DNA from: Umboniibacter marinipuniceus
GTDB taxonomy: Bacteria; Pseudomonadota; Gammaproteobacteria; Pseudomonadales; DSM-25080
Assembly: GCF_003688415.1 (NCBI RefSeq)
Contig: NZ_REFJ01000003.1
Coordinates: 310,001-374,000 of the forward strand
DNA length: 64,000 bases
Reading direction: 5' to 3'
The notes beneath the pieces were generated by a model, which was given only the letters and a program-made list of their open reading frames with translations, ran no database searches and was not told where the DNA came from. The position numbers and the translations under genes were made by a program. Below are positions 1 through 64,000 of the stretch, piece by piece (positions within the stretch are counted from its first letter, which is position 1; every line of letters starts with the position of its first letter).

Positions 1-249
1 AATGCGATTCGCACTAAAAACCTCATCGAGAAGTGTGATGTCGCTATTATTCGCTTTGGCGATCAGTACAAACAGTGGAATGCGGCCTTTGATGCAGGAT
101 ACTGCGCCGCGCTGGGCAAACCCTATATTACCCTTCATAGTGAAGATATTATTCACCCGTTGAAGGAGGTAGATGCCGCCGCACTTGCTTGGGCGACATC
201 GCCAGAACAGGTGGTGGAGGTTTTGAAATACGTGGCCAGCGACAACTAA
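1..249 (+). CDS. ytoQ: YtoQ family protein, C-terminal part (5' end outside window)
   Basis: The reading frame is open from the first base of the window and ends at a TAA at 247-249, giving the last 82 residues of a protein whose start lies upstream. The visible text includes NAIRTKNLIEKCDV, RFGDQYKQWNAAFDAGYC and EVDAAALAWA, which I recognise as the C-terminal half of the YtoQ family, a small protein related in fold to nucleoside deoxyribosyltransferases. The biochemical role of YtoQ is not established. It converges with the acetoacetyl-CoA synthetase gene; the 149 bases between them contain a long inverted repeat. Family assignment is from memory of conserved residues. Confidence 0.75.
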   Translation, partial: NAIRTKNLIEKCDVAIIRFGDQYKQWNAAFDAGYCAALGKPYITLHSEDIIHPLKEVDAAALAWATSPEQVVEVLKYVASDN

Positions 250-297
250 ACGCGGACGATGTGTTGGTATTAACGCTTAATCTTTAAGGGGTAGGCT

Positions 298-341
298 ACC
301 CGTATTGGGCATTAGCTTGGAAGCGGAATGCCCAATAGGGT
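298..341. repeat. Long inverted repeat between convergent genes
   Basis: Two arms (298-313 and 327-341) pair over 15 bp with a single bulged G and a 13-base loop. It sits between two converging genes, as a bidirectional terminator would, but neither strand has a clear T run after the stem. It may be a weak terminator or an mRNA 3'-end stabiliser. Confidence 0.45.
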
Positions 342-398
342 ATGTCACAATCTTAGAATAACTAGCAAAAATGCTCTGTTGGCAACTAATCTGGCTGC

Positions 399-2324
399 TT
401 AGCTCTGCAACGCCGGTAAATCTTTAAAGAGTGAGAGCGACTCAGGATTTGCCAGTGCATCGGTATTTTTGACCGCTTCACCATGCACCACCTGACGCAC
501 TGCTACCTCTGTAATTTTTCCACTAAGGGTTCTAGGAATGTCCGCTACCGCAATGATTTTTGCTGGTACATGTCGGGGCGTGTTCTGCTCTCGAATTCGC
601 TTCGCTATAGCTTGCTTAAGTGAATCATCAAGCACTGCACCTGCTTTCATACGAACAAACAGTACCACACGGGTATCATCTTCCCATTGCTGACCAATAC
701 AGATGGACTCCTCTACCTCGGAAAAACTCTCGACTTCCCTATAGATTTCCGCAGTACCTATTCGAACCCCACCCGGATTCAGTAATGCATCTGAACGCCC
801 GAAGATAATAAGACCGCCCTGCCGCGTAATCTCCGCGTAGTCGCCATGTGACCAAGTATTTTCAAAGTGTTCGAAATACGCAGCATGATACTTTTTATCA
901 CCGTCATCACCCACGAAGTTCAGAGGCATTGAAGGAAACGGCTGAGTACACACTAACTCCCCCTTCTGACCAACAAGCGCATTGGCCTCGTCATCCCAAA
1001 CGTTAGTCGCCATTCCTAGCGCAAGACACTGAATCTCACCTTTAAACACCGGTATTGTGGGATTTCCACAGGCAAAACAGCCTAGCAGGTCCGTTCCGCC
1101 GATAATGGAGGCTAGGCAGACATCTGCCTTAATATGCTGATAGACAAAGTCAAAGCCCTCAGGCGCTAGGGGTGAACCCGTGGAGAAGAGCACTCTAAGC
1201 GGTTTAAGATGAAAATGTTCACGAGGATGGTAGCCTGCCTTTTCGATCGCCGCGAGGTATTTGGCGGAGGTGCCAAAATGCGTGACGTCATAGCGCTCGC
1301 TTAGCTCCCACATCCTGTTAGGCCCGCCTACAAATGGCGATCCGTCATAACAGACTAAGGTTGTACCGCAGGCCAAAGCACTAACCTGCCAGTTCCACAT
1401 CATCCAACCGCAGGTGGTAAAGTACATGAGTCGGTCACCGGCCTTCATATCACCGTGAAACGCGTGCTCCTTGCGATGCTGAATAAGCGCGCCACCCACA
1501 CTGTGTTGAATGCACTTAGGTTTACCTGTAGTCCCGGAAGAATAGAGCACAAACAAGGGATCATTAAATCCCACTTGAATGAAGTTTAAACCTTGGTGTG
1601 GGGTGGCAACCACTTCGGCCATTGAGTAGTAAGCTGAAAAATTATCTTCGCAGCTTACGTAATCTTCAACAATCACCGCTTGGAGTGATGGTAACGCTGC
1701 TACGATTTCATCCACCTTTGACTTCATTGGGACTAATTTCGTGTTGTAGTGATAAGCATTAATAGTAAAGAGCGCTTTAGGAGCCACCTGACCAAAACGA
1801 TCAACTAAGCCGGCTACGCCAAAGTCAGGTGAACAACTGGTCCACACCGCACCCAATGAAGCAGTTGCCAGCAACCCTACTACAGCCGTTATACCATGTG
1901 GCACAAAGCCAGCGACCACATCACCCTGACCAACGCCTTGCTGGGCAAGAAATTCGCTTGCCGAAGCCACTTGCTCACGTAATTGAGCAAAGCTCAAGCT
2001 ATGTTCACGGCCATCTTCCCAGAGCGCTATAATGGCAAGATCTTCGTCCTTGCCTTGAAGCAAGTTTTCAGCATAGTTAAGGCGTGCTTGAGGAAAAAAT
2101 CGGGCCTTAAACATTTCCTTGTGCGAACTCAAATAAGGTTTTTCACCTTTGGTGCCCACAATCCCGGTGCTATCCCATACTGCCGACCAAAAGTCTTCAA
2201 GGTTATTAATGCTCCAGTCATGGAAGTCTGCATAGTTATTGAACGGCCCCAACTGCTGTGCCAGTTTAGCCATCGCTGAATTTTCGAGTGCTTCCGCACT
2301 TGGTTGCCAGAGTAGTGAAGTCAT
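399..2324 (-). CDS. aacS: Acetoacetyl-CoA synthetase (acetoacetate-CoA ligase)
   Basis: A 641-residue ANL-superfamily (acyl-adenylating) enzyme of normal family length. It should activate acetoacetate with ATP and CoA to acetoacetyl-CoA in the cytosol, linking ketone-body or PHB-derived acetoacetate to central metabolism. The P-loop-like adenylation motif YSSGTTGKPKC is at about residues 261-271. The hinge region GDYAEI and GRSDALLNPGGVRIG follows, and the catalytic-lysine motif LSGKITEV lies near the C-terminus. The N-terminal YADFHDWSINNLEDFWSAVWD segment is the acetyl-CoA-synthetase-like N-terminal domain and favours AacS over short-chain acyl-CoA ligases. It is a single gene on the minus strand with no operon partner. 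The upstream 266 bp hold its promoter region and a short tandem repeat. Confidence 0.93.
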   Translation of the reverse strand: MTSLLWQPSAEALENSAMAKLAQQLGPFNNYADFHDWSINNLEDFWSAVWDSTGIVGTKGEKPYLSSHKEMFKARFFPQARLNYAENLLQGKDEDLAIIALWEDGREHSLSFAQLREQVASASEFLAQQGVGQGDVVAGFVPHGITAVVGLLATASLGAVWTSCSPDFGVAGLVDRFGQVAPKALFTINAYHYNTKLVPMKSKVDEIVAALPSLQAVIVEDYVSCEDNFSAYYSMAEVVATPHQGLNFIQVGFNDPLFVLYSSGTTGKPKCIQHSVGGALIQHRKEHAFHGDMKAGDRLMYFTTCGWMMWNWQVSALACGTTLVCYDGSPFVGGPNRMWELSERYDVTHFGTSAKYLAAIEKAGYHPREHFHLKPLRVLFSTGSPLAPEGFDFVYQHIKADVCLASIIGGTDLLGCFACGNPTIPVFKGEIQCLALGMATNVWDDEANALVGQKGELVCTQPFPSMPLNFVGDDGDKKYHAAYFEHFENTWSHGDYAEITRQGGLIIFGRSDALLNPGGVRIGTAEIYREVESFSEVEESICIGQQWEDDTRVVLFVRMKAGAVLDDSLKQAIAKRIREQNTPRHVPAKIIAVADIPRTLSGKITEVAVRQVVHGEAVKNTDALANPESLSLFKDLPALQS

Positions 2325-2511
2325 GAAGCTCTTATCGTTGTTATTAAAATTATATTGAGTATATCAAAGCCTACCTTAAAGTACGTACGACCTTAGCCTG
2401 ATAAATACTCATTTGAGGCCAATCAAATTTCACCCGAGAACGCCGTATTCGAGATTACTCATTCGACGTAACAACGCAGTGCGCCGCCTAGTGAATAGAG
2501 GAAAAACTAGC

Positions 2512-2571
2512 GCGGCCTAAACGCTATGACCTCGGCCTAAACTCTGTGACCGCGGCCTAAACGCTATGACC
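2512..2571. repeat. Three tandem copies of a 20-bp unit
   Basis: Three head-to-tail 20-bp units (2512-2531, 2532-2551, 2552-2571) share the core CGGCCTAAACGCTATGACC. Units 1 and 3 are identical and the middle copy differs at three positions. They lie in the 266-bp gap between aacS and the lipoprotein gene, just beyond the lipoprotein gene's 3' end and about 190 bp upstream of the aacS start. Exact conservation of the outer copies suggests a recent duplication. Function is unknown; a protein-binding site array is possible. Confidence 0.85.
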
Positions 2572-2590
2572 AGATGAGATCAAAGTGTAC

Positions 2591-3229
2591 CTAAAGGTAA
2601 ACGGAATTATTATGCGAATTTCGGATGGGCGTACACTCGCGATTAGCGCGAAAGCACTGGCTTCGTTGATATGCCTCTAGACGAAGTTCGAAGCCGCGTA
2701 ACTCTCTGGCATCGAAATCATCATTTCTGGCTAATTCAATCGCCTCGGTCTGATAACGAACCGCCATTCTGAAGTCGCCGTTCGCCGCAAAGATCGCGGC
2801 GGCAGTGTCTTGCTCAGCGGCGGTTAGCTCGCCAAGGCGAAGCATAGTCTGTAGCCACCGGAAGGCCTCGCGGGGATCATACCAGTGGTCGTCAGGTGTG
2901 GTGACCAAAAACCAAGCTAAGTCATTAATGGCAGGTTTGTAATCCGCTACGGCCGCCCGCTGTAGCCAGGCGGTTGCTCTTGTGGGATTAGGTTCCATAT
3001 CTATTCCGTGAAGAAAGACCGTGGCTAATGAATGAGCGCATTCCGGCAGCACCTCGGCACACTGTTCGAGGTAGTAGAAGCCACGCTGGCGATCATTGAG
3101 ATCTTTGGACTCATACAATGATAACGCTTCCTCATACTGCGCCTCAGGTTGGCCCTGCTCAAGCGGAGATATTGCTTCTTCACAACCCGCCAACGCCCAT
3201 AGCACTATCAAAAACGAAATTCTCAACAT
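2591..3229 (-). CDS. Putative lipoprotein with Sel1/TPR-like repeats
   Basis: A 212-residue protein. The first 16 residues form a lipoprotein signal peptide ending in the lipobox LAGC, with Glu at +2. The rest is helical-repeat-like: ARATAWLQRAAVADYKPAINDLAWFL resembles Sel1/TPR repeats, and an EAFRWLQTMLRLGELTAAE segment follows. Such repeats usually scaffold protein-protein contacts at the membrane. The gene lies 82 bp downstream of the ABC permease on the same strand and could be the last gene of that operon, although a separate transcript is possible. No catalytic motif is visible and no specific function can be assigned. Confidence 0.7.
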   Translation of the reverse strand: MLRISFLIVLWALAGCEEAISPLEQGQPEAQYEEALSLYESKDLNDRQRGFYYLEQCAEVLPECAHSLATVFLHGIDMEPNPTRATAWLQRAAVADYKPAINDLAWFLVTTPDDHWYDPREAFRWLQTMLRLGELTAAEQDTAAAIFAANGDFRMAVRYQTEAIELARNDDFDARELRGFELRLEAYQRSQCFRANRECTPIRNSHNNSVYL

Positions 3230-3311
3230 CTCTTTCTACTCACTCTCTGCTGCAACGCTCTCAGCGGCGAAACTTGCCGCCATGGCCTACCTCAAGTTTA
3301 GCCGCCATCGC

Positions 3312-4547
3312 TTAAACGTGTTGTAGCGCCTCAATGGGATTGAGGCGAGCGGCTTGTTTGGCGGGATAGATGCCGAAACCCAACCCTACCAGGGAGCAGA
3401 TTGCCACCGCGCCAATAATTGCCATGAAGGAGAAGGCAACCTCCCACTCTGCCATAAAGGCAATCACCCATGAAAGAATAACGCCGAATACCACGCCCAT
3501 TAGCGCGCCCACCAAAGTGATAACAACCGTTTCGACTAAAAACTGACGGGTGATATCCGCTTGTGTAGCCCCTATTGCACGCCGCAGACCAATTTCCTGA
3601 GTTCGTTCAAGAACCGTAGCCAACATGATATTCATAATACCGATACCGCCCACCAGCAATGAAATACCTGCCACGGCTGACATCACCCAATTAAAGACGC
3701 GTTGAGTTTGACGGTGCTGTTCTAGCAGTTCGGCTGGGACGGTGATGCTAAAGTCCTTTAGCCCCCCATGTCGTGCCATGAGAAACTGTTCAAGTAACGC
3801 TGCAACTTGAGTTTGGTCGGTTCCTGGTACAATGTGAAACTTTAACTGGGTGTAGGGGCTAGCGTCAGTGGAGACCTGAAGCTTGGTGTGATAAGTACTA
3901 AATGGTAGATAGATTCTAAAACGCTCACCACCAGTTGAAAGCCCCTCAATACGCTGTGTTGATTCGGTTTTTGAGGCGATAATCCCAACTACTTCGAACC
4001 ACAGATGGTTGACCTTCACTAAGCCCCCAATTACGGGCTGATCACGAAACAGAGCCTGAGCCGCTTCATCGGTAATCACAGCTACCTGCCGATAGCGTTG
4101 AAAATCTTCAATATCAAAGGTCCTGCCCTGATCAACATCAAGTGATGCGTTCTCTAAAAACGCCTCCGTCACCCCAAGCACCTGCGGGGAGGCCTTCGCA
4201 AAGTCAGTGAATACTTGCTCTAACTCCAGCGTTGATGAGGCGGAAAAACCCTCAACAAAATCAAAGCTCTCGGCCACAGCCAACACGTCCTGATGACTCA
4301 GCCCAACACTTAGCTCGCGGGCGTCTGCATCGCTAGCGGACTGGTCAACGTAATCCACCACCACGCTATGAAGACCCAACGTCTCAATCGCCTTGAGCGC
4401 TGCTCGTTCGGCACCAACACCTATGTTTTGCATGGCCACTACCGCACCAACACCGAAAATCATCCCAAGAAGTGTTAACGAGGTTCGTAGGCGGTGATGT
4501 AGCATCTGCTCAACCGCCTGCTTAATTTCATTTAGTTGAATCATCAT
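3312..4547 (-). CDS. MacB/FtsX-type ABC transporter permease
   Basis: A 411-residue inner-membrane permease of the MacB/LolC/FtsX superfamily. A membrane helix near residues 20-40 (LTLLGMIFGVGAVVAM) is followed by a large periplasmic MacB_PCD-like domain. Three C-terminal helices form the FtsX domain, with the typical ATVLERTQEIGLRRAIGAT coupling region (about 310-330) and a GIYPAKQAARLNPIEAL tail. These permeases do not pass small solutes through a channel; they work as mechanotransmitters that drive periplasmic adaptors. The ATPase is encoded separately, unlike E. coli MacB where it is fused. The start ATG overlaps the stop of the upstream adaptor gene by 4 bp (ATGA), implying translational coupling. 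The substrate is unknown. Confidence 0.88.
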   Translation of the reverse strand: MMIQLNEIKQAVEQMLHHRLRTSLTLLGMIFGVGAVVAMQNIGVGAERAALKAIETLGLHSVVVDYVDQSASDADARELSVGLSHQDVLAVAESFDFVEGFSASSTLELEQVFTDFAKASPQVLGVTEAFLENASLDVDQGRTFDIEDFQRYRQVAVITDEAAQALFRDQPVIGGLVKVNHLWFEVVGIIASKTESTQRIEGLSTGGERFRIYLPFSTYHTKLQVSTDASPYTQLKFHIVPGTDQTQVAALLEQFLMARHGGLKDFSITVPAELLEQHRQTQRVFNWVMSAVAGISLLVGGIGIMNIMLATVLERTQEIGLRRAIGATQADITRQFLVETVVITLVGALMGVVFGVILSWVIAFMAEWEVAFSFMAIIGAVAICSLVGLGFGIYPAKQAARLNPIEALQHV

Positions 4548-5773
4548 GGCAGGATAATCACCTCATCGCCCTCGTTTAAACCACTTAAAACCTGAACCCG
4601 ACTTAAGGTACGCAAGCCCAACTCAAGCTCGCGCCGTTCGCGAGTACCATTATTGTTGACATAGGCGACACTTACACCTTGTTCGCGCGTGAGTGCGGTG
4701 AGCGGTATTTGCAGCGCATCGCTAACATTAGCAATCATAAACGTGGCCTGAAAACTAAGGTTAATTCGGCCTGCAATGGCGGCAGGAATTTCATCAAACC
4801 CCACTTTAATACTGAACCACTTACCGCGACGATTCTCTCGCTCTGCCGCGAGCTGAGCAATACTGGTTACCTTGGCGGCTAACTGCACATCAGGATAGGC
4901 ATCAAGGCGAAGGCTTACCGGCGTACCAACCACAATTCCAGCCGAGTCTCCGGCCAAAACATGAACCTCGCCCTCTAATTGGCTTAAGTCGGGCATCTCG
5001 GCGATAGCAGTACCACCCCACTCCACTGAACCACTGGTAACCGGCTCGCCACTTCGTGATGAGCGAAGCAGTTTAACTACACCATCGTGCGGCGCAAGAA
5101 TCTCAGTATCCGCCAACAGTGCTTGAAAACGATTTACGTCCCGCTCGAAGCGTTCAACCTGAATCTGAGTTAGGCGCTCCTTTGAACTTCGACGTTCACC
5201 ATTCGAGTCGCGGTCCCATTCAAGATAACTTCCTCGTGCTTGGGTGTAAGCTAAGTTTCGCCCGTTGTCGATCTGCTCGATACGCGAGTAGACCGTGTCC
5301 AAGTCAGAGCTAAAGGTTTCAATTAGCGCTACCTCGTCTTCCACCACCTGCAAATCATAGCCAATCTCGATATCCCGCTTGGCATAGTCAGAACTATCGG
5401 CGACACCTCGCGAAGACTCACTCGCTACATTCAATTTGTTGGTATTGAATTGAAACTCTGCAATCTCCCCGTTCAACCTAGCTACTACATCACCGGCTTT
5501 AACTTCAGTACCGTCCTCTACCACCCAGTCAATGGTGTGTATATTGCCTGGCTGCAATGACAATCTGGTAGCCTGAGCACTAACGATTTCTCCCGCGGCG
5601 GTGACCGTATGGGCTAATTCACCTCGCACAGCTGGCTGTGTGAGTACTGAGGGCGAGGAGTCAGTGCATCCGCCTAGTAGAACCAGCATAGCCATGCTCA
5701 ATAGCACACTTCTTGCCCCCAACAAATAGGAACGCTCACCCGTCGCTTCACTGAGCTTCGTCAACCTGGTCAT
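4544..5773 (-). CDS. HlyD/RND-type periplasmic adaptor, lipoprotein (adaptor 3)
   Basis: A 409-residue membrane-fusion protein. The lipobox LLGGC is at about residues 33-37 with Thr at +2, so by the usual +2 rule it would not be retained in the inner membrane. The hydrophobic signal starts well inside the frame, and a Met just before it (SMAMLVLLGGC) could be the real start. A lipoyl/barrel-sandwich half-motif (WVVEDGTEVKAGDVVARLNGE) comes first. A predicted alpha-helical hairpin follows, then the second lipoyl half (ILAPHDGVVKLL) and a beta-barrel domain ending in VQVLSGLNEGDEVIIL. This is the longest of three consecutive adaptors. It overlaps the permease start by 4 bp and the stop of the preceding adaptor by 4 bp. 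Confidence 0.85.
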   Translation of the reverse strand: MTRLTKLSEATGERSYLLGARSVLLSMAMLVLLGGCTDSSPSVLTQPAVRGELAHTVTAAGEIVSAQATRLSLQPGNIHTIDWVVEDGTEVKAGDVVARLNGEIAEFQFNTNKLNVASESSRGVADSSDYAKRDIEIGYDLQVVEDEVALIETFSSDLDTVYSRIEQIDNGRNLAYTQARGSYLEWDRDSNGERRSSKERLTQIQVERFERDVNRFQALLADTEILAPHDGVVKLLRSSRSGEPVTSGSVEWGGTAIAEMPDLSQLEGEVHVLAGDSAGIVVGTPVSLRLDAYPDVQLAAKVTSIAQLAAERENRRGKWFSIKVGFDEIPAAIAGRINLSFQATFMIANVSDALQIPLTALTREQGVSVAYVNNNGTRERRELELGLRTLSRVQVLSGLNEGDEVIILP

Positions 5774-6741
5774 TGCCCTATCTCCTCAAACCGAATCTGA
5801 GCCTTCAAACCTGGTCTCATCACTTGAGGGTCAGGATCAACCACTTCCACCACAACGTCGGCATACACCGCGCTATTTTGCTGTCTGTATACCGTAGATA
5901 CAGACTTGACTCTACCTTGCCAACTTCGATCATCAACCGAATCAATCTTTAAACTGACCGGCTCTTCTAGATTAATCGCCCTGAGATCACGCTCCGGCAC
6001 GGCCACCCTTACTTCGATAAAGTTAAGATCAGAAATGGATACCACCGCAAGCGCTCGATAGACGTCCGAACCGGCCGCAAACTTCTCGCCCCCAAATCCA
6101 CTTTGATAAAGGAGGATGCCATCCTGAGGCGCGGTTAAAGACATCTGGGAGATACCCTGTGACATCGATGCTACCCGAGCTTGTAAACGGACTAACTCGG
6201 CTTCGTCTACCGTTTGCTCAGCCGCTGCAGACGTTTCCTGTTGTTCGATTGAAGACTCTATTTCTCGTACCTTCTCGGCGGCAATTTGCGCATCCAACTG
6301 ATAGATTCGGCGCTCAACCTCAGGCATTACAGGGTCATTGATAGAAGCTTTGAGCTGCGCTTTATCACGATTCATTTCCGCTTCAGCGAGGTTAAGGCGA
6401 AGCTCCTGAAGGGTCTGGTCCAATTGCAGCGCTTTGTCTTGAATACTCTGTTGGCGCTGAGCCAGCTGCGATTGCTGTTCCTGAAGCCGACGCCTTGGTT
6501 CACTTGGGTCAAACCAAACCACCGGATCCCCCTGACTCACCAGCGAGCCCTCTGGAGCCATCCGCAACACTTTAAACTGCCAAACGCGTTCAATCGCCGG
6601 CGGTGTAATAAATGTTTCTCTGAAGGAACGCAGCTCGCCGGTATAACGCAAACCTTCATCACGTGAAACACCAGATTGAATTGCCGAGTTATCGCAGGCC
6701 GCTAATAGCATCCCGACCACTAAAATACTAAGACGGTTCAT
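5770..6741 (-). CDS. HlyD-type periplasmic adaptor, lipoprotein (adaptor 2)
   Basis: A 323-residue membrane-fusion protein with a short lipoprotein signal ending in LLAAC and Asp at +2, the classical inner-membrane retention signal. The first lipoyl half-motif (MAPEGSLVSQGDPVVWFD) is near residues 60-80. A long charged and Gln-rich coiled-coil hairpin (about 80-195) and the second lipoyl half (LTAPQDGILLYQ) come next, followed by a beta-barrel domain. Compared with MacA it lacks a long C-terminal membrane-proximal domain. It overlaps both neighbours by 4 bp. Paired with its two sister adaptors it suggests a hetero-oligomeric adaptor ring, but this is inference. Confidence 0.85.
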   Translation of the reverse strand: MNRLSILVVGMLLAACDNSAIQSGVSRDEGLRYTGELRSFRETFITPPAIERVWQFKVLRMAPEGSLVSQGDPVVWFDPSEPRRRLQEQQSQLAQRQQSIQDKALQLDQTLQELRLNLAEAEMNRDKAQLKASINDPVMPEVERRIYQLDAQIAAEKVREIESSIEQQETSAAAEQTVDEAELVRLQARVASMSQGISQMSLTAPQDGILLYQSGFGGEKFAAGSDVYRALAVVSISDLNFIEVRVAVPERDLRAINLEEPVSLKIDSVDDRSWQGRVKSVSTVYRQQNSAVYADVVVEVVDPDPQVMRPGLKAQIRFEEIGQ

Positions 6742-7685
6742 TGAGCTACCTCCACGCGAGCACTCATTCCAGGGCTTAATTCCATGGTGCTTTGACCGGT
6801 GAATTCAATATGAACCGGCACCCAGCGGCCAAGTCCTCTTCGTTCGAGCTCAACACCCGCATCGCCCACTGAAGTAATGGTGCCTTCAACTGTTTGTGAT
6901 GGATCTTTATCAAAACGAATGTCAACGCTGACGCCGGTATCAACTGAGTTGGCGTCAACCTCGCTGACCCACGCTCGGAGTGACGAACCACCGAGTGGAA
7001 GCAGTTTTAGCACACTCGAGCCGGGATCAAGACTATCTCCAATTTGAACATCCCTTTCTTGGAATCGCGAGCGCTGATAAATGACCAACACATCCTCGTT
7101 CGCGAAGATGGTACTGCGCTCAATTTCACCCTGAGCAAACGCGTACTCGGCACGCAGGCGCTCAATATTGAGCGCGCGCGTCTGAGCTTGGCTACGATTA
7201 CGCTCAGCAGTAAATTCAGCTGCTTCAAGCGCTTTCTCCAACTCAAGCTCAGCGCTAAGCACGGCGAATTCGGCATCCGCTATCTCTTTGCGGCTTGAAA
7301 AACTAGTTTGGCGCTCCGCGATTAACCTCGCTTTTTCCAACTCCAAACGCGCCACGTCAATACGGCGCTGAGCCGAGAGACTCGCTAGCGCTTCAGTGCG
7401 CGCTTGAACCGCAACGTTATCTTCGGCGGCAATGAGTTGCTCTTCGAATTGATCAAAACGTGATTGCAGAGCTTCGGTATCGAAACTCACTAAGGGCTCA
7501 CCAGCTTTTACCACCGCACCTTCATCTGCCATCCAAACAATCTTTCGCGACCAACCGGCATAAAGATGCCGAGGGGTTGAAACAATGGACTGTTGAAGGG
7601 AGGTGACTTCAGCGGTCAATAACAATCGCTCCGCCGACGCCGAAACGCCAAGCAATGATAAACACAACACCGCTAAATATTTCAT
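6738..7685 (-). CDS. HlyD-type periplasmic adaptor with cleavable signal peptide (adaptor 1)
   Basis: A 315-residue membrane-fusion protein with a Sec signal peptide (MKYLAVLCLSLLGVSASA then E) and no lipobox, so it is probably soluble in the periplasm. The lipoyl half-motif MADEGAVVKAGEPLVSFD lies near residues 52-69. An alanine- and glutamate-rich coiled-coil hairpin covers about 75-190 (ELEKARLIAERQ, EIADAEFAVLSAELELEKALEAAE). The second half contains NEDVLVIYQ, followed by a beta-barrel region. It is the first of three adaptor genes after the ATPase and overlaps each neighbour by 4 bp. Its anchoring differs from the two lipoprotein adaptors. Substrate unknown. Confidence 0.83.
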   Translation of the reverse strand: MKYLAVLCLSLLGVSASAERLLLTAEVTSLQQSIVSTPRHLYAGWSRKIVWMADEGAVVKAGEPLVSFDTEALQSRFDQFEEQLIAAEDNVAVQARTEALASLSAQRRIDVARLELEKARLIAERQTSFSSRKEIADAEFAVLSAELELEKALEAAEFTAERNRSQAQTRALNIERLRAEYAFAQGEIERSTIFANEDVLVIYQRSRFQERDVQIGDSLDPGSSVLKLLPLGGSSLRAWVSEVDANSVDTGVSVDIRFDKDPSQTVEGTITSVGDAGVELERRGLGRWVPVHIEFTGQSTMELSPGMSARVEVAQ

Positions 7686-8365
7686 CGTAAATCCTCCCGC
7701 TGAATAACGCCGTCGCGCAGGAAGATAATCCGTTTTGCTAGCTCGGCAATTTCGAGCTCGTGTGTGACCAAAATGATGGTTTGCCCCTCGCTATTCAGAC
7801 GAGTAAGCAGCGCCATAATTTCAACCGCGGTTTTCGAGTCCAGCGCCCCGGTTGGTTCATCGGCAAAGAGGATTTTAGGCTCATTGACAAGTGCGCGCGC
7901 TATCGCTACCCGCTGACGCTGGCCGCCAGACATTTGGTTGGGTCGAAAATGTATCCGCTCTTCAAGCCCTAGCGAGCCGAGTAAATTGGTGGCTCGTTCG
8001 GTTGCTGCCGGCCAATCTGGATCTTTGCTGTACTGGATAGGAAGTAGCACGTTGTCCAACGCCGATAAACGCGGCATGAGATGAAAACTCTGGAAGACAA
8101 AACCAAAAGAGCGGTTGCGCACCGCAGACAGGGTGTCGTCCGAGTAATCCGCAATAGCTTCACCCGCCAGCTGGTAGCTTCCGGAGCTAGGCGTGTCTAG
8201 ACCACCTAAAATATTCATTAGGGTAGATTTTCCCGAGCCCGAGGGCCCCATAATGGCAACGAACTCTCCTTCCTCAATGGACAGGTCAAGAGCGCGAAGC
8301 ACGTGTAACTGTTGGTCACCCATGCTGAAATATTTGTCGATCTTACTTAACTCTATTAGCGCCAT
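7682..8365 (-). CDS. ABC transporter ATP-binding protein, MacB/LolD family
   Basis: A 227-residue cytoplasmic ATPase of usual LolD/MacB-NBD length. It shows Walker A GPSGSGKST (about residues 40-48), a Q-loop (FVFQSFHLMP), the signature MSGGQRQRVAIARAL, Walker B ILFADEPTGALD and the switch histidine in ILVTHE. The family powers FtsX-type permeases such as MacB, LolCE and FtsX. It is the first gene of a five-gene minus-strand operon whose members all overlap by exactly 4 bp: ATPase, three adaptors, permease. The operon lacks a TolC-like outer-membrane gene, so if it is an efflux pump it must borrow one encoded elsewhere. Confidence 0.92.
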   Translation of the reverse strand: MALIELSKIDKYFSMGDQQLHVLRALDLSIEEGEFVAIMGPSGSGKSTLMNILGGLDTPSSGSYQLAGEAIADYSDDTLSAVRNRSFGFVFQSFHLMPRLSALDNVLLPIQYSKDPDWPAATERATNLLGSLGLEERIHFRPNQMSGGQRQRVAIARALVNEPKILFADEPTGALDSKTAVEIMALLTRLNSEGQTIILVTHELEIAELAKRIIFLRDGVIQREDLR

Positions 8366-8706
8366 GTGGAGTGGGTACCCGTCCCTGTGGTTTGCAATGA
8401 CTTGGATAGCTAAGCATTTTGCTAGCTTTTAACTAATGGACGAGTCTACTTGCTTTCGCTAAGCACGCAACTAAGGAATAGGCGAAGGAGAGAGATGATC
8501 GCACGAAGCTTGCCTGGTGACGGCTAATCAGCATGAGTATTATTCACTTTCGTAGGGGTGTTGGTACAAACGCGAATGCACAAATTAGTCATTTGCTATA
8601 CACTGTCGCGCAACTACACTCAGCGAAGCGTCGCATCGCCGTTCGAATGACATACCCAACGGGTAATCAGGATAGCATTACGCGGCACCTTAAAAGGAAA
8701 AAAACC

Positions 8707-10530
8707 TTGGATATCAGTAACTTACGTAACATCGCAATTATTGCGCACGTTGACCACGGCAAAACTACTCTTGTAGACAAGCTGCTTGAGCAGTCTGGTA
8801 CACTCGATCGTAAAGACGTGGGCACCGATCGTATCATGGATTCTAATGATCAGGAACGTGAGCGCGGCATTACCATTCTTGCTAAGAACACCGCGATTAA
8901 GTGGAATGACTACCGAATCAACATCGTAGACACGCCGGGACACGCCGACTTCGGTGGTGAGGTTGAGCGCGTTATGTCTATGGTTGACTGTGTATGTCTT
9001 TTGGTTGACGCCCAAGACGGCCCAATGCCGCAGACTCGTTTCGTGACGCAAAAAGCCTTCGAACGTGGCCTGAAGCCAATTGTTGTTATCAACAAAGTAG
9101 ACCGTCCTGGCGCTCGTCCTGACTGGGTACTAGATCAAGTTTTTGATCTGTTTGATAACCTTGGCGCGACCGAAGAGCAGCTAGACTTCCCAGTGGTATA
9201 CGCTTCAGCGCTTAACGGTGTAGCAGGTCTTGAACCTGACGAGCTTAGCGAAGACATGACGCCGCTACTGCAGATGATCGTTGATAAAGTTGACGCACCT
9301 CAAGTTGATGCAGAAGGTCCGTTCCAAATGCAGATTTCTGCACTGGATTACAACAACTTCACCGGTGTTATCGGTATTGGACGTGTCACTCGCGGCTCGG
9401 TTAAGCCTAACCAGCAAATCGTGGTGTCTGATCACAACGGTCACGCACGCAAGGGTAAAGTACTTCAGGTAATGGGTTACCACGGTCTTGACCGCGTTGA
9501 AGTAACAGAAGCCTCAGCGGGTGACATCATTTGTATCACGGGTATCGATCCACTGAATATCTCCGATACTCTCTGTGATCCAAACAATGTTGAAGCGCTT
9601 CCGGCACTTACGGTAGACGAGCCAACCGTATCCATGACCTTCCAGGTTAACACTTCTCCTTTCGCTGGCCTTGAAGGCAAGTTCGTTACTTCACGTAACA
9701 TCTCTGAGCGTCTTGACCGCGAATTGATTCACAACGTAGCGCTGCGCGTTGAACCAGGTGACTCGCCTGACAAGTTCCGCGTTTCTGGCCGTGGTGAACT
9801 TCACCTTTCAGTACTGATTGAGTCAATGCGTCGTGAAGGCTTCGAAATGGGCGTATCACGTCCTGAGGTTGTCACCCGCGAAATTGACGGCGAGACACAA
9901 GAACCATTCGAGCGCGTGGTCCTAGATATCGAACTCGATCACCAAGGTGCGGTAATGGAAGAGTTCGGTAACCGTGGTGGCCAGATTGCCAACATGGAGC
10001 CAGACGGTAAAGGGCGTATCCGTCTTGAGTACGTTATTCCAGCGCGCGGCCTTATCGGCTTCCGAAGCCAGTTTATGACCTTAACCTCAGGTTCAGGTAT
10101 CCTCACTTCAATCTTTGACCACTATGGTGTTGTTAACGCAGGTTACAAAGTTCAGCGTAACAACGGCGTATTGGTATCAATGGTTAAGGGTAAAGCCTTG
10201 GCCTTCGGTTTATTCGGTCTTCAGGATCGCGGCCGTTTGTTCATTGATCCAAACGTTGAAGTTTACGAAGGTCAGATCATTGGCTTGCACTCTCGCAGTA
10301 ACGATCTAACCGTTAACCCAACCAAGGGTAAGCAGTTAACCAACGTTCGTGCATCGGGTACAGACGAAGCCTTGACACTTACTCCACCTGTTCGCCATAC
10401 GCTTGAGCAGGCACTAGACTTCATCGATGATGACGAGCTAGTAGAAGTAACACCTGAGAGCATTCGTATTCGTAAGAAGAAGCTCAAAGAAAACGAGCGT
10501 CGCCGTGACGACAAAGCGAAGAAAGCGTAA
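8707..10530 (+). CDS. typA: Ribosome-associated GTPase TypA/BipA
   Basis: A translational GTPase of 607 residues from the proposed TTG start at 8707. The frame is open upstream to an ATG at 8533, but homologues begin right at the segment [22 protein letters not shown]. An AAAAGGA Shine-Dalgarno lies 8 bases before the TTG, so I prefer it. Visible motifs are G1 [10 protein letters not shown]2 ERERGITI, G3 [12 protein letters not shown] and G4 NKVDR, then elongation-factor-like domains II, III and V and the TypA-specific C-terminal domain ([16 protein letters not shown]). It binds ribosomes under stress or cold and helps large-subunit assembly. It is monocistronic with a strong terminator and divergent from the ABC operon. 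Codons look optimised (GGT, CGT, CTT rich). Confidence 0.95.
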
Positions 10531-10551
10531 GCCTTGTTAGCACGCTAGAGG

Positions 10552-10582
10552 AAATCCTCACCATTCGGTGGGGATTTTTTTT
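10552..10582 (+). terminator. Rho-independent terminator of typA
   Basis: A 10-bp stem (10553-10562 with 10567-10576, one G-T pair) and an ATTC loop are followed by a run of eight T residues (10575-10582), 22 bases after the typA stop codon. Confidence 0.9.
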
Positions 10583-10673
10583 GCCCTCAAGTTCCTGACG
10601 ACACTTGAGTTTCAGCGCGCGGCCTACGCGAGCCTTAAATCCCGCCGCCCTGCAAACCGCGATACAACCGGCG

Positions 10674-12362
10674 CTAGCCTTTGTCGCCCGCCGCATATAG
10701 GGCGCTTAGTGCCGCAACAACCGCATTGACACCATTGCCTCGCGTTGCCGTAACGAAACGCGACAAAGCTAGTCTTTCTACCCACTGATCCAAGTGAAAA
10801 TCGGCTAGATCTCGACCTGTTTTTCCCTGTAATTCGTGGCTAAGTAACGAAAGCAATCCCCGCATGGTGTCACTCTCGGCATCTACTGCAAACTGCAAGG
10901 TGGGTACCGTGGTGACCACCGCTAACCAAAGTCGCGTTTCACAGCCAGGAACTAAATACTTCGTTGCCCGCACTGTTTCATCAAAGCGCGAACTGCTTTG
11001 TCCTAAGTGTATCAATGCTCGGAAGGATTCCTCTGAGCTATCCCCAATAAGGCCTTGATATTCAGCAATAGCTTCGGCATTCAACGCTTTTGCTGCGGTT
11101 AATTCTGTCAGCGAGAAGACCCGGCTTCTTGCGCGGCTAACTTGCTGTTCCCACTGCGCTAGGCACTCAATTAGATGATCAATTTCAGCCCGCGTATTAT
11201 AGGCGGCTAAGGAAATACGGAGGGTTCCGGGAACGCCGAGCGCCTTCATCAATGGCATGGCACAATGATGGCCAACCCTGACCGCAATGCCCTGTTGATC
11301 TAAGAAAAATCCTAGATCCTGTACCGCATCATCACTCACGAGCGAAGCAATACCCACGTTGGGTTGATCAGCGCCCAGAACTCGAAAACCGCTAAGTTCA
11401 GCTAAACGAAGACGAAGATAGCCATACAGCTCGAATTCATAGCTTGCCAACCCCTCCGAACGCTGGATATTAAGCCATTGAATTGCCACTGCTAGCGCAC
11501 AGGCCTCTGGCCATGCTGGAGTACCCGGCTCAAAACGTAACGGTGGCAGCTGTGTTGTGAAGCCATCCTCAGTAACCTCACTAATCATCTCGCCACCTCC
11601 ATTAACCGCTGGCATTTCGCATAACACTGGGTACCTACCCCAGAGCACACCTATGCCATTGGGCCCATAGAGCTTGTGCCCAGAGAAAACGTAGAAATCG
11701 CAACCAATCGCGTGAACGTCAACACTGAGATGAGCGACAGCTTGCGCGCCATCTATAAGCACTTTGCTGCCATTGGACTTTGCTGCTTCAGTAAGCGCGG
11801 CTACGGGGTTCACTGCGCCGGTAACATTACTGGCGTGGCCAAATGCAACTAGCTTGGTGTTAGCACCTAGCTTCGACAGCCAATCGGCAACATCTAAGCA
11901 ACCCCATTCATCCACCTTGGCGAACACTATCTTGGCGCCGGTTCTCTGCGCCAGCAGTTGCCAAGGCACAATATTGGCGTGATGCTCGGCCTGTGTTAAC
12001 AGAATCTCGTCGCCCTCTTGTACATGCAGATTCCCCCAGGATTGGGCAACCAGATTAATCGCGTCCGTGGTTCCTTTAGTGAATATGCATTCCTTGGCCT
12101 CACCACGGATGAATTCAGCAACCTCGGCTCGCGCCGCTTCAAACCTGCTGGTCGCTTCGGTCGCAAGTGAATGCGCGGCGCGATGAACATTCGCATAGCT
12201 CTTCTGTAAACAATGGTTTAGCTCGTCCACAACTATTCGTGGTTTCTGCACCGTCGCTGCACTATCAAAATAACAGAGAGGTAGATTACCAATACGCTTG
12301 CGAAGCTGAGGGAACTCGCGTCTTAATTTGGCAACATTGAAATTGGCTTCAACTTGACTCAT
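10674..12362 (-). CDS. Cysteine desulfurase SufS/CsdA fused to a SufE/CsdE sulfur acceptor domain
   Basis: The 562-residue product combines two normally separate proteins. Residues 1 to about 405 are a group II cysteine desulfurase: PLP-binding lysine in VFSGHKLYGPNG, active-site cysteine in GHHCAMPLM, and AYNTRAEIDHLIECL at the end. Residues about 430-560 are SufE-like: the LIHLGQ segment, the acceptor cysteine in VPGCETRLWLAV, then MRGLLSLLSHELQGKTGRDL. It should remove sulfur from cysteine to give alanine and pass the persulfide within the same chain for Fe-S or thiocofactor synthesis. I chose the ATG at 12362 (MSQVEANF), 2 bp after the tatD stop; the frame extends 12 codons further without family similarity. 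No other suf or csd genes are nearby. Confidence 0.9.
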   Translation of the reverse strand: MSQVEANFNVAKLRREFPQLRKRIGNLPLCYFDSAATVQKPRIVVDELNHCLQKSYANVHRAAHSLATEATSRFEAARAEVAEFIRGEAKECIFTKGTTDAINLVAQSWGNLHVQEGDEILLTQAEHHANIVPWQLLAQRTGAKIVFAKVDEWGCLDVADWLSKLGANTKLVAFGHASNVTGAVNPVAALTEAAKSNGSKVLIDGAQAVAHLSVDVHAIGCDFYVFSGHKLYGPNGIGVLWGRYPVLCEMPAVNGGGEMISEVTEDGFTTQLPPLRFEPGTPAWPEACALAVAIQWLNIQRSEGLASYEFELYGYLRLRLAELSGFRVLGADQPNVGIASLVSDDAVQDLGFFLDQQGIAVRVGHHCAMPLMKALGVPGTLRISLAAYNTRAEIDHLIECLAQWEQQVSRARSRVFSLTELTAAKALNAEAIAEYQGLIGDSSEESFRALIHLGQSSSRFDETVRATKYLVPGCETRLWLAVVTTVPTLQFAVDAESDTMRGLLSLLSHELQGKTGRDLADFHLDQWVERLALSRFVTATRGNGVNAVVAALSALYAAGDKG

Positions 12363-12364
12363 AG

Positions 12365-13210
12365 CTATTTTCCAAAAAGTATTAGGGCATTCTGCCACAG
12401 CTGCTCAGCAATGGTCTCTTCATCTTCTTCTCGCAGCATCGTCAGCTGCGCAATGGTATTGCGACAGTAGGAAGGTTCATTCCGTTGGCCCTGATGCCCA
12501 GAATGGGGCATATCTGGTGAATCGGTCTCTAACAACAGCTCAGTTAGTGGAAGTTGCGCGATGGTGCGCTGCGTCTTAGCTGCCCGCGCGTAGCTAATAG
12601 TGCCTCCTACTCCTACTTTAAAGCCTCTTCGAATGTACTCTCTCGCTAATTCAACTGACCCTGAAAAAGCATGAATCACCCCTGAGGAAACGCCGGTCTG
12701 ATCAATAGCCTGGAGAAGTTCATTATGCGCGCCACGGCAGTGGAGAATAACCGGACGTTGCACTGACTTAGCAATCGCTAGTTGGATCTGCAGCACCCGC
12801 TGTTGTTCCTGCATCGCAGTAGCCGCAAAGCGATCTAAACCGCACTCGCCAATCGCAACGACATACTCGTCATACCTCGACAGCGCCTCCGTTAATTGAG
12901 CGCTTAGCTGCACAGTATCAACGTCAGCTAGACTTCGCGCAGGCACTCCTGTCGTCGCGTCAGCCGAGGCACTATCATCGTAAGAGGTTGAGTGTGGTTC
13001 AGCACTTAAGAACAACGGGTGGTAGCCTACCGACATGCTCCAAGCTGGGTTACTTTCACACAGCTGAGCGGCACGCTGCCACTGACTCTGACTCACCCCA
13101 GCCATTAACAATCGCTGACCACCTAGCGCTTGAAAGCGAGACCAGACCTGAGATCGGTCTGAGTCAAAACAACGGAAGTCAAAATGTGTATGGGTATCGA
13201 ATAATTTCAT
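12365..13210 (-). CDS. TatD family metal-dependent hydrolase (DNase)
   Basis: A 281-residue amidohydrolase-superfamily protein of TatD type. Metal ligands are seen in order: DTHTHFDF at residues 5-12, the glutamate in IGECGLDRF, HCRGAHNE, the histidine in VIHAFSGS, and the aspartate in LLETDSPDMP. Family members act as Mg-dependent 3'-5' exonucleases or are involved in DNA repair and quality control. The second-shell region around residues 70-95 is longer than usual and rich in Ser, Asp and Ala. It is cotranscribed with the SufS-SufE fusion gene 2 bp downstream. The exact paralogue (TatD, YcfH or YjjV) cannot be told apart by eye; YjjV-like is possible. Confidence 0.88.
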   Translation of the reverse strand: MKLFDTHTHFDFRCFDSDRSQVWSRFQALGGQRLLMAGVSQSQWQRAAQLCESNPAWSMSVGYHPLFLSAEPHSTSYDDSASADATTGVPARSLADVDTVQLSAQLTEALSRYDEYVVAIGECGLDRFAATAMQEQQRVLQIQLAIAKSVQRPVILHCRGAHNELLQAIDQTGVSSGVIHAFSGSVELAREYIRRGFKVGVGGTISYARAAKTQRTIAQLPLTELLLETDSPDMPHSGHQGQRNEPSYCRNTIAQLTMLREEDEETIAEQLWQNALILFGK

Positions 13211-13346
13211 TTTAACCCTTCAAGCTTTTCCTTGAGTCTATCGCAAATTTCCAACTACACTGAACTTACGTTAATAACGGCGAATAAAGCAAAGTCACTT
13301 TGTGGGTATCGCCCATCTTAATATCAGTAGAAAGGAAAGACATACT

Positions 13347-13676
13347 ATGCCTCATATTCGTGCTCGCGGTACCACTGTTGATGATGTTAAGACACTCTCC
13401 CGAATAACTAGCGCCGAGATTAGTGAACTATGTAAGTGCAGTGTCTCGGACTTGAGCTGGGAGGTGACTCAAACGCAATTCATTGTTGATGGCGCGCCAG
13501 ACGGCGGCTATCCGATCGTGGAATTTCTCTGGTTTGATCGCGGACAGGAGGTAAAAAACAAGATCGCCCGAATTCTTGACGAAGCGCTGAAACAGCGTGG
13601 CTATAGCGGCGATCGAGCCATCATTTTCTCCGAAGTAGACCAAACCAATTACTTTGAGTGCGGTAACCACTTCTAA
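13347..13676 (+). CDS. DUF1904 family protein
   Basis: A small 109-residue protein starting MPHIRARG, preceded by an AAAGGAAA ribosome-binding site 8-9 bases upstream. The reading frame is open further upstream, to 13302, but that part has no family similarity. The fold resembles the tautomerase-like DUF1904 family, which has an N-terminal beta strand carrying Pro2. Proline at position 2 is present here, so a tautomerase-type catalytic proline is conceivable. It is convergent with the exonuclease gene and has no operon partners. Function unknown. Confidence 0.72.
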   Translation: MPHIRARGTTVDDVKTLSRITSAEISELCKCSVSDLSWEVTQTQFIVDGAPDGGYPIVEFLWFDRGQEVKNKIARILDEALKQRGYSGDRAIIFSEVDQTNYFECGNHF

Positions 13677-13692
13677 GTTAGCGCGGATAAGC

Positions 13693-14412
13693 TCAACTCA
13701 GTCCGAACTCAAGATCGATAGCCGCCAAGATATTTGCAACTTTCTTTCGCCCCGCTACATTAAGCATTAAATGCATGGGCGTCTGGCCATTTAGTAGCGG
13801 GTGCTTTTCTCGCAACCAGGGTCGAAGTTGCAGCGCCGTCTTTCCAGAAATCATCATGAGTTTTTGCCATAGAGGGTCGTAATCGCTTAGGCCACTTAAG
13901 GGGGCTAATTGCGCCGTGGTTAGCGCATCCGACAACGCTCTATGTGGCTGACCGATGAACGACAAGCCAGCACGTTCAATCGCGGCGCGCAAACCACCCT
14001 CACGCATCTTCCGCAGCCGATAGAACTCGCGCTTGAGATTAATACTCTGGGCAATTGGCGATGCTAACTGATTCGCCATGGCTTCCTTCGCCAATTGATC
14101 GGCATCCCAATCTCCCCAGCTCAGGATGATGGGATCAGCACCTAACCATTGAAAGAACGCCTCGCCGGCCACATCGAAGTGCTCGGCGGCGTCGACATCT
14201 CGCTGTTCAATTTTGGTAAGCTGCCGGCAAAATGACGTTAATTGCGGATTCTGCTTCGGCTTAACAAAGCAACTAAAGGTGTCAGAAGTGGCCTGCAAAT
14301 TGTCAGCTAAGCGAACAGCGCCAATCTCAATAATTTCCATGGCCTCTAGCGCAATCTCATCGGGAGATTCGCTGCAGGTGGCCTCTAGGTCAACAACCAC
14401 TATATTCGCCAC
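13693..14412 (-). CDS. DEDDh 3'-5' exonuclease (ERI-1/KapD-like)
   Basis: A 239-residue member of the RNase T/DEDD exonuclease fold. The first acidic pair is in VDLEATC (Asp7, Glu9), the second region is LSWGDWDADQLAKE, and the last region HRALSDALTTAQL carries the DEDDh histidine and aspartate. The phrase MEIIEIGAVRL after the first motif is typical of the ERI-1 3'hExo/KapD subgroup, which trims RNA. A C-terminal extension of about 50 residues (LPWREKHPLLNGQTPMHLM-like region) resembles the MbcA/ParS/Xre toxin-antitoxin-type tail fold; this is only a suggestion. It lies 9 bp downstream of the alpha-alpha-barrel gene and may be part of that operon. Confidence 0.83.
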   Translation of the reverse strand: MANIVVVDLEATCSESPDEIALEAMEIIEIGAVRLADNLQATSDTFSCFVKPKQNPQLTSFCRQLTKIEQRDVDAAEHFDVAGEAFFQWLGADPIILSWGDWDADQLAKEAMANQLASPIAQSINLKREFYRLRKMREGGLRAAIERAGLSFIGQPHRALSDALTTAQLAPLSGLSDYDPLWQKLMMISGKTALQLRPWLREKHPLLNGQTPMHLMLNVAGRKKVANILAAIDLEFGLS

Positions 14413-14421
14413 ATTCTGCTC

Positions 14422-15489
14422 CTATTCGTGATATTCAAGCGGTGACAGGTGCTCGTTAGATGAAAGCGTAGAACAGAATAGCACTGAGGCATCGGTAAGC
14501 TGATAAGTGGTATCGAGGGCTAAGACAAAAGCCGCCGCAGTCCAGGTTGGCTTTTCAAGCGGCCAGTAGGCCTTGTCCACAAACTGCCATCCCGTCCAAT
14601 GAACTCCGTCATCATCACGCCACTGAAGTAGCCAGCCTAAAAGTTGCTCGGCTTGCTCGGTTAAACCTGCCGAGTGCAGCGCCATGACTAGCTCGCAGCT
14701 TTCGGCAACAGTTGCCCAAGGCTCATCGGCCACACAGCGACAGCCAATCCCATCCACCACAAACTCATCCCAGCGCGCAGCAATCCGTTCCTTGGCTGAT
14801 GCCTTATCAAACACGCCACACAGTACCGGGTAGAACCAGTCCATCGAGAAACGCGCCTTGCTCTCCCAGTTGCGATCGAATCGCTCCGGCATTTCTCTCA
14901 AAGCGTCACCCAGGGCAAAGTAAGCGCTACGATAGTCACCACAATTCTCGGCAAGGAGTTCACCCAATCGAATACCGCATTCAAGCGATTTATAGATTGA
15001 ACTGCAACCGGTAACCAGCGCGTCATCTAGCGCCTCGGATTGCTCATTCACTGCCCAGCTGATGTCACCGAAACCCGATTGCTGTGCTACCACAAAATCC
15101 AGTGCTCGCTGAACACAGGGCCACATTGCTTCAACGAAGCCAAAGTCATGGGTTACCTTGAAATGATGCCAAATCCCGGTGGCTATGTAGGCGCAAAAGT
15201 TGGTCTCGCGCCTGCTGGTATCAACCAGAACGCCGTTCTCATAACGAATGCCCCAGCTACCATCTTCAAGCTGTTGATCTCGCAACCAGCGATAGGCTAG
15301 CTCTGCTTCCTTCTTGTATCCGCCAACGCTTAGCGCCATCGCCGCTTCAATATGATCCCAAGGGTCCAAATGGCCGCCTTCAAACCAGGGGATTGAACCG
15401 TCGGGAAGTTGATTAGCTAGAATATACTCACATGATTCAGCCACTAAATTGGCCACCGACTCGCCCATTAACGCATGCGACATGATCAT
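14422..15489 (-). CDS. Prenyltransferase/terpene-cyclase-like alpha/alpha-barrel protein
   Basis: A 355-residue, mostly helical protein with repeats of the squalene-cyclase/prenyltransferase toroid type. Examples are LPDGSIPWFEGGHLDPWDHIEAAMAL, AYRWLRDQQLEDGSWGIRYENG (QW-like motif) and WTGWQFVDKAYWPLEKPTWTAAAFVLAL. No DXDD protonation motif of cyclases is visible, so it may process glycans or act on a carbohydrate in the way other alpha/alpha toroids do. Proteins of this kind occur next to GT4 glycosyltransferase and methyltransferase genes, as here. The start overlaps the methyltransferase stop by 4 bp. A Met two codons later could also serve. Function is not established. Confidence 0.72.
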   Translation of the reverse strand: MIMSHALMGESVANLVAESCEYILANQLPDGSIPWFEGGHLDPWDHIEAAMALSVGGYKKEAELAYRWLRDQQLEDGSWGIRYENGVLVDTSRRETNFCAYIATGIWHHFKVTHDFGFVEAMWPCVQRALDFVVAQQSGFGDISWAVNEQSEALDDALVTGCSSIYKSLECGIRLGELLAENCGDYRSAYFALGDALREMPERFDRNWESKARFSMDWFYPVLCGVFDKASAKERIAARWDEFVVDGIGCRCVADEPWATVAESCELVMALHSAGLTEQAEQLLGWLLQWRDDDGVHWTGWQFVDKAYWPLEKPTWTAAAFVLALDTTYQLTDASVLFCSTLSSNEHLSPLEYHE

Positions 15490-16196
15490 TGATCCTTGGT
15501 GTAATACATAACGACGCTCTTACCCATTAGCGGGTTTAGCAATTTCTCAGCCCAGCGAGTCACCCTAGGGCGTTTCATTAAATCCCAAACTAGCAGGCGA
15601 TGATAGTACTTAACTAAGCGACTGGTTTCTCGCTTATCCCAGCGCCAGCACTGCAGCCACCAGTATGGCACGTGTAGCGCGTGAGCCCAATGTTTGGCAT
15701 ACCTACGAAGCCCTTCTGCTTGAATACGACTATTCAAATCTCTCGCCTTGAATATTCGAATATGACCTCCGGGTACTTCATGGTACGCCGATGATAGCCA
15801 CCAGCAAAAACGTTCCGGCCAAGCCCGAGGAACACTGACAGCAAAAGAGCCCGACGGTTTCAATACCCGAATAATCTCTGCCAAGACGCCTTCCCAATCT
15901 GGGATATGCTCTAACACTTCCGAACAGATGACGTGATCAAACGATGCGTCAGCAAAGGGCAGAGACAGGCCGTTAGCCTGACTAATCAAAAACTGCGATT
16001 GAGGATGACGAAACGCTGCACAATCTTGCATGCGTGATTTCGCCGTGGTCAAATCACCGAAACCTAGGTCGATGCCCACCGCTTCAATCTCGGCTTCGCA
16101 AGCGAGCGAAATGACGTGGCGCCCTTCGCCGCAACCCAGATCTAACACCCGATCTCCAGCCGATAGCCCCATCGTTTTAAAATCAACTGTTAGCAT
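15486..16196 (-). CDS. Class I SAM-dependent methyltransferase (UbiE/Methyltransf_11 type)
   Basis: A 236-residue Rossmann-fold methyltransferase. Motif I VLDLGCGEGRHVISLA is at about residues 17-32, followed by an acidic ribose-binding position (VGIDLGFGDL), motif II-like ASFDHVICSEVLEHIPDW and the ILKPSG-type motif IRVLKPSGSFAVSVPR. The C-terminal third is rich in Trp, Arg and Tyr, a pattern seen in methyltransferases acting on lipid or glycan substrates. The start overlaps the GT4 glycosyltransferase end by 14 bp and the end overlaps the next gene by 4 bp, so all three are translationally coupled. It probably modifies the product of the neighbouring glycosyltransferase. Confidence 0.85.
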   Translation of the reverse strand: MLTVDFKTMGLSAGDRVLDLGCGEGRHVISLACEAEIEAVGIDLGFGDLTTAKSRMQDCAAFRHPQSQFLISQANGLSLPFADASFDHVICSEVLEHIPDWEGVLAEIIRVLKPSGSFAVSVPRAWPERFCWWLSSAYHEVPGGHIRIFKARDLNSRIQAEGLRRYAKHWAHALHVPYWWLQCWRWDKRETSRLVKYYHRLLVWDLMKRPRVTRWAEKLLNPLMGKSVVMYYTKDQ

Positions 16197-17499
16197 CGTT
16201 CATCGCTCTTACATATAACTGTTCGAATTGGCTCGCTGCCACCTGCCAGCTGAACTGCTGTTCAATGCGAAGTCGTCCCGCCGCACCCAGGCGATCTCGT
16301 CGCACTGGATCCGCGAGCAGCGACTCAATCGCGCTTGCCAAAGCCTCGGCATCTGCCGTGGGGACTAATACGCCCGCGTCGCCAACAACCTCCGGCAAGG
16401 CACCGCCGCGAGCACTGACTACGGGCGTTCCGCAGGCCATTGCTTCACCTGCTGGCAAACCAAAGCCTTCATACAGCGAGGGACATACCACTATTGTTGC
16501 CTGTTGATACAGACCTACGAGTTCCTCGGTAGAAATCCGGGAGCGAATATCGATAATATCTGTCAGCCCAAGCTGGTTGATAAGCTTGGCATTATCGCCA
16601 TCTGGCTTCGGCCGCCCCACTAGAATCAAACGAATATCTGGGTTGCTGTGGCGGAGCTTGGCGAGCGCCTGAAGTAAGTATTTCAACCCCTTCAGCGGCG
16701 CATCCGCACTCGCCGTGCAGACGAGAGTATTAACGAAACGAGACTTAGTTTCATCGGGAGAAAACACTACCGTATCAATACCGTTATAAACCAAACCTAG
16801 ATGATCCGCTGTCAGCTTAAAATCGCTACAGATATCCTCCCTAGATACTTGGGAGACGGCTACCACGTTTCGTAGTTTCGGCACTACCCGCTTTTGCATC
16901 CGCAGAAAGCTATGCCAGCGACGAATTAGCAGCCGTATCCGCCAGTCGTCCTCGGCAGCAAGCGCTAGCTTGAGGTCTCGAGTAATTGGATGATGAAAGG
17001 TTGCCACCAATGGATAACCCTGCTTTGCCAAGGCTAGAAGCCCATAACATAGACTTTGGTTATCATGAATGACGTCGTAACGTGGTTTATTTTGACGAAA
17101 GTATTTGGCCAGGCGCCGGCCAAAGGTTCTGGGTTCGGGAAAGCCGCCGGTTGCCACCGAGAGATATTCACTTAGATCCGTAAGCGAGCGTAAGTAATTC
17201 CAGCGGAAAGCTTGCCATTGTTTGGGATAATATTGAAATAAATTAAGCCCCGGAAGCTTGATGAGATTCACCCGGGGGTCAAGCTCAGGATAGGGCTCTC
17301 CAGAGATTACATCAACTTGATGCCCGCGCTCTACCAGTGCCTGGGAAAGGTACTTAAGATAGATACCCTGACCACCACTTAATGGCGCGCTTCGATAGCC
17401 AAGCAGGCAAATCTTCAACGGCGTAGAGGTAATAGCGGGACCACTCTCTGGCGAGCCTAAATCAAAATTGGTGGATTCTGCGTGCGCGACGCTGTCCAT
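16183..17499 (-). CDS. GT4 family glycosyltransferase
   Basis: A 438-residue GT-B-fold retaining glycosyltransferase. The N-terminal domain starts after about 25 residues with ICLLGYRSAPLSGGQGIYLKYLSQAL, which binds the acceptor. The C-terminal nucleotide-sugar domain contains LVCTASADAPLKGLKYLLQAL, ILVGRPKPDG and the EX7E motif in CPSLYEGFGLPAGEAMACGTP (two glutamates eight apart). It is first in the operon with the methyltransferase and alpha/alpha-barrel genes. The sugar donor and acceptor are unknown; a surface glycan or glycolipid is the likely target. A terminator separates it from ilvE upstream. Confidence 0.88.
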   Translation of the reverse strand: MDSVAHAESTNFDLGSPESGPAITSTPLKICLLGYRSAPLSGGQGIYLKYLSQALVERGHQVDVISGEPYPELDPRVNLIKLPGLNLFQYYPKQWQAFRWNYLRSLTDLSEYLSVATGGFPEPRTFGRRLAKYFRQNKPRYDVIHDNQSLCYGLLALAKQGYPLVATFHHPITRDLKLALAAEDDWRIRLLIRRWHSFLRMQKRVVPKLRNVVAVSQVSREDICSDFKLTADHLGLVYNGIDTVVFSPDETKSRFVNTLVCTASADAPLKGLKYLLQALAKLRHSNPDIRLILVGRPKPDGDNAKLINQLGLTDIIDIRSRISTEELVGLYQQATIVVCPSLYEGFGLPAGEAMACGTPVVSARGGALPEVVGDAGVLVPTADAEALASAIESLLADPVRRDRLGAAGRLRIEQQFSWQVAASQFEQLYVRAMNDANS

Positions 17500-17531
17500 A
17501 GGAAACAGTGCTCTTTAAGAATTTTGCTCAT

Positions 17532-17576
17532 CAAAACAAAGTTGTCCGTTGTGTTCATGACAGCAACGGACAACTT
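17532..17576 (-). terminator. Terminator downstream of ilvE (minus strand)
   Basis: A perfect 13-bp inverted repeat (17539-17551 with 17564-17576) encloses a 12-base loop. Read on the minus strand it is followed by a broken T run (TTTGTTTTG). It lies 20 bases after the ilvE stop codon and before the glycosyltransferase start. Confidence 0.8.
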
Positions 17577-17595
17577 AGGGTCGCCCAAGCTTAGC

Positions 17596-18522
17596 TTAAG
17601 CCTTAACGTTGTGCAGCCACTCAGGGTATTCAGCCCTACGCCCCTTTACCTGGTCGAAGTACATCTGTTGAAGCTTCAAGGTAATCGGCCCTGCTTTGCC
17701 TGCACCAATATCGCGATCATCCAGCTCTCGAATTGGCAAAACTTCTGCTGCAGTACCGGTGAAGAAAGCTTCGTCTGCAATATACACTTCGTCACGCGAA
17801 ATCCGCTTTTCGACAACAGGGATATCTAAGTCACGACAGAATTGCATGATGGTTGCACGAGTAATGCCGTCTAAACAGGACGTAAGCTCCGGCGTGTAAA
17901 CAACACCATCGCGCACCACAAAAATATTCTCGCCACTTCCTTCCGCTACGTAACCTTCAGGATCCAGTAGGAGTGCTTCTTCAGCACCACCCGACAAGGC
18001 TTCACGCAACGCAAGCATTGAATTGATATAGTTGCCATTAGCCTTCGCCTTACACATAGTGATATTGACATGGTGGCGAGTAAACGAGCTGGTGCGGACT
18101 TTAATGCCGGCAGTAAGCGCTTCAGGGCTCATATAACTGGGCCAGTGCCACGCCGCAACAATCACATTCGTTGACAAGCTTTCAGCTCGTAAACCCATAC
18201 CTTCATCACCAAAGAATACCATTGGACGAAGATACGCTTCCTCCAAGTTATTCTCGCGCACAACCTGAAGGCACGCTTCGTTTATCTGCTCATGCGTGTA
18301 GGGCATTGGCATCCCAAGAATCTTCGCCGAGCGGAATAAACGATCGGTGTGTTCTTTGAGCCGGAAAATACAGGGACCTTCATCAGTTTGGTACGCTCGA
18401 ACGCCTTCAAAACAGCCCATGCCGTAATGAAGCGTGTGCGTTAATACATGAACTTTGGCTTCTCGCCAATCAACTAGCTCGCCGTTAAACCATATAACGC
18501 CATCGCGGTCGCTAAACGACAT
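17596..18522 (-). CDS. ilvE: Branched-chain-amino-acid transaminase
   Basis: A 308-residue fold-type IV PLP aminotransferase that interconverts Leu, Ile and Val with their 2-oxo acids using glutamate. Seen in sequence: N-terminal VIWFNGELVDWREAKVHVLTHTLHYGMGCFEGVRAY, the PLP lysine in MCKAKANGNYINSML (near residue 157), EGSGENIFVVRDG, and the phosphate-binding GITRATIM and FFTGTAAEVLPI segments. The length fits IlvE exactly. It is 20 bp downstream of glnE on the same strand, the glnE-ilvE order known from Pseudomonas, and it ends in a strong hairpin. Confidence 0.95.
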   Translation of the reverse strand: MSFSDRDGVIWFNGELVDWREAKVHVLTHTLHYGMGCFEGVRAYQTDEGPCIFRLKEHTDRLFRSAKILGMPMPYTHEQINEACLQVVRENNLEEAYLRPMVFFGDEGMGLRAESLSTNVIVAAWHWPSYMSPEALTAGIKVRTSSFTRHHVNITMCKAKANGNYINSMLALREALSGGAEEALLLDPEGYVAEGSGENIFVVRDGVVYTPELTSCLDGITRATIMQFCRDLDIPVVEKRISRDEVYIADEAFFTGTAAEVLPIRELDDRDIGAGKAGPITLKLQQMYFDQVKGRRAEYPEWLHNVKA

Positions 18523-18542
18523 ACTTCACTCCAAAAAAATAA

Positions 18543-21380
18543 TTATTCGTTATCCAAATACTGCTGCCATAGCGCAGTTACTACTTCCCGCGACGCCGCA
18601 AACTCCTGCGCAGATACTTGCAGGCTATGTTGTTGCAACGCCAATCGGTGCCCCGCAGATCGATAGGCTTTGTAAGCGCTAATTAACTGCTCGGCTTGCG
18701 TCTCGGATAAAATCCCAGTTACCACAAAAGACTCGATAAGACGGATGTTGTCCGTGTATCGTGCCATCTCTACATGCTGTTGCGCGTAAGCGAGTACCAA
18801 GAACTGTACCATAAATTCGATATCAACCATCCCCCCTTTATCATGTTTAAGGTGAAATAATTGCGGGTCCTTGTTGCTTAAATGGGCTTTCATTTTATCT
18901 CTCATGCCCACCACTTCACTGCGCAGCGTAGCGCGATCACGGTTCATACCAAGAATCTGATGCCGTAGCCGGTTGACCTTCTTCGCCAATGCTCCCGACC
19001 CAGCAACTGGGCGAGCTCGCACAAGTGCTTGATGCTCCCATACCCAAGCGGACTTAAGTTGGTATTTTTCAAAGGCAACATAGCTACTCGTCAACGGTCC
19101 TGAGTTACCTGACGGACGAAGCCTTGTATCAATTTCATACAACCTACCCGATGGCATTTCGGTAGCCAGAATGTGAATGATTCGCTGCCCCAGGCGGCTA
19201 AAGAAAGTTTGGTGGTCAATAGGCTTGGCGCCCTGAGTGGAGGAGAAAGCGTCCGTATCATGGATAAACACAATATCCAAATCCGAACTGTAGCCCAACT
19301 CGATACCACCGAGCTTGCCATAGGCGAGTACACAAAAATGATCGCCCTCTAAGATCTCCGCACCGTCAACAACTGGCGCCCCGTGTTTCGCGGTCATCTG
19401 GGCCCAGGCAATCGAAACCACTTGCTCCAAAATCACTTCAGCAAGCCAAGTGAGATAATCGCTCACTTGAGTTAACGGCAATCGCCCGGTTAGTTCACAG
19501 GCCGCCACCCTTAGAATATGCGCCCTACGGTAATACCTTAGGACCTCCATATGACCTTCAAGGTCATCCCAGTTGAGGCGCATGAGCTGTTCGCGAATCT
19601 CACTCTGCAGGCTCTCGCGAGTTGGCGGCGAATAGAGTCGCTGCGCGTTCATTAGCTCATCAAGTAGCGCCGGATGACGAACAAACTGCTCCGCAATCCA
19701 AGGGCTGAGTGCCGCCAGCTTGATTAGCTCTCCCATCACCTGCGGGTGCTCTAACATCATTACCATGTAGGCAGAGCGGCGAATAATGGACTTCAACAGC
19801 GGCCAAGTTCGCTCCAGCGTCTCATCGGGTTTATCCGCTGCCGCACACGCCGCCAACAGACGTGGCGCAAATTCATCTAAGCGCTGCCGAGACTCAGGAG
19901 TTAGCTGTTCAATCACTCGGCTACTACGAACGGCGTGAATCTGCTCCACTACCGTTTGAATAGACTGGTAACCAAAGGCATCTAAATCCGCCTCAGCAAT
20001 ATCCATTTTCCATAACGAATACCAGATGGGACTGAGTTTGAAGCGTGAAGATTGATCTCTAGGCTCGTCGGTGATGGTTTGACTAAATACGGTACTAGCC
20101 AGCTCCCGGTGCCGAGCGAGCTCAGTTTCAAACTCAGAGAGCTCGCTGAAGCCCATCAACCAAGCAATCCTCCCTCTACCCCGTTCATCACCCGGTAGCG
20201 TCTGGGATTGCTCATCCTGCCAAGCTTGAATGCGATGCTCTACATCGCGGAGGAAGCAGTAGGCGTTTAGCAACGCATCAACCGTCTCCCCATCCATTAG
20301 GCCAAGTTCAACAAGCTGAGGCGCTACCGCAAATAGACTCGGCGACTGCAAGCGAATCTCTCGTCCGCCGCGAACCACTTGAAAGCTCTGAAAAATGAAT
20401 TCGATCTCACGAATCCCCCCTCTCCCCAACTTCACGTTATCCACACGATTCAGGCGTTTGTTCTCGCTCTTAATGAGGGATTTGATTTCGCGCAGCGAAT
20501 CGATAACGCTAAAGTCGATATAGCGCCGGAACGCAAAGGAAGATAACTGCTGACGCAGTATTTGCTGGTCTTGAGCGCTGGAGGATATGACGCGAGCTTT
20601 CGCCATGGCATAACGCTCCCAAGGCCTTCCCTGCGATTGCAAATACTGTTCGAATGAATCGAAGTTACTCACCAATGCGCCACTCGAGCCGTACGGACGA
20701 AGCCGCATATCAACTCGGTAGACAAAGCCTTCAGCCGTGGTTTGATCTAGGCTACGGATGATGCCCTGACCAATTTTAGTAAAGTAGCGTTGGTGATCGA
20801 TCTGCTTTTCGCTTTGGGTATAACCTGCCTCACGAAAACAGAAAACCAAGTCGATGTCAGAGGACAGATTTAGCTCACGCCCGCCAAGCTTTCCCATGGC
20901 CAGAATGGCGAGTGACAAGGGTTCGCCTGAAATTGACCGAGCTTCACCAAATTGTTGGCTCAACTGCTGCTGATGCCAATCACGAGCAATTTCAATAAAG
21001 AAGTCTGCACACTCACTAATTTCCCGGCAGGTTTGCTGGGTATTCGACAGCCTAGCTAAGTCGCGCGCTATGAGAAGTGTTTGCGTTCTTTGGCGAAGCT
21101 GGCGGAGCGCACAATTAAACTCGGCTTCATCACTAAGCGCCATGAGTTCTGCGCGAGCTTGCTCACTACACAACTCAGACAGCGTTAGAGATTCATCGAG
21201 TATGGCACTGAGCAGACTGAGCTCAACTCGCCCGGCAGCTAGCAAGCCGGAGACATAGTCCGAGCCCATCAATACAAGCTGAAGTTGGGGCGAAGACGCT
21301 TGCCAGTGTTGGAGCTCGGGTAGCTGTTCAGCCAGTTTTTCACTTCGAGCTAGATCAAATGTTTGCATGGTTGTTATCAT
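18543..21380 (-). CDS. glnE: Bifunctional glutamine-synthetase adenylyltransferase/deadenylylase
   Basis: A 945-residue protein of full family length that reversibly adenylylates GlnA in response to PII and glutamine. It has two nucleotidyltransferase domains with the paired-aspartate motif: GGRELNLSSDIDLVFCF in the N-terminal deadenylylating half (near residue 180) and GGIELGYSSDLDIVFIHD in the C-terminal adenylylating half (near residue 690). Each is followed by a GlnD/PII-uridylyltransferase-like helical domain (for example GRGGIREIEFIFQ and KGGMVDIEFMVQFLVLAYA). The start overlaps the stop of the upstream GspE-type gene by 4 bp; an alternative Met lies four codons later. It precedes ilvE. 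Confidence 0.96.
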   Translation of the reverse strand: MITTMQTFDLARSEKLAEQLPELQHWQASSPQLQLVLMGSDYVSGLLAAGRVELSLLSAILDESLTLSELCSEQARAELMALSDEAEFNCALRQLRQRTQTLLIARDLARLSNTQQTCREISECADFFIEIARDWHQQQLSQQFGEARSISGEPLSLAILAMGKLGGRELNLSSDIDLVFCFREAGYTQSEKQIDHQRYFTKIGQGIIRSLDQTTAEGFVYRVDMRLRPYGSSGALVSNFDSFEQYLQSQGRPWERYAMAKARVISSSAQDQQILRQQLSSFAFRRYIDFSVIDSLREIKSLIKSENKRLNRVDNVKLGRGGIREIEFIFQSFQVVRGGREIRLQSPSLFAVAPQLVELGLMDGETVDALLNAYCFLRDVEHRIQAWQDEQSQTLPGDERGRGRIAWLMGFSELSEFETELARHRELASTVFSQTITDEPRDQSSRFKLSPIWYSLWKMDIAEADLDAFGYQSIQTVVEQIHAVRSSRVIEQLTPESRQRLDEFAPRLLAACAAADKPDETLERTWPLLKSIIRRSAYMVMMLEHPQVMGELIKLAALSPWIAEQFVRHPALLDELMNAQRLYSPPTRESLQSEIREQLMRLNWDDLEGHMEVLRYYRRAHILRVAACELTGRLPLTQVSDYLTWLAEVILEQVVSIAWAQMTAKHGAPVVDGAEILEGDHFCVLAYGKLGGIELGYSSDLDIVFIHDTDAFSSTQGAKPIDHQTFFSRLGQRIIHILATEMPSGRLYEIDTRLRPSGNSGPLTSSYVAFEKYQLKSAWVWEHQALVRARPVAGSGALAKKVNRLRHQILGMNRDRATLRSEVVGMRDKMKAHLSNKDPQLFHLKHDKGGMVDIEFMVQFLVLAYAQQHVEMARYTDNIRLIESFVVTGILSETQAEQLISAYKAYRSAGHRLALQQHSLQVSAQEFAASREVVTALWQQYLDNE

Positions 21381-23155
21381 GACTCTGCTGGCGTGACGCG
21401 ATAGACCTCATCCAACGTAGTGATGCCCGCCGCAACCTTCAGCGCACCTGCCGCGCGAAGCGATTTCATCCCGTTCTTATACGCCGCTGTCCTAAGTGCT
21501 TCGGTGGCCCCATCTGAGCCGACTAGGCTGGTTAAATTAGCCTCCCACTCCAACACTTCGTAGATCCCCTCTCGCCCGTGGAAACCGGTGTGTCGACAGG
21601 ATTTACAGCCGTTTGGTTCGAACACTTCGGTGGGCTTCTTAATTCTGAAGGGCTGACACAATGTCTGCCAAGCTTCGTCGCTCACCGATGCCGACGTTTT
21701 ACATTCGCTGCAGAGCACTCGGACTAAGCGCTGCGCCATGACGCCAATTAAAGTAGATTTAATTAGATAGTGCGGTACACCAAACTCCATCAGCCGAGTA
21801 ATGGATGAAGGCGCATCATTGGTATGCAGTGTTGATAGCACTAGATGCCCGGTCAAGGCGGCTTGAACCGCCATCTCTGCCGTCTCACGATCGCGAATCT
21901 CACCAATCATAATAATATCGGGATCCTGGCGAAGTAGCGTACGGACCCCGGCGGCGAAGTCCAAACCAATATTGTTTTGCACCTGCATCTGATTAAAACT
22001 TTCTTCAACCATCTCGATGGGGTCTTCAATGGTAGAGACATTGACGGACTCCACTGACAGCTTCTTGAGCGATGAATAGAGTGTTGTGGTCTTCCCTGAT
22101 CCGGTTGGTCCAGTCACAAGAACAATGCCATGAGGTTTGGCAGTCATGGTTTCCCATGATCGTAAATCACCACCACGAAGGCCTAAACTACTGAAAGTTC
22201 TTAACAGAACCTCTGGATCAAAAATTCGTATTACCAGTTTCTCGCCGAAGGCAGTGGGTAAAGTTGAAAGGCGTAATTCAACCTCAAGCTGCTTGGGTGT
22301 TCGGGTCTTAATTCGCCCATCCTGCGGCCGCCTCTTTTCAGCTACGTCCATACGCGCCAATACTTTGAAACGCGATGTAACGGCAGCATTTACCTCACTC
22401 GGCAAGTCGTAAACTGTCTGTAGTTCGCCATCAATGCGAAAGCGGACTCGCGACTGTTCTCGCTTGGGTTCAATATGGATATCGGACGCGCGTTGTTCGA
22501 AGGCGTACTGAAGTAACCAATCCACAATATTAACGATATGCTGATCGTTAGCCTCGGGCGACTGCAGCGACTTCAGATCAACAAGCTGTTCAAGCCCTTT
22601 AGGTGCGCTCCGACGATTCTCCTGCTTTGCCTGAGCACCCGCTCCGGCTACCGAACGCGCCAAGGCATAGAATTCCTCGGTGTAGCGCTGCAGTGCCGTA
22701 GCATCGGCAACAACCACACGGATGCGTTTGCGCGAAGTGTGAAGCAATCCCTCCTGCCAGTCCTCACGAAACGGATCTGCTACCGCGATGAGCAGCTCAT
22801 CCGCCGACACCTCTAAACAGAGAACCTCATGATTTAACGCATAGGCCTTCGACATCACGGCAGTTACTTGATCCACATCAACCTTTAGGGGGTTAATCTG
22901 CTGGCTAGGAAGCTGCGCGATCTCCGCCAACCATTGGGCAAGTTTCTCACCACTTAACACTTCACCACCGGCGCCTAAAATATCGGCGCTTGCGAGATAG
23001 CCTACGTCTGAACGCGCACAACCGGTATCGCGAGTACGCGAACGCAACCGAAGGAGTGATAACTCATCAAAGATACCCGCTGCCGTTAAACTACTCACCA
23101 ACCATTCGAGATCCGCAACGGGCCGATTAGGCGGGGCTATTGCTGCACTGCTCAT
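21377..23155 (-). CDS. GspE/PilB-family secretion/pilus assembly ATPase
   Basis: A 592-residue hexameric ATPase of the type II secretion/type IV pilus family. An N-terminal MshEN/T2SSE-N-like region comes first, then SDIHIEP and the Asp box. Walker A GPTGSGKTTTLY is near residue 350, followed by the aspartate-rich DPDIIMIGEIRDRETAE (Walker B), the LSTLHTNDAPSSITRL histidine box, and a zinc-binding tetracysteine pair (CSEC and CKSC). I chose the ATG at 23155. The frame opens 21 codons earlier, but that start has a purine-rich tract directly abutting the ATG, and the extension is unlike the family. No prepilin, PilC or secretin genes accompany it, so it is an orphan here. Confidence 0.88.
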   Translation of the reverse strand: MSSAAIAPPNRPVADLEWLVSSLTAAGIFDELSLLRLRSRTRDTGCARSDVGYLASADILGAGGEVLSGEKLAQWLAEIAQLPSQQINPLKVDVDQVTAVMSKAYALNHEVLCLEVSADELLIAVADPFREDWQEGLLHTSRKRIRVVVADATALQRYTEEFYALARSVAGAGAQAKQENRRSAPKGLEQLVDLKSLQSPEANDQHIVNIVDWLLQYAFEQRASDIHIEPKREQSRVRFRIDGELQTVYDLPSEVNAAVTSRFKVLARMDVAEKRRPQDGRIKTRTPKQLEVELRLSTLPTAFGEKLVIRIFDPEVLLRTFSSLGLRGGDLRSWETMTAKPHGIVLVTGPTGSGKTTTLYSSLKKLSVESVNVSTIEDPIEMVEESFNQMQVQNNIGLDFAAGVRTLLRQDPDIIMIGEIRDRETAEMAVQAALTGHLVLSTLHTNDAPSSITRLMEFGVPHYLIKSTLIGVMAQRLVRVLCSECKTSASVSDEAWQTLCQPFRIKKPTEVFEPNGCKSCRHTGFHGREGIYEVLEWEANLTSLVGSDGATEALRTAAYKNGMKSLRAAGALKVAAGITTLDEVYRVTPAES

Positions 23156-23436
23156 AGCTAATTCTCTTATTTTAATCTTATCTTTAATGTAGCAGTTTCG
23201 TGCATCAGCCACCACCATCCTCTAAGGGTTAAGCCGCTAAAGATTTGCAATTTGCGTTGAGCTTGTCACAATTCTCTTTAGGCACTGCTTATTTACCATT
23301 CGATTATCAATGACCGACTATAATCAGTGTTGAAAATAAGTGACGTTAAGGCACAAACCTGTAACAATCGCGCCGAACTTCCGAATGATAACGAATCTTC
23401 GGTAACTACTATTAATAGATGAGGACTTTTCCTTCT

Positions 23437-24117
23437 ATGGCTATTGGTCAAGCACTAGGTAACCTATTTACCAGGTCACCGCTGCACATTCTCCGCAACC
23501 ACATGGTTGAAGTGGACAAATGTGTTTCTGCAACCGATTCGTTTTTTGATCAAGTGATTAACGAAGACTGGGATGCGGCAACCAAAACACGGACTTTCAT
23601 CTCTGACTCCGAAAAAGAAGCGGATAAGTTGAAGGCGGACATTCGCAACAACCTACCCAAGTCACTGTTTTTACCAGTAGCGCGTTCAGACATCTTAGAG
23701 ATGTTGCACAGCCAGGATAAGATTGCCAACTGTGCGAAGGATTTAACCGGCGTCATCATTGGTCGTCGTATGCAGATTCCAGCTCCGCTTCAGGCTAAGT
23801 TCAAAGCCTTTGTAGCGGTTTCCGTAGAGAGCGTCAACGAGACCCGCAAAGCCATTGATGAATTAGGCGATTTGTTAGAGTCTGGCTTCCGTGGTCGCGA
23901 GCTGGCCATTGTTGACAAGATTGTGGAACGAATTCACCAGCTCGAAGACGATGCCGATGCACTTCAGCGTGATCTTCGTTACGAGCTCTTCGAAATCGAA
24001 AAAGATCTACCTCCTGTAGATGTTATTTTCCTCTATCGCACAATTGAAAGTGTTGGTGATTTGTCTGATCGCGCTCAAAGCGTTGGATCTCGATTACAAA
24101 TCCTCACCGCTCGTTAA
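23437..24117 (+). CDS. PhoU-like TIGR00153/DUF47 family protein
   Basis: A 226-residue all-helical protein of the DUF47 family, starting MAIGQALGNLFTRSP. A GAGGA Shine-Dalgarno lies 11 bases upstream, and an earlier in-frame ATG at 23419 overlaps that site and is less likely. Related proteins form a PhoU-like bundle and are almost always encoded just before a Pit phosphate transporter, as here (22-bp gap). It is thought to regulate or gate the partner transporter. The sequence shows the repeated pattern of acidic helices (EKEADKLKADIRNNLP, LEDDADALQRDLRYELFEIE). No clear Pho box was seen upstream. Confidence 0.9.
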   Translation: MAIGQALGNLFTRSPLHILRNHMVEVDKCVSATDSFFDQVINEDWDAATKTRTFISDSEKEADKLKADIRNNLPKSLFLPVARSDILEMLHSQDKIANCAKDLTGVIIGRRMQIPAPLQAKFKAFVAVSVESVNETRKAIDELGDLLESGFRGRELAIVDKIVERIHQLEDDADALQRDLRYELFEIEKDLPPVDVIFLYRTIESVGDLSDRAQSVGSRLQILTAR

Positions 24118-24139
24118 CCGCTTAAAAAGAGTCTAATAC

Positions 24140-25402
24140 ATGGATATTATTGCAAATCACGGTTTTACCCTCTTACTATTAGCGGGTGCTTTCGGCCTAT
24201 TTATGGCTTGGGGTATTGGTGCAAATGACGTCGCGAATGCGATGGGAACCTCGGTTGGTTCGCGCGCTTTAACACTCAAACAAGCGATTATTATCGCCGC
24301 AGTGATGGAATTTGCTGGTGCCTACCTCGCCGGTGGTGAGGTAACGTCAACCATTCGCAAGGGCATTATTGACCCGCTAGTGTTCGAAGATAACCCTGAG
24401 TGGTTGGTCTACGGTATGTCAGCAGCCCTTTTAGCGGCGGGAACTTGGCTACTTATTGCCAGTCGTTTCGGTTGGCCGGTATCAACAACGCACTCTATCG
24501 TGGGCGCAATCGTAGGTTTCGCCGCAGTGGGTGTTTCCGCTGAAGCGGTTGCTTGGGGTAAAGTAGGAGGTATCGTTGCCTCTTGGGTTGTATCACCCGT
24601 GCTATCTGGCACCATGGCGTTTTTGCTATTCCTCTCGGCCCATAAATTCATTCTAAACACCGATAAGCCGTTCCAAAATGCTAAGCGTTACATTCCAATT
24701 TACATGTTCCTTACGGGATTTTTAATCTCGATGGTGACCATGGTGAAAGGTCTTAAACACGTTGGCTTGGATCTGAGTTACGGCGAGGCGGCATTGTACG
24801 CAGCGCTAGTTGGCCTAGCCATTGCGGCCACGGGTAAGTTCCTCATGCGCAATGTTCAGGAGCCTAAGTTTGAAGCCGGTCATCGCTTCGACGGAGTGGA
24901 AAAAATCTTTGCGGTATTGATGATTTTTACGGCTTCAGCAATGGCGTTCGCGCACGGCTCGAACGATGTTGCCAACGCTATCGGCCCCTTGGCGGCGGTA
25001 TACAGCACCATTCAAAGTGGTGGTGTGATTGCTAGCAAAGCCGGTGTTCCACCATGGATTCTGCTAATTGGTGGTGTCGGTATCATCATTGGTCTAGCCA
25101 CCTATGGCTACAAAGTCATGGCAACCATTGGTAAGCGAATCACTGAACTAACCCCAAGCCGCGGCTTCGCTGCAGAACTTGGTGCCGCCGGAACCGTCGT
25201 GCTAGCGTCGGGTACTGGCTTGCCAGTCTCTACCACTCACTGCTTGGTGGGCGCGGTTCTAGGCGTAGGTCTTGCCCGTGGTATTGGCGCACTCGATCTA
25301 CGTGTTGTTGGCACCATTGGTATTAGCTGGGTTGTCACCCTCCCAGCTGGGGCAGGCTTATCAATTTTGTTCTTCTACACCTTGAAAGGTATGTTTGGCT
25401 AA
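24140..25402 (+). CDS. PiT family inorganic phosphate transporter
   Basis: A 420-residue inner-membrane symporter of the PiT/PHO4 family (Pi with H+ or Na+). Both family signature repeats are visible: GIGANDVANAMGTSVGSRAL near residues 29-48 and HGSNDVANAIGPLAAVY near residue 275. The matching half-repeats are GWPVSTTHSIVGAIVGFA and GLPVSTTHCLVGAVLGVG. About ten hydrophobic segments are arranged as an inverted duplication with a cytoplasmic loop near residues 185-265. It is cotranscribed with the upstream PhoU-like gene and ends in a terminator 27 bp after the stop. Confidence 0.93.
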   Translation: MDIIANHGFTLLLLAGAFGLFMAWGIGANDVANAMGTSVGSRALTLKQAIIIAAVMEFAGAYLAGGEVTSTIRKGIIDPLVFEDNPEWLVYGMSAALLAAGTWLLIASRFGWPVSTTHSIVGAIVGFAAVGVSAEAVAWGKVGGIVASWVVSPVLSGTMAFLLFLSAHKFILNTDKPFQNAKRYIPIYMFLTGFLISMVTMVKGLKHVGLDLSYGEAALYAALVGLAIAATGKFLMRNVQEPKFEAGHRFDGVEKIFAVLMIFTASAMAFAHGSNDVANAIGPLAAVYSTIQSGGVIASKAGVPPWILLIGGVGIIIGLATYGYKVMATIGKRITELTPSRGFAAELGAAGTVVLASGTGLPVSTTHCLVGAVLGVGLARGIGALDLRVVGTIGISWVVTLPAGAGLSILFFYTLKGMFG

Positions 25403-25429
25403 CAACACAGCCAACGCAATTCAACGTCA

Positions 25430-25456
25430 AAAGGGTCTCTTAGGAGGCCCTTTTTT
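25430..25456 (+). terminator. Rho-independent terminator of the Pit operon
   Basis: A 10-bp stem (25430-25439 with 25444-25453, one G-T pair) and a 4-base loop are followed by six T residues, shortly after the transporter stop codon. Confidence 0.9.
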
Positions 25457-25583
25457 GTGCTCAATAGCCTCGCCTACCCAACCAGCGCGGTTTCGCAGAA
25501 ACAGATACCTGATTCCTAGCGAGTTCCATGTTAAATTAGTCACTTAATCGCCCCTCTGAGTTCGCCGCAAGGATCATTAACTT

Positions 25584-26735
25584 ATGGATTTAGCACACTA
25601 TACACAGCGACTAGCCCAACTGGTGGCTATCCCATCCGTGTCATCCACAAGTAGCCAGTATGATCAGTCCAATGAAGGGGTGATCGATCTACTCGCATCG
25701 TGGACGCATGCGCTGGGTTTTCGCGTAGAGAAATTGCCGGTACCTAACCACCCCGGAAAGTTTAATCTCGTTGCTACACTAGGCACTGGAAGCGGCGGAC
25801 TGATTCTCTCTGGCCACTCAGACACCGTCCCCTGTAACCCCGAAAAATGGCAGCAAGACCCTTGGCAGCTCACTCAACGTGACAATGCTCTCTTTGGCTT
25901 AGGCGCCACGGATATGAAGGGCTTCTTTCCACTCGCTTTGGCCGCTGCGCAGCGCTTCAAAATTGAACAATATCAAGCTCCTCTTATTCTTCTTGCTACC
26001 GCCGATGAAGAATCTTCGATGTCTGGCGCTATGGCACTGCGCGATCAAAGCTATCCTATTAGCCGAGCCGCCGTGATTGGCGAACCTACTGGCCTTACTC
26101 CTATTCGCGCTCACAAGGGCGTGATGATGGAGTCCATTCGCATTATTGGCCAGTCGGGACACTCGTCCAATCCTGAGCTTGGTGTGAATGCTATGGATAT
26201 TGCAACAACGCTTCTTAACTATCTAAAGCGTTTGAAACGAAGTTTACGTGCTCGCTATCAGGACAATCGTTTTGCTATTTCCTATCCAACCATGAATTTT
26301 GGCTGCATTCACGGCGGTGACAGCCCAAATAGAATCTGCGGCGAAGTAAATCTTCACTTCGACGTTCGGACGCTACCTGATCTCACCCAAGACCAACTTC
26401 GGAATGAAATTGCCGAGTATTGCGCAAAGCTGGCGAGCAAGACTGGCGCTATTATTCATCTCAGGCCTCTCATTAACTCGGTGCCATCTTTTGATGCGGG
26501 TATTAGTGAACTTGTAGCGCTCTGCGAACAGCTCACCGAGAACACCGCAGAAACCGTCGCCTTTGGCACCGAAGCGCCGTATTTACAAGCCATGGGCATG
26601 GATACTGTTGTGATGGGACCTGGATCAATAGATGTGGCGCACCAGCCCAATGAGTACATAGAACTCTCGCAACTTGAGCCCGCATACGCTTTAATTAGCA
26701 AACTTATTCATCACTATTGTATTGCACCGCTATGA
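25584..26735 (+). CDS. argE: Acetylornithine deacetylase
   Basis: A 383-residue M20-family zinc amidase of usual ArgE length. It hydrolyses N2-acetylornithine to ornithine and acetate in the linear arginine pathway. Metal-ligand motifs in order are SGHSDTVPCN, GATDMKGFFPLAL, the catalytic DEESSMSGA and the C-terminal GTEAPYL/VMGPGSIDVAHQPNEY. The dimerisation domain lies in the middle (SIRIIGQSGHSSNPELG). It overlaps argA by 4 bp (ATGA). Having ArgE while the cell also makes ArgA fits the non-cyclic (enteric/Vibrio-like) acetyl route. Confidence 0.93.
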   Translation: MDLAHYTQRLAQLVAIPSVSSTSSQYDQSNEGVIDLLASWTHALGFRVEKLPVPNHPGKFNLVATLGTGSGGLILSGHSDTVPCNPEKWQQDPWQLTQRDNALFGLGATDMKGFFPLALAAAQRFKIEQYQAPLILLATADEESSMSGAMALRDQSYPISRAAVIGEPTGLTPIRAHKGVMMESIRIIGQSGHSSNPELGVNAMDIATTLLNYLKRLKRSLRARYQDNRFAISYPTMNFGCIHGGDSPNRICGEVNLHFDVRTLPDLTQDQLRNEIAEYCAKLASKTGAIIHLRPLINSVPSFDAGISELVALCEQLTENTAETVAFGTEAPYLQAMGMDTVVMGPGSIDVAHQPNEYIELSQLEPAYALISKLIHHYCIAPL

Positions 26736-28021
26736 AACAACACGAACTCGTTCAATGGTTCCGACAGTCGTCTCCATACATCAACCTCCATCGTCAAACT
26801 ACGGTGGTGATCAATCTGCGAAGCGAAGTCATCAGTCACGATCATTTTCGCGGCTTTCTGCATGATCTTGCCATTGCTCATAACCTCGGTGTAAAAATTG
26901 TGATGGTTTTAGGCGCTCGTCAGGCTATTGATAAGGTGCTGCAACAACAGGGTATCGCCAGCGAGTTCCATCTTGGTAAACGCCTTACATCAAATGAGCT
27001 AATGGAAGTCATTGCGGCGGAAGTGGGTAGACTTCGAAACTATGTGGAAGCGAAGCTCTCTATGGGACTCATTAACTCACCCATGCACCAGGCGAACATC
27101 ACCGTTGTCAGCGGTAACTTCGTGGTTGCAAAACCCTTAGGCGTGGTTGACGGGATAGACTATTTACATACAGGTGAACTTCGCAAGATCAATGCGCCAG
27201 CCATTAAGCAGCAGTTAGATAGCGGTAACATTGTTCTGATCAGTCCAATTGGTCACTCCCCAAGTGGTGAGAGCTTTAATTTGGAGGCTGATGATCTCGC
27301 TGTTCAGCTGGCATCGTCACTGAAGGCTGAGAAGTTAGTGAGTGTTTACGATCAAGTTCCAACTAGTATTTCATCCAGCCTGAGTATCGCTGAGGCTGAG
27401 CAACTCGCTACTGATCAGACAATCACCCATGAATTAGCTCAGCTTATATCCAGTTTATCAAGAGCGGTTGGCTTAGGTGTTGAACGTGCTCACCTGGTTG
27501 ATATTAATATTGATGGGAGCCTCCTATCGGAGTTATATACCCGCGATGGTCAAGGGGTAATGATTTCCAGTTGTCCTGATTGGATAATTCGCGCGGCGCG
27601 TGTTGATGACCTCAACGCTATCATTAACCTCATTCGCCCTCTAGAGCAATCTGGAGCGCTGGTTCGTCGGTCACGCGAACGGCTGGAAGTTGAATTACCC
27701 TACTTCACGCTGGTTGAAAAGGATGGAATGATCATTAGTTGTTGCGCGCTATACCCCTTTGAGGATCAAAGCGCTGAAATCGCTTGCGTAGCCACTGCCC
27801 CCGAATATCGCGGCACGGGCGTAACCATTCAACTACTTAAGCATATTGAAATAGAAGCGAAGAAGGCGCAACTTAAACGTCTTTTCCTCCTTACCACTGG
27901 AAGTATGCATTGGTTCTTGGAACAGGGTTTTTCGCCGTCACAGCTTGACGATTTGCCGGCTTCACGCCGCGATATGTATAACTACCAGCGTAATTCCAAA
28001 CTGATGGCTAAAACGCTATAG
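26732..28021 (+). CDS. argA: Amino-acid N-acetyltransferase (N-acetylglutamate synthase)
   Basis: A 429-residue enzyme catalysing the first step of arginine synthesis, acetyl-CoA plus glutamate. The N-terminal two thirds form an amino-acid-kinase fold (VKIVMVLGARQAIDKVL, ISPIGHSPSGESFNLEADDLA) that usually binds arginine as feedback inhibitor. The C-terminal part (from about residue 285) is the GNAT acetyltransferase domain, with the acetyl-CoA-binding motif ATAPEYRGTGVTIQLL. I chose the ATG at 26732, which overlaps the argE stop as ATGA; a slightly earlier in-frame ATG at 26717 lies inside argE. The argE-argA pair forms a translationally coupled operon. Confidence 0.93.
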   Translation: MKQHELVQWFRQSSPYINLHRQTTVVINLRSEVISHDHFRGFLHDLAIAHNLGVKIVMVLGARQAIDKVLQQQGIASEFHLGKRLTSNELMEVIAAEVGRLRNYVEAKLSMGLINSPMHQANITVVSGNFVVAKPLGVVDGIDYLHTGELRKINAPAIKQQLDSGNIVLISPIGHSPSGESFNLEADDLAVQLASSLKAEKLVSVYDQVPTSISSSLSIAEAEQLATDQTITHELAQLISSLSRAVGLGVERAHLVDINIDGSLLSELYTRDGQGVMISSCPDWIIRAARVDDLNAIINLIRPLEQSGALVRRSRERLEVELPYFTLVEKDGMIISCCALYPFEDQSAEIACVATAPEYRGTGVTIQLLKHIEIEAKKAQLKRLFLLTTGSMHWFLEQGFSPSQLDDLPASRRDMYNYQRNSKLMAKTL

Positions 28022-28227
28022 CGGTAAACTCGCGCCATGAACGTCCGCGCTGAATTTAATGCCTCCGGTGTCGCGATTAGCTCAGCGCCTCACGGCGTTT
28101 AGCTATAGCCAGTTGTTCACCTCTAAGATAAACAATCCGCATAGCTCCCAGTCGCAAAAATACGGCTAAAGCCCACGTACTGTGGTAATCTTCAAGCATT
28201 CTTAACAGCTACTGGGTGAGTTAACAT

Positions 28228-30066
28228 ATGCCACGTTATCGTTCGAAAACTACTACTGAAGGCCGCAATATGGCCGGCGCTCGCGCACTCTGGCGTGCTA
28301 CTGGCATGAAAGATGCGGACTTCCACAAGCCCATAATTGCTGTTGCAAACTCGTTCACACAATTTGTGCCGGGACACGTTCACCTAAAGGATATGGGACA
28401 GCTCGTCGCTCGAGAAATTGAGCGCGCAGGCGGTGTGGCCAAGGAGTTCAACACTATTGCCGTAGATGATGGCATTGCCATGGGTCACGATGGCATGCTC
28501 TATTCACTCCCGTCACGAGATATCATCTCTGACAGCGTTGAGTACATGGTCAATGCGCACTGTGCCGACGCCCTAGTATGTATCTCAAACTGCGATAAAA
28601 TCACGCCGGGGATGTTAAACGCCGCTCTGCGTCTCAACATTCCCGTAATCTTCGTCTCCGGCGGCCCCATGGAGGCTGGCAAGACCAAGCTGTCTGAGAA
28701 CAAACTCGATCTCGTCGACGCTATGGTGATTGCCGCGGATGACAGCGCTAGCGATGAAAAAGTTGCCGAGTATGAGCGTTCAGCCTGCCCAACCTGTGGG
28801 TCTTGTTCTGGAATGTTTACCGCCAACTCTATGAACTGCTTAATGGAGGCATTAGGCTTAGCGTTACCGGGAAATGGCACTGTTCTGGCTACCCACGCCG
28901 ATCGTGAGGAACTATTCCTAGAAGCTGGCAGAACCATCGTTAAGCTAGCGAAACGTTACTATGAGGAAGACGACGCCAGCGCCTTACCACGCAATATTGC
29001 CTCGAAGGCCGCATTTAATAATTCGATGGTCCTTGATATCGCCATGGGCGGGTCCACCAACACCATTCTCCACTTACTCGCCGCCGCACAGGAAGCTGAG
29101 TTGGACTTCGACCTCAGCGACATTGATGCCCTAAGTCGACAGGTGCCACAGCTCTGTAAAGTAGCCCCTAATACGCCAAAATATCATATCGAAGACGTAC
29201 ACCGTGCTGGCGGTATTATGGGCATCTTGGCTGAGCTGCGCCGAGCTGGGTTGATCGACGATCAAGTCCCGTGTGTGCACGCTAACACGATTGGCGACGC
29301 CATTAGTCAGTACGACATCATGACTACCGCCGATGAAGCAATTAAGACCTTCTATAAAGCCGGGCCTGCTGGCATCCCTACCCAAACGGCTTTCTCCCAA
29401 AGTTGCCGTTGGACAAGCTTGGATGCCGATCGTGAAAACGGCTGTATTCGCCACCACAACCATGCCTTCAGTGACGAGGGCGGATTAGCCGTACTCTACG
29501 GTAATCTCGCCGAAGACGGCTGCGTAGTCAAAACAAGCGGTGTTGACGAATCGATTTGGTATTTCGAAGGAACCGCCCATGTTGTTGAATCTCAAGATGA
29601 TGCGGTAGATGACATTCTCAATGATCGGGTAAAACCGGGAGCGGTAGTTATCGTCCGCTATGAGGGGCCTCGTGGCGGTCCTGGCATGCAAGAGATGCTT
29701 TACCCAACGAGTTATTTGAAGTCGAAAGGGCTTGGAGCTAGCTGCGCGCTCCTAACTGACGGTCGTTTTTCGGGCGGGACCTCTGGTCTATCCATAGGTC
29801 ACTGCTCTCCTGAGGCCGCTGCTGGCGGAACAATTGCTCTAGTTAACAGTGGCGATAAGATTATTATTGATATCCCTAATCGCTCCATTAACCTGATGGT
29901 TTCAGAGCCTGAACTCGCTGAGCGCCGAGCGATTCAAGCAATAACCGGTTTCAAGCCTGCCAAAGCTCGCCCACGTAAAGTGAGTGCAGCGCTAAAGGCT
30001 TACGCAATGCTGGCTACTAGTGCGGACAAGGGAGCCGTTCGGGACCTTAGTAAGCTTGATTTCTAA
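28228..30066 (+). CDS. ilvD: Dihydroxy-acid dehydratase
   Basis: A 612-residue IlvD/Edd-family enzyme that dehydrates 2,3-dihydroxy-isovalerate and -methylvalerate in valine, leucine and isoleucine synthesis. Fe-S cluster cysteines are visible in [10 protein letters not shown] and [18 protein letters not shown], the latter spacing being typical of the [4Fe-4S]-type enzyme. [11 protein letters not shown] and [17 protein letters not shown] lie in the C-terminal domain. The length equals that of E. coli IlvD. It is a single gene with a 206-bp upstream gap in which I see no leader peptide. It ends with a perfect palindromic terminator. Confidence 0.96.
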
Positions 30067-30092
30067 GCCCAGAGTTTTTGGACAGCACATAG

Positions 30093-30125
30093 AAAAGCGA
30101 TACAGCTAGCTGTATCGCTTTTTTT
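30093..30125. terminator. Bidirectional terminator between ilvD and the TPR gene
   Basis: The palindrome at 30093-30122 is perfect, with 13-bp or longer arms and a near-zero loop, flanked by T residues on the plus strand (to 30125) and by four T residues when read on the minus strand. It lies between two convergent genes and can serve both. Confidence 0.88.
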
Positions 30126-30206
30126 CGCCGCTGGAAGTAAGGAGGCTTGCTAAGCACTCCGAAAGTTAGCAAAATCCAGCCAACCTCCTGACGACTTGTT
30201 TACTAG

Positions 30207-31034
30207 CTACGCGTCAACTTGCGTTGTAACACAGGCTTCCACGGGCTCGATAGTCGTTTCGGTCGCCTTACTAAGCTGCTCCACGATTCTACAGCTTCTG
30301 TCGCTAGGGTAGAACTCAACAAGTCGTTGTGCTGCAACCAATGCTAACTCATTGCTCTCTACAGCCATGTATGCCGAAACCTGCATGTTATAGTTGTTTT
30401 CTTGCGCTCGTCCAGCTTCAACTTCGCGCATTGATATAACTTGAGAGATAGCATCAATCGCCTCGCTAAAGTCCCCTACCTGATAGTTCGCTACAGCCTC
30501 TAGCTGCAATTCGTCGACAGTTGGCTCAATTCCCAACTCGGTTGAATACCTTAAATATTCGAGAGCGGTATCCCAATTAGCAGCACTGACTTCGAACTTC
30601 GCAAGAGCTAATAATGTTGCCTTCTCAAGCTCTACAGGAATGGCAGCGTTATGAGCTAACAATTGCTGATAGGAAATTGCCGCTCCCTGATAGTCGCCAA
30701 GTGATGCCTGGATACCACCCAAGTAACGCCAATACATCGCTTTTTCATAGGCGTTCCAGCGGTCAATATCCCAGCCTTTCATCTCAACGACAGCGGCTTC
30801 AAACTGTTGCTGTGAAGATTCAGCCTGAAACAGCTCAAGCACGGGCTCAAAAATCCTCCCAACCCGCGGAGTCATCGGCTGAAATTGCATATCAGTTTTT
30901 TCTGAACGGTGTGAGTAAACAAACTGCGTTGAAGGCTCAACACTTAGCGCCTCATCGAGTGCCTGCGTTGATAGTGTCGTTGAAACCAACGCGACGGCTA
31001 AAACAGCTACTGAGCTAATACGTAATATATCCAT
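30207..31034 (-). CDS. TPR protein paralogous to the TonB-cluster TPR protein
   Basis: A 275-residue secreted protein with a Sec-type signal (about residues 1-25, hydrophobic VAVLAVALVSTTLSTQA). The rest is TPR-like helical repeats. It aligns by eye with the first two thirds of the TPR protein at 31361-32689: both share M-PRVGR-FEPVLE-F near the N-terminus, WN-YEKAM-WRY and an ENNYNM/EGDYNM segment. The last 180 or so residues are missing here. It has its own upstream region with a strong Fur box and an 8-bp repeat array, so it is probably expressed separately in response to iron. RBS AAAGGA lies 6 bases before the ATG. No catalytic residues are visible. Confidence 0.75.
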   Translation of the reverse strand: MDILRISSVAVLAVALVSTTLSTQALDEALSVEPSTQFVYSHRSEKTDMQFQPMTPRVGRIFEPVLELFQAESSQQQFEAAVVEMKGWDIDRWNAYEKAMYWRYLGGIQASLGDYQGAAISYQQLLAHNAAIPVELEKATLLALAKFEVSAANWDTALEYLRYSTELGIEPTVDELQLEAVANYQVGDFSEAIDAISQVISMREVEAGRAQENNYNMQVSAYMAVESNELALVAAQRLVEFYPSDRSCRIVEQLSKATETTIEPVEACVTTQVDA

Positions 31035-31090
31035 AAAAATTCCTTTTAGTGATCCATTTATAGAGGGCCTAAACGGCTCTCAACTAGCCT

Positions 31091-31162
31091 CGGTAAAGCG
31101 GTAAAGCGGTAAAGCGGTAAAGCGGTAAAGCGGTAAAGCGGTAAAGCGGTAAAGCGGTAAAG
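31091..31162. repeat. Nine tandem copies of the 8-bp unit CGGTAAAG
   Basis: Nine perfect, uninterrupted copies of an 8-bp unit (CTTTACCG on the gene's own strand) lie 57-128 bases upstream of the TPR gene start, between the Fur box and the ribosome-binding site. There are no spacers, so it is not a CRISPR. Such perfect short repeats are prone to slipped-strand copy-number change. Confidence 0.97.
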
Positions 31163-31167
31163 AAAGT

Positions 31168-31192
31168 GTGAATGATAATAATTATCATTCAC
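31168..31192 (-). promoter_or_regulatory. Fur box upstream of the TPR gene
   Basis: A 25-bp perfect palindrome contains at 31173-31187 the 15-base sequence TGATAATAATTATCA, an exact match to the 7-1-7 Fur consensus. It is 139 bases upstream of the TPR start. It should place the gene under iron-Fur repression. The orientation is given as that of the nearest downstream gene. Confidence 0.85.
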
Positions 31193-31313
31193 TTAAATTA
31201 GTACTTATATATCGTCAAGTCAACTAATTATTAATCGATGCTCATTCTCTCAACCAGCTGCGACATCAAAAGAAGCACTTCATAAAATCGAGGAACTCAA
31301 GTTCGGAAGGCAT

Positions 31314-31341
31314 AAAAAAACCCAGCTCGAAGGCTGGGTTT
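31314..31341 (-). terminator. Terminator of the TonB-type operon
   Basis: A 9-bp stem (31318-31326 with 31333-31341) and a 6-base loop are followed, on the minus strand, by a run of seven T residues. It lies 20 bases after the stop codon of the 442-residue TPR protein. Confidence 0.9.
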
Positions 31342-31360
31342 CTAGGTATGCTAAGCGCGT

Positions 31361-32689
31361 TTAGCTTTGCAATGAAGCCAGTAGGTCAATCTTCTGCTGA
31401 ACGTAGTTGATGTAACCGTCAGCATAACGCTGACTCGTACCACTTGAGTTCTTAGCACGTTCAAAGGCCGCTTTCGCTTCCTCAAAACGCTTCAGAGCCA
31501 TATAAGCCTGACCTTGAAGGATATGAACCTGTGCAACGTCACGGAGACCGCCACCTTGGATAGCTTTACGTGCCGAAGAAATAGTCTCTTCGTACATGCT
31601 CTCCTGAAGTTCTGCGCGAGCCAGTAACGACCAGTTTTCGCCGTCATCAGAGAGCTCTGCCGCTTTACGACGCGACTCGATAGACTTCATGTACTCACGT
31701 GCTTGATACCACCAGCTAGCAAGATACTCGAAGTTCTTCTGGTTCTCTTCAACAATGCCTGCGTCAATTCCCTCTTGGAAGTACTTTGCAGCCAAGTATG
31801 GGTTAGCTTCAGAGTTCCAAAGCGAAGCGAATGTAGAGATCTGACTCTCACGATCAAAGTAACCTTGGTCGTAACAAACCTGCATAGCTGCAAGCGCTTC
31901 TGGAATGCGCTCGCGATCTAAGTACATGGAATAGAGGCGCTTCCAGCTGGTTGCAGATGGGTAATGGCGAACCATCACTTCCGCTACACGAAGCATTTCG
32001 TTCGGCTGCCCCAACTCGGAGTAAATAGCAAACTCCATGTTGTAATCGCCTTCCTTCGCTTTACCCTGCTTTTCTTCAGAGTCAGCAATAACGACTTTCA
32101 TATCATCTAACGCACCACGGAAGTCCTGCTTCTGATACTTAAACGTACCTCGAAGCTTGTAACCTTCCATCGTAGGCGTTGGAATCAATTGCCACCACTC
32201 ATCAATGAATCCGAGTGCACCATCCCAATTCTCATCAACTGCTTCAAGCTTAGAGAGCATCAACAACGTCTCTTGCTCCATACGCGGCTGAATATCAGTA
32301 CGGTGATTCATCATCTCGACATAACAACGCTTAGCGTTACTATAATCTTCCATTGTGGCGTAGATGCCTGCCTGGTAGCGCCAGAACATCGCTTTCTCGT
32401 AGCCATTCCAACGTTCGATGTCGTAGCTCTGAAGAAGCTCTAACGCCGCTTCATAATCAGCAGTCGTTGGGTTCTCCATTTCAAAGACTTCGAGTACTGG
32501 CTCAAAGTAGCGTCCTACTCGAGGAGACATAGCCGGAACGCGACGTGTTTCCTGCTGCTCGTCATCCTGAGCAATAGCTGAAAAGCCTACTACGGTAGTC
32601 TGGGGCAACTGAGACAGCACCACTGGACCAACGAACATCGCCGACGCTAGAGCGGTAACACGAAACATTTTTGTAACTAATGTTGTCAT
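31361..32689 (-). CDS. TPR-repeat periplasmic protein of TonB2-type cluster
   Basis: A 442-residue protein with an N-terminal Sec signal (hydrophobic to about residue 25), then many tetratricopeptide-like helical pairs. Clear examples are WSLLARAELQESMYEETISSARKAI and VHILQGQAYMALKRFEEAKAAFERAK. TPR proteins are regularly the last gene of TonB2/TtpC clusters, where they are thought to connect the Ton complex or its receptors in the periplasm. It starts 10 bp after the tonB stop and is the final gene of the six-gene operon, with its own terminator. A shorter paralogue lies downstream. I see no catalytic site. Confidence 0.83.
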   Translation of the reverse strand: MTTLVTKMFRVTALASAMFVGPVVLSQLPQTTVVGFSAIAQDDEQQETRRVPAMSPRVGRYFEPVLEVFEMENPTTADYEAALELLQSYDIERWNGYEKAMFWRYQAGIYATMEDYSNAKRCYVEMMNHRTDIQPRMEQETLLMLSKLEAVDENWDGALGFIDEWWQLIPTPTMEGYKLRGTFKYQKQDFRGALDDMKVVIADSEEKQGKAKEGDYNMEFAIYSELGQPNEMLRVAEVMVRHYPSATSWKRLYSMYLDRERIPEALAAMQVCYDQGYFDRESQISTFASLWNSEANPYLAAKYFQEGIDAGIVEENQKNFEYLASWWYQAREYMKSIESRRKAAELSDDGENWSLLARAELQESMYEETISSARKAIQGGGLRDVAQVHILQGQAYMALKRFEEAKAAFERAKNSSGTSQRYADGYINYVQQKIDLLASLQS

Positions 32690-32699
32690 TTTTTACTCC

Positions 32700-33317
32700 T
32701 TAGTCGTCGCCGAATTCAAACGTAAAACGGTTGCGTACGTTTGGTACCTTAATGGCTACGCCATCAACTACCCGCGGACGATACTTAAACTTCGCCGCCG
32801 CACGACACGCTGCACTGTTGAAGATAGTGGTAGGATTGCCCGAAGTCGTTGCCGCCTCGATCACCACACAATCTTCAGTCGTACCCGCCTCGGTAACCGT
32901 GTACTGAGCAATCGCGTAGCCTTCAATACCGCGAGACTGAGCTCGACGTGGGTACTGTGGAGCTACCTTAACGATTGGCAAGTACTCGCCATCGGAGACG
33001 TTTAAACCGCCGGCATCAAAACCAAGCTCAATACCTGTACCGGCACCGCTGGTATTTAAACCCGCATCGAGATCCGGATCCTGAAACTCAGGCTCTGGAA
33101 GGTCTGGTGGTGGCTGGTCTGGCTCTTCTGGTTTCTCTGGCTTTTCTTCTTCCACAATGTCATTGATTTCCGGTTCGGTCATCATGATATCGGGGATAGC
33201 CATACGTTTTTTGTCGTCCATTTCAATTTCTTGGTCAATCAGCTTAGCCATAAGCATAAACAGACCAAACGCCACTACAACGGATAGCGCAACGGACGGT
33301 AACAATCGTAAATTCAT
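32700..33317 (-). CDS. tonB: TonB-like energy transducer (TonB2 type)
   Basis: A 205-residue protein with a single N-terminal membrane helix (about residues 5-27, without the usual SHLS motif visible). An unusually short proline/glutamate-rich linker (EKPEKPEEPDQPPPDLPEPEFQ-like, about 60-85) and a C-terminal TonB domain from about residue 120 (YPRRAQSRGIEGYAIAQYTVTE, FKYRPRVVDG) follow. It couples proton motive force from the ExbB-ExbD proteins to TonB-dependent outer-membrane receptors. I chose the ATG at 33317, preceded by a GAGGAG ribosome site; the open frame extends 22 codons into exbD. It is 10 bp after exbD. Confidence 0.9.
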   Translation of the reverse strand: MNLRLLPSVALSVVVAFGLFMLMAKLIDQEIEMDDKKRMAIPDIMMTEPEINDIVEEEKPEKPEEPDQPPPDLPEPEFQDPDLDAGLNTSGAGTGIELGFDAGGLNVSDGEYLPIVKVAPQYPRRAQSRGIEGYAIAQYTVTEAGTTEDCVVIEAATTSGNPTTIFNSAACRAAAKFKYRPRVVDGVAIKVPNVRNRFTFEFGDD

Positions 33318-33327
33318 CGCATTCTCC

Positions 33328-33738
33328 TCAATTATGTAACGTTGAAACGGAAATATCGACTGCGCCTGCCTCTTTCGCCGCATCTTGGACTAAAGCCAAC
33401 AAGCGGACGTCTGAAGTAGCGTCGGCCTGGATCACGACTTGCGAATCCGGGTTATCTACTAGCATGCGTTCGATAGTAAGACGTAGTGCGTCTTCTTCTA
33501 CTGTTTTTTTATCCATCCAGATTTGGTTTTCCTTAGAAACACCAATCAGAATGTTCGCATTATCTTTCGAAATTGCCGTCAGTGCTGCGGGACGTTCAAT
33601 ATCCACGCCTGGCTCTTTGACGAACTGCGCCGTAACAATGAAGAAGATCAGCATAATGAACACGACGTCTAGCATCGGTGTTAAATCAATCTGTTGCTCT
33701 TCATCTTTGGTCGCTTTCGATAAGCTATTTCTGCGCAT
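33328..33738 (-). CDS. exbD: Biopolymer transport protein ExbD (second-type)
   Basis: A 136-residue ExbD/TolR-family protein. A short cytoplasmic N-terminus (EEQQIDLTPMLDVVFIMLIFFIVTAQF) carries the conserved aspartate in TPMLDV within the single membrane helix, which takes part in proton conduction. The periplasmic domain ends with VVIQADATSDVRLLALVQDAAKEAGA. It is one of the two proton-channel subunits powering TonB. It lies between exbB and tonB and belongs to the same minus-strand operon. Confidence 0.93.
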   Translation of the reverse strand: MRRNSLSKATKDEEQQIDLTPMLDVVFIMLIFFIVTAQFVKEPGVDIERPAALTAISKDNANILIGVSKENQIWMDKKTVEEDALRLTIERMLVDNPDSQVVIQADATSDVRLLALVQDAAKEAGAVDISVSTLHN

Positions 33739-33785
33739 GGTAATACCTCGTTAGGTCATAGAGCCGCCCGAGAGCGGCAACTATG

Positions 33786-34286
33786 TTAATGATCCATGGT
33801 CAGATGGTCTTCCAACATCTTGCTTGTAACTTCAGCCTTCTGCTCAAGGTACGTTTTAGCAAATAAGCCAGAAATCGCAATCACCATCCCAGACATTGTT
33901 GGTAGTGTTGCTTTCGCAACACCGCCTGTTACGGCTAGCACGTGGAATACTTCAATCATACCGGTAACAGTACCGAGAAGACCGAGTAACGGCGCTAGGG
34001 CAACCAAGGTTGCTACCATTGGTAACAACGCTTCAATGCGTTGGCGGGCGCGCGAGATTAACATCTCACGAACCTGGTGAGCGGCCCAGGAAGTGCGTTC
34101 AGCACGCTCTTCCCAAGCATCGACAGCTGCTTTGATGTCTTTTTTGACACCAGTCTGGAAGTACCAGATGCGCTCAAAGACCAAAGTCCACAGGATGAAC
34201 ACTAGTACTCCCAACGCCAAGAGCATTGGACCGCCCTTGTCGATGAAGCCGCCTAGTGCCTCCATTTGCATCTGTAACCAAAACAT
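33786..34286 (-). CDS. exbB: MotA/TolQ/ExbB proton channel family protein (ExbB)
   Basis: A 166-residue inner-membrane protein with the MotA/TolQ/ExbB signature in the second half (VATLVALAPLLGLLGTVTGMIEVFHVL). About three membrane helices are visible, near residues 18-38, 90-110 and 125-150. It is shorter than E. coli ExbB (244), as is usual for the exbB2 genes found beside a TtpC-like gene. It begins 2 bp after the TtpC-like gene. It should form the ring around ExbD that feeds proton motive force to TonB. Confidence 0.9.
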   Translation of the reverse strand: MFWLQMQMEALGGFIDKGGPMLLALGVLVFILWTLVFERIWYFQTGVKKDIKAAVDAWEERAERTSWAAHQVREMLISRARQRIEALLPMVATLVALAPLLGLLGTVTGMIEVFHVLAVTGGVAKATLPTMSGMVIAISGLFAKTYLEQKAEVTSKMLEDHLTMDH

Positions 34287-34288
34287 AA

Positions 34289-35665
34289 TTACTTCGCCTC
34301 AGAGCGCGTCGCAACGATACCAGTCGCTTGCTCTTCAAGTACTGCAAGTACCGACTTAGAGCGGCCTGCTACGATAGTGTGAAGAAGAACCATTGGGATC
34401 GCTACACACAAACCTAGTACTGTGGTCATCAATGCTGCAGAGATACCACCAGCCATTGCTGTTGGGTCACCCGCACCGAAGATAGTAATTGCCTGGAAGG
34501 TAATAATCATACCCGTTACGGTACCAAGAAGACCCAGTAGCGGAGCCACTGCACCGATAATCTTGATGATGTTTACACCCTTCTCAATCGCTGGACGCTC
34601 TTTCAAGATTTGCTCAGAAATCTTAAGTTCAAGCGTTTCTAGATCAGCAGAACCATTGTCGGCAGCAACCTGTAGGATACGGCCTAGTGGGTTCTTAGTA
34701 TCAATAGTCTCAGACTTAGCCTGTGCATTAACCTTCGCTGACATACCAACAAGTACGATCATGCGTAGCAGTGCAATCAACACACCAATCACACCAATAG
34801 AGATAATGATGTAACCAACTTCTTTACCTTGAGCGATACGCTCTTCGATAGTTGGCGTATCGATCAATGCGTTCAGCAAGGTACCACCAGTAGGACCGGT
34901 TGGATCTACCTTGAACGCGGTTAAGCCAGCTGATGCAGTAGCTAGATTCTCTGCACCGGCTAGCGCGTCATCACGCTGACGTGGTAGCTCAGAGACGATA
35001 CCAGTTGTAGGGTTGAACGAAAGGTACTTACCTTCCGATACCAAGTTGAAAACACCAACTCGAGTAACCGTTTGGTTGTTTGATTCACCGTTCGGGTTAG
35101 TAACGTCTGCGTTGAAGCTTACTACTTCGCCCGTAGCAACCATTTCACGCTGAACTTCGAACCAAAGTGCTTCGATCTCGGCGATAGTTGGGAGCTGATC
35201 AGAAGTTGTATCCAACTTAGCGATCATGTCAGTAATTGCCTGCTCGCGCTGACCATACTGAACCGAAGTGATTGAGTTCTTGAAGATCTCACGTGAATCA
35301 CCAGCGAAACCCTGTAGGTGGCCGAAAAGTTCACCAAGATCACCTTTTGCTTCGTTCAAGCGTGAACGTGCATCACGGATTTTCTGAGTATTCTCTTCGT
35401 ATTCAGCTTCTAACTGAGTAAGAATCTGCTGCTGACGTGTCTCTTCAGCACGAGCTTGACGAAGAAGCGCTTGCTGATTGTTACGTTCACGAGCAAAACG
35501 AGCTTCACGCTCTTGGTGCTCTTGAGTCAACGCATAGCGGTTGTTGCGAATATCGTTAAGTAGCTGGTCAAACGTTACCGCAGTTTCATTGTCCTGCGCG
35601 ATCGCGTTGGCACCAAATGTCGTTGCTACGGCTAGCGCAGCTGATACTAGGAAGTTCTTTTTCAT
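34289..35665 (-). CDS. TtpC-like protein with C-terminal ExbB domain
   Basis: A 458-residue protein. A signal peptide (MKKNFLVSAALAVATTFGANA then Q) is followed by a long charged coiled-coil region (about residues 35-125, rich in E, Q and R). A small periplasmic domain comes next, then a MotA/TolQ/ExbB domain at the C-terminus (IIKIIGAVAPLLGLLGTVTGMIITFQAI). This layout matches TtpC, an extra component of the Vibrio TonB2 system that is needed for iron uptake through some receptors. It overlaps the upstream DUF3450 gene by 4 bp and is 2 bp before exbB. Confidence 0.88.
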   Translation of the reverse strand: MKKNFLVSAALAVATTFGANAIAQDNETAVTFDQLLNDIRNNRYALTQEHQEREARFARERNNQQALLRQARAEETRQQQILTQLEAEYEENTQKIRDARSRLNEAKGDLGELFGHLQGFAGDSREIFKNSITSVQYGQREQAITDMIAKLDTTSDQLPTIAEIEALWFEVQREMVATGEVVSFNADVTNPNGESNNQTVTRVGVFNLVSEGKYLSFNPTTGIVSELPRQRDDALAGAENLATASAGLTAFKVDPTGPTGGTLLNALIDTPTIEERIAQGKEVGYIIISIGVIGVLIALLRMIVLVGMSAKVNAQAKSETIDTKNPLGRILQVAADNGSADLETLELKISEQILKERPAIEKGVNIIKIIGAVAPLLGLLGTVTGMIITFQAITIFGAGDPTAMAGGISAALMTTVLGLCVAIPMVLLHTIVAGRSKSVLAVLEEQATGIVATRSEAK

Positions 35666-36444
35666 TGTGCTGCCTCCGGTGCGATAGCCGGGATTGTCAT
35701 AAGATCTGCAGGAGCCTGCTTCTTAGCAATACGTAGACCTTGAATAATTGCAGAACGGTATGCGTCGTCCGTTAGAACTTCCCACTGACCCGAGTTGCTG
35801 TTGAATGCGATAGAAGTCTTCTGATCTGAAGACTGAGCCATAAGGGCGACACGGCCAATCTGTAGGACGTTCATTTCCTTAGGACCTTGACCGAAGTCAA
35901 TAACTTCCGAGTAATGATCAATCTTACGACCGTACTCGTTTTCAATCTTGTAAGCTTCCAAGACCTGACGGAAACGCTCGGCAATCGTTAAGCGTGGGTC
36001 AGTCATGTTGTCACGTAGATCAGCGATTCGCTGCTCGCGCTCTGACTTACGGAATGGCATATCAAGTGCCACGAAGTTCTCAAGAGCGGCCAACATACGA
36101 TCTGTAAGTGGCTGCATCTGACGCTGCATTACAGTTACTTGCTGGATCGATGCTTCGATGTTCGCAATGCTAGCTTCCTGACGATCAATAGACTGTTGCA
36201 TTTGACGATTGAAAAGCTTCAAACCATCAATTGAGTCATTAACCTGCTTATATTCTGAGATAATGCTATCCGCTTGTTCTTGGATAGCGTCGACACGTTG
36301 TTGCGAAGATGCACCATCTTGCGCAACGGCGTTGCCAACTTCGAGGACATTATCAAGTTCGTCTGCTAGTACTGAAGTACCAACAAGCGCACCACCTGAT
36401 ACTGCTGCGGCTAAAACCGCCACTTTCATACGCTGTTTTTTCAT
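35662..36444 (-). CDS. DUF3450 family periplasmic protein
   Basis: A 260-residue protein. A Sec signal peptide (about residues 1-28, AAAVSGGALVGTSVLA) is followed by a coiled-coil stretch of about 90 residues (QQRVDAIQEQADSIISEYKQ and RQMQQSIDRQEASIANIEASIQQ). A C-terminal part (FGQGPKEMNVLQIGRVALMAQSSD) conserved in DUF3450 ends the protein. It is the usual first gene of TonB2/TtpC operons, and its coiled coil could pair with that of TtpC. Its biochemical job is unknown. The 358-bp gap upstream holds the operon promoter; I see no clear Fur box there. Confidence 0.87.
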   Translation of the reverse strand: MKKQRMKVAVLAAAVSGGALVGTSVLADELDNVLEVGNAVAQDGASSQQRVDAIQEQADSIISEYKQVNDSIDGLKLFNRQMQQSIDRQEASIANIEASIQQVTVMQRQMQPLTDRMLAALENFVALDMPFRKSEREQRIADLRDNMTDPRLTIAERFRQVLEAYKIENEYGRKIDHYSEVIDFGQGPKEMNVLQIGRVALMAQSSDQKTSIAFNSNSGQWEVLTDDAYRSAIIQGLRIAKKQAPADLMTIPAIAPEAAQ

Positions 36445-36802
36445 TTGAATCCAAACCCCATGTTGGGAATTTATTGTCGTTTACATATTTAGAATATGAT
36501 GAACAGGCAGTCACCTAAGTGACGGCCAGCGTTAGCTGCATTCTACACACAGCATTACGAAAGTAGCAACGGCATTTAAAAAATGACGGAGACTGCTTTC
36601 TTATTATTCGATCACCTACTCACCCGTAAGGTTAGCACTGATCCGTTTATTGCGTAGTTCTAATACCTTTGGGTATAAAAAATACGGAAAAGTATCCACA
36701 CATTGTGCCTACTCCACTTAAAAAATCCAAGCCCTCAGTCTTAAAAATGCGACCAAAGGTGCGATTTGGGTCACACGAATGACTTAGCCGCGAAATCAAA
36801 GC
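36445..36802. other. Intergenic region upstream of the TonB-type operon
   Basis: A 358-bp gap between folA and the TonB-type operon on the same strand. It holds the operon promoter but no open frame that I would call a gene. A small inverted repeat (GTCACCTAAGTGAC, 36510-36523) lies 66 bp upstream of the DUF3450 start and could be an operator. No Fur consensus was recognised. Confidence 0.5.
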
Positions 36803-37312
36803 CTAGCGCTGACGGTCGTAGACTAAGAAACTATATGAATAGGGATTGGTTTCGGATGCATCGAAATCGCTACGCGCCACCTCAATCCAACCCGCCAAGT
36901 CTGGCATTTCAAAACGCGCATCACCAAAAACGTTGGCTTTGACTTCGGTGAAATAGATACGCGAAGCCTTGTCCAACGCCTGTGCGTAAATATTGGCACC
37001 GCCAATCACAACATACTCATCTACACCGTCAATTTCTGCCTGAGCCGAAGCAACTTGGTGAGCGGCCTCAAGATCATAGACAACGGTTACGCCGGGGAAG
37101 TTCCACTCGGCATTACGCGTCACCACAATATTCTTTCGCCCCGGCAGCGGCCTGCCGATGGAATCGAAGGTGGCACGGCCCATGATAATGGGCTTAGACA
37201 TGGTTACTTTACGAAAATACTTCAGGTCTTCAGGGAGATGCCAGGGTAATTTATTATTCACTCCAATTACGCCGTTTTGCGCTGCCGCAACCATCAGTGC
37301 ACATCGCACCAT
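36803..37312 (-). CDS. folA: Dihydrofolate reductase
   Basis: A 169-residue enzyme that reduces dihydrofolate to tetrahydrofolate with NADPH. The family pattern is clear: AAAQNGVIGVNNKLPWHLPEDLKYFRKVT (residues 10-38, with the catalytic acidic residue Glu28 or Asp29 in PEDL), IIMGRATFDSIGRPLPGRKNIVVTRN and VIGGANIYAQAL. The length is typical of the bacterial chromosomal form. The gene is divergent from thyA, 174 bp apart, and the two act in the same thymidylate cycle. Confidence 0.95.
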   Translation of the reverse strand: MVRCALMVAAAQNGVIGVNNKLPWHLPEDLKYFRKVTMSKPIIMGRATFDSIGRPLPGRKNIVVTRNAEWNFPGVTVVYDLEAAHQVASAQAEIDGVDEYVVIGGANIYAQALDKASRIYFTEVKANVFGDARFEMPDLAGWIEVARSDFDASETNPYSYSFLVYDRQR

Positions 37313-37486
37313 ATTGATTTTACTCCTATCTATAAACCTATTACCTCAACCGCTTACTGGGCCGACGAAAGGTGGTTAAATATCGATGCCAGCTAATTGC
37401 TAAGGAAATCTTAAGCTAGCCTTTATTGCCGCATTTAAGACTGATACCATCAATAAATCATTTGCTAACAGCACCGTACAAAACTT

Positions 37487-38338
37487 ATGAAACAATATCT
37501 AGATTTATGTCAACGAATTATCAACGAGGGAAGCTGGGTAGCTAACGAGCGCACCGGCAAACGCTGTCTTACCGTCATTAACGCCGACCTTGAATACACC
37601 GTTGGCCCCAAAAGTTTCCCGCTGGTTACCACCCGGAAGAGTTTTTACAAAGCCGCTATTGCCGAAGTGCTGGGCTACCTTCGCGGTTACGACAACGCCG
37701 CTGACTTTCGTGCCATCGGCACCAAAACCTGGGATGCCAATGCAAACAACAACGAAGCATGGTTAAACAACCCAGTTCGCAAAGGTGAAGATGACTGTGG
37801 TTTCATTTACGGCAAAGTTGCGCGAAATTTCCCTAAGCCCGACGGCGGCTCCATTGACTTGCTTAAGCAAATTATTGATGACCTTAGCGCCGGCAAAGAT
37901 AATCGCGGCGAAATCCTGACCTTTTACCACCCCGGCGCATTTCATCTCGGGTGCCTCCGGCCCTGCATGTATAGCCACCACTTTTCGCTACTAGACGGCA
38001 CTCTCTACCTCAATAGTACTCAGCGAAGCTGTGATGTCCCATTAGGACTGAACTTTAATATGGTGCAGGTGTATGTTCTATTGGCTTTGGTGGCGCAAAT
38101 CACTGGGCATAAGCCAGGCAAGGCATTCCATAAGATTGTTAACGCCCATATTTACGAAGATCAGCTGGAGCTTATGCGGGATGTCCAACTCAAGCGCGAG
38201 CCGCTGGCATCACCAACGCTGCACATCAACCCGAATATCAAGAGCTTAGAGGACATTGAAACGTGGGTAACCGTAGATGACTTCACCCTAGAGGGCTATG
38301 AGTTTCATCCCGCCATTGCCTACCCTTTTTCAGTGTAA
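37487..38338 (+). CDS. thyA: Thymidylate synthase
   Basis: A 283-residue enzyme making dTMP from dUMP with methylene-tetrahydrofolate. The catalytic cysteine is Cys160 in [40 protein letters not shown] follows with the dUMP-phosphate arginine. An insert after about residue 85 ([28 protein letters not shown]) places it with the slightly longer 280-residue group rather than the E. coli 264-residue form. It faces away from folA. In Pseudomonas lgt and thyA are co-directional; here thyA points the other way, converging with lgt. Confidence 0.95.
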
Positions 38339-38339
38339 T

Positions 38340-38399
38340 CAACCGTGGTGATAGCTCGCTAATTTTCAATGTAGACAACAGTGGTGTTAGGTCGCTAAC
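38340..38399. repeat. Imperfect 23-bp direct repeat downstream of thyA
   Basis: Two copies (38340-38362 and 38377-38399) share 19 of 23 positions (CAAC-GTGGTG-TAG-TCGCTAA). The second copy is further part of the adjoining hairpin. They lie just after the thyA stop. Confidence 0.7.
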
Positions 38400-38404
38400 A
38401 CCAC
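38381..38404. terminator. Hairpin between convergent thyA and lgt
   Basis: A perfect 10-bp stem (38381-38390 with 38395-38404) has a GTCG loop, 43 bp after thyA and about 100 bp beyond the end of lgt. There is no strong T run on the plus strand, so terminator function is likely but weak. Confidence 0.6.
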
Positions 38405-38507
38405 TTCAATAGCAATGATACACTCAACCTGACTAACATTAATCAGGCGCACCCTGCCACTCACATCAGTTCTACAAAGACAAAATCGCAAGCTTGTTAG
38501 CAAGCGA

Positions 38508-39299
38508 CTATTTACCGCGCTGTCTCACCGCCAACACAAGCAGTACAACACCGCCTAAAATCATTGGCACGCACAGTTCCTGACCACGTGTTAACCCTCC
38601 TAGTATAACCGACGTAATACCTTCGTCTGGTTCGCGAAAGTACTCCACGATGAAACGGAAGACTCCGTAGCCCAGGAGGAAGATGCCCGACGCCGTATAA
38701 CGCGGCCGCGGTTTTAAGGTTACCAAAAACAAAATAACAAACAGTACAAGCCCTTCGAGAAACGCTTCAAAAAGCTGCGAGGGATAACGATAGAGCTGCG
38801 CGGGGTCGTTGGGAAAGATCATTCCATAGGCGAAATCTGCTGGAGCTTCACGCCCCCACAACTCTTGGCCAATGAAATTACCCAGGCGCCCTAAGCCCAG
38901 CCCAATGGGGGCTAACGGCGCGACAAAGTCAATGACATCGAAAAATGGCTTGTTGATCCGCCTTGCATAGAACATGATAGCCACGATCACACCGAGTAGG
39001 CCGCCGTGGAAAGACATTCCACCCTCCCAGATCCGCAGCGCCCATAGCGGATCTGAAAGAAAATAATCAAAACCGTAAAACAGCACGTAACCCAAGCGTC
39101 CACCCGCAATGACACCCAGCGCGCCATAACTAATGAGATCCTCAACTTGATTGCGAGCCAACGGGCTGTCAGTTCGGTTAGCCCGATACCACGCCAAACC
39201 AAAGGCAAAGGCTAGGCCAAACAGGTACATTAAACCGTACCAGTGGACCTCTAGCGGACCTAACTTAAAGGCGACAGGATCAAACTTCGGATAGATCAT
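38508..39299 (-). CDS. lgt: Prolipoprotein diacylglyceryl transferase
   Basis: A 263-residue inner-membrane enzyme that attaches diacylglycerol to the lipobox cysteine of prolipoproteins. About seven membrane helices are visible, together with the family signature GLGRLGNFIGQELWGRE (about residues 133-149) and HWYGLMYLFGLAFAF near the N-terminus. The arginine and glutamate of this signature are conserved. It abuts the TSUP gene with no gap. At least four lipoproteins encoded in this window would be its substrates. Confidence 0.95.
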   Translation of the reverse strand: MIYPKFDPVAFKLGPLEVHWYGLMYLFGLAFAFGLAWYRANRTDSPLARNQVEDLISYGALGVIAGGRLGYVLFYGFDYFLSDPLWALRIWEGGMSFHGGLLGVIVAIMFYARRINKPFFDVIDFVAPLAPIGLGLGRLGNFIGQELWGREAPADFAYGMIFPNDPAQLYRYPSQLFEAFLEGLVLFVILFLVTLKPRPRYTASGIFLLGYGVFRFIVEYFREPDEGITSVILGGLTRGQELCVPMILGGVVLLVLAVRQRGK

Positions 39300-40103
39300 T
39301 TAAACAACTCCCAGCAGTGCAGCCACTACCAATACCAGGTAGGCTGCGAAACTCTTTTTTAATTTTGACGGGTTAAAATGGTGAGCCAGCGCAACGCCCA
39401 GGGGCACGGTAAGGGTGCTGGTAAGCAACATTCCTAACACAGCCGGCAAATAGATAAAACCAACGGAGTAACTCAAACCCTCAAGCTCGCCATAGCCGAA
39501 AAACGCGTAGCTCAAGGTGCCGCTAAGTGCGATTGGCACACCACAGGCCGCAGCCGTCCCAACGGATTCGTGCGCACTAAACCCTCGATAGTTTAGCCAT
39601 GGCACCATCAGTGCGCCGCCACCAATGCCAAATAGCGATGATAACCAGCCAAAGCCAAAGGTAGTTGAAGCGCCACCAAGCGAAAAGCCCGAAGCATCCT
39701 TTGAGGCATGACGCTGCGGTGACCAGTTGGAAGCCATTTGCAGTGCCACCAATAACAAAAAGAAAGCGAATAAAATTATTAGCCAGCGACTATTAACTTC
39801 CGAGGCCACGAGTGAACCAACGCCAACCCCTAAGATTAGCGACGGCGCCGCCCATTTCACCACCCGCCAATTTACCGCTTGGCGCCGTGAATGCTGCTTA
39901 GCGGAACTAACACTGTTAAAGCAAATCAATGCGAAGGAGGTTCCCACTGCCACTTGCATGACCAGACTGGCATCAACGCCCAAACCAAGCAATACGAATA
40001 CCAACGCCGGCACCATCACGGTGCCGCCACCCACACCAAATAGCCCCGAGACAAAGCCAGCAAAGGCACCCAGGACGAGGAAAATTAGCCATTCAATAGT
40101 CAT
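39300..40103 (-). CDS. TSUP family (TauE/SafE) membrane permease
   Basis: A 267-residue inner-membrane protein of the TauE/SafE family with about eight hydrophobic segments. The internal repeat of the family is visible as GFVSGLFGVGGGTVMVPALVF at the start and WLSSLFGIGGGALMVPWLNYRG in the second half. Members export or import sulfite, sulfonates or other organic anions; the substrate here cannot be told. It sits between ptsP and lgt (start 4 bp after ptsP, adjacent to lgt), the same order as in Pseudomonas. Confidence 0.9.
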   Translation of the reverse strand: MTIEWLIFLVLGAFAGFVSGLFGVGGGTVMVPALVFVLLGLGVDASLVMQVAVGTSFALICFNSVSSAKQHSRRQAVNWRVVKWAAPSLILGVGVGSLVASEVNSRWLIILFAFFLLLVALQMASNWSPQRHASKDASGFSLGGASTTFGFGWLSSLFGIGGGALMVPWLNYRGFSAHESVGTAAACGVPIALSGTLSYAFFGYGELEGLSYSVGFIYLPAVLGMLLTSTLTVPLGVALAHHFNPSKLKKSFAAYLVLVVAALLGVV

Positions 40104-40107
40104 AGAG

Positions 40108-42378
40108 TTAGTCGGTAACTCGGCTTAATAGCAGCGGGTCAACACCGCGTTTGATTAGCTCGGACGCTACGAAACTTCGTAGTTCGGAAGCGCGATCGAA
40201 GTCCGCCGTCAACGCTAAAATTTCTTGCATATCAGCAAAGGGCAACTGGCGAATGACCGCTTTAACACGTGGCAACGCATAACTATTGAGCGAGAGATAG
40301 CGATAGCCCATAGCAAACAGCAACACGGCTGCGCCGGGGTCACTCGCGAGCTCTCCACACAAGCTAACAGGCTTGCCCTCTTTCGCCGCTGCCGTGGCAA
40401 CGTGCTGAAGCGCATTTAGCACCGCAGGATGATAACTTTCATAAACGTTGGAAACACGTTCATTATTACGATCAACCGCCAGCAAATACTGAATAAGATC
40501 ATTCGAGCCTACCGAGAGAAACGCCGCACGCTTGGCGAGACGATCCGCCAAATAGACCGCTGCTGGGACTTCAATCATCACGCCAATATCAGGCAGTTTG
40601 ATATCGTAGCCATCGGCGAGCATTTCTTCGTGAGCGCGAATAATGAGTTGCTCGGCGCGGTCAAATTCCTGCATCGAAGCAATCATCGGCAACATGATTT
40701 TGAGGTTATCAAGCCCCTCGCTAGCGGACATCATTGCCCGGACCTGCCCCAGAAAAATCTCCGGGTGATCAAGTGAAATACGGATGCCACGCCAACCTAA
40801 AAACGGGTTATCTTCCTCAATCGGAAAGTAATTCAATGGCTTATCACCACCTACGTCCAAAGTACGCATAGTCACTGGCTGAGGAGCAAACGCAATCAAT
40901 TGTTGACGATAAATTCGGCTCTGCTCCCGCTCACTGGGGAAGCGCTCCTTTAGGATAAAGGGGATTTCTGTTCGATAGAGACCCGCACCTTCGGCACCCA
41001 CCTCTTTAGCTTGAATCGCATCGGTTGCCAGCCCGGTGTTTGCCATGAGAATAAGTCGCTTGCCGTCGGGTGTGCGCGCCGGAAGATTCTTTAGCGCCCT
41101 AAGCTCGTTAGTCAGTTGTGCGGCCTGAGCCACAACCTCATTATAGTGTTCACGAATCTGTGGCTTAGCATTCAGAATCACATGGCCGCGGTAACCATCA
41201 ATGATTAACTCCTGGCCGTCAAGATCCTTTAGCTGAAGCTCTTCGCACCCCATTACCGTTGGGATGCCCATCGCTCGGGCAAGAATGGCCACGTGGGAAT
41301 TACTTGAGCCCTTTAATGACACTAATGCGGCAATACGCTTATGATCAATCTGCCCAAGATGCGTAGCAACTAAGCTTCGAGCTACTAATACACAGCGCTC
41401 AGGAAGATCTTTTCGCTCACTGACGGACGGTGCCAAATGCGCCAATAATCGCATCCCCAGATCCCTGACATCCGCTGAGCGCTCGCGAAGATACTCATCA
41501 TCCATGTTAGTGAATACGCGAACATGACCTTCAAATACCCGCGCGGTAGCGTACTCTGCGGCGTAACCGGCTTCGATTCTACGGACAATTTCACCACCAA
41601 TAGCTTGATCGTCAAGCATACGTGCGTAGACATCAAACAACGCGACTTCTTCACGGTTCAACTCTTCTTCAAGCGATACGGCCAACTGCTCCAATTCAGT
41701 TCGCAGTTCGGTCAGTGCGCCATTAAAAGCGGCAAGCTCAGCGTCTGGATCGGATACTTTACGTTTGGGTACGGAGCGGAAATCCTTCTGAGAGGAAAGA
41801 ACCACTGCGCGCCCAACGCCAATACCCGAAGCACTTGCCAACCCCTTATATATCCGCTCCTTACTAGGCTCGCCCAGCCTCTGAAGATCTTCGTTTTCCA
41901 CCACCTCGGCATAGGCCAAAACGCCGGCAAGCTGAGCTGATGCTGTAATGATGATGGACTCATCTTCCTCATCAAACGCTTTACGGGAACGATGCTGAAC
42001 AACGATAACGCCCAGTACTTTACCCGCATGCATAATAGGAGCGCCAAGAAAGGCATCGAAGGATTCTTCGCCAAGTGCTTTGACAAAATGGTAGCGAGGA
42101 TGATTGGCAGCGCCACTTAAATTAATGGGCTCTTCACGTTCGGCAACCCAACCTACCAGGCCTTGGTCAGCATCGAGAACAAGTTTCTTCTCCAGTTCCC
42201 GCGATAGCCCTTCGGTTGCCATAAGCGTGAGTTGGTGGGAATCACCATCGCGAAGCCAAATTGAGCAGGCGTCTGTTTCAACAGCAGCTCTAACCCCTTC
42301 AACAATGGTACGAAGTGCTTCGTCTAGCGTCTCCGCATTATTAACCTGTTGAACAAGTTTTCGCAGTGCCTGAAGCAT
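40108..42378 (-). CDS. ptsP: Phosphoenolpyruvate-protein phosphotransferase of the nitrogen PTS (EI-Ntr)
   Basis: A 756-residue protein of full PtsP length. An N-terminal GAF sensor domain occupies about residues 15-160 (ACSIWLRDG, GLVGWVAEREEPINL). A PEP-utiliser N domain and the phospho-histidine mobile domain follow (LVSLKGSSNSHVAILARAMGIPTVMG). The TIM-barrel PEP-binding domain has GLYRTEIPF, LDVGGDKPLNY, VMIEVPAAVYLAD, VGSNDLIQYLLAVDRNN and CGELASDP. It passes phosphate from PEP to NPr and EIIA-Ntr, regulating nitrogen and potassium balance rather than sugar uptake. It starts 5 bp after rppH, a conserved pair in gammaproteobacteria. Confidence 0.95.
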   Translation of the reverse strand: MLQALRKLVQQVNNAETLDEALRTIVEGVRAAVETDACSIWLRDGDSHQLTLMATEGLSRELEKKLVLDADQGLVGWVAEREEPINLSGAANHPRYHFVKALGEESFDAFLGAPIMHAGKVLGVIVVQHRSRKAFDEEDESIIITASAQLAGVLAYAEVVENEDLQRLGEPSKERIYKGLASASGIGVGRAVVLSSQKDFRSVPKRKVSDPDAELAAFNGALTELRTELEQLAVSLEEELNREEVALFDVYARMLDDQAIGGEIVRRIEAGYAAEYATARVFEGHVRVFTNMDDEYLRERSADVRDLGMRLLAHLAPSVSERKDLPERCVLVARSLVATHLGQIDHKRIAALVSLKGSSNSHVAILARAMGIPTVMGCEELQLKDLDGQELIIDGYRGHVILNAKPQIREHYNEVVAQAAQLTNELRALKNLPARTPDGKRLILMANTGLATDAIQAKEVGAEGAGLYRTEIPFILKERFPSEREQSRIYRQQLIAFAPQPVTMRTLDVGGDKPLNYFPIEEDNPFLGWRGIRISLDHPEIFLGQVRAMMSASEGLDNLKIMLPMIASMQEFDRAEQLIIRAHEEMLADGYDIKLPDIGVMIEVPAAVYLADRLAKRAAFLSVGSNDLIQYLLAVDRNNERVSNVYESYHPAVLNALQHVATAAAKEGKPVSLCGELASDPGAAVLLFAMGYRYLSLNSYALPRVKAVIRQLPFADMQEILALTADFDRASELRSFVASELIKRGVDPLLLSRVTD

Positions 42379-42383
42379 GCCGA

Positions 42384-42872
42384 CTAATCCTTGCTAAGTG
42401 AACGGTGAAGTAAGGGCAGAAGTTCATCCATGGCACGGCGGTAGACTTCGCGCTTAAAATTAACCACCATACGTAACGGATACCAATAGCTCACCCACTT
42501 CCAAGAGTCGAACTCAGGCTTGCCATAAGCGCGCAAATCAATAGCTGACTCTGGCGCGGTTAAGCGCAAGAGAAACCATTTTTGTTTTTGACCAATGCAC
42601 AGCGGTTTTTGACCGTGACGAATAAGCCTATGGGGCAGACGATATCGGAGCCAACCTCGGGTCTCACCGATAATTTCAACGTCGTCCTCTCGTAAACCAA
42701 CTTCTTCGTAGAGCTCTCGATAAAGCGCTTCGCGCGGCGATTCGTCGCCGTCTATCCCACCCTGTGGGAATTGCCAAGATGTTTGCCCTGATCGTTGAGC
42801 CCATAATACTTGACCGCTGTCATTGGTGATTATGATTCCGACATTTGGGCGGAACCCGTCCGAGTCTATCAC
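42384..42872 (-). CDS. rppH: RNA pyrophosphohydrolase (Nudix)
   Basis: A 162-residue Nudix enzyme that removes pyrophosphate from the 5' end of mRNA and so triggers RNase E decay. The Nudix box spans residues 38-60 with the GX5EX7REX2EEXG pattern complete. The start [14 protein letters not shown] matches the family N-terminus. The start codon is GTG at 42872 and is supported by an AGAGG site 6-7 bases upstream. It heads the operon rppH-ptsP-TSUP-lgt and is divergent from a HAD phosphatase gene. Confidence 0.95.
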
Positions 42873-43020
42873 CTGACACCTCTAAATTTTTTCAATTACT
42901 ACCATTGTTACTTTTTTCACTATTTTTTGCTAGTGATAGTTGTTACGAGTGGTTAAGCTAGAGCCCTCACAGGACGCTCAGACCCATGGGTCTATCGCTT
43001 AGAATTAAAGGATCTAGACT

Positions 43021-43674
43021 ATGGCACTCGCACTATTCGATTTGGACAACACATTAATAGTTGGTGATTCAGATCACTATTGGGGAGAGTTCCTCATTGC
43101 AAAGGGGCTGGTTTCTGAGTCTGAGCACCGCGAGAAAAATGATCAGTACTATCGCGATTATTTAGACTCAACGCTGGATATTAACGATTATTTGCACTTC
43201 GCCATGGGCCACTTCCACGGTAAGTCACTTACCAGCGTGCAGCCACTTCTGAACGAATATGTGGCTAACGTCACTCCTACCATTGCGCCACATAGTCGTG
43301 AATTGATCGAAGCGCATGATAGCGCTGGGGATACGCTCGTTATTGTCACCGCCACAAACCAAATCCTAGCGCAGGGCGTTGCTAGCGCACTGGGCGTAAA
43401 TCATCTCATCGCTACGGATGTGCGGGTGGAAGATGGCGTTATTATTGGCGGTTTGGACGGCGAGGCGAATTTCCGCGACGGTAAGATCACCAAAATGAAG
43501 CAGTGGATTAGCCAACACGGTGGTAGTTTGTCAGACGCTTATTTTTACAGCGACTCCCACAATGATATCCCCCTGCTTGAAGCGGTGAAATGGCCAATCG
43601 CCGTAGATCCCGATGAGAAACTTACTAACTGGGCGCTACTCAATGATCACCCCATCATTAGCCTAAGAGACTAG
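43021..43674 (+). CDS. HAD-superfamily hydrolase, subfamily IB (SerB-like)
   Basis: A 217-residue HAD phosphatase. Motif I FDLDNTLIVGD (nucleophile and acid/base aspartates at residues 6 and 8), motif II VIVTATNQ, a lysine in the EANFRDGKITKMK region and motif III YFYSDSHNDIPLLEAV are all present. The IB subfamily contains phosphoserine phosphatase and related small-molecule phosphatases, often given as histidinol-phosphatase-like. The substrate is not clear. The gene stands divergent to rppH in the same arrangement as in Pseudomonas. Confidence 0.88.
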   Translation: MALALFDLDNTLIVGDSDHYWGEFLIAKGLVSESEHREKNDQYYRDYLDSTLDINDYLHFAMGHFHGKSLTSVQPLLNEYVANVTPTIAPHSRELIEAHDSAGDTLVIVTATNQILAQGVASALGVNHLIATDVRVEDGVIIGGLDGEANFRDGKITKMKQWISQHGGSLSDAYFYSDSHNDIPLLEAVKWPIAVDPDEKLTNWALLNDHPIISLRD

Positions 43675-43729
43675 CTGAATATCAGCCAGTCTCTCTCCGC
43701 TCTCGGCGCTCGAAGATCGAATCTCAAGA

Positions 43730-44935
43730 TTATGATAGCTCGCGAACTACTCGACAGAAAATCGCCTTGAGATAATCGGTCTCTGGAATAGCTGGGTGTA
43801 CGGGATGATCGAAACCCTGGCGGCCATCAAAGAATATTTGTGCCTGACGATCAACATGCCGGCTTGCCACACGAACCACTTCACCTAAGCGCTCCCGCCC
43901 TAGATGCATCGAGCAAGACGCTGAAACCAACGTACCCTCGCTACCCAGTAAACGAATCGCCAATTGGTTGAGACGATGATATGCCTGTTCACCCTGCTTC
44001 AAGTCCTTGCGGCGCTTTATGAGCGCAGGGGGATCAACGATAACCACATCAAAGTGTTCGCCCTGATCAACTAGCTGCTTCATGACTTCAAAGGCGTTAC
44101 CGGTAATTGCTGATACCTGCTCCGCCACGCCATTGCGCTCGGCGTTCGCCAATACTTCCTCGCAGGCAAAGGCAGAGGCATCAACACAGACCACTTCACT
44201 CGCCCCGTGGCGCGCGGCCTGAACCCCCCAGCCACCTACATAACTAAAGACATCAAGCACTCGCTTACCTTTCAACATACCGTTAAGGCGGGCGCGGTTT
44301 TCGCGATGATCAAAGAACCATCCTGTCTTTTGCCCATCCATAATAGGCACTCGGAAACGCGTGTCGTTCTCAATGAGGATGACCTCTTCAGGAAGCTCGC
44401 CCAAGATGACCTCCACGTTTGGCTCAAGACCTTCATCCGATCGAGCAATTGAGTCATTGCGATAAACGATAGCCTTTGGTTCGAACACTTCGTTGATTAC
44501 GTTGACCACTGTTGGTCCAAACTGATCCATGAACACGGAATTTAGCTGTACCGAGAACACGTCATCGAAACGATCTATTACCAAGCCAGGAAGCCAATCA
44601 GCATCACCATGCACCAAGCGATAATAGGGCTGAGAGTAGGTCATCTCACGTAAGCTCAATGCCTGGCGAATCCGCTTCTTCAAGTCTCCCTTGCTAAACT
44701 CAGAGGTTTTAGTTCTACTCAGAAAACGCCCGCAAATCAGGTTATTCGGACTCATCACGGCCAAGCCTAAGCGCTTGTCATCATGGGCTTTTACTAACAC
44801 CTGTTCGCCTAACCCAAAGGTCTTCAATGAGGAGCGCTGCTTATCCACTTCATTGGAATAGAGCCACAGGTGACCACCACGAATGCGCTTCTCTGCACCG
44901 CGTTTGAGGAAGAGCGTATTTAGGCTATCTGACAT
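43730..44935 (-). CDS. rlmI: 23S rRNA (cytosine) methyltransferase RlmI-like
   Basis: A 401-residue SAM-dependent rRNA methyltransferase. The N-terminal PUA domain begins with TLFLKRGAEKRIRGGHLWLYSNEVD, which binds RNA. The central EEHD-type region and a Rossmann domain (KRVLDVFSYVGGWGVQAARHGASEVVCVDAS) follow, then the catalytic VDPPALIKRRKDLKQGEQAY and the SASCSMHLG cysteine. The closest E. coli relative is RlmI, which makes m5C1962 of 23S rRNA; the RlmK branch cannot be excluded. It is monocistronic, downstream of gcvH and its terminator. Confidence 0.88.
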   Translation of the reverse strand: MSDSLNTLFLKRGAEKRIRGGHLWLYSNEVDKQRSSLKTFGLGEQVLVKAHDDKRLGLAVMSPNNLICGRFLSRTKTSEFSKGDLKKRIRQALSLREMTYSQPYYRLVHGDADWLPGLVIDRFDDVFSVQLNSVFMDQFGPTVVNVINEVFEPKAIVYRNDSIARSDEGLEPNVEVILGELPEEVILIENDTRFRVPIMDGQKTGWFFDHRENRARLNGMLKGKRVLDVFSYVGGWGVQAARHGASEVVCVDASAFACEEVLANAERNGVAEQVSAITGNAFEVMKQLVDQGEHFDVVIVDPPALIKRRKDLKQGEQAYHRLNQLAIRLLGSEGTLVSASCSMHLGRERLGEVVRVASRHVDRQAQIFFDGRQGFDHPVHPAIPETDYLKAIFCRVVRELS

Positions 44936-44964
44936 GATGAAAAATTCTCCTGGGTATAAAACTG

Positions 44965-44988
44965 AAAAAGCAGGCCGTAGCCTGCTTT
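44965..44988 (-). terminator. Terminator of gcvH (minus strand)
   Basis: A perfect 9-bp stem (44967-44975 with 44980-44988) and a 4-base loop are followed on the minus strand by five T residues. It begins 22 bases after the gcvH stop codon. Confidence 0.9.
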
Positions 44989-45010
44989 CGTGCGAACAGA
45001 CGTGACTGAA

Positions 45011-45397
45011 TTAAGCGTCTTCGCAAATATCCTGATAGGCTGCTGCATCAAGCAGGCCTTCTAGTTCGGAAGCATCTGTGATGCGAAGCTTGTAGAACCA
45101 ACCATCTTCGTATGGGCTTTCGTTAACAGTTTCTGGCGCATCTTCAAGCAGACCGTTAACCTCTACCACTTCACCGGAAAGCGGGCTGTAAATATCCGAG
45201 GCTGCTTTCACTGATTCAACAACACCCGACTCGTCACCTTGACCAAGCTCTGCACCTACTTCTGGAAGCTCGACGAAAACGACATCCCCGAGGCTATCCT
45301 GCGCGTGGTCAGTAACACCGACAACCGCAAAGTCACCTTCGATACGAATCCACTCGTGTGAATCAATGTACTTTAGTTCAGCTGGAATATTGCTCAT
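45011..45397 (-). CDS. gcvH: Glycine cleavage system H protein
   Basis: A 128-residue lipoyl carrier of the glycine cleavage system. The lipoyl attachment lysine is Lys64 in [19 protein letters not shown], and [25 protein letters not shown] opens the fold. It shuttles the aminomethyl group between P, T and L proteins. No gcvT, gcvP or lpd gene is adjacent in this window, so it is an isolated copy. It has a hairpin terminator and no visible glycine riboswitch upstream. Confidence 0.95.
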
Positions 45398-45525
45398 TTT
45401 TCTCTCCGTAACAGGTGCGTCATTTAAACTATTTATAGTAGTTAATTATTCAGATGGCGAATAGATTACCGAAAAATTTCGTAAAGGAAACCGTTATTTC
45501 TGAAAATCATTAAGATTCACACTAT

Positions 45526-47097
45526 TCAACTGTTTTTTGTTGTTTTATTCAGCAGGTAAACCACCGGAAGAATGGAAATCACTACGAGCATTAACGCTGG
45601 TACCGAAGCCTGATGCCACTCCCCCTCACTGGTGAGTTCGAAGATTTTAATTGCCAACGTGTCCCATCCAAATGGCCGCAGCAGCAGGGTTGCCGGCATC
45701 TCTTTCATCACATCAACTAATACCATTAGCGCCGCAACATAAACACCCGGACTAAGAAGCGGCAAGACAACACGCCGAAACTGCTGATTTTCCGACACAC
45801 CCAAAACGCGAGCAGACTCAAGTAAACTGGGCTTAATCTTTGCCATCGCGGTTTCTATAGGTCCATTTGCTACCGCATAGAATCGGGCAACATACGCCAA
45901 GATCAACAGCAAAGCACTGCCCATCAAGAAATGCCTAGCCAGCACGCCATCAACCGTAGCGCCAACGATCATCATCCCAACTGCCATCACAGAACCAGGT
46001 AATGCATACCCAAGACTAGCGAACACCTGCAGGTAAGAAAGCCATTTACTACGACTGTAAAAGTTAGCCAATTGCGACAGAGTCGCTAGCACCACCGCTA
46101 CTAACATTGCCATAACACCAAGCTTGACGGTATTCGAAATAAAGCCGATAAAACGCCGGTCCTGAAGCATTGAAAATTCATCCCAAGCCCATACTACCAG
46201 TTGAAACACTGGCAGCAGAAAGGCACACAAGAAGATGATGAAGCACCAAAGGCTAGCTAACCATTTTGCTCCACCCGACAATTTAAAACGCTGAAGCTGA
46301 GCGGAAGACTCCGCGAATCGGCCGCTGCGATTAAACCGCTCAAGCACCAGCAACAGGGCAACCAGCAGTAAGAGGAGGCTGGCTAATTGGGTGGCCGTCG
46401 AGAGGCTATAGAAGCTGGACCAACTCTTATAGATGGCCGTGGTAAAGGTCTGATAATTGAATACTGATACCGCGCCAAAGTCGGCTAAGGTCTCCATCAG
46501 TGCTAACGCTAAACCAGCGGCGATTGCCGGTCTCGCCATGGGTAACACAACACTAAAGAACGCTTTCCAAGGGCCCTTACCAAGCGTTCGCGCCGCTTGA
46601 ATAGAAGTGATGCCTTGATAGCGGAACGCCGTTCTGGCTAAAAGAAATACGTATGGGTAGAAGACCAACGATAGCACAACCATAACGGCAACCGGGTGGC
46701 GAAGATCGATGTGAAAGCCAGGAAACTGAACGGCCAAGAAGCGCTGTAAGGGAGAACCAAAGTCAGTCATCCCCAACACCACAAAGGCCAGCACATAGGC
46801 CGGCATTGCCATAGGCAAAACTAAGGCCCAACTTAGCCACTTTCTTCCAGGGAATTCACAAGCCGAAACCAGCCATGCCGTTGAAACGCCGAAGAGCAGC
46901 ACCCCAATAGTGACACCTAGCATCAGCAGTAGTGTATTAGCTATTAACGCAGGGAGCTGAGTATTCCAAAGGTGAGTCCAAAGTGCCACATCAACACTAC
47001 CCCAGCTACTAATCAGCGCGACCACGGGGGCCGCGACTAACACCAGCACTACGGCAATTGGGCTGTAGCTAATTGCCAGCCTCGCCCCTTTCAGCAT
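45526..47097 (-). CDS. fbpB: Ferric iron ABC transporter permease
   Basis: A 523-residue inner-membrane permease with two fused 6-helix halves, typical of FbpB/AfuB/SfuB. Each half carries an EAA-like loop: ARTLGKGPWKAFFSVVLPMARPAI (about residues 168-190) and ARVLGVSENQQFRRVVLPLLSPGV (about 435-458), where the ATPase docks. It starts exactly at the base after the binding-protein gene's stop codon. The usual third gene, fbpC for the ATPase, is not present in this operon and must be supplied from elsewhere. Confidence 0.9.
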   Translation of the reverse strand: MLKGARLAISYSPIAVVLVLVAAPVVALISSWGSVDVALWTHLWNTQLPALIANTLLLMLGVTIGVLLFGVSTAWLVSACEFPGRKWLSWALVLPMAMPAYVLAFVVLGMTDFGSPLQRFLAVQFPGFHIDLRHPVAVMVVLSLVFYPYVFLLARTAFRYQGITSIQAARTLGKGPWKAFFSVVLPMARPAIAAGLALALMETLADFGAVSVFNYQTFTTAIYKSWSSFYSLSTATQLASLLLLLVALLLVLERFNRSGRFAESSAQLQRFKLSGGAKWLASLWCFIIFLCAFLLPVFQLVVWAWDEFSMLQDRRFIGFISNTVKLGVMAMLVAVVLATLSQLANFYSRSKWLSYLQVFASLGYALPGSVMAVGMMIVGATVDGVLARHFLMGSALLLILAYVARFYAVANGPIETAMAKIKPSLLESARVLGVSENQQFRRVVLPLLSPGVYVAALMVLVDVMKEMPATLLLRPFGWDTLAIKIFELTSEGEWHQASVPALMLVVISILPVVYLLNKTTKNS

Positions 47098-48117
47098 TTA
47101 ACGGTAGCCTACTTCATCCATCAACTTCATGGCTTGTGCCTGGCGTTCGCCCGCGACACTGAGGTTGACTTGGTCAGTTTTGAATTCACCCCATGAGGCC
47201 ACCTGTTCACTGCGCTCTACGGCGGTATTCACCGGAAACTCTTGGTTGATTTCAGCGAATAGATACTGTGCTTCTGGCTGACTAAGCCACTCAATCAGTT
47301 GCTGAGCTAAGCCAGGGTTTGGCGCATGCTTCAGAATACCAGCACCGGAGATATTTACGTGAATGCCCCGCTGATCTTCGCCTTGGTTCGCCCAGAATAA
47401 GGCGAGTGGCAGCTCGGGATTAGACACTTGGAGCCTGCCGAAATAGTAAGTGTTTACAATTGTGACATCACAAACGCCAGCCGCAACAGCTTGCATTGCC
47501 TGAGTGTCATTAGAGAAGGGTTCTTGCGCTAGGTTATTCACCCAACCAGCAACTACCTCACGAGTAGCTTGCTCGCCGTCCGCTTCGATCATGGTTGCAA
47601 CTAAACTCTGATTGTAGACCTTTTGCGAGGTACGTAAACAAAGACGATTGTTCCATTCACTTGCAGCGAGCGCCTCATAGGTGGAGAGCTCGTCGGCCGA
47701 GATGCGATCTGTGTTATACACCATGGTCCGAGCTCGCTGTGAGAGACCAAACCATAAGTCATTCGGATCACGAAGATGCGCCGGAACATTCGCACGGAGC
47801 AATTCACTTTCAGTAGGCATCAAGACACCGCTTTGTGCCGCGTGCCAAAGGTGGCCGGCGTCAACGGTAATGAATACGTCCGCAGGGGTATTTTCACCCT
47901 CGGCTTGGATACGCGCTAACAAGGGGCCTGCTGAATCCGTAATGTAGCGAACTTCGATACCTGTCTCTGCGGTGAAACGGTCAAACAACGGCTTTACCAA
48001 CTGTTCCTTACGCGCCGTGTATACCGTTAGTACATCAGCTTCTTTAGCTGGTTGATCACAGCCAACTAGCGACATCGTGGCAGCCAAGAACGCCAGCCAA
48101 GTTACCATCTTTTTCAT
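47098..48117 (-). CDS. fbpA: Ferric iron ABC transporter substrate-binding lipoprotein
   Basis: A 339-residue periplasmic binding protein of the FbpA/FutA type. It begins at the ATG at 48117 (MKKMVTWLAFLAATMSLVGC), which gives a lipobox SLVGC with Asp at +2, suggesting inner-membrane retention. A longer frame begins 14 codons earlier but lacks a signal-like start. The VYTARKEQLVKPLFDRF and AEGENTPADVFITVDAG segments and the iron-binding tyrosine pair in NTYYFGRL are visible. It delivers Fe3+ to the permease encoded next. A Fur-like box lies just upstream. Confidence 0.9.
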   Translation of the reverse strand: MKKMVTWLAFLAATMSLVGCDQPAKEADVLTVYTARKEQLVKPLFDRFTAETGIEVRYITDSAGPLLARIQAEGENTPADVFITVDAGHLWHAAQSGVLMPTESELLRANVPAHLRDPNDLWFGLSQRARTMVYNTDRISADELSTYEALAASEWNNRLCLRTSQKVYNQSLVATMIEADGEQATREVVAGWVNNLAQEPFSNDTQAMQAVAAGVCDVTIVNTYYFGRLQVSNPELPLALFWANQGEDQRGIHVNISGAGILKHAPNPGLAQQLIEWLSQPEAQYLFAEINQEFPVNTAVERSEQVASWGEFKTDQVNLSVAGERQAQAMKLMDEVGYR

Positions 48118-48170
48118 TGAAAGCCCTATATTTACGAGAAAAGTAATAATCGTCTTCACTATCGCCCAAT

Positions 48171-48185
48171 TGATAATGATTCTTA
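48171..48185 (-). promoter_or_regulatory. Fur-like box upstream of the iron importer operon
   Basis: TGATAATGATTCTTA matches the 7-1-7 Fur consensus TGATAATNATTATCA at 12 of the 14 defined positions. It lies 53 bases upstream of the fbpA start, close to the 3' end of ubiI. Iron-responsive repression is expected for an FbpAB importer. Confidence 0.7.
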
Positions 48186-48191
48186 TTTATT

Positions 48192-49382
48192 CTATCGCCC
48201 TTGCGCCTGACTTAGCAACCATTGTTTTAAGACCGCAAGCCGATCCACGCGCTGTAAGCCCCAATTACGCAGCACACGCAAACTAGGATTCTCGGTTCCG
48301 AACAACCATTTAAACCCTGACATGGACAAACCCGTAAGTTGATTATCGCCACGACGCCGACGCTCATAGCGCTTCAAAGGTACTGACAGCGGAACACCTC
48401 GCTGTAACGTTTTACTTAACTCCTCTGCTAAAACCAAAGCATCACTAAAGCCCAAATTGGCACCTTGCCCTGCCAGCGGATGAATGGTGTGAGCGGCATC
48501 GCCGAGTAACACCCATCCCGCTCCTACATAGTGGTTAGCATGACTACGTTGAAGCGGGAAGGAATACCGCTCAGACGCTAACGTAAGTGATCCGCAAACC
48601 TGCTCCGTTGCCGCGGTTAATTCCCTGGCAAAGCGCTCACTATCCAGCGCCATCAGCCGCTCGGCCTCATCGTTGTCTGCACTCCAAACTAGCGACTCAA
48701 AGTGTTGACCGTTCTGTGTGGGTAGGGGTAAGAGCGCCACCGGCCCTGTACTTAAAAAGCTCTGATAGGCGGTATTCCGGTGCGCGCCCTGCGACGCGAT
48801 GGTCGCGACGATAGCGCGTTGTTCATAGGATGCTCGCGCAACCGGGATATCCAGTTGGTCGCGAATTCGGGAATTAGCACCGTCCGCCGCAACCAGAAGA
48901 TCAGGATGCCATTGCTGACCGTCAGAAAACTCGATGCTGACACCTTCATCGCTTTCAAAGCAGCGTTCAACCTTCTGATTCCAAACGCAGCGCACACCCA
49001 TCTCAGCCAGCTGTTCGGTCGCAGCATAATTGAGTGCTGAATTTTCAACAATCCAACCTAACTCTTCGAGCCCAGCTTCGTTAGCATCAAACTGGATACT
49101 TCCGGTACCTTCTCGATCCCACACCTTCATCCGCTGGTATTTTTGGCGGCGTTGCTCGGGTATGCGATCCCAGATTTTTGCTTGAGTTAAGAGACTGACT
49201 GATGCGGCTGTCAACGCCACCACGCGAACGTCGGCCGGCGCCGCTTCCACCGTCGGCTCGGGCGCCGGGCCGCCATCAATGAGCGTGACAATCACTTGCT
49301 CCGCGGGTAGTGTTCCGGCAAGGTGTGCCGCGGTGACGGCGCCAATAATACCGCCACCAATTACTACGATGCTTCGCGTCAT
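48192..49382 (-). CDS. ubiI: Ubiquinone biosynthesis flavin hydroxylase, UbiI/VisC-like
   Basis: A 396-residue class A flavin monooxygenase. The N-terminal FAD fold IVVIGGGIIGAVTAAHLAG, a DGANSRIRDQ motif and the FAD-phosphate motif LLGDAAHTIHPLAGQGANLGFSDA are clear. It should hydroxylate C5 of the ubiquinone ring (UbiI/VisC). The order pepP-ubiH-ubiI behind ygfB is the same as in E. coli. It overlaps ubiH by 4 bp. UbiF activity cannot be ruled out by eye. Confidence 0.88.
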   Translation of the reverse strand: MTRSIVVIGGGIIGAVTAAHLAGTLPAEQVIVTLIDGGPAPEPTVEAAPADVRVVALTAASVSLLTQAKIWDRIPEQRRQKYQRMKVWDREGTGSIQFDANEAGLEELGWIVENSALNYAATEQLAEMGVRCVWNQKVERCFESDEGVSIEFSDGQQWHPDLLVAADGANSRIRDQLDIPVARASYEQRAIVATIASQGAHRNTAYQSFLSTGPVALLPLPTQNGQHFESLVWSADNDEAERLMALDSERFARELTAATEQVCGSLTLASERYSFPLQRSHANHYVGAGWVLLGDAAHTIHPLAGQGANLGFSDALVLAEELSKTLQRGVPLSVPLKRYERRRRGDNQLTGLSMSGFKWLFGTENPSLRVLRNWGLQRVDRLAVLKQWLLSQAQGR

Positions 49383-50560
49383 AACGATAGCCCCTGTTGA
49401 GTTGGGTGAAGCCCCGCTGCGCGCAAGAGGAATTCTTCGCGCAGGACTGGCAATGAGGCTAGGGTAAGCATCGCTGAACTCCGCGCAACTGAGGCAAATC
49501 GACTTGGTACAGCAAAGCTTCGAACTAGCTGATCACAGGCATTAAACACTAGGGCCTGATCCTGATGAACCGCTTGGTGCCAGTGAGTTAATGACGAATA
49601 GGACTGTGGCCAAGCATACGCCTCCAGTGCACTCGCCAATTTTGCACCATCGCGGACGCAGAGGTTGAATCCCTGTCCAGCCACTGGATGCAACGTGTGC
49701 GCGGCATTACCAATCACCGCTACGCCGCGACGAAATAGTTCCTGTGCTTGCTGAGCGGCAACTGGAAACGAGGCAATCTTGCCTATCTCAGCAACGCCAC
49801 CAAAACGGAGCGTTGCGGCCGCCTCAAAACGCTCAATAAATGCGTCCTCAGACAGTGCAATAAGTGACTTAGCGCGCTCTGGGCTAACACACCAGACTGC
49901 CGCATAGCGCTGCTGTGTAAGCGGCAACAACGCCAACGGCTTACCGTCGGCAAAACGCTCTCGCGCTACCCCCTGATGAGGCTTTTTCAACGCCACATTA
50001 AACACTAAGGCAAGCTGCTGATAGTCCGTATTATCAACCGCGATGCCAGCCTGCTTGAGCAATTGGCTTTTTGCTCCATCAGCTATTACTAAGAGTTTTG
50101 CTTCTTGCTTGTCGCCTAGGCTCGTCTCGAGCTGAATCCCATTTTCAACTACGGCGAACTTACTGATCGCCGCTACGCGACCTGCCTGAATGGTTGGCTC
50201 CGAAGCAATTTGACGGCTCAGTGCATTGAGCAATTTATGGTTTTCTACCACCGCGCCGAAATGAGTCTGATTAATCTCCTGAGCCTGAAGCGCTATGCCA
50301 CCGAAATGTTGACTGGCTGAAACATGAATGCCAGAAATCGGCTGTGCATCCAACTGCTGCGCAGAAATACCAAGCCTAACTAACTCATTGAGTGTTCCTG
50401 CGGAAAGGGCCGTCGATCGAACATCCAGCGCATTGGCTTCGGTTGAAGTCACCGGGTTCGGATCAAAGATCTGGACAGACGTCACTGCCTCACTCTGAGC
50501 CAGTTGCAACGCTGTCATCCTTCCTACCAGGCCACCCCCTGCAATCACCACTCGGGTCAT
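49379..50560 (-). CDS. ubiH: Ubiquinone biosynthesis hydroxylase UbiH
   Basis: A 393-residue flavin hydroxylase, paralogous to its neighbour. The FAD fold is VVIAGGGLVGRMTALQLAQ, and the second motif reads VIGNAAHTLHPVAGQGFNLCVRDG. The Asn in place of Asp in G-N/D-AAH is a trait I recognise from UbiH, which supports this assignment over UbiI. It hydroxylates the ring at C1 (2-octaprenyl-6-methoxyphenol hydroxylase, UbiH). It is 2 bp downstream of pepP and overlaps ubiI by 4 bp. Confidence 0.9.
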   Translation of the reverse strand: MTRVVIAGGGLVGRMTALQLAQSEAVTSVQIFDPNPVTSTEANALDVRSTALSAGTLNELVRLGISAQQLDAQPISGIHVSASQHFGGIALQAQEINQTHFGAVVENHKLLNALSRQIASEPTIQAGRVAAISKFAVVENGIQLETSLGDKQEAKLLVIADGAKSQLLKQAGIAVDNTDYQQLALVFNVALKKPHQGVARERFADGKPLALLPLTQQRYAAVWCVSPERAKSLIALSEDAFIERFEAAATLRFGGVAEIGKIASFPVAAQQAQELFRRGVAVIGNAAHTLHPVAGQGFNLCVRDGAKLASALEAYAWPQSYSSLTHWHQAVHQDQALVFNACDQLVRSFAVPSRFASVARSSAMLTLASLPVLREEFLLRAAGLHPTQQGLSL

Positions 50561-50562
50561 AA

Positions 50563-51891
50563 TTACTGGCTTTCCATCAACGCTTCAATTTCTTCGATTG
50601 ATTTCGGTACCGCTGCAGTCAGATTTTCATAACCTGATTCGGTGACCAAAATATCATCCTCGATTCGCACGCCAATACCACGCCACTTGGCATCAACAGC
50701 GTCATTACTTGGCGAGACGTAGATGCCAGGCTCAACGGTTAAGACCATACCCGGCTCAAAGTTTCTCCAGGTTTTTGAGCCAGCAACACGGTAATCACCC
50801 ACATCATGAACATCAATTCCCAACCAATGTCCGGTACCATGCATGTAATACTCTTTGTAGGCTTCATCGGCGATAAGTGTTTCGGCATCACCAACCAACA
50901 GCCCCAATGCAATGAGGCCATCCACAAGAACCGCCACCGCCGCATAATGAACAGCTTCGTAGGGGTTCCCGGGCTTTATTTGTGCAATGGCGGCGTGTTG
51001 AGCGTTGAGTACCACTTCATAGATAGCCCGCTGCTCTGCACTGAATTTTCCATTTGCTGGAAAGGTACGGGTGATATCTGCCGCGTACATCTGATATTCA
51101 CAGCCGGCATCGATTAACACAAGGTCGCCGTCTTTTACTTCGGCATTGTTTTCAACGTAGTGCAAGATGCACGCATTCTCTCCAGCGCCAACAATGGAGT
51201 TATAGGCAGGAAAGCGAGCGCCCCGCATGGCAAACTCGTGAGCGATCTCCGCCTCCAGGTGGTACTCGTTACAACCAGGCTTTACAAACTTCATTGCCCT
51301 AGCATGAGCATCTGCCGAGATCTTTGCCGCCGTGCGCATTAACTCGATTTCAGCCGCAGATTTGAACAGACGCATTTCGGCGATCATTGCATCCACATCT
51401 ATGCGTGTTTCCGGCGTTCTCACACCTTGCTTACGCTGGCGCCGAATTCCCTGCATCCACGATTCGATTAGGGCTGCCTGCTCCTGCTGCCGGAGGTTCG
51501 AGTTCAATAACACATCTCGGTCAGCCAATAAGTCAACCGCCACTTTTTCTAAGTCGCTGATTGGGTGGGCTTCGTCGGCACCAAATACTTCAGCCGCGGC
51601 TTCGGGACCATAGCGCCGGCCATCCCAAATTTCTCTGTCTTTATCCTTCGCCCTACAGCACAACACAAACCGACCTTCATCACCGTTCTTGACTAAAAAA
51701 GCCACCGCCTCGGGTTCAGGGAAACCGGTCAAGTAGTAGAAGTTCGATTCTGGACGAAAATGATGATCCGCGTCATTCGAGCGAATCAACTCCGAGGCGG
51801 TGGCGATAAAAGCAACGCTATTATCGGGCATGCTATCGAGTAAGGCGGCCCGGCGGGCGGCAAACTCTTTGGCGAACAATTCTGTAGTCAT
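50563..51891 (-). CDS. pepP: Xaa-Pro aminopeptidase
   Basis: A 442-residue M24-family metallopeptidase that cuts the amino acid before proline in peptides. The N-terminal AMP_N domain has ALLDSMPDNSVAFIATA and FHFRPESNFYYLTGFPEPEAVA-like text. The pita-bread domain holds the metal ligands in LVLIDAGCEYQMYAADITRTFP (two Asp), HGTGHWLGIDVHDVGDY, VLTVEPGIYV and GVRIEDDILVTESG. Its length is like E. coli PepP. It overlaps ygfB by one base and heads into ubiH and ubiI. Confidence 0.95.
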   Translation of the reverse strand: MTTELFAKEFAARRAALLDSMPDNSVAFIATASELIRSNDADHHFRPESNFYYLTGFPEPEAVAFLVKNGDEGRFVLCCRAKDKDREIWDGRRYGPEAAAEVFGADEAHPISDLEKVAVDLLADRDVLLNSNLRQQEQAALIESWMQGIRRQRKQGVRTPETRIDVDAMIAEMRLFKSAAEIELMRTAAKISADAHARAMKFVKPGCNEYHLEAEIAHEFAMRGARFPAYNSIVGAGENACILHYVENNAEVKDGDLVLIDAGCEYQMYAADITRTFPANGKFSAEQRAIYEVVLNAQHAAIAQIKPGNPYEAVHYAAVAVLVDGLIALGLLVGDAETLIADEAYKEYYMHGTGHWLGIDVHDVGDYRVAGSKTWRNFEPGMVLTVEPGIYVSPSNDAVDAKWRGIGVRIEDDILVTESGYENLTAAVPKSIEEIEALMESQ

Positions 51892-52412
51892 TACTGTACC
51901 TTCTGTGGCCTAGCGTCAATGTAAAGAGAGATAATCCCCAGGCGGACGTATTCGCTAATCTCGATCAGTTCCTGTTCATCTTCCTCGCTAAACTCGGTGC
52001 TAGTATCCAATTGAGCAATTTGACTCAAGTCCTCGAAGAAACCTTCATCATTAATTGCGCCACCTTGCATACCGAATCCAGCCAGAAAAGCTTCAGTCCA
52101 ATGGGCCAGAGCTTGCGCACGAGCTGCCAGGCCTGCAGTCTCTTCTGGCAACATCAGCATGAAACTCATGTTAACGTCTTCTAACTGTTTACGTGCTAAC
52201 TCGCGTAAAGCGTTCAAAGTAGTGATAAAGCCCTCGTTAGCCTCTACACCATATGCATCGAGCAATGCATCTACCGCGCGACGGGTGTCGCCGCCCGTTT
52301 TCACACATAATCCAGCGGTTAGATAACCGTGAAGTTCGGCTGGCGTGCACACCGCTCCGACGTCCTCGAGGGCGACCTCCAGCAAACTAAATGCTTTACC
52401 AGTTTGACTCAT
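51891..52412 (-). CDS. ygfB: UPF0149 family protein YgfB
   Basis: A 173-residue helical protein of the UPF0149/YgfB family. The N-terminal CTPAELHGYLTAGLCV and the C-terminal acidic segment EEDEQELIEISEYVRLGIISLY are family hallmarks. I chose the ATG at 52412, which has an AAGGA site 10 bases upstream; the frame can start at a TTG three codons earlier. In E. coli and Pseudomonas it is likewise the gene before pepP. YgfB in Pseudomonas has been linked to beta-lactamase regulation, but the molecular role here is unknown. Confidence 0.92.
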   Translation of the reverse strand: MSQTGKAFSLLEVALEDVGAVCTPAELHGYLTAGLCVKTGGDTRRAVDALLDAYGVEANEGFITTLNALRELARKQLEDVNMSFMLMLPEETAGLAARAQALAHWTEAFLAGFGMQGGAINDEGFFEDLSQIAQLDTSTEFSEEDEQELIEISEYVRLGIISLYIDARPQKVQ

Positions 52413-52575
52413 AACAACCAATTCCTTAGATCAATGAGGGTATCCTAACGCTGGAAGCTCAATTTCGCCACTAATTCACCATCAAGAATTGATGCTTTTA
52501 CTCGCTATTTGAGTTGACCAAAATAACCTAGAAACTCTATAGTAAGTATTAGCCGTAGGTAACTGGAAATGGACT

Positions 52576-52764
52576 ATGTCAGGGCACGACGAACTGATAA
52601 TTGAATTACAAGAATGCGTAGACGAACTTACACAGAAGCTTGAGAAACTGTTAGACGAGCGCAGCCGTCTTCAGGAACAACTTGCCGCCCGTAAGACGCG
52701 AGCCGTCAATGTGGCGAAAACGTCTGACGAACACCTCCAGGAGGACTGGTTAAGTGGCCTCTAG
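52576..52764 (+). CDS. TIGR02449 family coiled-coil protein (ZapB-like)
   Basis: A 62-residue protein with heptad pattern (IIELQECVDELTQKLEKLLDERSRLQEQLAARKT) covering residues 8-42 and a short C-terminal tail. Size and position immediately before zapA, with an 11-bp overlap, match the TIGR02449 family. It resembles ZapB and may take part in Z-ring organisation; this is inference from context. It is divergent from ygfB. Confidence 0.82.
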   Translation: MSGHDELIIELQECVDELTQKLEKLLDERSRLQEQLAARKTRAVNVAKTSDEHLQEDWLSGL

Positions 52765-53113
52765 CAATACCATTGAGCTGACTTTTTTAGAGCGTGAGTA
52801 TGAGTTCAACTGCCCTAACGAGCAGCGAGAAATGTTAGCGAGAGCGGCCGACAAACTCAATCAGCGCATGACTGAAATACATGAGAATACCACCGCCTCT
52901 CGAGAATCGGTTATTCTGATGGCCGCCCTTAATTTGAGCTTTGAGCTTGAGGCGCAGAGTCAATCCCAGCTGGCACAACCCCATGTCGATCACTCACCAT
53001 CATCAACAGCGTCTTCAACTGCTTCAACGAATACCGAACTCGACCAAGCAGCGCTAGTGGAAATTGCCGAAAGGTTACATTCTTTATCATCGATGATTGG
53101 TGATATCGACTAA
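52754..53113 (+). CDS. zapA: Cell division protein ZapA
   Basis: A 119-residue protein that crosslinks FtsZ filaments. The N-terminal TIELTFLEREYEFNCPNEQREMLARAADKLNQRMTEI is the ZapA globular head, followed by a helical stalk and a low-complexity Ser/Thr stretch (about residues 75-95) before a final helix. It starts with GTG at 52754 inside the end of the TIGR02449 gene. The ZapA-6S RNA-fau order is the classical gammaproteobacterial arrangement. Confidence 0.92.
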   Translation: MASSNTIELTFLEREYEFNCPNEQREMLARAADKLNQRMTEIHENTTASRESVILMAALNLSFELEAQSQSQLAQPHVDHSPSSTASSTASTNTELDQAALVEIAERLHSLSSMIGDID

Positions 53114-53126
53114 CACAGCGTATAAT
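53097..53126 (+). promoter_or_regulatory. Sigma-70-type promoter of the 6S RNA gene
   Basis: A -35 element TTGGTG (53097-53102) and a perfect -10 TATAAT (53121-53126) are 18 bp apart, placing transcription start near 53132-53134. The -35 overlaps the 3' end of zapA. Confidence 0.75.
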
Positions 53127-53131
53127 GAATT

Positions 53132-53302
53132 CAGCCTGGGGTGTTTGCCAATTGACACGTCCCTGAGCCGATAATTGAAAACACGGGTTATGCTCGTTAT
53201 TGGTGGTGTGCATGTCCGCTTGACGGAAAGCCTGATCCAATTCAGCGTTTCCCACCTTGAACTTCGGGTTCGAGGCCACGTCAGTAGCGGCACCTTGGGT
53301 CC
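53132..53302 (+). ncRNA. ssrS: 6S RNA
   Basis: A 170-nucleotide RNA that mimics an open promoter and sequesters sigma-70 RNA polymerase. The signature CCCTGAGCCGATA (starting near 53161) is present. The CACCTTGAACTTCGGGTTCGAG part near the 3' side matches E. coli 6S RNA, and the two ends pair (GGGGTG near 53137 with CACCTT near 53292). It lies between zapA and fau as in E. coli. The ends are estimated to within a few bases. The 3' end abuts the fau start codon. Confidence 0.9.
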
Positions 53303-53303
53303 T

Positions 53304-53861
53304 ATGTCCTCAGATAAATCAAGCTTACGAAAGCAGTGCAAAGCAGCTCGCAACGCACTGTCGAACATTCAGCAAGCTGACAATAGCCACGCGCTTTGTC
53401 ACGCGCTGGAAGCTTATCTTGACCAACTCCCCCCGCAGCGCATTGCGGCCTATTTCGCTTTTGGTGCGGAAATCTCGATTGATCCTTTGTTTGCTAAGCA
53501 CCCACGCCATCAGTGGTTCGCTCCCATCATTACACCAGAATACGGCATGAAATGGGGAACGGCAGATCCCAGCCGGCTGATACATAATGAGTATGGAATT
53601 CGCGAACCGAGTGACCTAGTAAAGACTTCCACCAGAGGCTTTGACATCATGCTATTACCACTTGTCGGCTTCGACTTAGCGGGTAACCGCATTGGTATGG
53701 GAGCAGGTTATTACGATAGGGCACTGGGACAACTGCAAGACAAACCCATTCTGATTGGGTGCGCCCACGGCGTTCAGGAATGTCAGTCTATCGCAGCCGA
53801 ACCTTGGGATGTTCGGCTTGATGCGATAGCGACCGAGAAAGGACTTATTTGGCTGAGCTAA
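53304..53861 (+). CDS. fau: 5-formyltetrahydrofolate cyclo-ligase
   Basis: A 185-residue enzyme (YgfA/Fau, MTHFS) that converts 5-formyl-THF to methenyl-THF using ATP. The N-terminal helix KSSLRKQCKAARNAL, the IAAYFAFGAEISIDPLF region and the nucleotide-binding LVGFDLAGNRIGMGAGYYDRAL are typical. I chose the ATG at 53304. The frame is open back to a TTG at 53175, but that stretch is 6S RNA. Translation from a 6S-processed or read-through transcript is likely, as in E. coli. The last 17 bases are antisense to a small ORF. Confidence 0.93.
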   Translation: MSSDKSSLRKQCKAARNALSNIQQADNSHALCHALEAYLDQLPPQRIAAYFAFGAEISIDPLFAKHPRHQWFAPIITPEYGMKWGTADPSRLIHNEYGIREPSDLVKTSTRGFDIMLLPLVGFDLAGNRIGMGAGYYDRALGQLQDKPILIGCAHGVQECQSIAAEPWDVRLDAIATEKGLIWLS

Positions 53862-53988
53862 TAAGACCCTGCTGCAACGCAGCGACAGGCTGACGAGACT
53901 CTTCGCCCTCTAGGAAATGTAACCCACCCGTGATGAGTACCCCTACTGCGAATAACGCCATTGCCCAATTTAAAAAATCGGATTTCAT
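53845..53988 (-). CDS. Small single-pass membrane protein (47 residues)
   Basis: An ATG at 53988 with an AGGAG ribosome site 7 bases upstream opens a 47-codon frame ending at a TAA at 53845. The product starts MKSDFLNWAMALFAVGVLITGG, a membrane helix of about 18 residues after a short charged N-terminus, then a hydrophilic tail. It overlaps the 3' end of fau on the opposite strand by 17 bases. No family was recognised, so the function is unknown. Strong ribosome site, typical small-membrane-protein layout and location in an otherwise empty 356-bp gap support it. Confidence 0.55.
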   Translation of the reverse strand: MKSDFLNWAMALFAVGVLITGGLHFLEGEESRQPVAALQQGLISSAK

Positions 53989-54217
53989 CTCTCTACTCCT
54001 AGACTCTACACCCTATCCTCTGCGTGATTTAGGTGCGCTTTAATTATTATTTTGTTTCACTGCACTACTTTGGTGCACTTCAATCACTCAACATACAAAT
54101 ATTGCAACTAAATCGCAACATATAAGTAAGACTACTGAGTTTCAAGAAAGTTCACTACTAACCACTTAGCACTTAGTATGCCAACTAGTTGGCACCATGG
54201 CGATGTAAGGCGTTGTG
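53989..54217. other. Intergenic region between small ORF and ilvA
   Basis: An AT-rich gap of 229 bp that contains the promoter for the minus-strand small ORF and the sequence downstream of ilvA. I see no clear ilvA terminator and no second small gene. Confidence 0.4.
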
Positions 54218-55729
54218 TTAACTCATAAAGAGCTGAAAAGCGGGATTAGCGGTCTCATCTTCAATACTAAAACCAACTTGGGCCAACTTGGCAGTTAGTG
54301 TGTCGACCTCGGTTTCGTCAATTGCCAAGCCAAAGAGCACCCTGCCATACGCGGCGCCATGATTACGATAGTGGAATAAAGTGATACTCCACTCTCCACC
54401 TAACGCTGAGAGGAAATCTTTTAGCGCGCCGGGGCGCTCAGGGAAGCGGGTTCTAAACACTCGCTCATTTGGCAGTTGGCTAACCCCCCCCACCATGTAG
54501 CGAGTATGCACTTTAGCCAGCTCATTATCAGTCAAATCAACCACAGGGTAAGAACAATTTACCAGATGGCTATTTAGCTGAGCTCGATCGTCACCGCCGG
54601 CTCGCACCTGAACCCCCACAAATACCACGGCTTGGTCGGCACGGTTGTAACGATAATTAAATTCAGTGACAGCTCGCTTGCCTAGATTTTCGCAAAAAGC
54701 AGCGAAACTTCCCGGCTGCTCAGGAATTGTGACGGCAAACACCGCTTCACGCTGTTCGCCAATCTCCGTTCGCTCCGAGATGTAACGAAGACGGTCAAAA
54801 TTAGTGTTCGCCCCCGATTCAATCGCAATCAGTGCACCCTCTGAAGTATTCGCGTGTTCCGCATACTTCTTCAAGCCCGCAAGAGATAAAGCACCGGCGG
54901 GCTCTGCGATGGATCGAGTATCATCAAAAATGTCTTTTATCGCCGCGCAGATTTCATCTGTAGTACAGGTAATCACCTCATCAACAGTGTCTTTCAATAA
55001 TTCGAAGGTAACTTCACCAATTCGGGCAACCGCTACCCCATCTGCAAACAACCCTACCTTATCCAGGGTAGCTGGAGCACCTTGCTCTAGCGCATAGCGC
55101 AGGCACGCGGCATCCTCGGGCTCAACGGCGATTACCTTAATCTCTGGGCGAAGGAACTTAATCCAATTAGCACAGCCGGCGGCCAAACCGCCACCGCCGA
55201 CAGGCAAGAAAATAGCCTCTACCTGGGCTGGCATCTGTTTCAAGATTTCGACCGCAGCGGTTCCCTGACCAGCAATAACATCAAGATCATCAAAGGGATG
55301 GACATAAAAGAGCCCCTGTCGCTCCGATAACTCTTTAGCATGACCCGCCGCTTGATCAAAGGAATCGCCGTGAAGAACGACGTTCGCGCCACGGGTACGC
55401 ACACCGTCAATTTTTATTTGCGGTGTAGTTTGCGGCATCACAATGGTGGCGGCGATACCCATGTGGGTAGCGGCCATAGCTAGCCCTTGCGCATGGTTAC
55501 CCGCCGAAGCCGCAATCACACCCTTAGCTAACACTTCGGCAGGAAGCTGGAGTAACTTGTTATAGGCACCGCGAAGCTTGAATGAATGAACTGGCTGGAG
55601 ATCTTCTCGTTTCAGATAGATTGGACGACTAAAACGCGTTGATAGCCCCACCGCTTTGGTTAACGGTGTTTCAATCACTAAGTCATATATTCTCGCATCG
55701 AGAATCTTCTTAACTAACGAGTCTTTCAT
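54218..55729 (-). CDS. ilvA: Threonine ammonia-lyase, biosynthetic
   Basis: A 503-residue PLP enzyme converting threonine to 2-oxobutanoate and ammonia, the first step of isoleucine synthesis. The PLP lysine is in HSFKLRGAYNKLL, with SAGNHAQGLAMAA and the glycine loop PVGGGGLAAGCANWIKFL. The C-terminal 170 residues form two ACT-like regulatory domains (EQPGSFAAFCENLG and FPERPGALKDFLSALGG) that confer isoleucine inhibition. I chose the ATG at 55729 (MKDSLVKKILDARIYD); the frame extends 17 codons upstream without family similarity. It is divergent from rpiA, as in Pseudomonas. Confidence 0.95.
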   Translation of the reverse strand: MKDSLVKKILDARIYDLVIETPLTKAVGLSTRFSRPIYLKREDLQPVHSFKLRGAYNKLLQLPAEVLAKGVIAASAGNHAQGLAMAATHMGIAATIVMPQTTPQIKIDGVRTRGANVVLHGDSFDQAAGHAKELSERQGLFYVHPFDDLDVIAGQGTAAVEILKQMPAQVEAIFLPVGGGGLAAGCANWIKFLRPEIKVIAVEPEDAACLRYALEQGAPATLDKVGLFADGVAVARIGEVTFELLKDTVDEVITCTTDEICAAIKDIFDDTRSIAEPAGALSLAGLKKYAEHANTSEGALIAIESGANTNFDRLRYISERTEIGEQREAVFAVTIPEQPGSFAAFCENLGKRAVTEFNYRYNRADQAVVFVGVQVRAGGDDRAQLNSHLVNCSYPVVDLTDNELAKVHTRYMVGGVSQLPNERVFRTRFPERPGALKDFLSALGGEWSITLFHYRNHGAAYGRVLFGLAIDETEVDTLTAKLAQVGFSIEDETANPAFQLFMS

Positions 55730-55862
55730 GGAGCAGCCAACCTTTCTAATGATCTTCTCAGTGTACCGTGTTGGCGGCATAAGGTGTATAACAATTCTTC
55801 GTATTCCCGTGGGCTTAGCGTTATACTTAACTCAGCTTTAGCACACCATCATGGGAATCAAT

Positions 55863-56537
55863 ATGAACCAAGACCAGTTAAAAGCATCCGTCGCACAAGC
55901 GGCGCTGCAACACATTCTTCCGCAACTAAACAGCGATACCATACTAGGTATTGGCACTGGCTCTACGGCTAACTTCTTCATTGACTTCCTCGCTGAACAC
56001 AAAGGCGCCTTTGATGGTTGTGTGGCGTCATCGGAAGCATCAGCAGAGCGATTACGCGCTCACGGCATTCCCGTGTACGATCTGAATGAATCCGGCACCC
56101 TTGAATTCTATATTGATGGTGCGGACGAGAGTAATGAGCGCCTTGAACTCATCAAAGGTGGTGGCGCCGCGCTAACGCGCGAAAAAATTGTTGCGGCGGC
56201 GTCTAAAACCTTTATCTGCATTGCTGACGAATCAAAGTTGGTTAATGTCTTGGGCGAATTTCCTCTCCCGATAGAAGTGATTCCCATGGCGCGTAGCTAC
56301 GTGGCACGTGAGCTTGTGGCTATGGGTGCGGACCCTGTATATCGTGAAGGCGTGGTGACGGACAACGGGAATATTATTTTAGATCTCTACAACTTTCAGA
56401 TCGCCACACCACGCGCGATTGAAACCGCAATCAACCAAATTGTTGGCGTAGTGACTAATGGTCTATTTGCTAATCGACCGGCCGATATCCTGATGTTAGC
56501 TACTCAAGACGGCGTAGTGACAAAAACAGTGGGTTAA
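55863..56537 (+). CDS. rpiA: Ribose-5-phosphate isomerase A
   Basis: A 224-residue isomerase interconverting ribose-5-phosphate and ribulose-5-phosphate. Visible motifs are [17 protein letters not shown], the substrate-binding [41 protein letters not shown] and [12 protein letters not shown] chose the ATG at 55863 ([10 protein letters not shown]), aligned with E. coli RpiA; an ATG four codons earlier has no ribosome site. A hairpin follows the gene. Confidence 0.95.
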
Positions 56538-56552
56538 ACTACCCAAGGAAAT

Positions 56553-56584
56553 AAGCCATCAAGTTTAGCGCTTGATGGCTTTCG
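56553..56584 (+). terminator. Hairpin after rpiA
   Basis: An 11-bp perfect stem (56553-56563 with 56571-56581) has a 7-base loop, starting 16 bases after the rpiA stop. It is followed only by TTTCGTC-type sequence, so it is a weak rho-independent terminator. Confidence 0.65.
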
Positions 56585-56694
56585 TCATTAGAAGTTGTTA
56601 TCTGGAATCCCAAGCACTGCTCTGGTGACAAGAACGAAGCCATTCCCCGTGCCAGTCACCATCTCCAACCACAGGTGGATTAAGCCCTTAGCGA

Positions 56695-57639
56695 CTAATC
56701 ATCTTCGGTTGAATTCTGTTTCGCCTCATTGAACAAATCACTCATCGACGATCGGAATTCCTCTGCATCATGCACCGGCGCAAAACGCAATTTTTCATTG
56801 AGAAGCAACTCATTATAGACGGCGGCCGACTCGGCATCGGTTGCGTCTTCGTTGACTTGAATATAAGTATCAAAACAAATCGCTATCAGCAACAAGTTAC
56901 ACGCCAAAGTTCGCTTTATAAAGTTCCAATGAGTCACCCAAGTGAGTGCTCCATAGAGCGTCAGCACAAGCAGTATAACCTTGCTGAGAAAGCCAACCAT
57001 TAGCAGAACCATTGACCCGCCTACGTTGTAGGAGAGCCAGCCAAGCAGATAAGTACCGACTTCCATCAACAGTGCGACACCAGCACCCAGTGCTAGTAAT
57101 TGCCAAAAATAGCCTTTACCACGCAGTAGTACACCCACTGCGTAGCCCCCGGCCGCCAGACCAAGTAGCCATAGATATTGTAAGACACCCGCGCGGAAGG
57201 AGCTCGCAACGCTAAACTCTTCAAAGCCATAAAGGTATTCAACGAACACACTATTGATGACGAGTAAAAAATAGGCAATCAACGCTATTGGCAATGAGCG
57301 TTTCAGGCTCGGCGGCAACGCTGGCGCCGACTGCACAGCATGATCCGTATCAATGACTTCAAAGACGTGTTCACCCAATTCAAATTTTTCGCCTGCCACT
57401 AACTGAATGCGATCGCCTAGCGAGCTACCAAAACGATTTCGAATACCATTTTCACTATTCGTGTCTAGCAGCCAAAACTTGCCGTCGTCGTCTTCAACAA
57501 CTTTCGCATGAGCTGGCGAGACATAACTATCGTGCAAACAGACGTCCATTTCTGCGGCCGAACCTAGACTTAGGTTATTACGCAGTGGTACCCGTTGTTC
57601 GTGCTGACGATGAGTTCGATACACTCTTAAAAGCATCAT
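56695..57639 (-). CDS. FHA-domain membrane protein
   Basis: A 314-residue protein. An N-terminal FHA domain lies at about residues 10-100 (LSLGSAAEMDVCLHDSYVSPAHAKV, then LLDTNSENGIRNRFGSSLGDRIQLVAGEKFELGEHVFEV). The S-x-x-H and N-G recognition residues of phosphothreonine-binding FHA folds are kept, although the usual GR turn reads GS. After a linker come about five hydrophobic helices (near residues 117-140, 150-170, 178-200, 203-230 and 240-255) and a short acidic tail. The FHA part would be cytosolic and would bind a phosphorylated partner. It overlaps the protease gene by 4 bp. The partner kinase is not in this window. Confidence 0.82.
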   Translation of the reverse strand: MMLLRVYRTHRQHEQRVPLRNNLSLGSAAEMDVCLHDSYVSPAHAKVVEDDDGKFWLLDTNSENGIRNRFGSSLGDRIQLVAGEKFELGEHVFEVIDTDHAVQSAPALPPSLKRSLPIALIAYFLLVINSVFVEYLYGFEEFSVASSFRAGVLQYLWLLGLAAGGYAVGVLLRGKGYFWQLLALGAGVALLMEVGTYLLGWLSYNVGGSMVLLMVGFLSKVILLVLTLYGALTWVTHWNFIKRTLACNLLLIAICFDTYIQVNEDATDAESAAVYNELLLNEKLRFAPVHDAEEFRSSMSDLFNEAKQNSTEDD

Positions 57640-58850
57640 AATACCGTCTCCAAGAGCTTATCGATCACCTGCTGCGCGGAGGATTTGCTCACCCCCTCCA
57701 AAGCTAGTGCGGTCATTGCCACTTGACCATCTTGAGGCGGGGAGCCGATCTTAAAATAGACATCGTACAAGGGTGCAAAGCGTTTATAGGCGCGAACGCA
57801 GACAATCGTTTTATGCCCACCATAACTGCCTTCTAAAAAGGCTTCATGACAGCTCATTGGACCAACGTAATCGGTATCGCTGGGAGATTGACGTCCCAAA
57901 TTCATTGCATCATGCACTTCAAACTCAAACTGCAGTGGACTGAGATCAATATTCTCAACTACCATCTGGTTGTAGATAATACTACCCGTTTGTAAATGCC
58001 GATTTAGATAGATACCTTCACGAGTTCGACAAGAGCGACTGATCACATTGGTCCGGCGTTCCTGCTGATCGTTGTTCGAAGCGCCCCAACAGCTGATGAA
58101 ATCCGTGACGGCTGCAATAGCTGGGCGGCCGCCTAGCGGCTCAACGGACCAATCTCCAGCTAACAGGGCTTCAATTCTAGCCGCTTCATCTGCCAGTAAT
58201 TGCTCGGAAACTTGCTCATCCAGAGGTGTCTCAATACCTATCTTCGACACCATCGTAGCCACCGCCGACAGCGGTACTAATAGGCTTAAATTATTTCCAT
58301 AGCCCGCGACATTAACACCAACAACCTCATTATTACTGTTTAACGCTGGTCCGCCGCTCATACCAGAATTCAACGCCCCCGAAAAATTGATTAGCCGGTG
58401 AAAGCGATGCGCAACCTCGCCATTCCAAGTCCCGGGAACAATAGTCTGCCCCAAATCCATTGGGTTACCGAAGGACAGAATTCTCGCCCCTTGAGAGGGC
58501 TCTTCGGCGGCAAGTTGAAGCGTTACATCAAGCGGAATATCAATCTTTAAGAGCGCCAAATCATTAATCACATCTACGGCAACAACCCTGCTTTCAATAA
58601 CCTCATCGGTGGCTGAAATAACCTCTAAACGATAGCCATTAGGGAAGTTAACCACGGATTGAATAACGTGGTAGTTGGTAATGAGATAGCCATCACCGGA
58701 TACCGCAAAACCACTGCCAATTGATGATTTCTGATCTGCCTGCGCATCCAGGACACGAATTTGAAATACGGCATTTAATTGGGTCTGATAATCACCGTCG
58801 GCACGGACGACTGACGATAGTAATAGCAATAGAATGAGCGTTAATCGCAT
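57636..58850 (-). CDS. Trypsin-like serine protease with C-terminal domain, secreted
   Basis: A 404-residue protein with a Sec signal (MRLTLILLLLLSSVVRA, cleavage near residue 18) and a trypsin-like/HtrA-like protease domain. The catalytic triad can be assigned: His in GYLITNYHVIQS (near residue 60), Asp in VINDLALLKID, and Ser in GALNSGMSGGPALNSN. The following GVNVAGYG supports an active protease. After about residue 200 there is a 200-residue C-terminal region with no PDZ motif that I recognise. It is 4-bp coupled to the FHA protein downstream and begins the base after the FAH gene's stop codon, suggesting one operon. Confidence 0.83.
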   Translation of the reverse strand: MRLTLILLLLLSSVVRADGDYQTQLNAVFQIRVLDAQADQKSSIGSGFAVSGDGYLITNYHVIQSVVNFPNGYRLEVISATDEVIESRVVAVDVINDLALLKIDIPLDVTLQLAAEEPSQGARILSFGNPMDLGQTIVPGTWNGEVAHRFHRLINFSGALNSGMSGGPALNSNNEVVGVNVAGYGNNLSLLVPLSAVATMVSKIGIETPLDEQVSEQLLADEAARIEALLAGDWSVEPLGGRPAIAAVTDFISCWGASNNDQQERRTNVISRSCRTREGIYLNRHLQTGSIIYNQMVVENIDLSPLQFEFEVHDAMNLGRQSPSDTDYVGPMSCHEAFLEGSYGGHKTIVCVRAYKRFAPLYDVYFKIGSPPQDGQVAMTALALEGVSKSSAQQVIDKLLETVL

Positions 58851-59528
58851 TTATAGTACCTCTGAGTTCGCTGTCCAGCGACTGCATAATGTGGCCGCTA
58901 GTTGATCACCTTTATGCAACGCGGTGACGCCCGCTGGGGTACCCGTTAACACAACGTCACCCGGTTCAAGCGTGAATGAACGCGATATCTCAGCCAGGAG
59001 ATCCATTGGTGACCAAAGCATTTGCGCTACTGACCCCACCTGCTGAAGGCGATCGTTCAAGTTTAACGACAGCGATAATTCATTGAACGGAGGGCAATCT
59101 TCACGCACTACAAACTCAGATAAAGCCAAGGCGCCATCGAAGCTTTTAGCTCGCTCCCAAGGATGTCCATTGTGCTTTAACTCGCCTTGAAGGTCTCGAA
59201 GAGTTAGATCGTAAGCTAAGCCAACACCAATGATTGCCGCCTCGGTGTCTGCCGCCGTAGCATTTCGAAGCTGCCTGCCCACCAGCAAGCTAATCTCCGT
59301 CTCAATATGACACTCGCCAAGGTCATCAGGAACAACAAAGTTCGGCACCATGGCGACCATCGCAGACGAAGGTTTGATAAATAAGAGCGGTTGCGATGGA
59401 ATTGGATTATTGAGTTCTTTCGCGTGGGCCGCATAATTCCGACCTACGCATACGGCCTTCGCATTGGGGAGATCAATGGACTCTCCTCCCCACCATCGGT
59501 GTTGGTACGTTGACAAATTAGGCTCCAT
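58851..59528 (-). CDS. Fumarylacetoacetate hydrolase-family protein (YcgM-like)
   Basis: A 225-residue enzyme of the FAH superfamily, often acylpyruvate hydrolase or oxaloacetate tautomerase. VCVGRNYAAHAKELNNPIPSQPLLFIKPSSAM contains the family substrate-binding segment. The metal-binding acids are in CHIETEISLLVG, and EPGDVVLTGTPAGVTALHKGD ends the fold. It is single-domain and of usual length. The stop codon directly abuts the protease start. Its link to the protease-FHA pair may be incidental. Confidence 0.88.
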   Translation of the reverse strand: MEPNLSTYQHRWWGGESIDLPNAKAVCVGRNYAAHAKELNNPIPSQPLLFIKPSSAMVAMVPNFVVPDDLGECHIETEISLLVGRQLRNATAADTEAAIIGVGLAYDLTLRDLQGELKHNGHPWERAKSFDGALALSEFVVREDCPPFNELSLSLNLNDRLQQVGSVAQMLWSPMDLLAEISRSFTLEPGDVVLTGTPAGVTALHKGDQLAATLCSRWTANSEVL

Positions 59529-59611
59529 ATCTGCATGAGATGCTGGTTAGGAAGTTGCTCTAGCAACTTTTTCTTTTAAGTATGGCAGCTCAGCAAGATA
59601 TGTACATAGCC

Positions 59612-61006
59612 TTAGTCAAACAGTTTTCCCGGATTAAGAATCCCAGCGGGGTCAAATAGTTGCCGCATTTGCTTCATCAGGCGTACTTCCTCCTCCGAAC
59701 GGCTGTAACTCAGAGCATGCTTCTTGAGTAGCCCAACCCCGTGTTCAGCCGAAACTGAGCCGCCCATCCGGGCAATTTCCTCAAAAATTAACGCGCTCAC
59801 TGCCTTGCATTGCTCCACAAACGCATCAACCGCCAATTCTTCGGGCTTCAAGATATTAAGGTGGAGGTTTCCGTCGCCAATATGGCCAAACCAACACACT
59901 TCGAAGGTTGGATAATGCTCAGCAACAATACTGTCAACCTTGGCGAGGAAAGCGGGGACCTTTGAGACTGAAACACTGAGATCGTTTTTATAGGGCGTGC
60001 GTGGTGCGATACTTTCAGAAATACCCTCACGTAAACGCCACAGCGATGCTGCCTGTTGTTCAGATTGACTCATCACGCCATCAACTACCCATCCTTCAAT
60101 CAGGCAGTGTTCAAAACAAGCGAGCGCTGCTTCGGTTTCTACCTCAGAGGCTGTTTCAACTTCCACTAGTGCGTAATAGGGGGCAGCTTCTGCCAGCGGT
60201 TGAGCCTCGCCAGAGTGAGCAAGATTGGCCTCCAGGGCATTATGAGAGAAGAACTCGAACGCATTAACCGATGTTTGCTGCTGAAAGCTAGCTAGTACCG
60301 ACATAAGATCAGTCATTTCGTTTACACCCAGCACCAAAACTGTTGCTGGCTTGGGAGCTGCACACAGACGAATGGTCGCCTCGGTAATTATGCCCAAGGT
60401 TCCTTCAGAGCCGACAAACAAATGACGAAGGTCATAACCGGTGTTATTTTTCAGTAATCCTTTATTGAGTTCTAGTAGCTCACCAGAACCTGTTACTACC
60501 GTCAATCCAGCTACCCAATCGCGTGTCATGCCGTAGCGTATCACTTTAATACCGCCGGCATTGGTAGCAATGTTTCCGCCGATCTGTGAACTTCCTGACG
60601 ACGCGAAGTCCACCGGATAAAACAGCCCCAAGTCTTCGGCATGCTGCTGCAGCTGCGCCGTCACCATTCCAGCCTCAACCTTTAGCGTCGAGCTCGCCAC
60701 ATCCGTTTCGATAAGTTTATTCATCTTATCTAAGGCGATAACCAACTCACCGTTTAATGCCGTTGCCCCACCGCTTAAACCGGTTCTACCGCCGGATGGT
60801 ACCAACGCTACTTGCTCGGTATTCGCCCAACGAACAATGGCTTGGACTTGTTCGGTAGTGGTTGGAAACGCAATCGCGCTGGGTTTTGGTGAATATTGCC
60901 TACACCAATCACCGCCGAAGTGCTGTAAATCAGCCTCATCAAGCAGTACATTAGTGTCACCTAGGATTTGGCGTAAGGCCTCGATTTGCGGCAAGCTTAA
61001 ATTCAC
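59612..61006 (-). CDS. FAD-binding oxidoreductase, D-2-hydroxyglutarate dehydrogenase-like
   Basis: A 464-residue flavoprotein of the vanillyl-alcohol-oxidase/GlcD family. The PCMH FAD-binding domain includes VRWANTEQVALVPSGGRTGLSGGA and FASSGSSQIGGNIATNAGGIKVIRYG. The C-terminal cap has the conserved GHIGDGNLHLNI and SAEHGVGLLKK motifs. The start is a GTG at 61006. It is divergent from serA, 110 bp apart. In Pseudomonas the enzyme in this place oxidises D-2-hydroxyglutarate formed by SerA to 2-oxoglutarate, and the same role is likely here. D-lactate dehydrogenase activity is an alternative. Confidence 0.87.
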   Translation of the reverse strand: MNLSLPQIEALRQILGDTNVLLDEADLQHFGGDWCRQYSPKPSAIAFPTTTEQVQAIVRWANTEQVALVPSGGRTGLSGGATALNGELVIALDKMNKLIETDVASSTLKVEAGMVTAQLQQHAEDLGLFYPVDFASSGSSQIGGNIATNAGGIKVIRYGMTRDWVAGLTVVTGSGELLELNKGLLKNNTGYDLRHLFVGSEGTLGIITEATIRLCAAPKPATVLVLGVNEMTDLMSVLASFQQQTSVNAFEFFSHNALEANLAHSGEAQPLAEAAPYYALVEVETASEVETEAALACFEHCLIEGWVVDGVMSQSEQQAASLWRLREGISESIAPRTPYKNDLSVSVSKVPAFLAKVDSIVAEHYPTFEVCWFGHIGDGNLHLNILKPEELAVDAFVEQCKAVSALIFEEIARMGGSVSAEHGVGLLKKHALSYSRSEEEVRLMKQMRQLFDPAGILNPGKLFD

Positions 61007-61116
61007 GTGAATGGCTCTCAGTAGCTAGTAATTATTGATGACCGCTAGATTAAAGTGAGCTCACTTTATCGGCAAGGCAAATATCACCGTTTTAATACAT
61101 TAAAAAGAGGTAACCC

Positions 61117-62346
61117 ATGGCTAGTATGTCGCTCGAGAAAAATCGTATTAAGTTTTTGTTGTTAGAGGGCGTCCACCCCTCAGCTATTGCCACCCTTAAT
61201 TCGGCAGGCTACAACGAGATTGAGGCGTTGAGTGGCTCTTTGGACGAGGATTCGCTCATTGAAAAGCTCAAGGGCGTTCACTTTGTTGGCGTTCGCTCCA
61301 GAACACAGCTTACCGAGCGAGTGATCGCCTCGGCGGACAAACTTATTGCCATTGGCTGCTTTTGTATCGGTACCAACCAAGTTGACCTGCCTGCTGCCCG
61401 TCGCCACGGAATCCCAGTATTCAATGCCCCCTATTCAAATACCCGAAGTGTGGCCGAGTTAGTGCTCGCCGAGGCAATCATGCTGGCCCGAGGTGTACCC
61501 GAAAAGAGCATGAAAGCGCATCGCGGTGAATGGCAGAAGTCAGCGGCCAAGTCGTGGGAAGTCCGAGGTAAGACGCTTGGTGTGGTGGGTTATGGATCAA
61601 TTGGTAGCCAGCTATCAGTCCTTGCCGAATCATTAGGAATGAAAGTTAAGTTTCACGATGTGGTAACAAAGCTGCCACTTGGTAATGCCGAACAAGCCGA
61701 CTCCCTCGAAGAGCTACTAAGAGAAAGTGACATCGTCACGCTTCACGTCCCAGAGACCGCAGCAACACAGGATATGTTTGGCGCAGCACAATTTTCGCAG
61801 ATGAAATCCGGAGCTATTTTCATTAATGCTGCTAGGGGCACAGTAGTCGTCATTGATGATTTAGTCGCAGCACTTAAATCTCAGCACCTAGGCGGCGCCG
61901 CAATAGACGTATTCCCCGTGGAGCCGCGCTCGAATAGTGAAACCTTTGAATCACCATTACGCGGCATTGATAATGTAATTTTGACGCCGCACGTTGGCGG
62001 CTCTACTCAAGAAGCACAAGAAAATATTGGTATTGAGGTAGCGCTAAAGTTTGCCAAATATAGTGACAATGGCACCACTACCAGCGCCGTAAATTTCCCA
62101 GAGGTGGCACTTCCAGAACACCACAACAGTCACCGTATCTTGCACGTTCATAAAAACGTCCCCGGAGTCTTGGCGGCAATTACTGATGTATTGTCTAGTA
62201 ACGGTGTAAATATCACTGGTCAATATCTTCAAACCGCTGAGGATATTGGCTATGTTGTGGTTGATGTTGAGCACGGTCAAGGTTCTAAAGCGCTTGATAA
62301 GCTATCCTCTATTGAGCACACCGTTCGCTGTCGAGTTCTTTTCTAA
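61117..62346 (+). CDS. serA: D-3-phosphoglycerate dehydrogenase
   Basis: A 409-residue NAD-dependent dehydrogenase, first step of serine synthesis. The Rossmann region is KTLGVVGYGSIGSQLSVLAESLGM, and the catalytic Arg, Glu and His are in INAARGTVV, the VFPVEP region and LTPHVGGST. The last 75 residues form an ACT domain (HKNVPGVLAAITDVLSSNGVNITGQ) giving serine feedback. The length matches the E. coli form. A strong AAAGAGG site precedes the ATG. Confidence 0.95.
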   Translation: MASMSLEKNRIKFLLLEGVHPSAIATLNSAGYNEIEALSGSLDEDSLIEKLKGVHFVGVRSRTQLTERVIASADKLIAIGCFCIGTNQVDLPAARRHGIPVFNAPYSNTRSVAELVLAEAIMLARGVPEKSMKAHRGEWQKSAAKSWEVRGKTLGVVGYGSIGSQLSVLAESLGMKVKFHDVVTKLPLGNAEQADSLEELLRESDIVTLHVPETAATQDMFGAAQFSQMKSGAIFINAARGTVVVIDDLVAALKSQHLGGAAIDVFPVEPRSNSETFESPLRGIDNVILTPHVGGSTQEAQENIGIEVALKFAKYSDNGTTTSAVNFPEVALPEHHNSHRILHVHKNVPGVLAAITDVLSSNGVNITGQYLQTAEDIGYVVVDVEHGQGSKALDKLSSIEHTVRCRVLF

Positions 62347-62360
62347 GCTGATGTGAACAG

Positions 62361-62400
62361 CTATCGGTAGTGTTTAGCGTCAAGCTCAGCCTACCGATAG
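62361..62400. terminator. Inverted repeat downstream of serA
   Basis: A perfect 10-bp inverted repeat (62361-62370 with 62391-62400) with a 20-base loop spans the end of the minus-strand membrane-protein gene and the serA 3' end. There is no T run. It may act as a bidirectional terminator. Confidence 0.45.
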
Positions 62401-62744
62401 AGCTTGGGAACGCGAAAATAGTATACCGCGTAGAGTATGGCGCTAAGCCAGATAAATCCGGCCAAAAACGCATGCATATAAGGGCTCAATAGCGCGTAAA
62501 CACTTCCTGCAGCACCCATGGCCACCAAATATTGCACCCCCACTCTTGCCGTCACGGGTCCATCCTCACGATTTGCGGGAAACAACCACACTAACAATCC
62601 ATAGAGGGCCACAATCGGCACCCAGGCTTTCCAAGAAAACAAAGTAACGAAGAATCCTGCAAACATTGATGCTGCCGCCGTGGCGATGGTCAAGCTGACC
62701 GGCTCTTTAAAACTGACCAGTTGAGTTAACGTTTCTCGAGTCAT
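62391..62744 (-). CDS. Small multi-spanning membrane protein, unknown
   Basis: A 117-residue protein with four predicted hydrophobic helices (about residues 18-35, 40-55, 70-88 and 92-110), a charged N-terminus and a basic C-terminal end. I recognise no family. It is the gene nearest downstream of the three double-glycine peptides on the same strand, 89 bp away with a hairpin between. A bacteriocin immunity protein would look like this, but the context is the only support. It could as easily be an unrelated housekeeping gene. Confidence 0.6.
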   Translation of the reverse strand: MTRETLTQLVSFKEPVSLTIATAAASMFAGFFVTLFSWKAWVPIVALYGLLVWLFPANREDGPVTARVGVQYLVAMGAAGSVYALLSPYMHAFLAGFIWLSAILYAVYYFRVPKLYR

Positions 62745-62793
62745 TGTAGCTCCCTGCTAAGTGATGATAACGTCCGTTGTTAATCAGAAGGTA

Positions 62794-62813
62794 ACACTGA
62801 GCAAGCTCAGTGT
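62794..62813. other. Short perfect hairpin between peptide 3 and the membrane-protein gene
   Basis: A 9-bp perfect stem (62794-62802 with 62805-62813) and a 2-base loop lie 21 bp after the stop of peptide gene 3. On the minus strand it is not followed by a T run, so it is better seen as an attenuator or an mRNA end stabiliser than a full terminator. Confidence 0.5.
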
Positions 62814-62833
62814 CACTGTTACTCCTTGTTGAA

Positions 62834-63022
62834 TTACGCGGGTTGAGCCGCTTCCTCCTTCGGCGGTGGTGCTGGAGCCGGATCATCTAGTCCATCTAAG
62901 AATTGACTCGTCTTCTCAGCAATGTAGCCCAACGCAACGCCGGCCAGAAAGGCGCCCCCAACAATCAAGATGACGCCACCGCCATCCACTTCGGCCTGTT
63001 CGTCCAAGGTGAGTTCCCGCAT
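62834..63022 (-). CDS. Double-glycine-leader peptide 3 (bacteriocin/microcin-like precursor)
   Basis: A 62-residue peptide starting MRELTLDEQAEVDGG, in which Leu4, Glu8, Val12 and Gly14-Gly15 match the -12, -8, -4 and -2/-1 positions of a GG leader. The remaining 47 residues are a glycine-rich hydrophobic helix with GxxxG spacing (GVILIVGGAFLAGVALGYIAEK) and a Pro/Glu-rich tail (DPAPAPPPKEEAAQPA). I chose the ATG at 63022, one base after the stop of the preceding peptide gene, with a GGGGGTGAG ribosome site. The frame is open 11 codons further up, but that start would not give a leader. Likely exported and cleaved by the adjoining CvaB-type transporter. Confidence 0.78.
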   Translation of the reverse strand: MRELTLDEQAEVDGGGVILIVGGAFLAGVALGYIAEKTSQFLDGLDDPAPAPPPKEEAAQPA

Positions 63023-63023
63023 G

Positions 63024-63212
63024 CTACTCACCCCCATCCGAAGCAAGATAGCCACCTACAGCACTGCCTACAGCGGTGGCTGTAGCCGCCGCTGCCGATA
63101 GCACGTAAGGTGAAGCGTAGGTTACCAAACGTACGGCCAGCATCACCGTTACTGGGTTAATGAAGATGCCGCCGCTCACTTCCTGTTGTTGCTCAGAGTT
63201 TAGTAATTCCAT
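63024..63212 (-). CDS. Double-glycine-leader peptide 2 (bacteriocin/microcin-like precursor)
   Basis: A 62-residue peptide with leader MELLNSEQQQEVSGG: Leu4, Val12 and Gly14-Gly15 in the canonical GG positions, Gln at -8. The 47-residue mature part begins IFINPVTVMLAVRLVTYASPYVLSAAAATATAVGSAVGGYLA. It is a membrane-active-looking hydrophobic helix with Ala/Gly-rich spacing and an acidic end. It starts with an excellent ribosome site (AGGAGGTGT) that lies inside the 3' end of the first peptide gene. No immunity or modification motif is seen. It may be one component of a two-peptide bacteriocin with peptide 3. Confidence 0.78.
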   Translation of the reverse strand: MELLNSEQQQEVSGGIFINPVTVMLAVRLVTYASPYVLSAAAATATAVGSAVGGYLASDGGE

Positions 63213-63214
63213 TT

Positions 63215-63379
63215 CTAGACACCTCCTGTGGCGCTTTGATCAAAGACGAGTTCCTCGGGGGTCCAACCAAACATTTCAAATTCTGGTCGAACACCATTCG
63301 GCAGTTCGATGTAGATGATTGATGGTGGCGGATAGCCACCGCTTACTTGTTGCGCTTCACTGATAGATAACTCAGTCAT
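63215..63379 (-). CDS. Double-glycine-leader peptide 1 (short, proline/aromatic-rich)
   Basis: A 54-residue frame not otherwise called. It starts at the ATG at 63379 after an AAAGGAG site (6 bases) and ends with TAG at 63215. The leader MTELSISEAQQVSGG has Leu4, Glu8, Val12 and Gly14-Gly15. The 39-residue remainder is unlike the other two: YPPPSIIYIELPNGVRPEF-type sequence, then WTPEELVFDQSATGGV, with no hydrophobic helix, several prolines and an acidic/aromatic character. It may be a different bioactive peptide, a RiPP substrate or an accessory signal. It sits 27 bp after the transporter's stop codon, in the same operon. Confidence 0.78.
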   Translation of the reverse strand: MTELSISEAQQVSGGYPPPSIIYIELPNGVRPEFEMFGWTPEELVFDQSATGGV

Positions 63380-63406
63380 ATTGCACTCCTTTGCTTCGCC
63401 TGAACC

Positions 63407-64000
63407 TCAGGCCTGGACTGATGCACCTTGCATCAATTTGCTTACATCCACCAAGCCGGTGGCTGTTAATTCATAAACGGTATTGGCGGCGGCGATTGCA
63501 GCGCGGCGATGGGCAATAGACACCACGGTGATACGCAGAAGCTTAATATTAGCCAGAAGCTGAGCTTCAGCGGCATCGTCTAAATGGCTTGTTGCCTCAT
63601 CTAGCAGTAACAGCTTAGGGCCCTGATAGAGTGCTCTTGCGAGGAGCACCCGTTGAATTTGTCCCTGCGAAAGTGCTGTATCTAGATCGCCAACAATGGT
63701 TTCTAAGCCCATTGGAAGCTGCGCTACCAAGTCATGTAGTCCGCAACACTGCATAGCTCGCTCCAGCGCAGCTTCGTCAACCTGACCCGCGAAACTACTA
63801 ATGTTCTCTATCAGGGTCCCCGAGAGCAGCCGATCATCCTGTAGCACTTGGGCCACTGACGGGCGAATGTCAACACCTACCCCATAACCTACTTCTTCTC
63901 CGTGAATGAACACAACCCCCCGATCAGCGGGTAAATGACCACCAATAATTGCCATCAGCGTAGACTTTCCAACACCAGAAGGGCCGGTAATAACAATCAT
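63407..64000 (-). CDS. ABC transporter ATP-binding domain, CvaB/peptidase-type bacteriocin exporter (N-terminus outside window)
   Basis: The last 197 codons of a longer minus-strand gene whose 5' end lies past 64000. The visible nucleotide-binding domain has Walker A TGPSGVGKST at its first residues, a Q-loop (VAQVLQDDRLLSGTLIENISSF) and Walker B LLLLDEATSHLD, with the switch histidine in IAHRR. The SHLD after the Walker B and QDDRLLSGTL are text I recognise from colicin V/RaxB-type exporters that carry an N-terminal C39 peptidase. The signature is LSQGQ rather than LSGGQ. The three double-glycine peptides right downstream support this job; the peptidase domain itself cannot be seen here. Confidence 0.85.
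   Translation of the reverse strand: MIVITGPSGVGKSTLMAIIGGHLPADRGVVFIHGEEVGYGVGVDIRPSVAQVLQDDRLLSGTLIENISSFAGQVDEAALERAMQCCGLHDLVAQLPMGLETIVGDLDTALSQGQIQRVLLARALYQGPKLLLLDEATSHLDDAAEAQLLANIKLLRITVVSIAHRRAAIAAANTVYELTATGLVDVSKLMQGASVQA

Follow-up and report, generated by a model that had tools for sequence, protein, structure and literature searches.

A three-peptide double-glycine-leader operon with its own C39 peptidase-ABC exporter in Umboniibacter marinipuniceus: a probable multi-peptide bacteriocin

The window analysed here is a 64,000-nucleotide stretch (G000:C3:310001-374000) of the 2.69 Mb, 16-contig genome of Umboniibacter marinipuniceus (G000); the operon that crosses its end was followed further on an 18.5 kb stretch continuing past the window (L010; L010 position = window position minus 62500). 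Read along the minus strand, the order is a malic-enzyme gene, an HlyD-type adaptor, a C39 peptidase-ABC exporter, three short peptide genes, a terminator-like hairpin and a gene for a 117-residue membrane protein, beyond which a serA-like dehydrogenase lies on the opposite strand (the malic-enzyme and serA-like genes were named by eye from the sequence). The family is represented in the collection by three genomes and one genus only: G000, G002 and G001. The last of these corresponds to MAG HF-Din29, which came from an enrichment of coastal seawater on exometabolites of dinoflagellates; among typed genomes, Spongiibacter marinus is nearest to it, with an amino-acid identity of 51.2% (PMC7378039). 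The operon layout of G002 is identical, the G001 operon also sits after the same malic-enzyme gene (85% identical to that of G000), and the peptides occupy a constant chromosomal site in all three genomes.

The three consecutive short genes, separated by 2 bp and 1 bp as a preliminary description of this DNA had it, encode peptide 1 (minus strand, 63215-63379; 54 amino acids), peptide 2 (63024-63212; 62 amino acids) and peptide 3 (62834-63022; 62 amino acids). Each begins with a 15-residue leader carrying Leu4, Val12 and Gly14-Gly15, with Glu8 shared by peptides 1 and 3, again as described. The claim that each gene has a good ribosome site holds for peptides 1 and 2; that of peptide 3 (ggatgggggtgagtagc-ATG) is weaker. 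Open reading frames with a motif-bearing leader of exactly 15 residues are expected by chance at 0.27 per 64 kb (30 sequences drawn from a first-order Markov null, none with more than 2 such frames), and the three observed are all adjacent. The mature part of peptide 1 is 39 residues long, acidic and non-hydrophobic; that of peptide 2 is a hydrophobic, helix-prone segment of 47 residues; and that of peptide 3, also of 47, combines a hydrophobic GxxxG helix with a charged, proline-rich tail. Peptides 2 and 3 have one GxxxG each along with their hydrophobic stretches, and in peptide 2 a small-xxx-small run extends through A41, A45, G49, G53 and A57. This glycine/alanine run is weakly beyond chance (5% of shuffles), while that of peptide 3 is within chance expectation, and the structure model of peptide 2 (mean pLDDT about 57) gives at most a hint of helices. 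All three mature peptides are acidic (pI 4.0-4.8, with peptide 1 at about 4.05). The earlier judgement that they resemble no known bacteriocin is borne out by Pfam and NCBIfam, in which no family reached its cut-off; the match of peptide 3 to Pfam Bacteriocin_IIc is sub-threshold (17 bits, cut-off 27.1). These are new peptide families within a kind of system that is already known. A scan of the adaptor, the peptides and the 117-residue protein against anti-phage families (the exporter lay outside it) gave no match. A possible fourth peptide after peptide 3, starting at a GTG behind AAGGAG, was considered and rejected, G002 having lost its start.

The transporter end recognised from its QDDRLLSGTL and DEATSHLD text (minus strand, 63407-64000) belongs to a 693-residue exporter (L010:907-2988) that runs 1488 bases beyond the window. 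There it has the C39 peptidase domain that the preliminary description had proposed looking for (Pfam Peptidase_C39, 107.8 bits against a 22-bit cut-off), and the C39, ABC_membrane and ABC_tran models all score above cut-off. The triad Cys12/His85/Asp101 is invariant in five aligned exporters, and its spacing of 73 and 16 is that of CvaB, whose tested triad is Cys32/His105/Asp121 (PMC3335142). Identity to plasmid-borne CvaB is 34-35%; the closest solved relative is PCAT1 (4ry2); and the top NCBIfam match is the NHLP export transporter TIGR03796, at 363 bits against a cut-off of 853. The exporter start overlaps the end of the gene for the adaptor, a protein of 402 amino acids with HlyD_D23 and HlyD_3 above cut-off, which likewise had been sought upstream. 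Genes for TolC-family proteins are present at other sites in the genome. A search for modification enzymes, proposed at the same time, found none in or next to the operon in the L010 stretch. The original reading of a secreted-peptide system is thus supported by a complete C39-ABC exporter with its HlyD adaptor and by conserved, intact peptide genes; judged from these genes, export of the three peptides is close to certain.

Homologous loci in which the peptide genes were absent or broken would have spoken against such a system, and the trio is intact in both of the other family genomes. Peptide 1 is 85% identical in G002 and alignable only over its leader in G001; the corresponding identities are 97% and 67% for peptide 2, and 90% and 54% for peptide 3. 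In most genes the synonymous differences between G000 and G002 approach saturation; in peptide 2, 35 synonymous changes stand against 2 non-synonymous ones, and in peptide 3, 36.5 against 9.5. This pattern of substitution marks the peptides as real genes under purifying selection. In G001 the exporter is 36% and the adaptor 26% identical to G000, against 67% and 54% for peptides 2 and 3, a slower change of the peptides that rests on one pair of lineages. Cdz-like systems are reported to show the reverse, their secretion genes being most alike (PMC5380434). Replacement of the exporter in G001 as an explanation of the roughly 35% identity was rejected: the G001 exporter groups with those of G000 and G002 (99/96 support, on a long branch), so that its low identity reflects drift.

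Two RNA features flank the peptide genes. The terminator-like hairpin follows peptide 3 (minus strand, 62791-62816), and the pairing of its stem is kept in G002 through a compensatory change. Ahead of peptide 1, three short minus-strand hairpins (63448-63462, 63417-63437 and 63398-63412) span the exporter stop codon; the fold z-scores of this stretch are -3.4 and -2.8, and G000 and G002 differ in it by one compensatory change. In the same comparison 21 of 25 third positions are kept in the last 25 exporter codons (at most 18 of 25 in other exporter windows), and the synonymous distance of peptide 1, 0.53, is below that of the other genes compared. This silent-site conservation runs from the end of the exporter gene into the first part of peptide 1 (segment 63360-63500). 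Rfam holds no match. The stretch 63398-63462 is possibly an RNA element; the hairpin structure of the junction was not found in G001, so that a local recombination tract is possible as well.

On position and size, the best candidate for an immunity protein is the 117-residue membrane protein (minus strand, 62391-62744). Four long helices are predicted for it at low confidence (mean pLDDT about 57). The protein is 86% identical at the same place in G002; its C-terminal half can be aligned with an open reading frame located 3' of the G001 peptide 3 gene (E = 5e-6 for this one comparison); and 54 other relatives yielded no homologue. Small membrane-protein genes follow GG-leader peptides in six genomes altogether: G000, G002, G001, G046, G161 and G005.

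As for peptide 2, none of 368 other genomes sampled from the class gave a clear match, and within the order its matches were weak except in two genomes belonging to a single genus. Plasmids and viral contigs hold no relative of it, and viral contigs no match to the exporter. Distantly related versions of peptide 2 are found in G046 and G161, where a second GG peptide accompanies each of them and the small membrane protein downstream is a different one; the exporter of G161 is partial in the available sequence. The membrane protein that follows the two-peptide operon in these genomes (G046, L042:4781-5092; G161, L052:1117-1413) has a zinc-ribbon-like cysteine pattern and is possibly another immunity type; the Pfam matches of the G046 protein lie below cut-off. 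In G005 (L041:9628-10882) two GG peptides, one of which matches microcin V weakly and below threshold (13.3 bits where 27 are required), are followed by two small membrane-protein reading frames. The two GG peptides of G007 (L040:701-955 and 3352-3591) share their leader and 20 bases upstream, but their mature parts are unrelated to each other; the neighbouring exporter carries an in-frame TGA. A similar exporter in G035 is split over two contig ends (L046, L047), with its peptide neighbours out of view. As a control, 19 exporter loci of the order had sequence sufficient to look for the catalytic-cysteine motif: ATG-started GG-leader reading frames lie nearby at 7 of the 7 loci with the motif and at 0 of the 12 without it, some of the frames counted in G005, G007 and G012 being likely spurious and most of the motif-less loci being shorter, at about 5 kb.

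These observations probably describe an unmodified, exported multi-peptide bacteriocin encoded by a chromosomal operon, in which peptides 2 and 3 would form a membrane-active pair, the 117-residue protein would protect and peptide 1 would be accessory or confer specificity. This reading is preferred because the C39-ABC and HlyD genes are complete and in one run with the peptides; because peptides 2 and 3 are hydrophobic, carry GxxxG and are conserved by selection; because catalytic-cysteine exporters and nearby GG-leader reading frames coincide in the loci of the order; and because small membrane-protein genes follow GG peptides in six genomes. The genes, the common leader, the intact triad, the adaptor and the purifying selection are read from the DNA itself. 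The remaining steps, namely cleavage, export, pairing, killing and immunity, we infer as follows. The C39 domain would cut after the double glycine, and the exporter, the adaptor and an unlinked TolC-like channel would carry the mature peptides out, to be free in the medium or, as in Caulobacter Cdz, held on the surface of the producer. Peptides 2 and 3, as a helical pair, would insert into and permeabilise the inner membrane of related competitors, peptide 1 acting as an accessory or specificity factor, and the downstream membrane protein would shield the producer. Several facts count against the bacteriocin reading: the acidic pI of 4.0-4.8 is unlike that of typical cationic pore formers; peptides that outconserve their exporter at a constant chromosomal place and with no sign of mobility are unusual for bacteriocins; the immunity candidate, picked out by its position and size, lies 3' of the terminator-like hairpin; and the glycine/alanine run exceeds chance weakly in peptide 2 and not at all in peptide 3.

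The acidity of the peptides and their conservation in three family genomes at one chromosomal site would suit exported peptides with a part in making or controlling a community trait, such as a biofilm or surface structure, rather than in killing. The precedent is EbfG1-4 of Synechococcus, a group of proteins with GG leaders that leave the cell through a C39 transporter and are needed for biofilm (PMC4997328). We regard this as rather unlikely, since the fast-diverging small membrane protein that follows the peptides, here and at distant loci, fits immunity, and peptides 2 and 3, hydrophobic and with GxxxG, are composed like two-peptide bacteriocins. Quite unlikely, too, is a role directed at the producer's own kind, in autolysis, fratricide or cell-density signalling. 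The gonococcal nap island encodes several GG peptides alongside a C39 peptidase and a protein resembling immunity proteins, and its peptides cause autolysis rather than interspecies killing (PMC11798529). The acidic, poorly conserved peptide 1 could also serve as a signal; but the Nap peptides are cationic (PMC11798529), whereas peptides 1-3 are acidic, and the stretch read shows no receptor, histidine kinase or regulator gene. The NHLP model TIGR03796, as best NCBIfam match of the exporter, might suggest a modified-peptide (RiPP) system with its enzymes elsewhere in the genome. That is very improbable: the match is far under its cut-off (363 against 853 bits), the operon neighbourhood contains no modification enzyme, and leaders as short as 15 residues are typical of unmodified class II peptides.

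The known systems closest to the proposed bacteriocin are, on the best reading, Caulobacter Cdz and the class II microcins. Cdz, compared by description, likewise has a type I exporter with adaptor, a small transmembrane immunity protein (a candidate here) and small helical peptides that bear a leader and are rich in glycine and alanine. Systems of the Cdz type, which have one to three peptides each and have mostly been reported in gammaproteobacteria, are defined by a length of 60-151 residues, a G[G/A/S] leader, a polar C-terminus and a glycine zipper uninterrupted by proline or charge (PMC5380434). Peptide 3 fits this description except for its long tail, and peptide 2 loosely, with its zipper between P35 and D59; unlike Cdz, the zippers of both are short, with their single GxxxG, peptide 1 is under 60 amino acids and zipper-less, and peptides 2 and 3 outconserve exporter and adaptor. 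Class II microcins (microcin V with CvaA/CvaB; Acinetobacter Mcc17978, PMC10333792) share the leader of about 15 residues ending in GG or GA, the C39-ABC exporter (34-35% to CvaB), the HlyD adaptor, TolC-dependent exit (predicted here) and a small immunity protein (again a candidate here), but the known ones are mostly single peptides, whereas this operon has three different ones, and peptides 1-3 match none of the known microcin models. The Gram-positive class IIb bacteriocins also encode two helical, GxxxG-containing peptides with GG leaders in neighbouring genes, together with a dedicated exporter and a membrane immunity protein (here a candidate); the present system differs in its Gram-negative type I export chain, its acidic peptides, none with a model match above cut-off, and its third, unrelated peptide. 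EbfG1-4/PteB of Synechococcus and Nap of Neisseria, likened by description, also combine several GG peptides with a C39 peptidase, but there they have been shown to act in biofilm formation and autolysis, respectively.

The operon brings new peptide families into the small group of Gram-negative systems with several GG peptides, and it offers a ready test pair in peptides 2 and 3 and an immunity candidate in the 117-residue protein. A more speculative account, unlikely when taken as a whole, sees a vertically inherited three-part system in which peptides 2 and 3 would be held constant by mutual fit or a conserved target, exporter, adaptor and the acidic peptide 1 would drift, an RNA element at the exporter-peptide junction would set output, and a bacteriocin-like pair would have become a stable feature of the lineage, perhaps one that does not kill. 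If seen in more genomes, peptides that change more slowly than their exporter would be a counter-example to the rule that exporters stay constant while toxins vary.
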